From a virus, in IMG/VR virus record IMGVR_UViG_3300042402_001616, positions 1-24,018 of that record: a stretch of DNA of 24,018 nt. One strand, 5' to 3'. The position numbers and the translations under genes were made by a program. How positions within the stretch are numbered: position 1 is the first letter of the stretch; each line of letters starts with the position of its first letter. The notes under the pieces were generated by a model. The model made no database searches. It was not told the origin of the DNA and was given only the letters and a program-made list of their open reading frames with translations. Shown here in pieces: positions 1-24,018 of the stretch.

Positions 1-1
1 A

Positions 2-117
2 GCACCAAAGCCACCAGCTAAAGAAGCACCAAAGCCACCAGCTAAAGAAGCACCAAAGCCACCAGCTAAAGAAGCACCAAAGCCACCAGCTAAAGAAGCA
101 CCAAAGCCACCAGCTAA
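2..117 (+). repeat. 24-bp in-frame tandem repeat (APKPPAKE)
   Basis: A 24-bp unit starting GCACCAAAGCCACCAGC is repeated four times exactly (from 2, 26, 50 and 74), with a fifth copy cut short near 117. The array probably continues left of the window. Because 24 is a multiple of 3, each unit encodes the octapeptide APKPPAKE in the reading frame of the lysin gene that follows. Copies are identical at the nucleotide level, which suggests recent expansion by slippage or recombination. There are no unique spacers, so it is not a CRISPR array. Confidence 0.95.
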
Positions 118-1048
118 GCCAGTAGAAAAACCAACAGCTGCGCCTGCACCTAAACCAGAGGTTAAACCACCAACTGCTGCGCCAGCGCCAACAGTTAAAC
201 CACCAACAGCAGCAAAACTTCCTGGAAAAGAAGGTGTGATTGCAGCTGGAAAAGGAGTAATAGGAGTATTAACAGCAGCTTTAACGTCAGCAGGCATAAC
301 AAATGCTTATGCACAAAAAGCAATTTTAGCCAACGTTGGTAAAGAAACAGGATTTCAACCTAGAAATGAAGATTTAAAAGCGTATGCAAACACTTCAAAT
401 AAAAGAATACGAGAAGTATTTACTACTAGAGCTGCAAAATATACTGATGAAGAATTAAACCAAATTAAAAAAGACGAATATAAATTTGCTGAAATGGTGT
501 ATGGAAAAGATACGGCTATTGGCCAATCAATGGGCAACACACAAGAAGGTGATGGTTTTAAATATCGTGGCCGTGGTGCAATTCAATTAACTGGTAAAAA
601 CAATTACAAAGCATACTCAAAGATTGTAGGACAAGACCTTGTATCTAATCCTGAATTAGTTAATCAACCAGATATTGATTATAAAGTAGTGGCCGAATTT
701 GTAAAAAAGGGAACTAATGGAAAATTAGATTTTCAATCTCAATCCGAAGCAAACAGAGCGGTTACTCAAGCAATTGGTGGAAAAAAATTAAATTTGGATG
801 AAGGCATTGGTGCTAAGATATTACAGACAGTAAATGAATATTCAACCGCTCTAGATAATGTTTCAAATGTAGGATCACAAATAGACCAATCATCAAAAGA
901 AAATAAAGATTTAAAACGGACTGAATCTGATAAAAATGCAAACATTGTAAATACCACCAATGTTAATCAAACAAATAATACACAACAACCAAGTAAGAAA
1001 CAAAAAGAGAATGACAGGCCAGCAATTCTTGAAAAGAGTAAAGGTTAA
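2..1048 (+). CDS. GH19 chitinase/lysozyme-like lysin with Pro/Lys repeat stalk (5' end outside window)
   Basis: The frame is open from the left edge to the TAA at 1048, so the gene is partial at its N-terminus; the in-frame GTG at 236 is not the true start. In the window it encodes 348 residues. Residues 1 to about 78 are a Pro/Ala/Lys stalk (APKPPAKE repeats, then further PTAAPAP and VKPPT stretches). The rest resembles glycoside hydrolase family 19 and phage lysins: the segment KETGFQP (codon GAA at 344-346) fits the catalytic Glu region and YRGRGAIQLTGKNNY is the family signature. The C-terminal tail is Asn/Thr-rich (NTTNVNQTNNTQQP). Family knowledge: such enzymes cleave peptidoglycan or chitin beta-1,4 links. 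A long stalk on a phage lysin and a structural-type gene 3 bp downstream suggest a virion-associated rather than a free endolysin; that is inference. Confidence 0.85.
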   Translation, partial: APKPPAKEAPKPPAKEAPKPPAKEAPKPPAKEAPKPPAKPVEKPTAAPAPKPEVKPPTAAPAPTVKPPTAAKLPGKEGVIAAGKGVIGVLTAALTSAGITNAYAQKAILANVGKETGFQPRNEDLKAYANTSNKRIREVFTTRAAKYTDEELNQIKKDEYKFAEMVYGKDTAIGQSMGNTQEGDGFKYRGRGAIQLTGKNNYKAYSKIVGQDLVSNPELVNQPDIDYKVVAEFVKKGTNGKLDFQSQSEANRAVTQAIGGKKLNLDEGIGAKILQTVNEYSTALDNVSNVGSQIDQSSKENKDLKRTESDKNANIVNTTNVNQTNNTQQPSKKQKENDRPAILEKSKG

Positions 1049-1050
1049 AA

Positions 1051-2322
1051 ATGGACTACGAACAAGCCGATAGAATAAGAAAAAAAACACTATCAGATAG
1101 AATTGCTGAGAAAATGGTTGGCGGAGAGTCTTTTGGTAAATCCATTTCTAAATCTGTTTCAGAAGGTGGTAAAGCTAGAATGACAAACTTGAAGAAGAAG
1201 TTTGATCCAATGAACATTGCCAAGTTTATGACTGGTGGTTCAAATTTGGCTCCTGCTATTGTTGGTAGATTGATGGGTAGAAGTGAAAAGAATATGAAAT
1301 ATTTTACCGGTAAGCAAGGTAAAATGGACACAGCATCAAAGATAAAGCCCACTAATGAAGGTGGGGAAGGTATGTTAGAGATGCTCAATGAGATTTATCT
1401 TTTGTTGGAAGATTCTCGGCGTTCACTTGAAAATCTATCACCCACAGAAGAAGAAATATTTGAAAGAGAATTGAGAGCTAGACAACGCCATAAAGAATTA
1501 ATGGATGCTTTAGGTTATAAATCAACAAAAGAAGAAACAGCAATTAAAGAAGAAGTTAGTAGAAGTGTAGTTGATAATCTTCTTTCATCTTTTGGTCTAA
1601 AGGATGTTGGAAAATTAGCTTTAAAAGGATTAGGATCTTTGGCTACATTTGCTATGGGTCCTATTGGTGTACCACTTCTTGCTGCAGCCGCTATTGGAGG
1701 TTTTGGATATTTCATATACAAAGCATTAAAAGAAGAACCTAGTTATGAAGCTGAACAAGAAGCCAAAGGTATAAGACAAGCAGAATCGGTTGGTGGTCTT
1801 GCTGGTGTAAAAGATGAGGAAGACCGAATTAGAAAACTTCCAGAATATGAAAAAACAAAAGCTGAAATTGCTAATTATGAGAAAAACTACAATGAAGGTG
1901 ATAAATTAAATGATGCACAATTAAAAGGATATGCAGAGCGAGGTCCAGAATCTGCCCGAGCAGTTCAAGATTATAAAATTGAAAGAGATAAGTTACTTGG
2001 CAAACCTGCCACAGTACCAGCGACAGCAACACCAGAATCCAATTCAGGACCCACAGCGACACCAACGGCTTCAGCAGAATCTTCCGACACGGCCACACCA
2101 ATGCCTGCGGCGCCTGCATCAGCAGCCGTAATGCCAGCAACTAATGAAAATTTAGAAATGAATTTACCAAAGGATTCAACTTTGGCTGGTGAAATAATCA
2201 ATACAACAAATATCAATACACAAAATCAACCATCTGAGCAAAGTGTCACCGAGATTCCTTCGGTAAGGAATATGGAAGAAACATTCCAAAGAATGATATT
2301 ATACAGTACCAGAGTTGTATAA
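1051..2322 (+). CDS. putative virion structural protein with a membrane-like segment
   Basis: A 423-aa protein starting 2 bp after the lysin gene, with AAAGG upstream of the ATG, so the two are almost certainly co-transcribed and translationally coupled. I do not recognise the family. The N-terminal part is basic and helical; a Glu/Arg-rich stretch follows (about residues 110-165); then a Gly/Ala-rich hydrophobic segment ending AAAIGGFGYFIYKAL (about 190-226) that could be a membrane-crossing or pore-type helix. Next come a charged helix, a Pro/Ala/Thr/Ser linker (about 315-365) and an Asn/Thr-rich tail containing IINTTNINTQNQPSEQ. That tail resembles the lysin's C-terminus next door. The layout fits a large phage tail or internal virion protein. 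Structural role is inferred from context only. Confidence 0.75.
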   Translation: MDYEQADRIRKKTLSDRIAEKMVGGESFGKSISKSVSEGGKARMTNLKKKFDPMNIAKFMTGGSNLAPAIVGRLMGRSEKNMKYFTGKQGKMDTASKIKPTNEGGEGMLEMLNEIYLLLEDSRRSLENLSPTEEEIFERELRARQRHKELMDALGYKSTKEETAIKEEVSRSVVDNLLSSFGLKDVGKLALKGLGSLATFAMGPIGVPLLAAAAIGGFGYFIYKALKEEPSYEAEQEAKGIRQAESVGGLAGVKDEEDRIRKLPEYEKTKAEIANYEKNYNEGDKLNDAQLKGYAERGPESARAVQDYKIERDKLLGKPATVPATATPESNSGPTATPTASAESSDTATPMPAAPASAAVMPATNENLEMNLPKDSTLAGEIINTTNINTQNQPSEQSVTEIPSVRNMEETFQRMILYSTRVV

Positions 2323-2330
2323 CCAATAAA

Positions 2331-2353
2331 AAACCCACCATAAAGGTGGGTTT
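2331..2353. terminator. bidirectional intrinsic terminator between convergent genes
   Basis: AAACCCACC (2331-2339) pairs perfectly with GGTGGGTTT (2345-2353) around a 5-nt loop. Reading leftwards the stem runs into six T residues (A-run 2328-2333 on the plus strand); reading rightwards it is followed by CTTTT. It sits 8 bp after the stop of the plus-strand structural gene and 18 bp beyond the stop of the minus-strand 43-aa peptide gene, so it can end both convergent transcripts. Confidence 0.9.
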
Positions 2354-2371
2354 CTTTTAAGAAAGAAAAAA

Positions 2372-2503
2372 TTACTTCTTCTTTTCGTCTTTCTTAACTT
2401 CTGCTTTAGGTGCTTCTTTCTTTGGCTCTTCTTTCTTAGCAGGTGCCTGAGCAAATGCTGCGACAGCGAACATAGAAGCTACGAGTGCGGTAAGATACTT
2501 CAT
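2372..2503 (-). CDS. 43-aa secreted Lys/Glu/Ala/Pro-rich peptide with signal sequence
   Basis: The gene runs from ATG at 2503 to TAA at 2372, with AAAGGAAG placed just upstream of the start. The product begins MKYLTALVASMFAVAAFAQA: a Lys, a hydrophobic alanine-rich core and an AFA-Q cleavage-type site, which reads as a classical Sec signal peptide cut after about residue 18. The remaining 25 residues are almost only K, E, A and P. That leaves a short, highly charged exported peptide. Small proteins of this design are common in proteobacteria, so it may be host-derived. It lies downstream of gp32 with a 48-bp gap and just before the shared terminator. Its function is unknown. Confidence 0.8.
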   Translation of the reverse strand: MKYLTALVASMFAVAAFAQAPAKKEEPKKEAPKAEVKKDEKKK

Positions 2504-2551
2504 TTTACTTCCTTTCAATTCAAAGTTAAAAAATTCACAAACAACCCATCA

Positions 2552-3439
2552 TTAATCTTCTTCAGCGAGTTTGCTGAAATATGCCATATCATCATCTTCC
2601 GATTCATCTTTAAAAGGAGAATCATTAGATTTGGTTTTGGCGTCAAAGTTCTTCGCTTTGGTTTGTTCTACAGTTGTCTTTGGTGCTTCACCATTGAGGC
2701 CTAGAACTTTATCAAGGCGTTGTTTCAGAACATCATATGACTTGAATTCTTTATCAGAAGTCATTTCAGCCAAAGAAAACTCTGACTTCCAAATCTTTTC
2801 TAATTCATCATCATCACTCAACAATGGAGATGATGATTCAAATTCAGACTTGTCATAGTTCTGATAACCTTCAACTTTACGAATCTTTAACTTGAAGTTG
2901 GCACCTTTCCACAAATCAAATGGATTGACTGCTGTTTCATCTTCAAACTGAGGATTCATCGCTTCAGTAATCTTATCAAAGATTTTCTTACCGAACTTAA
3001 ACAATTTAACCTGACCTTCATTCTCAGGATGTTTTGGGTCGGACACAATATAAACATTGGCAATGTAATTTAGTTTACGTTTTTGTTTACGAACAATATC
3101 TTTGTTCGCTTCAATACCAGAATTCCACAATGCAGAATTGTGTTCACACACAGGACATTGTTGATTCTTGGTAGTCAGACAGTTATCAATCAACCATCCG
3201 CCTGCTCCTTGAAATCCATGTGAGAATATTTTGACCCATGGTAATGCATCATCACCATCTACAGCAGGTGCTGGCAGAAAACGAATCGTAGCCGTGCCGT
3301 TGCCAGCTTTGTCTACTTCTGGTCGCCAGAAATTATCGGATTTTTCGTTGCCCTCGGATGAGGTATTGAGTGCCTCGATTGCTTTAGATAACTTATCGAG
3401 GTTGCCAGATTGGCGTTTGAGGTTCGCAAATGAACTCAT
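2552..3439 (-). CDS. 32: single-stranded DNA-binding protein, T4 gp32 type
   Basis: This 295-aa product coats single-stranded DNA during replication, recombination and repair. The N-terminus has the basic LKRQSG patch (residues 7-12) resembling the T4 'LAST' motif used for cooperativity. The core has the gp32 zinc site as H74, C87, C95 and C98 (FSHGF, DNCL, CPVCEHN). The C-terminus is strongly acidic (SEDDDMAYFSKLAEED), as in T4 gp32, where it recruits partner proteins. Length is close to T4 gp32 (301 aa). An AAAGGAAG ribosome-binding site precedes the ATG. It lies downstream of a perfect sigma70 promoter and shares a transcription unit with gp59 and gp33, the same 33-59-32 order as T4, here with a HAD-type gene inserted between 59 and 32. 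Confidence 0.95.
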   Translation of the reverse strand: MSSFANLKRQSGNLDKLSKAIEALNTSSEGNEKSDNFWRPEVDKAGNGTATIRFLPAPAVDGDDALPWVKIFSHGFQGAGGWLIDNCLTTKNQQCPVCEHNSALWNSGIEANKDIVRKQKRKLNYIANVYIVSDPKHPENEGQVKLFKFGKKIFDKITEAMNPQFEDETAVNPFDLWKGANFKLKIRKVEGYQNYDKSEFESSSPLLSDDDELEKIWKSEFSLAEMTSDKEFKSYDVLKQRLDKVLGLNGEAPKTTVEQTKAKNFDAKTKSNDSPFKDESEDDDMAYFSKLAEED

Positions 3440-3454
3440 AATTTACTTCCTTTC

Positions 3455-3487
3455 GTATAAACGGATTATTAACGGTGTATAAAACGG
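3455..3487 (-). promoter_or_regulatory. repeated CCGTT elements in the gp32 mRNA leader
   Basis: On the minus strand the leader holds CCGTT at 3487-3483, 3475-3471 and 3464-3460. The outer two lie in near-identical blocks CCGTTTTATAC and CCGTTTATAC. The stretch is AT-rich, poorly structured and ends just before the ribosome-binding site. T4 gp32 represses its own translation by cooperative binding from a leader pseudoknot into the start region. This segment is a reasonable candidate for an analogous site, but no pseudoknot was established. Confidence 0.35.
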
Positions 3488-3503
3488 CTTGTCCACATTA
3501 TTC

Positions 3504-3532
3504 ATTATATAAGAATATTTATCCAATGTCAA
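3504..3532 (-). promoter_or_regulatory. perfect consensus sigma70 promoter for gp32, overlapping a late-type GATAAATA
   Basis: Read on the minus strand, TTGACA (3532-3527) is followed by exactly 17 nt and TATAAT (3509-3504), a perfect match to the sigma70 consensus. Predicted start of transcription is about 3497, giving a leader of about 57 nt before the gp32 ATG at 3439. The -35 overlaps the stop codon of the upstream HAD-type gene. The spacer contains GATAAATA (3523-3516), which fits the NATAAATA late-promoter form described for T4-like cyanophages, so gp32 could be served both early and late. Confidence 0.85.
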
Positions 3533-4014
3533 GTGTACATTTTCAAAATACCGATGGTAGTAATGGCATCCGTGTGAAGTATACCAATACCACCTTCTAC
3601 TCGCCATTGGTCGATGTTCTGTGAAGTATCGTCAATCAATAGTGAATTTGGGTTAGAGAAATTCTTTTTCAACCTTTTACCTGGTACCAAATTAACAGGA
3701 AACTCAATGTTATGGTTATTCAACCACTCTATCTTTTGTTCCCGAATCTCTGCATCTCGTTTCTCAGAAGAAGTGGATGAAAGAATCTCTGTTGGTATCT
3801 TTAATGACCTAAGATAGTTAATCAACATCATCGCATCAGGCATCAAGTCCAATTTAGCAAATTGTCTGTCAGCAATGAAGGTTGTGAAAAACTTATCAAA
3901 TGTTTTATATGTGTCCGCATCTTTTGGTGCAATCTTATATAATTCTTTGTATCGTTTATCAAAGTCAGCAATCACACCATCCATGTCCAAGTAAATCTTG
4001 GTAATCTTATGCAT
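3529..4014 (-). CDS. HAD-superfamily phosphatase, 5'(3')-deoxyribonucleotidase-like
   Basis: A 161-aa protein with the HAD motifs: DMDGVIADF at residues 10-18 (nucleophile D10, acid/base D12), a Ser/Thr motif II in ILSSTSS (about 77-83), a Lys-rich motif III area, and the acidic motif LLIDDT (about 125-130; D128, D129). Family members remove phosphate from small substrates; the short cap and phage context favour a nucleotidase or nucleic-acid-end phosphatase, but substrate cannot be read from sequence. Its start overlaps the end of gp59 by 8 bp and its stop lies inside the gp32 promoter. In T4, gene 59 is directly followed by 32, so this gene is an insertion into that pair. Confidence 0.8.
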   Translation of the reverse strand: MHKITKIYLDMDGVIADFDKRYKELYKIAPKDADTYKTFDKFFTTFIADRQFAKLDLMPDAMMLINYLRSLKIPTEILSSTSSEKRDAEIREQKIEWLNNHNIEFPVNLVPGKRLKKNFSNPNSLLIDDTSQNIDQWRVEGGIGILHTDAITTIGILKMYT

Positions 4015-4627
4015 ATTCTTTAATCTTTTCTTTTAAAATTTGTTTATACTTTTCTTTATCATATGGTATAAACGGTGTATATTTCTTTATAATTCTTTGG
4101 TGTGTTGGCCAAATAATATCTTCTGTAATTTGTTTCTCCCATTTTGGCATACAACCAAGTATATCAATTAGGATACAAACTGTTTCCAATGAAATCTTCT
4201 CATGCATCATCTTAGTAATTAACATTGGCCAACCACCATCAATAGGTTTGAAATAATCATCAATGTGCCAGAATTCGGCACCATCAACACTATCAAACAT
4301 ATACATTATATCATTCTCAAAGGTATATGTCAAGCTCTGTTGAGTTTTTTGCCACTTAGTATAGTTCTCATCACCATCTTGTAATAAGTCACCTACCCAA
4401 TCACCTTTACCTTGTATAAAGTTGGCAATATAGAAGTTCTTCAATTCATCCAAATTGTATTTACGGGATAGTTTATAGAATTGGTATTTTGATTTGTTGG
4501 TGGTGAATGTCTGTTTAGATACATTTGTTTTTCCGTTATACTTAAAGTAATCATAAGATTCGGAAGTAAAATGTAATTTCAAAGCATTCCATAAGGCATA
4601 TGCGGCAAAACCGGTATTCTCTGTCAT
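4007..4627 (-). CDS. 59: replicative helicase loader, T4 gp59 type
   Basis: The 206-aa product matches T4 gp59 in length (217 aa) and in a recognisable conserved stretch: DYFKYNGKTNVSK, then KYQFYKLSRKYNLDELKNFY and GDWVGDL correspond to T4 KYNW..VSDA, KYFFQKLSEKYKLKEL and DAWIGDI. gp59 loads the replicative helicase gp41 on forked DNA coated with gp32 and helps couple leading and lagging strands. Its location between gp33 and gp32 supports the call. No strong ribosome-binding site is visible before the ATG; expression may depend on translation from upstream. The host-range-determining part cannot be judged. Confidence 0.9.
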   Translation of the reverse strand: MTENTGFAAYALWNALKLHFTSESYDYFKYNGKTNVSKQTFTTNKSKYQFYKLSRKYNLDELKNFYIANFIQGKGDWVGDLLQDGDENYTKWQKTQQSLTYTFENDIMYMFDSVDGAEFWHIDDYFKPIDGGWPMLITKMMHEKISLETVCILIDILGCMPKWEKQITEDIIWPTHQRIIKKYTPFIPYDKEKYKQILKEKIKEYA

Positions 4628-4633
4628 GACTAA

Positions 4634-4855
4634 TTAGATTGGCAACTTAGAGCTTTTCTTAATCAAATTTAATTCTTGTGCTTCTTCACGAATTTTTGCT
4701 TTGAGTGCGGAAGAAATTAATGTAGATGCCACTTCAACTTCTAATCCCGTTTCTTTGCAATGGTGTAGAATGGCATCCATGTGATTACATCTCAATTTGA
4801 ATGCCAGTTCTTCAATCATCATGCTAAAATCTTTAATCTCACCTTTTGTTGGCAT
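4634..4855 (-). CDS. 33: late-transcription co-activator, T4 gp33 type
   Basis: The gene encodes 73 aa from ATG at 4855 (MPTKGEIKDFSMMIEEL). This start is preferred over the longer in-frame one at 4897 because GAGAAGT lies just upstream and phage relatives start at MPTK. Conserved-looking blocks are FSMMIE, MDAILHHCKETGLEVE and a C-terminal helix with EEAQELNLIKK. Known role of the family: gp33 sits on host RNA polymerase, links it to the sliding clamp gp45 and works with the late sigma gp55 at TATAAATA promoters. The product is smaller than T4 gp33 (112 aa), in line with the compact cyanophage versions. It directly precedes gp59 as in T4. Confidence 0.8.
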   Translation of the reverse strand: MPTKGEIKDFSMMIEELAFKLRCNHMDAILHHCKETGLEVEVASTLISSALKAKIREEAQELNLIKKSSKLPI

Positions 4856-4856
4856 A

Positions 4857-5399
4857 TTATATTTTACTTCTCTCTTTATAAAAAATGTGATTACCAATCT
4901 GTGTAATTCTTGGTAAATTCCAATTAGGCTTCACATAATTGGCATGATAATACATGGCCTTTTCACGATGAAGTATAACATGAGAAACTTCGGATGTCAA
5001 GGCTTTCTTTGCAACAAGTACCGATTCTTCCCATTGGTATGAATTACGAATCATACTGTATGCTGAACCACAGAACCAAGAGAACTGGCAGACTATTCTA
5101 CCATTCACTTCATCTTTTTGCTTGACAACACCACAAACTGTTTTAGGAAATTTACCAGAGTTTACACGATTGAGTGTTACTTGTGCTACTGCTAGTTTAC
5201 CTTCAAAGGACTCACCAGCAGATTCATAATAAATGTTTTCAGCAAGGCATTGTACCTCGTTACTGAAATGGTTGCCAAGATTTGAAACAGTTGCTTTGTT
5301 TGCTTGTGCCTTGGCTACGGGAATTAGTAGATTAACTGCAATGAGAACTGTTGAGATTGCAATTAAAAATTTATTTGTTACTTTACGGTTGAAATACAT
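4857..5399 (-). CDS. secreted SleB/CwlJ-type cell-wall hydrolase
   Basis: A 180-aa protein from ATG at 5399, chosen over an in-frame start at 5432 because AAAGGAAG lies 6 nt upstream. The N-terminus (KVTNKFLIAISTVLIAVNLL..VAKAQA) is a Sec signal peptide with an AKAQA cleavage-type site. The mature part has the hydrolase_2 family features: CLAENIYYESAGESFEGKLA, VAQVTLNRVNSGKFP, and paired cysteines (VCGVV, CQFSWFCG). Relatives act as peptidoglycan amidases or lytic transglycosylases, with the Glu in ENIYYES the probable catalytic residue. It ends one base before the gp33 start. A signal-peptide wall hydrolase inside a replication gene cluster, in addition to the GH19 lysin at the left edge, is notable; it may assist host lysis or envelope remodelling. 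Confidence 0.85.
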   Translation of the reverse strand: MYFNRKVTNKFLIAISTVLIAVNLLIPVAKAQANKATVSNLGNHFSNEVQCLAENIYYESAGESFEGKLAVAQVTLNRVNSGKFPKTVCGVVKQKDEVNGRIVCQFSWFCGSAYSMIRNSYQWEESVLVAKKALTSEVSHVILHREKAMYYHANYVKPNWNLPRITQIGNHIFYKERSKI

Positions 5400-5452
5400 T
5401 TTTCTTCCTTTTTGATTACGGCGGCCAAACATCTGACCGCCTTGGTCTCCAA

Positions 5453-5731
5453 TTACGAATTCGTTTTCGATTTTATTTTTACTTCAGGTTGTGGAGTGGT
5501 TTGAGAAACGAAACCATTGAGCATCTCTGCTTTTTTAATGATTTCTTCTTCGGAGGGAAATGGTGGAAAACCTGGATGTTGTGGTGAAGGAGTTCCGTTA
5601 ATTTTGGATTCTTCTACCTTGGTTGTCCACTCGTTTGAAATAACTTCACGCTTGCCATAATAGTCATCGGTGAGCATTTCTTTGGCCATTTTTAAGAGTT
5701 CTAGCCGTATCTCATAGGGTGTCATACTCAT
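5453..5731 (-). CDS. small conserved phage protein of unknown function
   Basis: A 92-aa protein starting MSMTPYEIRLELLKMAKEML, with AAGGAGAAG correctly spaced before the first ATG. The N-terminal half is predicted helical, with a Pro-rich middle (TPSPQHPGFPPFPSEEE) and a polar, lysine-rich tail. Proteins with this opening are familiar from T4-like environmental phages, but I know of no assigned function. It is the first gene downstream of the tmRNA, and a GATAAATA late-promoter-like site lies 60 bp upstream, so it may be expressed late or by read-through. Confidence 0.8.
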   Translation of the reverse strand: MSMTPYEIRLELLKMAKEMLTDDYYGKREVISNEWTTKVEESKINGTPSPQHPGFPPFPSEEEIIKKAEMLNGFVSQTTPQPEVKIKSKTNS

Positions 5732-5790
5732 TTACTTCTCCTTGTGTGTGTTTATGTGTATCACCAGCGGTTTGTGTTGTGCTGGTAATT

Positions 5791-5798
5791 TATTTATC
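5791..5798 (-). promoter_or_regulatory. candidate late promoter GATAAATA
   Basis: GATAAATA on the minus strand, 60 bp upstream of the 92-aa gene start at 5731. It fits the NATAAATA form of T4-like phage late promoters. It lies inside the presumed 3' part of the tmRNA coding piece, just after the 8-bp hairpin. An AT-rich octamer can occur by chance, so confidence is low. Confidence 0.35.
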
Positions 5799-5847
5799 CA
5801 GGTGATTCTGTTGCTAAGTTCACCTGGTGAAACTCCGCTTACCTTAT

Positions 5848-5880
5848 TCAGGCAGCAAGTGCATACTTATTATCGTTTGC
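5848..5880 (-). other. tmRNA tag-peptide reading frame (ANDNKYALAA)
   Basis: Ten codons GCA AAC GAT AAT AAG TAT GCA CTT GCT GCC and a TGA stop. The resume codon GCA is preceded by TTAACC, similar in position to the element that sets the frame in bacterial tmRNA. The tag begins AND and ends ALAA, like the ClpXP/ClpAP-recognised tag of E. coli (ANDENYALAA). It looks more like beta/gammaproteobacterial tags than like typical cyanobacterial ones. Confidence 0.9.
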
Positions 5881-6100
5881 GGTTAAATCAATTGCTTCTT
5901 CGACCGAGTGTCCTCAATCCTAACGTCTTTAGCTTTGACGATTCTCCATTGTTTTATTTTGCCATGTCGAATCTAAGCACCCCCATCAGAAGTATGCTGC
6001 CACCTATAGTGTTTGCTACCGATAACTCGGTTCGTCAGCCATACTTTTGGTGGAGGTGGGCGGATTTGCACCGCCGTCCACAACAACTTTCAAACAACTT

Positions 6101-6220
6101 CTACGAATGCTTGCTTAATACAAAAAGAACTGCTAATACAACTAGTGCAAAACCACAGGCACCGGTATAAAATGCAAAACTTTTTACTTTAACTTGTTTT
6201 ACACATTCTTTGCTAGGCAT
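6101..6220 (-). CDS. 39-aa single-span membrane protein
   Basis: The gene starts at ATG 6220 with AAAGGA 8 nt upstream and ends TAG at 6101, just before the tmRNA acceptor piece. The product (MPSKECVKQVKVKSFAFYTG, then ACGFALVVLAVLFVLSKHS) has a basic N-terminus and one hydrophobic helix of about 19 residues near the C-terminus, so it should be a tiny inner-membrane protein. Its start overlaps the stop of the previous 41-aa gene (TAATG), showing translational coupling. An in-frame extension to 6334 exists but lacks support. Function is unknown. Confidence 0.7.
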   Translation of the reverse strand: MPSKECVKQVKVKSFAFYTGACGFALVVLAVLFVLSKHS

Positions 6221-6345
6221 TACAGTATCCTTTCTAGTAACCAAATAACAAAAAGAAAACTTAGACCACCAGCCAAAAATTTTAAAGCCCCGTACTGTCT
6301 TTCGTTCTGCTCGGGTGTGCAGAGTTTTTTCCAATATTTGTTCAT
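6220..6345 (-). CDS. 41-aa membrane-anchored protein, possibly near-leaderless
   Basis: ATG at 6345 to TAA at 6220. The product begins MNKYWKKLCTPEQNERQ and ends with the hydrophobic GALKFLAGGLSFLFVIWLL segment, a likely single membrane helix with a charged N-terminal domain. The sigma70-type promoter just upstream has its -10 at 6359-6354, so transcription should begin near 6347. That leaves a leader of only about 2 nt, or else the gene is read from upstream transcripts, where an AGGAC motif can serve as a weak ribosome-binding site. It is coupled by TAATG to the next tiny membrane gene and lies in the same unit as the tmRNA. Confidence 0.65.
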   Translation of the reverse strand: MNKYWKKLCTPEQNERQYGALKFLAGGLSFLFVIWLLERIL

Positions 6346-6353
6346 AGTGTCCT

Positions 6354-6382
6354 ATTATAAGTGTTTATACTTATATAGGCAA
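6354..6382 (-). promoter_or_regulatory. sigma70-type promoter with an embedded palindrome, upstream of the tmRNA unit
   Basis: On the minus strand TTGCCT (6382-6377), a 17-nt spacer and TATAAT (6359-6354). The -10 is perfect and the -35 matches 4 of 6 positions. A 7-bp inverted repeat, TATAAGT (6356-6362) and ACTTATA (6369-6375) with a 6-nt centre, covers the spacer and most of the -10, which is where a repressor operator would sit. It would drive the two tiny membrane genes and the tmRNA. Confidence 0.75.
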
Positions 6383-6391
6383 CCAGCTTGT

Positions 6392-7051
6392 TTAATGTTT
6401 ACCACTTTTCTCATAATATGAAATGGCATTGACTAGGCCTGTTATGTGGTCCTCAGTCTTTTGTTTGAACACGATAGGACTCGAATCCTCAACGGCCATG
6501 ACGATAACCAAGTCATGAATAGGTTCACCAATCAACTCCTCATACATCAAGGCATAGGCAGATGTTTGCCAGAAGTAATCTTCAATATCTTCGTGGCTCT
6601 TAATTTTTTTGGATGTTTTAAAATCAATTACCGAAAGTGTACCATCAAACTCAGCAATGCAATCCACTCGGCCTGCCATGTTTAATTGTTTAGACCATAA
6701 TGCCTGTTCTTGGTAATGAATATTATTAATACGATTCAGCTCTGGCTTAATTGATAAAAACATCTCATGTGCATCAGGCATAATATCACCTAATGATTCA
6801 TTGTTTAAATATCGTTCACATAATGTATGAACATTGGTACCACGAGAAGTGGCTTTCTTTGTAATGGCATTGGCAACATCTTCACCCACTTTGTTACGCC
6901 ATGCTTGAAAGATATGTTTCTTTTGAGCACCAATTACTGTGGTAACCGATGGTAGTTTTGTACCGTCAGGTAGTTTATAGAATCGTTTACCGTCAGGAAA
7001 TGTTTCTGATTGCAGGTCTTGTAATTGTTTTGGTGGGCAGTAATTAAACAT
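6392..7051 (-). CDS. PD-(D/E)XK nuclease, RecB/Cas4-like exonuclease domain
   Basis: A 219-aa protein with the ordered motifs of the RecB-type PD-(D/E)XK nuclease fold: H75 in GTNVHTLCERYL, E116 in QEQALWS, D130 in GRVDCIAEF, D143-F-K145 in VIDFKTSKK, and the Q162xxxY166 motif in WQTSAYALMY. The D..DxK metal centre and QxxxY are the catalytic and structural hallmarks. Genes of this type are frequent in T4-like phages and are annotated as exonucleases acting in DNA processing or recombination. Its start overlaps the preceding 2OG oxygenase gene by 8 bp, placing it in the same transcription unit, but it is followed by an independent promoter for the tmRNA genes. Confidence 0.88.
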   Translation of the reverse strand: MFNYCPPKQLQDLQSETFPDGKRFYKLPDGTKLPSVTTVIGAQKKHIFQAWRNKVGEDVANAITKKATSRGTNVHTLCERYLNNESLGDIMPDAHEMFLSIKPELNRINNIHYQEQALWSKQLNMAGRVDCIAEFDGTLSVIDFKTSKKIKSHEDIEDYFWQTSAYALMYEELIGEPIHDLVIVMAVEDSSPIVFKQKTEDHITGLVNAISYYEKSGKH

Positions 7052-7703
7052 TTTCTCTCATTTTTAAAAAACTATTAGTCCAACTTTTCAACACCATGGC
7101 ATTTGGTGCATTTCTATCTATCTTTTGTATTATATCGGTTGATAAAGAAATACGCAAATCATTTGATTTATTTTCTTGTACCTCATGAATAACATATGCT
7201 GGAAAAAATACCAGTAGTCCTTCCTTAGGTTCAATGTGTATATGTTTCAATTCTGATTTATCATTACGAATAAATGCACCCTTATCATCAATAATGTTTT
7301 CTGTGCTAAGTAATACCAAATCACCAGAGTTTTCTTTGGCACGAATATAATAGGTAGCCGTGAGTGAGGCATCATTGTGTGCATGAGCTTCAATACTTTC
7401 ACCTGGTTCTTTAATATTGGCCCACGCCATTACATAATCAGGTTCAATGTTTAATTGTTGTGCTTCTGATATAAGAGAGAACACATGTTTCTTAACATCC
7501 AAATTTATAATGTTCTTTAGATAGTTTAAATGTGGTCGGTCATATTCCCATAAACTATCTTTTGGATTGGCATCACGGCCTGTTGCAATGTCTTTGGCAA
7601 TCCAATACAGTTCTTCTTCTAACTCCCAATTAAATTGGTTGTTTAGTCCTGTTTCAACAGTCCAGTATGGTGATATCCACCAATTACTCTTTACAATATC
7701 CAT
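7044..7703 (-). CDS. putative 2OG-Fe(II) oxygenase A
   Basis: A 219-aa protein resembling phage 2-oxoglutarate/Fe(II)-dependent oxygenases of the TIGR02466 type. The motif GESIEAHAHNDASLTATYYI (about 101-120) supplies the first metal ligands (H107/H109 and D111), FFPAYVIHEV gives the distal His (H173), and R184 in LRISLS fits the 2OG-carboxylate Arg. The family hydroxylates proteins, nucleic acids or small molecules; the substrate here is not known. It starts by TAATG overlap with the next oxygenase gene upstream, so the three oxygenases are probably made together. Confidence 0.85.
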   Translation of the reverse strand: MDIVKSNWWISPYWTVETGLNNQFNWELEEELYWIAKDIATGRDANPKDSLWEYDRPHLNYLKNIINLDVKKHVFSLISEAQQLNIEPDYVMAWANIKEPGESIEAHAHNDASLTATYYIRAKENSGDLVLLSTENIIDDKGAFIRNDKSELKHIHIEPKEGLLVFFPAYVIHEVQENKSNDLRISLSTDIIQKIDRNAPNAMVLKSWTNSFLKMRENV

Positions 7704-8479
7704 TATTCTTTTTTGGTAACAAACTTTGATTTAATTCTATCAAAGAATGCAATCTCCTCTGGTGTAAGTGTAACTCCATCAACATTCTTGCGATACTGAA
7801 TTGCATCATTTTCCATTAGTTTGATGTCACCCATATATTTAAATTTATTGGTGATGTGTTTCGTATCATAGGCATCCATAATAACATGAAAACGATCCTC
7901 ATCTGAATCATTACGAATCTGGTGCCAAACATTCACCCACACAATATACACAGAACCATCAGCAGGCATATGTAACGATTTACCTTGGCAGATATGAACA
8001 CACTTCTTATTGGTGATTAATGGTATATGAATACGAGCCATGTAATTGTCTGTGGCTGCATCTTTGTGAACTAATGATTTAGAGTGTGCCTGTAAGCATG
8101 ATACTCTGGCACGGCGTGGATAGAATCCTAATTCTTCTAATTGATCCAATACCTCTTTAATATAACCTGTGCAACCTTGAGTTGGATTCTTATGTTCAAA
8201 GGCATGAGCAACATCAAGATATTTCATGGCTCGCCAATTGTATTGACCATTGGGAAAGAATAAATCGTTTGTTTCTTTATCATCTGAGTGATATACTTCC
8301 CAACCATCTCGCCAATCACCAGTTCTAGATGTCAATGTCCAACCACCAAAGCCATGATATTCTACAGTTTCAAATTCTTCACCTTGAACTTGTTGTTTAC
8401 CAAGTGTGAAAACATTTTCTTCAACTTCTTTACGGAGTCGGTCAATGTCTACTTTAAAATCTAATTTTTCAATCCACAT
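7703..8479 (-). CDS. aspartyl/asparaginyl beta-hydroxylase-like 2OG oxygenase B
   Basis: A 258-aa protein with the cupin-fold oxygenase motifs of the aspartyl/asparaginyl beta-hydroxylase group: H138-x-D140 in LVHKDAATDNYMARIHIPL, a distal H186 in VNVWHQIRND, and R196 in DRFHVIMD. The Ile/Leu-rich strands around these residues fit the double-stranded beta-helix. In characterised members an Asp or Asn side chain in a protein is hydroxylated. Here possible substrates include the Asn-rich virion-like protein encoded about 0.9 kb upstream in the same unit; that link is speculative. Both ends overlap neighbouring oxygenase genes by a TAATG junction. Confidence 0.85.
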   Translation of the reverse strand: MWIEKLDFKVDIDRLRKEVEENVFTLGKQQVQGEEFETVEYHGFGGWTLTSRTGDWRDGWEVYHSDDKETNDLFFPNGQYNWRAMKYLDVAHAFEHKNPTQGCTGYIKEVLDQLEELGFYPRRARVSCLQAHSKSLVHKDAATDNYMARIHIPLITNKKCVHICQGKSLHMPADGSVYIVWVNVWHQIRNDSDEDRFHVIMDAYDTKHITNKFKYMGDIKLMENDAIQYRKNVDGVTLTPEEIAFFDRIKSKFVTKKE

Positions 8480-9009
8480 TATAAGTTTCCTGTTTCATAC
8501 AACATATTACAAACATCATCATAGGTATATGTATTCGTTGCCAAAGAGAAGGCCATTCTATTATCACCACCACTTACGCTGTGTGGTTTACTTACATCAA
8601 GAACCCATGCATCATATTGTTCTGCAACAAAGCTTTTTGTTTTTTCCAAATCATTTTCATTAAATATGAAACCTTCTTTTTGGTTCTCTATTTGATATTT
8701 CTTTGGCTCACCTTTAAATTTATAAAGCTGTGTAATACAATTATCTGTTTCAATATAAAAATTAATTGTTACCAAAATACCTGTGTCTGTATGTGGAGGT
8801 ATTATAGTATTAATTTTCATTAATGTCAAGCAAAAATTCTCTCTATGTTGGTTAGGTACCACAGTAAAGAGAGAATTGGTATTTGAATGATTGATGTTGA
8901 AGTATTCGATGCCTTTAAACTGGTCGTTTACTTGTTCACCAAATCGTATGCGAGAACCGATTATATCAAATGGTTCTGGATTGAATTTGTGTTTTAATTT
9001 TTGAAACAT
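8479..9009 (-). CDS. putative 2OG-Fe(II) oxygenase C
   Basis: A 176-aa protein, shorter than its two neighbours and not obviously a copy of either. It keeps an H-x-D...H...R arrangement: H73 and D75 in IIPPHTDTGILVTINFYIE, H143 in VLDVSKPHSVSG, and R151 in NRMAFSLATN, spaced as in a double-stranded beta-helix oxygenase. The absence of long insertions suggests a minimal fold. No clear ribosome-binding site is seen before the ATG at 9009, and 16 bp separate it from the EF-hand gene. The call rests on motif spacing, so another cupin function is possible. Confidence 0.7.
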   Translation of the reverse strand: MFQKLKHKFNPEPFDIIGSRIRFGEQVNDQFKGIEYFNINHSNTNSLFTVVPNQHRENFCLTLMKINTIIPPHTDTGILVTINFYIETDNCITQLYKFKGEPKKYQIENQKEGFIFNENDLEKTKSFVAEQYDAWVLDVSKPHSVSGGDNRMAFSLATNTYTYDDVCNMLYETGNL

Positions 9010-9025
9010 AACGAATCATGATGTA

Positions 9026-9391
9026 TTAACCCCTAGAGGCTTTCCATTCTTCATATTGACGAATAATTGGACAATCATAATCCCAATTAATGCCTTCGTG
9101 TGGATTGGCATTAGCTGCTGCAAAGCGTTTACCTTGGACGTGTTCAATGATATCGATACCGGGGTGTAGTATTTTTTCTAAAATATCAGCATACTGTTCA
9201 ATCATTTGAAAAAAACGACTTTTATCTTCTGGTGTTAGATTCAATATGTCATTACCTAATTGACTATCAAAGTAGTGAACAATGTGTTTTCTATACTTTT
9301 CAATTTCTTCCTCTGTTACTGTGCCATCACGATTTAAATCGGCGTCAGCAATACCATCGGCATTGAAATCAATATCTTTAATGTTTATCAT
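9026..9391 (-). CDS. EF-hand calcium-binding protein
   Basis: A 121-aa protein whose first 35 residues contain calcium-binding loops. A canonical 12-residue EF-hand loop starts at D18 (D18, N20, D22, G23, T26, E29: DLNRDGTVTEEE). Just before it lies a second Asp/Asn ladder (DFNADGIADAD), in the style of dockerin or thrombospondin type-3 loops. The remainder is helical and acidic with no further motif I recognise. Its ATG overlaps the TGA of the Cys-rich protein gene (ATGA), implying coupled translation and perhaps a shared role, for example Ca-dependent binding in the virion or at the cell surface. Confidence 0.75.
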   Translation of the reverse strand: MINIKDIDFNADGIADADLNRDGTVTEEEIEKYRKHIVHYFDSQLGNDILNLTPEDKSRFFQMIEQYADILEKILHPGIDIIEHVQGKRFAAANANPHEGINWDYDCPIIRQYEEWKASRG

Positions 9392-10287
9392 TTAGCAAAT
9401 CCTTGGATAAATTTTGTTTTTACAATTAATTTTATTTTATCTATTAATTTAGAAGTTTTTACAATTGATTTTGCACAGAAAAAACTACCTAAACATAAGA
9501 ACCACATCATCCATGATCCAAACAACCCTAATTTATATTTCTTGGGTAACATAAACACAAGTTTACACACTACACGACCAATTTTCATTAGTATCTTACC
9601 GACAGGATTATCTTTTTCAATAGTTCCCATGAGATACGCCATGTGTTCGGCCCAAGGTGTGGCAATTTTATGAGCCCACTTTGTAGTTGCTTCTTTTTGT
9701 TTTTGATTTCTTTCTTTTTTGTTTACCCATAACATAAAATCAGGACCTGTACCGTCCATCCATGCTGTTACTGTTTTAGCCCAACGAATATAACCACGGT
9801 AAACAACCTTATCATTTTTCTTTAACCAAGAACCATACTTTTGATCAGCAGCCCACACACGATAGTCCAACATACCAAACTCGTATAATTTGGCACAGAT
9901 AATCTTAGAACAATTACAAGCACAGTTACAGTTAAATGAAGTTTCTGATGTGGTGCAGTTGTAGGTACAAGCACAGTTACAATTTGTTTGCAACCAGTTT
10001 TGTGCATCACAATTGGTACAATTTACACTGCCAGAAATTAAACAATTATTACATTGAATATTACCACAGTTACAGTTACTTGTGCAATTACCATTGTTGC
10101 AATTGCCTTGTGTATTGTTCTGAAACCAATCTTTACTGTAAAAATTGCTCATGGCCGGTGTTGCCGGTCTTTGAGTTGGTACAATTTGATTGTTTAGAAA
10201 CTCTAGGCTGGATGAGAAAGTAGGTGATTGACCTATTTTACTATTTACGTCATTAAAACTAATTGCTCCAGATGATGGTAATGTCAT
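9388..10287 (-). CDS. Cys/Asn-rich virion-like protein, candidate substrate of the adjacent radical SAM enzyme
   Basis: A 299-aa protein in three parts. Residues 1-51 (MTLPSSGAISFNDVNSKIG and, later, MSNFYSK) resemble the N-terminal module found at the start of many phage tail and appendage proteins. Residues 63-131 hold 17 cysteines (63, 68, 72, 74, 79, 82, 90, 93, 103, 105, 107, 111, 120, 122, 124, 126, 131), mostly as NC, CNC and CAC units among Asn and Thr. Residues 132-299 are Trp/Tyr/Lys-rich and helical with a hydrophobic stretch (about 254-272). A TATAAATA late promoter lies about 30 bp upstream. Cysteine clusters of this density usually bind metal, form disulfides or receive enzymatic crosslinks. 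The gene follows a radical SAM/SPASM gene by 12 bp. Virion location is inferred. Confidence 0.8.
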   Translation of the reverse strand: MTLPSSGAISFNDVNSKIGQSPTFSSSLEFLNNQIVPTQRPATPAMSNFYSKDWFQNNTQGNCNNGNCTSNCNCGNIQCNNCLISGSVNCTNCDAQNWLQTNCNCACTYNCTTSETSFNCNCACNCSKIICAKLYEFGMLDYRVWAADQKYGSWLKKNDKVVYRGYIRWAKTVTAWMDGTGPDFMLWVNKKERNQKQKEATTKWAHKIATPWAEHMAYLMGTIEKDNPVGKILMKIGRVVCKLVFMLPKKYKLGLFGSWMMWFLCLGSFFCAKSIVKTSKLIDKIKLIVKTKFIQGFAK

Positions 10288-10299
10288 AGTATTACTCGA

Positions 10300-11769
10300 T
10301 TAATTGGTTATTTTAGTATTTATATCATCGGCCAACCGTGATTTACCATAGACTTCCACACCTTCAATCTCACCTATCTTTTCACTTACGACCTTGATCG
10401 GTATAATCTTTTTCTTTGGTTCTTCTTTATGTTCATACACGGTACCCCAAATATCTTGGCGATCCAATGGCAATTCTGGATGTTTAATTAATACAGGAAT
10501 ATAACCCGTCATACGAGCCAGAGCAATTGCAAAAAGAGCCACATTGTCTGAATATGAATTGGCACAAGAAACATCCCAAAACTTTTTATCTAAGAACATA
10601 CAGGCACCTTGACATAGGTGTAAAACTGGACATTTAGGACACTCTTTACGATTTGACCAATGGGTTGAGGTCTTAATCTCAACCTTATCAAATTCTTTTA
10701 GGTTACCACCATAATGTGCTTCACCGTTCTTACCCACCTCAACAGCACTTACGTTTTGACAGGTCATTACATTACCTCGTAAGTCTACCGCCAAGGTGTG
10801 TTCATTGTCCATTCCACACTTTTGATTGAGATATTTTGATTCTGAGTGTGATAAAACAGCCTGAGTGAAACCATCTATTTTACCTAATTGTCCAAAGAAT
10901 CCAATCTGACCATTGGTTGAAAATATATCTGAGAAAGCTGTTCTGCGATATTCAAAATGTTCAGCTTTGGTTTGCAAACTGTTCTGCATACCATCTTCAT
11001 CGTAACTATCTACAATACCACCTTCACCCAATTTAATATCAGTATCACCAGTGAGTTTAACAAACCAATCATAAATCTCTTTGCGTGATTTGTTTTTACT
11101 ATTCATCATTGGATTAAAACTGATGCCTTTACCTAATCGGGTCATTGCACGATAGAAATCTAAAATGATTTTCTTTTGGTCTAGATCATCAAATGGATCA
11201 GGACCACGAACTGATTGACCAGGTCCATCATGTGAGATTGATACAGAAAAGTCCATCATCATCAACCAATCACAAATATCTGGTGTCAAAATAGAACCAT
11301 TGGTGATTACAGAGAATCGTGGTTTATTTTCCCAATGTTCAAAGCGCTCACGAATGGTCTCAGCCAATGGCTTCATTGTCTTCCAATAGACAAATGGTTC
11401 ACCACCCCAAAACTCAATCGCAAGGCCTTTCTTTTCATCAAACTCCAATGTGTCAAACATCTCCATAAAAGCATCAATATCTTTCTTGGATGTTTCAGGC
11501 ATGCGCTCAACAAACTTCTGAGAACAATAGTCGCATGAATAGTTACAACTCAAACCCATTTGGATTTTAAGTAACTGAACATTCTTAGATTTTTTAAGTG
11601 GATGGTCTTTGTCGAATGGACGATAAGGTGTTAAATTATGATTATGAACCGTTCCTTCAGGAAACTGAAAGGTGATTCCATCTTCACTCTTTAATGTATT
11701 GGTTTCATTGTCATAGTAAAAGATTTTTTTATCGTTTGCACTTCGTTCAGAGTGTATTTCAAATATCAT
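10300..11769 (-). CDS. radical SAM enzyme with SPASM-type C-terminal domain
   Basis: A 489-aa enzyme of the peptide-modifying radical SAM type. The CxxxCxxC cluster that binds the SAM-cleaving 4Fe-4S centre is C75-x3-C79-x2-C82 (LSCNYSCDYC), followed by EFWGGEP (about 119-125), the SAM-contacting motif. The C-terminal third has the SPASM/auxiliary-cluster cysteines: KCGMDNEHTLAVD, GNVMTCQN, ECPKCPVLHLCQGACMF and VSCANSY. Such enzymes (anaerobic sulfatase-maturating enzymes, sactipeptide and ranthipeptide synthases) install thioether, C-C or formylglycine changes on Cys, Ser or other residues of a protein partner. The adjacent downstream gene encodes a Cys-rich protein, the natural candidate partner. 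No RiPP-recognition domain is obvious. The last 50 residues are a Lys/Glu-rich extension beyond the SPASM domain. Confidence 0.9.
   Translation of the reverse strand: MIFEIHSERSANDKKIFYYDNETNTLKSEDGITFQFPEGTVHNHNLTPYRPFDKDHPLKKSKNVQLLKIQMGLSCNYSCDYCSQKFVERMPETSKKDIDAFMEMFDTLEFDEKKGLAIEFWGGEPFVYWKTMKPLAETIRERFEHWENKPRFSVITNGSILTPDICDWLMMMDFSVSISHDGPGQSVRGPDPFDDLDQKKIILDFYRAMTRLGKGISFNPMMNSKNKSRKEIYDWFVKLTGDTDIKLGEGGIVDSYDEDGMQNSLQTKAEHFEYRRTAFSDIFSTNGQIGFFGQLGKIDGFTQAVLSHSESKYLNQKCGMDNEHTLAVDLRGNVMTCQNVSAVEVGKNGEAHYGGNLKEFDKVEIKTSTHWSNRKECPKCPVLHLCQGACMFLDKKFWDVSCANSYSDNVALFAIALARMTGYIPVLIKHPELPLDRQDIWGTVYEHKEEPKKKIIPIKVVSEKIGEIEGVEVYGKSRLADDINTKITN
10317..10324 (-). promoter_or_regulatory. 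T4-type late promoter TATAAATA
   Basis: An exact TATAAATA on the minus strand (TATTTATA on plus), within the last codons of the radical SAM gene and about 30 bp upstream of the Cys-rich protein start at 10287. Transcription would begin near 10310. The sequence is the T4 late-promoter consensus used by gp55 and gp33; gp33 is encoded in this window. Its location before a virion-like gene is as expected. Confidence 0.7.
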
Positions 11770-11770
11770 T

Positions 11771-11929
11771 TCAATTCCAATTTGTTTTTAATAACTGTAT
11801 ATATCTTTGTGTTTTTTCGTGTTCTATTGATTGTTTACTATATTCAACCAACTCTTGCCTTACTCTTTCCTTGTTCGCTGATTCGTAGTATAGCCGCTGT
11901 TGTTTTGACATCATTCGCTTCTTGCTCAT
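11771..11929 (-). CDS. small basic helical protein, unknown
   Basis: A 52-aa frame from ATG at 11929 (MSKKRMMSKQQRLYYESANK), preceded by AGGAG at a 5-nt spacing, which is the best ribosome-binding site nearby. It ends TGA at 11771, 1 bp before the radical SAM start. The product is lysine/arginine/glutamate-rich and helical. Another frame (12053-11844) overlaps it by 86 bp; both may be real, or only one. An upstream in-frame ATG at 11965 is less well supported. Confidence 0.5.
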   Translation of the reverse strand: MSKKRMMSKQQRLYYESANKERVRQELVEYSKQSIEHEKTQRYIQLLKTNWN

Positions 11930-12053
11930 CCGTTCTCCTTTGGTCTTGATTATATTTTCGGACACGCTGAGCTTTTACTATGGGAGCAATTTTATCATTG
12001 ACACCTCGCCGTTTAGTTAATAGAATAGGGGTTTGAGTATTGAATACTACCAT
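11844..12053 (-). CDS. small basic protein, unknown (overlaps next frame)
   Basis: A 69-aa frame starting MVVFNTQTPILLTKRRG, whose ATG overlaps the stop of the upstream FmdB-like gene (ATGGTAG), consistent with translational coupling. The product is basic and polar with a hydrophilic C-terminal half. The last 86 bp are shared with the 52-aa gene in another frame. The overlap is long for this genome, where other overlaps are 4 to 17 bp, so one of the two frames could be spurious. Confidence 0.5.
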   Translation of the reverse strand: MVVFNTQTPILLTKRRGVNDKIAPIVKAQRVRKYNQDQRRTDEQEANDVKTTAAILRISEQGKSKARVG

Positions 12054-12328
12054 TCTCTAGGCAACTTTGTTTTGTGTGATTTGTGTAAAGTATTTCCAGG
12101 TACTGTATCTTTAATTCTCTGTATGACACCTTTCTCAAAGGCTGAATCAGCAGTTTTTGTACGAGGAACATTCATACGACCAACATCACCAAAAACTGGT
12201 AGGTTCTCGGCTGAATGATATCGTTGTAGGTGTGGATTTGATTGTATGAATTCATCTAACACCGTGTATGACATACGGTGTTCTTCAACTTCATTGGTTT
12301 GTTTATTCAAAAAATCATAGGCCGGCAT
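12047..12328 (-). CDS. FmdB-like small phage protein
   Basis: A 93-aa protein beginning MPAYDFLNKQTNEVEEHRMS, which recalls the FmdB-type zinc-ribbon proteins found in bacteria and phages (MPxYxF...TxxxxE opening). The cysteine pairs of FmdB proper are missing here, so zinc binding is not expected; several cyanophage homologues also lack them. The C-terminal region (FEKGVIQRIKDTVPGNTL) is basic. Its ATG overlaps the Pyr_excise-like gene stop by one base and its own stop overlaps the next start. Function is unknown; the family is thought to be regulatory. Confidence 0.65.
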   Translation of the reverse strand: MPAYDFLNKQTNEVEEHRMSYTVLDEFIQSNPHLQRYHSAENLPVFGDVGRMNVPRTKTADSAFEKGVIQRIKDTVPGNTLHKSHKTKLPREW

Positions 12329-12918
12329 TAAAGGTACTCATGGGTAAGTGATGAATTCATTGCACGATACCAATCTTTCATAAACTTTGGTACCTCTCGT
12401 TTATTTATCTTACCTTTCCATGACCAAAGGTGTGATTTATTCATCTTGTAGTAATTGTGATATGATTTCAAAGAATCGCCTGGTACTTTACATTCGTCAG
12501 GCATGGCAGGCGTAGGACCAGTAAACTTACCATTTGGTATATTGGTTGGTAGCACCGCCAAATCAGGTATCAACCGTGCCGTAGCATGAACTTTGCCATA
12601 ACGATAGGTAAATTCACTTAGTAGTTCACACCACATATTATAAAGCCACCGATAGTTTTCATTACTTTGGCGAACCCATATTGCAGAAGGATGATTCATC
12701 ATAGTGGGTTTCATGAGGCGTTCTTCACGACCATCAGGCAACCGCCATGCTTTGATTGACCGATTATTGGCCGACAATCTTCTGTATTCTTGGCCATCAA
12801 GCACTCGATGCGCTGTTGAAAGTAACTGAGCATACTCAATCACCATTTTACACACATGGCGGTCAACGTGCATTTGTGCACATTTTTTTACATCTTCATC
12901 AAGAAAAAATATATTCAT
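12328..12918 (-). CDS. Pyr_excise-family (PF03013-like) protein
   Basis: A 196-aa protein opening MNIFFLDEDVKKCAQMHVDR and continuing HVCKMVIEYAQLLSTAHRVL. This matches the opening of a phage family related to pyrimidine-dimer DNA glycosylase (T4 DenV-type, Pyr_excise), in which an N-terminal region with paired His and the K-M-[IV]-E-x-AQLLSTAH helix is conserved. The T4 enzyme uses its N-terminal Thr amine; that exact N-terminus is not present here, so glycosylase activity is uncertain. A Trp/Tyr/Asn-rich C-terminal part (SYHNYYKMNKSHLWSWKG) follows. It overlaps its upstream neighbour by 4 bp. Confidence 0.65.
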   Translation of the reverse strand: MNIFFLDEDVKKCAQMHVDRHVCKMVIEYAQLLSTAHRVLDGQEYRRLSANNRSIKAWRLPDGREERLMKPTMMNHPSAIWVRQSNENYRWLYNMWCELLSEFTYRYGKVHATARLIPDLAVLPTNIPNGKFTGPTPAMPDECKVPGDSLKSYHNYYKMNKSHLWSWKGKINKREVPKFMKDWYRAMNSSLTHEYL

Positions 12919-13199
12919 AGCATTCTAATTAAACCAATTGTATCAATAGTAGTTAACAAGATGTAGTTAGCAAGCATGCCAAATGATTTCCGAGTATAAC
13001 TAGCCCAAGCATACATAGCACAGCCAAGAATCCAAATAGGATATAAAACCAATAGCGGTGGGTTCGGAACGGTAAGTGCCATAGTAATAGAGCAACCAAT
13101 ACTAATAGCCCAAGCCAACAACTCAATAATAAAACGGAAACGACAACTTCGCCAATCATCACGAATCCAATCAAATAGATTGTAAAATAAATCGTTCAT
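12915..13199 (-). CDS. multi-span membrane protein
   Basis: A 94-aa protein from ATG at 13199 (MNDLFYNLFDWIRDDWRS), which overlaps the previous stop (TGATG); an in-frame GTG six bases upstream is not needed. Three hydrophobic segments are visible: IIELLAWAISIGCSITMAL, PPLLVLYPIWILGCAMYAW and MLANYILLTTIDTIGLI, so it should span the inner membrane three times. Similar short membrane proteins are common in T4-like environmental phages. No known function; hydrophobic profile alone does not indicate a holin. Confidence 0.75.
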   Translation of the reverse strand: MNDLFYNLFDWIRDDWRSCRFRFIIELLAWAISIGCSITMALTVPNPPLLVLYPIWILGCAMYAWASYTRKSFGMLANYILLTTIDTIGLIRML

Positions 13200-13462
13200 C
13201 AACACTCATCGGATCGAATCAAACTTTTTTTGCCATCAAAGATAGAATTCAAATCATCCAAATCATCTTCTTTAGATTCAATCATTGAATTCCATTCAAC
13301 ATTATCAACAACTTCTAAATGACTTTCATCTAAATTATATCCACAACCTTGTAAGAAATATTGAAATTGTTCCAATATATCTTCTAATTGAACTGCTTCA
13401 AATTCAAAAGTATTTTTTGAATTGTTATAATTTTGTTCATGAATAAATGTAAATTTACTCAT
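13199..13462 (-). CDS. acidic conserved phage protein, unknown
   Basis: An 87-aa acidic protein (MSKFTFIHEQNYNNSKNTFE). The middle part (FQYFLQGCGYNLDESHLEVV) reads as a helix-loop-strand with one Cys, and the C-terminal part is rich in Asp/Glu. Its start overlaps the 89-aa gene stop by 4 bp (ATGA) and its stop overlaps the membrane protein start. I cannot assign a function. Confidence 0.7.
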   Translation of the reverse strand: MSKFTFIHEQNYNNSKNTFEFEAVQLEDILEQFQYFLQGCGYNLDESHLEVVDNVEWNSMIESKEDDLDDLNSIFDGKKSLIRSDEC

Positions 13463-13728
13463 AGTTTTGGAATATCATATGTTAAATCTTTGGCTTTAGT
13501 TTTGCCAAATTTCTTGGCAATATCATCAGGTGATACAGTTTGCAAAACGAATTGCTTAAACTCATTGTAATCATTTGAAACCTTCATTGAAACAGCACCG
13601 CCATGGCCATCAGCCATAAACAATGCACAACCACCACCAACTAACGGTGCAATCTCAACAACAGCTTCTAGGTTGATGATTACAGGACATTTTTTATCTA
13701 ACGAATCAACTTCAATTAACATGGTCAT
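13459..13728 (-). CDS. small conserved phage protein, unknown
   Basis: An 89-aa protein (MTMLIEVDSLDKKCPVIINL) with AAAGGAGAA 7 nt before the ATG at 13728. It has a beta-rich N-terminal half (VVEIAPLVGGGCALFMADGH), which could form a small barrel, and a basic helical C-terminal half. The ATG overlaps the TGA of the 55-aa gene upstream. No known family recognised. Confidence 0.7.
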   Translation of the reverse strand: MTMLIEVDSLDKKCPVIINLEAVVEIAPLVGGGCALFMADGHGGAVSMKVSNDYNEFKQFVLQTVSPDDIAKKFGKTKAKDLTYDIPKL

Positions 13729-13892
13729 GCTTCTTCTCCTTTGTTTTCACGAATCTTTGCAAACTTGGCCATCTTTGCAGACAGTTCAGCTTCAATATAT
13801 GATTTTTTCCATAAACTTCTTTTGTCTGGCGTCATGGTAGCCAGTAATCGTTTTGATGATTTGCTTAATTTAAAATCTTTATTTGGTTTCAT
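13725..13892 (-). CDS. 55-aa basic phage protein, unknown
   Basis: ATG at 13892 to TGA at 13725; both ends overlap neighbours by 4 bp (ATGA), strong evidence that this short frame is real. The product (MKPNKDFKLSKSSKRLLATM, then TPDKRSLWKKSYIEAELSAK) is basic and helical, of a type I associate with small T4-like cyanophage and pelagiphage proteins of unknown function. Confidence 0.75.
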   Translation of the reverse strand: MKPNKDFKLSKSSKRLLATMTPDKRSLWKKSYIEAELSAKMAKFAKIRENKGEEA

Positions 13893-14164
13893 TTAATTGC
13901 CTTAATAGTTGTATCAGTTCTATCACAATCTTTAACACGAATCAAATAAACAGTTTCATCTGAATGTGGTCGAACAAAAAAACATTCGCCTTTGATTGAC
14001 CAAACTAAATGATGTTGAATACTACCTTCAATCACTTCGATGGTTGGTGGTTTACGAACAATATCTACTAAATTAAAGATGGCAATGCCACACGATAACA
14101 AAAGAGCAACAACAAAAATACTAATTGTGTTCTTGCCAACCCACACATACAATTTATCAAACAT
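13889..14164 (-). CDS. single-span membrane protein
   Basis: A 91-aa protein with a short cytoplasmic start (MFDKLYVWVGKN), one hydrophobic helix (TISIFVVALLLSCGIAIFNL, about 13-32) and a polar C-terminal domain of about 55 residues with three cysteines (KGECFFVRPH, KDCDRT). The topology suggests a periplasmic or cytoplasmic globular tail. Overlaps neighbours at both ends (TAATG upstream, ATGA downstream), in a run of three small membrane genes. No function known. Confidence 0.75.
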   Translation of the reverse strand: MFDKLYVWVGKNTISIFVVALLLSCGIAIFNLVDIVRKPPTIEVIEGSIQHHLVWSIKGECFFVRPHSDETVYLIRVKDCDRTDTTIKAIK

Positions 14165-14400
14165 TATATAATTCCTTTAGAATATAATATATACAGTATA
14201 ACAGATGCCACAGCAAATGTCAAGAGTCCAATGGTAAAGAACCAAGAGAGTTTTTGGTAATATTCCACTTCTAACTCCAACATATCACGCTGGCCTAATA
14301 ACATAGGTTGACATTCATCTTCACCACCCATCATTTCAATGGTTTGCTTGGCGTTGGCCAATCTTAGTTTTGCCACATACAGGTAATAATATGCTAACAT
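14164..14400 (-). CDS. membrane protein with helical N-terminal part
   Basis: A 78-aa protein with an amphipathic or short hydrophobic start (MLAYYYLYVAKLRLANAKQT), a charged middle helix (MLGQRD-like MLLGQRDMLELEVEYY) and a C-terminal membrane segment (FFTIGLLTFAVASVILYILY). Likely anchored with both ends near the membrane. Directly follows the 226-aa gene with no gap and overlaps the next gene by one base. Confidence 0.7.
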   Translation of the reverse strand: MLAYYYLYVAKLRLANAKQTIEMMGGEDECQPMLLGQRDMLELEVEYYQKLSWFFTIGLLTFAVASVILYILYSKGII

Positions 14401-15081
14401 TTAGTCCCATAAGTTTTCATAATACTTACCAAACAAACGGAAAGCTCTTTGCTTTCTTTCATTGTGTGCATTGAGTCCGTCCCAATCAACCTTAGGTCCA
14501 ACATAATTCTCGTCCCAAGGTAACTTATCACCACATTCGGTGTAATCAAAGAATTTGGATTCGGGATCATCATGAACTTTTTGTTCAAAAGCCCAAATCA
14601 TTTCATCAAGAACCCATTTCCAACGCTGATGAATCATATCATCTTCATTCGATTCCAACATTTGAATATCAGGATTACCATGACGGCTCTTTTTAGTTCT
14701 TTTCTTACCACTACGCAATTCAGCAGGTACATCTTCATCATCAATCCATGGTGAGCCATGAGATGCATCACGCAATTGTTTAAGCATTGGTAGAATAATA
14801 TATGATAATGTATAGTCCATTGACCATGTATCGTAACGGTCAATCTTTACATACTTGATTGGTGGGTGAATAAAGTCCAATACTGTTTGAATGGCTGAGC
14901 AGAAAGGTTTGATATACTTTGTAGATTTCTCAACCCACACAGGATGATCCACATAATCCTCATCTGCGATTACGCCTTTGTTACGACCACATTTACTCCA
15001 ATCAGTCCAAAAGAAAATATATTCCATGACTGTGTATGGAGAAATCCAGTGACTACGATAACCGCTTAAATAAATTTTCAT
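14401..15081 (-). CDS. conserved large-phage protein, unknown
   Basis: A 226-aa protein beginning MKIYLSGYRSHWISPYTVME, with the memorable block KIDRYDTWSMDYTL and then LSYIILPMLKQLRDASHGSP (about 79-112), a basic segment (GKKRTKKSRHGNPD), and RWKWVLDEMIWAFEQ (about 153-167). I recognise this as a protein present in many large T4-like and jumbo phages, always without known function. Trp/Asp/His richness and the helix WVLDEMIWAFE suggest an enzyme or binding protein, but no catalytic signature is clear. It sits 4 bp after the GalE-like gene. Confidence 0.75.
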   Translation of the reverse strand: MKIYLSGYRSHWISPYTVMEYIFFWTDWSKCGRNKGVIADEDYVDHPVWVEKSTKYIKPFCSAIQTVLDFIHPPIKYVKIDRYDTWSMDYTLSYIILPMLKQLRDASHGSPWIDDEDVPAELRSGKKRTKKSRHGNPDIQMLESNEDDMIHQRWKWVLDEMIWAFEQKVHDDPESKFFDYTECGDKLPWDENYVGPKVDWDGLNAHNERKQRAFRLFGKYYENLWD

Positions 15082-15085
15082 AAAA

Positions 15086-15922
15086 TTATACTTTCAATAG
15101 TTGCGATAGTGTATATGTTGATTCCATATATGTAGATGGATTATCCAATACACTATATTCTAAATCACCCGCTCGTCTTTGGCAATAGTTTATTTGAAAA
15201 TCACAATTGTTTACCAGTTTAAAGGTATCTACCATTTCTCTGACTGTGTGACCTTTACCATGGCCTAGATTCTCCAATGAATTGGCAGGTGTTTCAATTG
15301 CCTTTTGAATAGAATGGCATATTTCATTCACATGAACATAATCTCTAACAGATGTGCCATCTGGTGTATTGTAATCACCACCATATAGATTGAATGAACC
15401 TGTTTCTTTTGCTTTCATTAAGTTATACATCAACCCATCCATATTAGTAGGTGAAATCCCATCAGACCCAATCACATTATAAAATCTGAATGAAGTGAAA
15501 GTTTTTGAATTTTCAATGCAATATCTTTCTACTATATCTTCAGCACAACGCTTACTCAAGGCATATGGGTTGATGGGATTAGCGGCTGTGCCTGTCGATG
15601 CAAACACAAAATTTTTAAAAAATAATTCTTGTAATACATTTACAGTACCATTGATATTGGTATCGTAATATAAAATTGGTTTTAATACTGATTCATTTAC
15701 TTTAACAAGAGCTGCAAGGTGTACCACACAATCAAATGTGAGATGTGTCCACTTTACATAATTCTCGGTGATATCCTGTTTAAAGAAATGATTTGGTGAT
15801 AGGTAATCATTAAACTTCGATTTACTATCGATACCAAACACCTCGTAGCCTTCCTTTTTGAGGAGCTTTACAAGGTGTTGGCCAATATAACCAGAACTAC
15901 CGGTTATCAATACTTTTTTCAT
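15086..15922 (-). CDS. NAD-dependent sugar-nucleotide epimerase, GalE-like
   Basis: A 278-aa short-chain-dehydrogenase-type protein. The N-terminus has the NAD-binding GxxGxxG (TGSSGYIG, residues 7-14). The catalytic set is present: S109/T110 in FASTG and Y120xxxK124 in NPYALSKRC. The segment TPDGTSVRDYVHVNEI matches UDP-glucose 4-epimerases. It is shorter than bacterial GalE (about 338 aa), as some phage versions are. The reaction would be interconversion of UDP-hexoses, giving precursors for glycans on virion or DNA; the exact sugar cannot be told. Its ATG overlaps the TAA of the rubrerythrin gene (TTAATG-type junction at 15922). Confidence 0.85.
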   Translation of the reverse strand: MKKVLITGSSGYIGQHLVKLLKKEGYEVFGIDSKSKFNDYLSPNHFFKQDITENYVKWTHLTFDCVVHLAALVKVNESVLKPILYYDTNINGTVNVLQELFFKNFVFASTGTAANPINPYALSKRCAEDIVERYCIENSKTFTSFRFYNVIGSDGISPTNMDGLMYNLMKAKETGSFNLYGGDYNTPDGTSVRDYVHVNEICHSIQKAIETPANSLENLGHGKGHTVREMVDTFKLVNNCDFQINYCQRRAGDLEYSVLDNPSTYMESTYTLSQLLKV

Positions 15923-16362
15923 TAAGCTTGTTCTGCTTTATGTGCTTCTAATGTTTTACGGAACTTATTGGCATGACTACGTTCTGCTTTGGCTAATGTT
16001 TCAAACCAATCAGCAATCTCATCAAAGCCTTCATCACGAGCAGTCTTTGCCATACCAGGATACATATCGCTGTATTCATGGGTTTCACCGTGAATTGCAG
16101 ACTCCAATGCTTCTGCTACGGTTGCAGTTGGTAGACCAGTACCCGGATCTCCAGCACCACCAGTCAATAGATATTCCATATGACCATGTGCGTGGCCTGT
16201 TTCACCTTCAGCGGTAGAACGGAACACAGCGGCTACATCTGGTGAGCCTGCTACATCGGCCATGTTTGCGAAATACAAATAACGGCGATTAGCCTGTGAT
16301 TCACCTGCAAATGCCTCTTTCAATGCTGCTTCGGTACGAGTACCTTTTACTGATTTTGCCAT
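15922..16362 (-). CDS. rubrerythrin without its rubredoxin domain
   Basis: A 146-aa diiron peroxidase-type protein. All ligands known from rubrerythrin line up: E21 (GES), E54xxH57 ([10 protein letters not shown]), E93 and E96 (HGETHEY), and E127xxH130 (AERSHANKF). Rubrerythrins reduce hydrogen peroxide with electrons from a C-terminal rubredoxin domain; this protein ends right after the diiron bundle. The missing domain is encoded as a separate 48-aa gene 1 bp upstream, whose end carries the AAGGAGAAG ribosome-binding site of this gene. The reading is visibly more GC-rich and alanine-rich than its neighbours, a sign of separate origin. Proposed role: protecting infected cells or phage metalloproteins against oxidative stress. 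Confidence 0.93.
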
Positions 16363-16363
16363 A

Positions 16364-16510
16364 CTACTTCTCCTTTACTATTGAATAATATTCATCTTTA
16401 AAACAACCACATTCTGGACAAGTAAAGAGGTCAGATAACTCCTCAAACTTGCCTTCTTTTTCATCATCGTGGACATGGCCACAAACGGTACAAATATACT
16501 GCAATTCCAT
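16364..16510 (-). CDS. free-standing rubredoxin-like protein
   Basis: A 48-aa gene from ATG at 16510 (AAAGG upstream) to TAG at 16364. The product has two rubredoxin knuckles, CTVCGHVHDD (C7, C10) and CPECGCFKDEYY (C31, C34), which together bind one iron with four Cys. The knuckle spacing is compressed relative to classical rubredoxin (about 53 aa with wider separation), as in the C-terminal domain of rubrerythrin. Lying 1 bp upstream of a rubrerythrin that lacks exactly this domain, it should act as its electron donor. Confidence 0.9.
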   Translation of the reverse strand: MELQYICTVCGHVHDDEKEGKFEELSDLFTCPECGCFKDEYYSIVKEK

Positions 16511-16556
16511 ATTATTTTCCTTTAATAGTTAAAAACTAACAATAATATGTATACAT

Positions 16557-16585
16557 AGTTTATCACTATTATTTGGTTTTGTCTA
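16557..16585 (-). promoter_or_regulatory. candidate sigma70 promoter for rubredoxin-rubrerythrin
   Basis: On the minus strand TAGACA (16585-16580, 5 of 6 matches), 17-nt spacer, TAAACT (16562-16557, 4 of 6). It lies in the 114-bp gap upstream of the rubredoxin gene and would give a leader of about 40 nt. The gap is otherwise AT-rich with no gene seen. Confidence 0.4.
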
Positions 16586-16624
16586 ATGATATTTTTATAT
16601 GTTCCTAATCAATAAAATCAATCA

Positions 16625-16990
16625 TCATTCTTCCCACCATTGGATCTTTGGATTATTTCTTTCATACAACTCAACCAATTCTTCCAATGACCACATAAAA
16701 TCAGTTTCAAAGGTATCTAACCATTTACCAAATCGGTGCCAATCTTCTGCTTTCATTGGACCAACACCAATCTCATCACCATATCGTCCTAAATCTTCAC
16801 CACGACAATCAATACGACCACACGAATACTCTTGTGTAATTTCATCATACTCAAAGGTATCGCCTGCCTTACGACCTGTTAATTGAGAATCTTCGGTCAA
16901 AGTTTTTGATATTCGTTTGGTTAGGCCACGGTCTCTATACCATTGTAGATTTGCTACACCCATCCAGTTTGTGCTATACCTCACAGGCAT
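16625..16990 (-). CDS. conserved phage protein, unknown
   Basis: A 121-aa protein starting MPVRYSTNWMGVANLQWYRD. It is Trp/Asp/Gly-rich with an Arg-rich N-terminal half and an acidic helical C-terminus (WSLEELVELYERNNPKIQWW). One CxxxxxC pair is present (SCGRIDCRG). The start overlaps the preceding gene by 17 bp (ATG at 16990). No function is known; the compact, well-conserved-looking sequence is typical of T4-like accessory genes. Confidence 0.7.
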   Translation of the reverse strand: MPVRYSTNWMGVANLQWYRDRGLTKRISKTLTEDSQLTGRKAGDTFEYDEITQEYSCGRIDCRGEDLGRYGDEIGVGPMKAEDWHRFGKWLDTFETDFMWSLEELVELYERNNPKIQWWEE

Positions 16991-17306
16991 ATTTTAATTC
17001 TTTCCAATTTGTATTCTCAGGCATAATTTCAATTTTGTAATCTGCCTTATCAATAAAGTTTGCTAACACACTGCCGCCATAACCATTGGTGCCGTATGAA
17101 TTCTTGTGGCAAGAATATACCGATCCAGAGGTACCATGAAAATCATAGCAATCATTTACCAATTCAACTTTAACAATACCACTATTCATTTTCCATGAAT
17201 CTGAGCCGGCAAATCCGCCATACCAACAAGCAAATACCTTGTATAGTGTTTCTTTATCGGTTGTAATCTTTACTACAAGCCATCTATCAGGCGTATAATC
17301 ACTCAT
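16974..17306 (-). CDS. conserved phage protein, unknown
   Basis: A 110-aa protein; the start at ATG 17306 (MSDYTPDRWLVVKITTDKE) is preferred over an in-frame TTG at 17327. GAGAG lies just upstream within an AGAGAATTG duplication. The product looks like a beta-rich domain with Trp and Cys (VFACWYGGFAGSDSWKMNSG, then YSCHKNSYGTNGYGGSVL), and I have seen proteins of this opening in phage genomes as unknowns. It overlaps its upstream neighbour by 8 bp (ATGAGTGA). Confidence 0.7.
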   Translation of the reverse strand: MSDYTPDRWLVVKITTDKETLYKVFACWYGGFAGSDSWKMNSGIVKVELVNDCYDFHGTSGSVYSCHKNSYGTNGYGGSVLANFIDKADYKIEIMPENTNWKELKYACEV

Positions 17307-17658
17307 CAATTCTCTCAATTCTCTCAATCTTTAATAATTGGCCATTCATGAATAAAGCTTTATACTCTATCCATGCGTCTTTTTTCCACGATTCGTGTTT
17401 ATTCTCTAATGCAGCACGATAGAATCGGATTAAACCATCAAAATCATGGCAACACACCCAGCGTTCATTAAACTGCCTGAGGTGACCACCAAAAGGACCT
17501 TCTTCTTCAACCCACTCAGAATCATAATCTTCGTGCCATAAGAATAAATGGCCAGAATCTTGGTTATAATCAATCTTATATTTGTCCAACATTTGGCAAG
17601 GAGTATCTTTTGTCTGATACTCCTGTCCTTGATAATGTATATAATCAAACATTCCCAT
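17299..17658 (-). CDS. conserved phage protein, unknown
   Basis: A 119-aa protein with opening MGMFDYIHYQGQEYQTKDTP, a familiar phage/prophage pattern, then a metal-ligand-like block SGHLFLWHEDYDSEWVEEEG and HDFDGLIRFYRA. GGAG sits 6 nt before the ATG. The acidic, Trp-rich core recurs in homologues, but no activity is known. Confidence 0.75.
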   Translation of the reverse strand: MGMFDYIHYQGQEYQTKDTPCQMLDKYKIDYNQDSGHLFLWHEDYDSEWVEEEGPFGGHLRQFNERWVCCHDFDGLIRFYRAALENKHESWKKDAWIEYKALFMNGQLLKIERIERIDE

Positions 17659-18534
17659 TTAAATCTCCAAATATCTTAATTTAAATTCTCTGGCTCTCTG
17701 TTCATGGCCAATGTAACCACGAGGATTACAAACCACTCTTGTATCACCAATCATATAATCAGATACATTATGCATATGACCATGAGTCCACAATTTGATT
17801 TGTGGCCGATCCAGTATAAACTCGGACAAATCAGATGCAAAGGCACCATTCATCAATGTATCAAACCGATAAGACTCAGCAATACTAATTGATGATGGCG
17901 CATGGTGTGTTACGACCACATACTGTTTTGTTTTATTCTCAGTAGCAATCTTTATGTAGTCAAGCATCTTCTTATGGTCTTCCACAGAATCTTCTGCTGA
18001 CCACTTTGAATGTGACTGATAATGATCCACAGTTTTAACAACTAATGTGCCATCTTCATTTCGCTCACTCTCATGGTAAACATTTCTCTTGTGTTGAACC
18101 ATACGATTACTATTTGTAATCACACTAAAATCACTCATACCTTTGCCGCAATGCCACAAGGTCAATGGATCATCTTTGTTCATATCAGTCCATAATGTAC
18201 CAGCAACAAAGGTCACACTATTGTGTTCCCATGTTTCTTTCTCAAGCAAATGAATGTTTGGCAAATCGGCCAATTCAGCTTTTAACCTATCGTAGGTGTT
18301 AGCAATATCAAAATTATAGTGCTCGTGATTACCCATGATATACACAACATGAGGAAATTGAAATGCACACCGCTTAAAGAAATCTTTAACCATCATTCTT
18401 TCTTTTGGCTTGTGTTTAAATTGTTTTGCTGTGCAAATATCACCACTCAAAACAAGAACGTCAGCATTTTCCTCATTCTTTAAGAAAAGGTCTCCAAATT
18501 CTAAATGGATATCTGAGGCTAATGCAATTTTCAC
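17659..18534 (-). CDS. calcineurin-like metallophosphoesterase
   Basis: A 291-aa protein with all metallophosphoesterase motifs: D8-x-H10 (ASDIHLEFGD), GD at 31-32 (VLSGDICT), GNHE at 68-71, a His in VVTHHAPSS and GHMH in LWTHGHMHNVSD. The dinuclear metal site hydrolyses phosphomonoesters or phosphodiesters; the substrate may be nucleic acid or a nucleotide. It starts with GTG overlapping the TAG of the upstream gene (TAGTG at 18534), an unusual start supported by the motif beginning at MKIALASD. One base separates it from the 119-aa gene. Confidence 0.92.
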   Translation of the reverse strand: MKIALASDIHLEFGDLFLKNEENADVLVLSGDICTAKQFKHKPKERMMVKDFFKRCAFQFPHVVYIMGNHEHYNFDIANTYDRLKAELADLPNIHLLEKETWEHNSVTFVAGTLWTDMNKDDPLTLWHCGKGMSDFSVITNSNRMVQHKRNVYHESERNEDGTLVVKTVDHYQSHSKWSAEDSVEDHKKMLDYIKIATENKTKQYVVVTHHAPSSISIAESYRFDTLMNGAFASDLSEFILDRPQIKLWTHGHMHNVSDYMIGDTRVVCNPRGYIGHEQRAREFKLRYLEI

Positions 18535-18770
18535 TAATGTATTTGTTTCTCTTTATCTTCGTTTTCTAAAATTTCTCTTGGTGCTTCTAGTAGTGAAAGA
18601 AAATCATCTTTACAATCACCTTCTTTGGCCAACCATGTTAATCTGGCCAATATAACAGCCGACAAATTCAATGGTGGTATTTTATGTTGTGTGAGCCATT
18701 CAATCAGTTTATTATCAATTTGATCAGATAACTCTTGCAACATTTCATCTTTATCTTTACTTGCCGACAT
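18534..18770 (-). CDS. small acidic protein, unknown
   Basis: A 78-aa protein (MSASKDKDEMLQELSDQIDN) that is helical and acidic at both ends with a more hydrophobic middle (PPLNLSAVILARLTWLA). It overlaps the stop of its upstream neighbour by one base (TAATG), and its own TAG overlaps the GTG of the metallophosphoesterase. Function unknown. Confidence 0.7.
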   Translation of the reverse strand: MSASKDKDEMLQELSDQIDNKLIEWLTQHKIPPLNLSAVILARLTWLAKEGDCKDDFLSLLEAPREILENEDKEKQIH

Positions 18771-18958
18771 TATTTTTTCTCCATAATAGATTTGATAACC
18801 GTGTTGGCTTCTGGAAATCCTTGTTTTTCTCTACTCTCAACTGCCGCTTCAATTAGATTGAATTGTGTTTCGTGCAACATTGATAAGAACCTAGGAATGT
18901 CAGCACGATTCATTTGTATACGAATAGGTTTTTGTGAGATTGGTTTATCGTTTTGCAT
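18770..18958 (-). CDS. small protein, unknown
   Basis: A 62-aa frame (MQNDKPISQKPIRIQMNRAD) with a basic N-terminus and two helical stretches (PRFLSMLHETQFNLIEAAVE). Overlaps the upstream coiled-coil gene by 14 bp. It resembles short helical adaptor or regulatory proteins in size, but no assignment is possible. Confidence 0.65.
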   Translation of the reverse strand: MQNDKPISQKPIRIQMNRADIPRFLSMLHETQFNLIEAAVESREKQGFPEANTVIKSIMEKK

Positions 18959-19277
18959 TCTTCTTTTCAGCTTTCTCTAATTGTTCACGCAAAGCAGAAC
19001 ATTCTTCTTCAAGCATTTTGTTCCTGCGAACTTCTGCCATCATCACATCTTCAAATAAACTCCACAGTTTGTGGAATTTAACATCATAGACATGAGCAAG
19101 GCTCTGCACATGATTTGAAACTGTGTATTCATTATCATGTTCTACCCAACCTTCAAACAAACCTTCATCAAGTTCTTTAAGGTCATCAACAATACCCCAA
19201 CATCTGATAATCTGTTGTTCAAAATCAAATCGGTCACTAGGTGCTTTTTGGTCACCAGCCATGTGATGGTCACTCAT
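18945..19277 (-). CDS. C-terminal coiled-coil protein, unknown
   Basis: A 110-aa protein (MSDHHMAGDQKAPSDRFDFE) whose last 30 residues form a clear heptad-type coiled coil (NKMLEEECSALREQLEKAEK). The middle part (EGWVEHDNEYTVSNHVQSLA) may be a short globular domain. The start overlaps the stop of the 53-aa gene (ATGAGTGA). Function unknown. Confidence 0.7.
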   Translation of the reverse strand: MSDHHMAGDQKAPSDRFDFEQQIIRCWGIVDDLKELDEGLFEGWVEHDNEYTVSNHVQSLAHVYDVKFHKLWSLFEDVMMAEVRRNKMLEEECSALREQLEKAEKKNAKR

Positions 19278-19431
19278 ATGTTTTCATCCATTCGGATAAA
19301 ACAGTTCTCGCTTCTCTACGGTCAATATCAAATGCCTGTTGCAAATAAGGACCAGCACCAAACATATTGGTTACACCACTCTCACGCAATGTGTCCAAAT
19401 ATTCAAACATTTCATTTTTATCAATATTCAT
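19270..19431 (-). CDS. 53-aa conserved phage protein, unknown
   Basis: ATG at 19431, TGA at 19270. The product reads MNIDKNEMFEYLDTLRESGV then TNMFGAGPYLQQAF and DIDRREARTVLSEWMKTYE. The pattern 'YLDxLRESGxTNMFGAGPYL...REARxVLSEWM' is one I recognise as widespread in phages and small plasmid or phage-derived proteins, without a known role. Both ends couple to neighbours, with an 8-bp overlap downstream. Confidence 0.8.
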   Translation of the reverse strand: MNIDKNEMFEYLDTLRESGVTNMFGAGPYLQQAFDIDRREARTVLSEWMKTYE

Positions 19432-19433
19432 AA

Positions 19434-19676
19434 TTAATCCAATAAAGTCATATACGCTTCACAATTGTGCTCTCTAAACCAATCAAGGCCTTTACGCACA
19501 CCCTTATAATCACCAATCAATTCACAACCTTTGACGTAATCATATACTGCCACTTCATCAGGTGATAACATCACACTTTCACCACTAAATGGATTCTCAA
19601 CACGAACTGGTTCAAAATCCAAAATCATAATACCTGGAAAAATATCTTTAATCGATTTATTGATTGATTTTTTCAT
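19434..19676 (-). CDS. 80-aa conserved phage protein, unknown
   Basis: The gene begins MKKSINKSIKDIFPGIMILD, with GGAG upstream, and contains VENPFSGESVMLSPDEVAVY plus VRKGLDWFREHNCEAYMTLL, a pattern common in T4-like phages. It starts the transcription unit running left from the promoter at 19707-19734, which covers the genes down to the metallophosphoesterase. No function is known. Confidence 0.8.
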   Translation of the reverse strand: MKKSINKSIKDIFPGIMILDFEPVRVENPFSGESVMLSPDEVAVYDYVKGCELIGDYKGVRKGLDWFREHNCEAYMTLLD

Positions 19677-19706
19677 AACAAAAACTCCTTCTCAATTTGA
19701 ACTACC

Positions 19707-19734
19707 ATTATAACATAACCACGGTGGTAATCAA
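19707..19734 (-). promoter_or_regulatory. sigma70-type promoter with palindrome in its spacer
   Basis: TTGATT (19734-19729), a 16-nt spacer, and TATAAT (19712-19707) on the minus strand. Predicted start is near 19700, giving a leader of about 24 nt before ATG 19676. The spacer is filled by ACCAC-G-GTGGT on the plus strand (19718-19728), a perfect 5-bp-arm inverted repeat, typical of an operator half-site pair. The 85-bp gap (19677-19761) contains no gene. Confidence 0.75.
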
Positions 19735-19761
19735 GCGGTCTGTTGTATGGACACAACATTT

Positions 19762-19941
19762 TTAGTCTAATTGGAGTGCCTCTGGTGACAGTATTCCTAT
19801 GACTATGAGCCCTAGTGCTATAGCACAGAATATGAGACCTCCAAGCGTTTCTGGTGAGAATTCTAGTGTATTTTTACTAGAGTATTCAACACCAGCGGCA
19901 AATGCACAAAGCAATGCAAAGATTAAAAGAATGATGGACAT
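19762..19941 (-). CDS. 59-aa two-span membrane protein
   Basis: ATG at 19941 is adjacent to the stop of the upstream 117-aa gene; TAA ends at 19762. The product has two hydrophobic segments, MSIILLIFALLCAFAAG (about 1-17) and LGGLIFCAIALGLIVIGIL (about 33-51), separated by a polar loop, so a hairpin membrane topology is likely. This fits the size of holin-like or small host-takeover membrane proteins, but it is not evidence for lysis function. Confidence 0.75.
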   Translation of the reverse strand: MSIILLIFALLCAFAAGVEYSSKNTLEFSPETLGGLIFCAIALGLIVIGILSPEALQLD

Positions 19942-20295
19942 TTAACACCATGTCCGATGCTTCTCAGCAATGTGTTCACGACCATCATATTCTTCAATTT
20001 GCCATTCCACATCATCAGGAATTTCCACAATTTTGAGAACAGCTGCCCAACCATGAGCATCATCACCAAATTCTTCAATCACAGCAATTAAATCTGGATC
20101 ATTTCGTGGTGTATAATAATCATATTGAGAAATGAAATAATCATTATTACCAACATAACCTTTGTTATAGTAATTTGAATCACCAATTATATTTTGGCCT
20201 TTGTCAAATTGAATGCCTTTTTTCTCCAATAGAGATTCAAAGGCCTTATCAGACAGGCCAAAACCACCAAAATCAACATTGATTGCAATTTTCAT
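19942..20295 (-). CDS. conserved protein, unknown
   Basis: A 117-aa protein opening MKIAINVDFGGFGLSDKAFE and closing PDDVEWQIEEYDGREHIAEK. The pattern GGFGLS near the N-terminus with NDPDLIAVIEEFGD in the middle occurs in phage and bacterial proteins of unknown function. It appears to be a single small alpha/beta domain. Overlaps the upstream 61-aa gene by 4 bp (ATGA). Confidence 0.78.
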   Translation of the reverse strand: MKIAINVDFGGFGLSDKAFESLLEKKGIQFDKGQNIIGDSNYYNKGYVGNNDYFISQYDYYTPRNDPDLIAVIEEFGDDAHGWAAVLKIVEIPDDVEWQIEEYDGREHIAEKHRTWC

Positions 20296-20477
20296 TTTGT
20301 CATTTCATCCACAATTTTTCTAAATTCTTCTTCGGTCATTTTATCATAAGGAGAATAATTCAACATCTTCGAACCAGCTGGTGCACCATAGGCATAATGA
20401 AAGATTTTAACATTATCTTCCTCTTCCTCAATGCTGAACCAATAACTATAATCTTTGTAATGCCAAATACTTCTCAT
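20292..20477 (-). CDS. 61-aa phage protein, unknown
   Basis: Begins MRSIWHYKDYSYWFSIEEEE; rich in Tyr/Trp and acidic residues with a C-terminal helix (KMTEEEFRKIVDEMTK). Overlaps the next gene by ATGA and lies 1 bp after the 72-aa gene. No function assigned. Confidence 0.7.
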   Translation of the reverse strand: MRSIWHYKDYSYWFSIEEEEDNVKIFHYAYGAPAGSKMLNYSPYDKMTEEEFRKIVDEMTK

Positions 20478-20478
20478 A

Positions 20479-20697
20479 TTATCTCACTTCATATCGTTTA
20501 TATATCAAATCACCTTGTTTCTTTGCATACTTAACAAATTCTTTTGGTTTGCAAGAGGCGATCAATTTAGTATTAACTTCTTTGAAAACATTATTGTAAT
20601 ACGATTCTTTGACAGAACAATCCACTTTCATATCATAATGCGAATGCACCTGATAATTGTTTGGTGTGTTCAAATAGAAAATTAAAATCCAACCCAT
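20479..20697 (-). CDS. 72-aa phage protein, unknown
   Basis: The start at ATG 20697 (MGWILIFYLNTPNNYQVHSH) has AAAGGA 6 nt upstream, and is better than an in-frame start at 20724, which has no ribosome-binding site. The N-terminus is hydrophobic and could be a beta strand or short anchor. The C-terminal part is basic (KPKEFVKYAKKQGDLIYKRY). Two cysteines are present (DCSV, SCKP). Its leader is the structured element at 20711-20852. Confidence 0.7.
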   Translation of the reverse strand: MGWILIFYLNTPNNYQVHSHYDMKVDCSVKESYYNNVFKEVNTKLIASCKPKEFVKYAKKQGDLIYKRYEVR

Positions 20698-20710
20698 AAT
20701 ATGTCCTTTA

Positions 20711-20852
20711 CCATATTGAAACACACTGGTATCTTGGAGTGTATATGTAGAGCAGTCCGGCCGGTTCTCTCTACTTCAACTCCCCATTGAATCTTGATCC
20801 AGATCCAACTCAATGTGTTTCAATATGGCGGCCTCTCCCGAGGAGCCATATT
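20711..20852 (-). repeat. structured intergenic element: 15-bp inverted repeat plus competing hairpin
   Basis: CCATATTGAAACACA (20711-20725) and its exact complement TGTGTTTCAATATGG (20814-20828) bracket 88 nt. The second arm's AATATGG (20822-20828) can instead pair with CCATATT (20846-20852) in a local hairpin with an inner CCTC/GAGG stem (20832-20835/20840-20843) and GGGA loop on the minus strand. In the transcript the local hairpin forms first and the long-range pairing later, just upstream of the 72-aa gene's ribosome-binding site. No coding frame, tRNA or U-tract was found inside. Confidence 0.7.
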
Positions 20853-20859
20853 CTATTGC

Positions 20860-21216
20860 TTAAGCTGTAACAGGTTGTGCTACGGGTTTTACAGCGGTGA
20901 AAGAACCATCAGAAGATTGTTTTGCAATCCCACTTGGCGATGATACTTTGCCTTTGTAACGGCCGTTTGCATCAAACTCGGTGAAGTTAACCAATTGATA
21001 TGCCTTTACTTTACGGCCATCTTTGATTACTTTCACAACACCACCATCTTTACGAATGTTATAGATGTTGGTAGAGAGTCGGTACAGCACCTTCTCTTGG
21101 TTAGTGCCTTTGAATACGGCAGCAATCTCATCAGGTGACACTGGTTTACCACTCAATAATACTTGGGTAATTTTCTCATGACGATTAATCTTACCTTTAC
21201 GAATTGTTAAAGCCAT
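20860..21216 (-). CDS. basic, probably DNA-binding protein with winged-helix-like part
   Basis: A 118-aa protein (MALTIRKGKINRHEKITQVL) with GAAGGAG before the ATG. Residues 12-65 (KITQVLLSGKPVSPDEIAAV, then YRLSTNIYNIRKDGGVVKVI) read as helix-helix-strand wing, in the style of winged helix-turn-helix proteins. The C-terminal third is a Ser/Val/Pro-rich tail. Proteins like this are familiar in cyanophages and other T4-like environmental phages with no defined function. The 60-bp leader region upstream has only a weak promoter match (TGGTCA, 18 nt, TATATT). Confidence 0.75.
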   Translation of the reverse strand: MALTIRKGKINRHEKITQVLLSGKPVSPDEIAAVFKGTNQEKVLYRLSTNIYNIRKDGGVVKVIKDGRKVKAYQLVNFTEFDANGRYKGKVSSPSGIAKQSSDGSFTAVKPVAQPVTA

Positions 21217-21276
21217 TTTAATACTCCTTCAAATTAAACATAATATAAATTACTACACACTACATTGACCATTGTA

Positions 21277-22446
21277 TCACACCTGTGGTTGGTTGGCAAC
21301 CTCAGATGTGGTAGAAATGGTACTTGTATTCGCTGGTGATTCAACGGTGTTATCCACTTTTGAATACAAATCTAAGAATGCCATTTTAGTTTCGGCATCA
21401 AAACGATTCACACAAAGCTCAATTGCTTTCATGCGGTCTTTAAATATTCCAAATGCCTTGGCTATATGTACCAGACGGCGAGTGGAAATAATCTCATCAG
21501 TAGCACCTTGGTCAAACGATTGGCGAACCACATCAGCCCATTGGCACAAGTTCTCAACGAATTCTTTGTCATCAAGTAATGGTGTAAGAATCTTACGCTC
21601 AGTTTTGGCATCAGGATATTCCTGTTCAACTGTAATTGGGAATCGCTCTAGAAAGGCATCATCAAGCACTTGTGAAAGATAACGACCTTCTTCACTACCA
21701 CGACCTTTGGTGTTGGCGGTGGCAATCACGGTGAAACCATTGGCAGGCGTTACTACTTCGCCAGTCTTTTTATTGTAATATGGTTTGCCTTCGAGAATGC
21801 CTTGTAAGCACATTAGTTTATTAGAACCACGGTCTACTTCGTCAATCAACAATACGGCACCTTTCTTCATTGCTTGAAGAACAGGACCATCACGATTGAC
21901 CACATTACCATTGATAAGAGTAGGACCGCCAAGCAGGTCGGTTTCATCGGTCTCAATCGAGATATTCACACGAATACACTCACGCTTCAACTCAGCACAC
22001 ACTTGCTCAACCATCAAGGTCTTGCCGTTACCTGATAAACCCGTAACAAATACAGGATAAAACATTTTAGATTTTACAATACCAAACAAATCTTTGTAGA
22101 AACCAAACGGCACATAACCTTCAAATTTGGTTGGCACGGCAGAATCAGATTCATCCAATAGTTTTGGTTGACGAAATTCTAACACCTGAGCAGGTTGTGC
22201 ATAGGCAACTTCTAACTCTGGCTCAGCCACAGGAGCTTTTTGTTTTTTGGTGCCAATGTTAGGTAACAAATACTCACCACGAGTACCATTACGATATTCT
22301 GCTTTGGTTACAAACCAATAAGGATATGGCACATCTGCTTCATTGACCACATGAGAAATATTATCACGATTCAATACTGCACCGATACCATATAATTTCT
22401 CTGCTGCTTCTACGAAAGCAATGCCGTTTTTATTCAATTTATTCAT
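21277..22446 (-). CDS. AAA+ ATPase, CobS/MoxR-like
   Basis: A 389-aa protein with Walker A GLSGNGKT (136-143), Walker B VLLIDEVD (198-205), a sensor-1 type ATANTKG and a LSQVLDDAFLERF region with the Arg-finger area (ERF). The preceding ~100 residues (FVEAAEKLYGIGAVLNRDNI and a VPYPYWFVTKAEYR stretch) form a separate N-terminal domain. It is of the type that T4-like phages carry as 'CobS-like' genes, named after the cobaltochelatase subunit, though real cobalamin synthesis by the phage is doubtful; these may act as MoxR-type chaperones. The Thr/Ser-rich tail is phage-specific. It begins with ATG overlapping the 43-aa gene end. Confidence 0.9.
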   Translation of the reverse strand: MNKLNKNGIAFVEAAEKLYGIGAVLNRDNISHVVNEADVPYPYWFVTKAEYRNGTRGEYLLPNIGTKKQKAPVAEPELEVAYAQPAQVLEFRQPKLLDESDSAVPTKFEGYVPFGFYKDLFGIVKSKMFYPVFVTGLSGNGKTLMVEQVCAELKRECIRVNISIETDETDLLGGPTLINGNVVNRDGPVLQAMKKGAVLLIDEVDRGSNKLMCLQGILEGKPYYNKKTGEVVTPANGFTVIATANTKGRGSEEGRYLSQVLDDAFLERFPITVEQEYPDAKTERKILTPLLDDKEFVENLCQWADVVRQSFDQGATDEIISTRRLVHIAKAFGIFKDRMKAIELCVNRFDAETKMAFLDLYSKVDNTVESPANTSTISTTSEVANQPQV

Positions 22447-22570
22447 AATGTATATCTTTCAATTTATGTTTAACACGCCTTTTGAAGGCGACCTTCGACA
22501 CCACTCTTTTTGGTTTGAATGGTGTATTGATACAAAATAATACGAAATGTGCTCTAGTTTTTCTTTTCAT
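22439..22570 (-). CDS. 43-aa basic protein between tRNA-Glu and CobS-like gene
   Basis: ATG at 22570, TAA at 22439, the latter overlapping the CobS-like start by 8 bp (ATGAATAA). The product (MKRKTRAHFVLFCINTPFKP followed by KRVVSKVAFKRRVKHKLK) is about one third Lys/Arg and resembles small basic T4-like phage proteins of unknown role, whose 'KTRAHFVLFCxNTPFKPK' opening I recognise. No clear ribosome-binding site is seen; only 19 nt separate it from the tRNA 3' end, so the message would be produced by tRNA processing. Confidence 0.75.
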   Translation of the reverse strand: MKRKTRAHFVLFCINTPFKPKRVVSKVAFKRRVKHKLKDIHYE

Positions 22571-22589
22571 AATTACTATTTAATACTTT

Positions 22590-22664
22590 TGGTGCACGGT
22601 AGGAGAATCGAACTCCTCTTACTGCCGTGAAAGGGCAATGTCCTAACCGATAGACGAACCGTGC
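22590..22664 (-). tRNA. tRNA-Glu (UUC) with encoded CCA
   Basis: A full cloverleaf reads on the minus strand: acceptor GCACGGT (22664-22658) with ACCGTGC (22600-22594), D arm with GTTAGGAC, anticodon stem TTGCC/GGCAG around loop CTTTCAC, and T arm GGAG-TTCGATT-CTCC. Anticodon TTC is at 22631-22629. The 3' end is A plus CCA (22593-22590), encoded in the DNA. Total 75 nt. The sequence is closely parallel to bacterial tRNA-Glu in the D and anticodon arms. Confidence 0.95.
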
Positions 22665-22701
22665 AATTTAAAGTACCATTATACAGGTACCACACCATAT
22701 G

Positions 22702-23100
22702 TCAACCAGCCTGTTGTTTTTTAGCAACACTTTCCGAATGTTTACATTTACCACGATAGGCATACCCAATACAATTACATTGATACTTACCAGATTCTAA
22801 GATGACCGTATAGGTCTTGCCAGAATCACTCTTGACTGACCAATGAGGCGTATTCTCAAGATTAGGTACATCGAGCACTACCGTTGCGCCATACTCATCC
22901 AAGGACTTGTGTTTGACCTTGATAAACTTACGCCTACGGGTATCAAGTGGCAATGGTTTGTGAAGAATTACCAACTCACCATTGCTCGCTTTGGCATATG
23001 CCAATATATTGGACTTACCATCAAACAAGTAAGTATGATTTGGCACCACAAACTCTGAATTGTCCCACTCGGTGATTTCTTTATATGCCGATATTCCCAT
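22702..23100 (-). CDS. SWIM-type zinc-finger protein
   Basis: A 132-aa protein from ATG at 23100, 6 nt after GGGAG; the upstream in-frame ATG at 23106 is too close to that site. The C-terminal 30 residues carry a SWIM-like CxCx(n)CxH zinc motif: YQCNCIGYAYRGKCKHSESV. The first 90 residues form a beta-rich domain (KTYTVILESGKY). SWIM domains bind DNA or protein. The gene start overlaps the previous stop (TAATG) and it ends 37 bp before the tRNA. Confidence 0.8.
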   Translation of the reverse strand: MGISAYKEITEWDNSEFVVPNHTYLFDGKSNILAYAKASNGELVILHKPLPLDTRRRKFIKVKHKSLDEYGATVVLDVPNLENTPHWSVKSDSGKTYTVILESGKYQCNCIGYAYRGKCKHSESVAKKQQAG

Positions 23101-23288
23101 TAACATCTCCCATCATCATCATCTTTCCATTGGTCGTTCTCACCAGTTTCAGTCCAAACATTCCAAATCTTGGCGTTAGGCCAACCCAATTTGATTGAAT
23201 GAACTGCTTCTTCTGCTGAAATGGCGGATACTTCTTCATATTGAGGATGAACAGAATCATCCATAAATTCTACAAGGTAATAATTCAT
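23100..23288 (-). CDS. 62-aa acidic protein, unknown
   Basis: Starts MNYYLVEFMDDSVHPQYEEV; contains SAISAEEAVHSIKLGWPNAK and ends with an acidic WKDDDDGRC tail. The pattern of a short beta-alpha-beta unit (strand, EEAVHSIK helix, strand) is seen in small phage proteins that bind others. The ATG overlaps the preceding stop by ATGA. No function known. Confidence 0.7.
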   Translation of the reverse strand: MNYYLVEFMDDSVHPQYEEVSAISAEEAVHSIKLGWPNAKIWNVWTETGENDQWKDDDDGRC

Positions 23289-23461
23289 TTCTTATTCTTT
23301 ATTTTATTAATGGCATCCATGGCATCAGGATATTCTTTCATCCATGAGACCAATTCATCGTTCTTTACCACATCTTCCATAGGATCTCTTTTTATGTGGA
23401 CAAATACAGAATTATACTTTGCCAATCTTTCCCAATCGATTTGATAATTGCCTTTATTCAT
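23285..23461 (-). CDS. 58-aa protein, unknown
   Basis: The start is at 23461 (MNKGNYQIDWERLAKYNSVF), where GGAG sits 7 nt upstream and the ATG overlaps the TAA of the 57-aa gene by 8 bp. A far longer in-frame reading up to 23620 exists but runs antisense in frame over that upstream gene. The sequence is helical and charged (MEDVVKNDELVSWMKEYPDA). No function known. Confidence 0.65.
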   Translation of the reverse strand: MNKGNYQIDWERLAKYNSVFVHIKRDPMEDVVKNDELVSWMKEYPDAMDAINKIKNKK

Positions 23462-23627
23462 CATCTTGCTCCAATGCTTCAAACACACTTGCATAAATGG
23501 TTTGAATGTTTTCATCACCATGGCGTTGAAAGAATTGCTGTTTGCAATCGACCAAATCTTCGGCACCAATATGGTATTTGTTACCTTCAACTGTTTCAAC
23601 CATGTAAACTTTGTAATCAAAACTCAT
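23454..23627 (-). CDS. 57-aa acidic protein, unknown
   Basis: ATG at 23627 with AAAGGA upstream, TAA at 23454. The product (MSFDYKVYMVETVEGNKYHI; then CKQQFFQRHGDENIQTIYAS) looks like a small strand-strand-helix fold. The start overlaps the stop of the next upstream gene by ATGA, and the stop overlaps the following start. Function unknown. Confidence 0.75.
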   Translation of the reverse strand: MSFDYKVYMVETVEGNKYHIGAEDLVDCKQQFFQRHGDENIQTIYASVFEALEQDDE

Positions 23628-24018
23628 GCTGTTTCCTTTTCTTTACAGAATTCCACAAACTCAGGTAATGAACCAGAGAAAATAACTTCACTCTCATAAT
23701 CACTGCTCATACCAAACATATTGCAACCACAATAATACACTTCAATTTTGAATTCACCATCAACATTCAAAATATGATATTCGTAATCCTGACCACACGA
23801 TTGCTGAACAACAGGATGAATATAAAATCCACCAGGTGATTGTTTGAAATTTGCAATCATCTGTGCAGCCAAGCAACCCATGCCATTGAAAAATCTCTCA
23901 TTGGCACCAAGGCGTAAACCATTGGTCATTGTACCGCTCGATAGAAACTCTGCCAACTCGGCACCATGGCCTGTTGGATAACCATCGTATTGGCGGTACA
24001 TATTGACAATACGCTCAG
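23624..24018 (-). CDS. conserved protein, 5' end outside window
   Basis: The frame is open to the right edge, and the residues before the first in-frame ATG (ERIVN, then MYRQYDGYPTGHGAELAEFL) look conserved, so the true start is probably beyond 24018. The opening 'IxNMYxxYDGYPxGHGxELxxFL' is widespread in bacterial and phage proteins of unknown function. It continues with a Gly/Asn/Cys-rich segment (CLAAQMIANFKQSPGGFYIH) and CGCNMFG. The 3' stop overlaps the next start (ATGA). Confidence 0.8.
   Translation of the reverse strand, partial: ERIVNMYRQYDGYPTGHGAELAEFLSSGTMTNGLRLGANERFFNGMGCLAAQMIANFKQSPGGFYIHPVVQQSCGQDYEYHILNVDGEFKIEVYYCGCNMFGMSSDYESEVIFSGSLPEFVEFCKEKETA

Follow-up and report, generated by a model that had tools for sequence, protein, structure and literature searches.

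The question raised by this locus is whether a phage carries a tmRNA encoded in two permuted pieces, and what such an RNA would do during infection. The window analysed here is a stretch of 24,018 nucleotides from an IMG/VR virus record (IMGVR_UViG_3300042402_001616), and the initial annotation had read a region of its minus strand as a circularly permuted two-piece tmRNA gene of a lytic-type T4-like phage. This identification is upheld by covariation, by synteny and by two detection methods, ARAGORN and Rfam. At minus-strand positions 5757-6140 ARAGORN predicts a permuted tmRNA carrying the tag ANDNKYALAA, and the Rfam tmRNA_permuted model (RF04321) matches 6108-5848 on the same strand over its whole length (positions 1-213), in permuted order, scoring 107 bits where 47 bits is the cut-off (E 2.7e-20). 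The negative covariance-model result that would have overturned the identification did not arise. The two methods differ in the 5' start of the acceptor RNA, placed at 6108 by RF04321 and at 6140 by ARAGORN. The standard one-piece tmRNA (RF00023), in which the 5' part comes first and there is no spacer, is ruled out because the order in the window is permuted. Compared at the DNA level with 50,697 phage records, the window tmRNA had no direct match, being too divergent. We conclude that the gene very probably encodes a functional two-piece tmRNA that would add ribosome-rescue capacity in infection.

Table 1. Parts of the tmRNA and neighbouring genes, in window coordinates.
Feature	Position	Strand	Content or evidence
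Acceptor RNA (3' part, encoded first)	6048-6108	minus	P2 strand, T arm, acceptor 3' strand, A, CCA
T stem-loop GGCGG-TGCAAAT-CCGCC	6059-6075	minus	Direct reading; base 55 = G at 6069
Acceptor 3' strand CACCTCC (6058-6052), discriminator A (6051), CCA (6050-6048)	6048-6058	minus	Direct reading
Spacer, 63 nt, predicted to be cut out	5985-6047	minus	Direct reading
Coding RNA (5' part, encoded second), 3' end approximate	5798-5984	minus	Acceptor 5' strand, D-like loop, P2, P3 hairpin, tag frame, 3' hairpin
Acceptor 5' strand GGGGGTG	5978-5984	minus	7/7 pairs with 6058-6052, G3:U70
D-like loop	5966-5977 (reading CTTAGATTCGAC; to 5965 as CTTAGATTCGACA)	minus	A18 at 5974, G19 at 5973
Tag frame GCA...TGA, ANDNKYALAA-stop	5848-5880	minus	Ends ALAA, ClpXP-type
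PD-(D/E)XK exonuclease, conserved upstream neighbour	6392-7051	minus	PF12705 E 6.2e-9; synteny
77-aa ORF just upstream, stop at acceptor RNA 5' edge	6101-6334	minus	Nearest relatives only
92-aa ORF just downstream	5453-5731	minus	Pfam: no match
Cell wall hydrolase (Hydrolase_2/SleB)	4857-5432	minus	PF07486 E 1.1e-24
gp33 late-transcription coactivator, conserved downstream neighbour	4634-4897	minus	PF16805 E 5.1e-16
gp59 helicase loader	4007-4627	minus	PF08993 E 5.4e-10
gp32 single-stranded DNA-binding protein	2552-3439	minus	tblastn about 55% identity to Kyanoviridae gp32 (nearest)

Read directly, the parts lie where they had been proposed: the predicted boundaries at 6048 (acceptor part) and 5984 (coding part) are correct, the 7-nt ends rebuild a fully paired acceptor stem, and the ANDNKYALAA-TGA frame found at the expected place (5880-5848) is also the tag given by ARAGORN. 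The third acceptor pair is a G:U, the identity pair of alanyl-tRNA synthetase (AlaRS), and the discriminator A is present. The T-loop occupies 6070-6064 (minus strand), the tag frame begins with a resume codon and closes with a hydrophobic/Ala degron and a stop, and the 3' hairpin of the coding RNA is formed by CCAGGTGA/TCACCTGG at 5827-5820/5805-5798, with an additional hairpin at 5788-5761. Between P3 and the tag lies GTTAGGATTGAGGACACTCGGTCGAAGAAGC (about 5924-5894), which is mostly missing from four relatives (L026, L131, L140 and L064). We do not claim an H-type pseudoknot (CGUC/GACG plus CUAA/UUAG) in the window because its second stem is not conserved among relatives.

The initial annotation had also described a spacer with pairing ends. 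The ends AAGTATG (6046-6040) and CATACTT (5996-5990) do pair, and 67 distinct phage spacers have a mean end stem of 8.9 pairs against 4.2 in shuffles, but the seven-pair stem of the window taken alone is borderline (shuffle p about 0.06). RNAfold predicts a single continuous hairpin for the acceptor-spacer-acceptor segment (-32.3 kcal/mol). The pairing of the spacer ends lends indirect support to the predicted removal of the spacer. The window spacer has CTGAT at its 3' terminus, and an NTGAT motif is terminal in most phage spacers.

The source of the window, as judged from this 24-kb fragment, is a T4-like phage. The genes around the tmRNA all lie on the same strand, in the order PD-(D/E)XK exonuclease, 77-aa ORF, tmRNA, 92-aa ORF, hydrolase, gp33, gp59, an NT5C-type nucleotidase and gp32. 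The nearest good match to a sigma-70-like promoter in the window is at 6382-6354, and in two relatives (L164 and L028) such promoters (TTGACA plus a TATA-like -10) stand right before the tmRNA. Elsewhere in the window, at 9388-11769, a radical SAM protein (10300-11769) has as its direct neighbour a 299-aa protein whose middle part is rich in Cys and Asn, and the two may form a peptide-modification pair.

Conservation of this arrangement was assessed using gp32 relatives drawn from IMG/VR without regard to tmRNA, which gave 42 loci whose sequence extends 3.2 kb or more upstream of gp32. A permuted tmRNA was found by ARAGORN in 28 of the 42, and Rfam added six (L140, L145, L176, L181, L201 and L198); one contig (L126) ends before the tmRNA site, leaving 41 testable loci. 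A permuted tmRNA is therefore present upstream of gp33-gp59-gp32 in 34 of 41 related contigs, mostly just after the exonuclease. The remaining seven (L124, L132, L133, L139, L142, L171 and L173) have no tmRNA detectable by ARAGORN or Rfam at these thresholds, indicating, on present sequence comparisons, that the gene is accessory and not essential. In all 36 gp32-related tmRNA loci gp33/gp59 follow downstream on the tmRNA strand, and 30 of these loci also have the exonuclease upstream; both neighbours flank 37 of 60 loci found by tmRNA pattern. In the cyanophages S-CREM1, S-ShM2 and S-SCSM1 the exonuclease and gp33 are adjacent or nearly so, with no space for a tmRNA. A match in CcrColossus was set aside, as only tRNA genes and no tmRNA were called there.

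Comparison among these phages indicates that the tmRNA gene is clearly kept by selection. The acceptor stem has been rewritten on both strands in relatives (GGGGGTG/CACCTCC, GGGGCTG/CAGCTCC, GGGGATG/CATCTCC, GGGCCTG/CAGGTCC, GGGGGAG/CTCCTCC and GTGGGCG/CGCCTAC) with seven of seven pairs retained, and G3:U70 and the discriminator A occur in every clearly parsed relative. In the 14 nearest relatives both-side changes are found in the T stem (all five pairs covary), P2, the P2 extension and the P3 hairpin, relative to a structure that was predicted from the same alignment and so leans towards itself. The tag frame is open across the phages, intact in nearly all relatives, with an AND or ANE start and mostly an ALAA end. 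Base 55 of the T-loop and base 18 of the D-loop, the latter loop being one base longer in a few alignment rows, are linked in phages, U55 occurring with G18 and G55 with A18. When the tree is made with those columns left out, this trait changes about 12 times among phages, and in each of eight independent comparisons across supported branches a change in one base is matched by a change in its partner (sign test p = 0.0078). Since the two bases would lie on different mature RNAs, their coupled change across two separately encoded pieces is comparative evidence that the pieces meet as a tRNA-like elbow through a T-loop/D-loop contact.

The window itself carries the G55/A18 combination. Its loop, TGCAAAT, falls in a class (TGCRANT) that comprises about half of the distinct phage tmRNAs (29 of 54) and is unlike the bacterial T-loops met in this analysis, the elbow being U-G-C with A18 in these phages, U-U-C with G18 in the beta type and G-G-C with A18 in the alpha type. 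Loops of this kind did not turn up in 369 genomes from the taxonomic class of a Nitrosomonadales genome or in 385 from that of an alphaproteobacterial genome, 754 sampled in all; control patterns for usual T-loops matched in 8 of 94 and 12 of 96 genomes of the same sets. Because some acceptor-strand bases were specified in the search pattern, hosts whose stems differ would have escaped it. An RNA with no U55 would have no possible pseudouridine 55 and might evade T-loop recognition by enzymes of the host or by defence nucleases. That aquatic T4-like phages evolved an elbow of their own for this purpose, as a rescue RNA fitted to the infected cell, is a speculative and rather improbable extension of these observations.

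The initial annotation had regarded a permuted tmRNA in a T4-like phage as rare, which does not hold: besides the 34 related contigs above, 53 two-piece tmRNAs, 50 of them aquatic, had already been counted in public phage genomes (PMC9004378), and a tmRNA database holds 79 unique phage sequences (PMC11915505). Given the marine-phage tmRNAs reported in 2022, both rarity and novelty are lower than first held; the two-piece tmRNA itself is already known from marine phages, and the window is a well-supported further case and no new system. What is new here is the broad, fixed synteny, the cross-piece covariation, the occurrence of alpha and beta types at one locus and, possibly, the G55/A18 U-G-C T-loop.

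A close published parallel is Methylophilales phage Melnitz (MZ577097), a T4-like phage that yielded no phage SmpB and whose permuted tmRNA, described as a two-piece ssrA, reportedly lies immediately upstream of gp33 (PMC9004378). Its tmRNA differs in being of alpha type (alpha_tmRNA 106.7 bits) with T-loop GGCAGTA and tag ANDNYVPVDYALAA, whereas the window is nearest to the beta model, and in having a glutamine riboswitch after it (RF01739, 52.8 bits). This riboswitch (L295 699-747) lies past the end of the tmRNA model match (691), outside the conserved part. Within 5650-6300 of the window neither RF01739 nor RF01704 had a match at E up to 10, and a by-eye likeness of the P3-to-tag stretch to the glutamine aptamer was accordingly dropped. 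The Pelagibacter phages Mosig (MT647606) and HTVC008M (KC465899) share the exonuclease, tmRNA, gp33 order, in Mosig as exonuclease, ORF, annotated SsrA and gp33, together with the G55/A18 elbow. They differ in fitting the alpha-type model best (67.6 and 83.8 bits), in their tags (GEDNFALAA and ANFNEYALAA) and in having no hydrolase annotated between tmRNA and gp33. The HTVC008M tmRNA (L278 5939-6280; KC465899.1 145120-145461) is absent from the GenBank annotation, and Mosig has a manA RNA motif (RF01745, 64 bits) just before its rubrerythrin gene (L285 9094-9301). Mycobacteriophages of the Bxz1 type and Bacillus phage G also encode a tmRNA (PMC4131195); these phages are unrelated, and the window tmRNA is permuted and resides in a T4-like aquatic phage.

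Of three lineage-specific models, the betaproteobacterial permuted tmRNA (RF01850, beta_tmRNA, found for example in Gallionellaceae) fits the window best. It aligns over its full length but scores 56.2 bits, under its gathering cut-off of 84, and the window has TGCAAAT and A18 instead of TTCRATT and G18. Related phages and Gallionellaceae have similar spacer ends (TAAG...CTTATGAT) and tags (ANDENYALAA), and three relatives (L201, L176 and L198) pass the RF01850 cut-off, so that beta-type tmRNAs occur at the same locus as the alpha-type ones of Melnitz, Mosig and HTVC008M. No donor with the 5' signature of the window (GGGGGTGNNNNGATTCGACATGGC) was found among the bacterial genome contigs searched. 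In a tree, the phage sequences are interspersed with alpha as well as beta bacterial sequences, support is low and at least two label changes are forced; a single origin is therefore not shown and no donor is named.

SmpB was found in none of 17 related phage records, the control detecting it in 10 of 14 genomes, and host SmpB is thus presumably used. Most likely, the phage supplies a trans-translation RNA that relies on the SmpB and AlaRS of its host. In the precursor, the acceptor stem would run on into the spacer hairpin, and by analogy with the two-piece tmRNA of Caulobacter, host tRNA-processing nucleases would remove the spacer to leave an acceptor RNA with a CCA end and a coding RNA. 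The acceptor stem, P2 and the contact between T-loop and D-loop would join the two pieces, and this pairing is backed by covariation. Host AlaRS would charge the RNA via G3:U70, host SmpB would deliver it where ribosomes have stalled on broken messages, and the ANDNKYALAA tag would be added, the product then being degraded by host proteases. The most likely benefit would be more rescue capacity while messages are cut and degraded in infection, freeing ribosomes for phage synthesis.

Trans-translation relieves the effects of mRNA-cutting toxins, and the phage copy could instead be a counter-defence against host toxins or RNases that cleave mRNA or tRNA during infection, replacing host tmRNA lost to them or rescuing the ribosomes that they stall. 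The absence of the G55/A18 variant from the 754 sampled bacterial genomes would fit such a different selection, but the variant may be drift in phage lineages, and we consider this unlikely as the main role. For Melnitz, upkeep of hijacked machinery and tagging of host proteins were proposed (PMC9004378), the same two possibilities that the initial annotation raised for the window. A main role in marking host proteins for degradation, with amino acid recycling early in infection, agrees with the ALAA end of the window tag; as tmRNA acts on any stalled ribosome and no sequence feature selective for host messages is present, we think it quite unlikely. Counter-defence and host-protein tagging are both possible extensions of added trans-translation capacity.

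The mycobacteriophage DS6A provides a precedent for the opposite effect, a molecule with no tag and only a tRNA-like domain that is proposed to inhibit tmRNA, perhaps by titrating SmpB (PMC4131195, PMC11915505). An RNA in the window that likewise bound SmpB or ribosomes and shut down host trans-translation would suit a phage group with no SmpB of its own in 17 records, but a decoy needs neither the tag frame, the resume context nor the ALAA-type end that are intact in nearly all relatives, which argues against a pure decoy and makes it highly improbable. Islands and prophages often integrate at ssrA (PMC9004378, PMC11915505), but a passive leftover of the host gene, acquired by recombination or integration, is very improbable, as the phage gene is full length, covariation and an intact tag are both found across the group, compensatory evolution spans deep divergence, and its position is conserved inside a replication/late-transcription gene block.

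Added trans-translation capacity thus remains the preferred reading, and the split tmRNA appears as a widespread accessory gene that selection maintains in a large group of T4-like phages from aquatic settings, in most cases in the same block by the late-transcription coactivator. Phage control of ribosome rescue would be testable in the cultured phages HTVC008M, Mosig and Melnitz.
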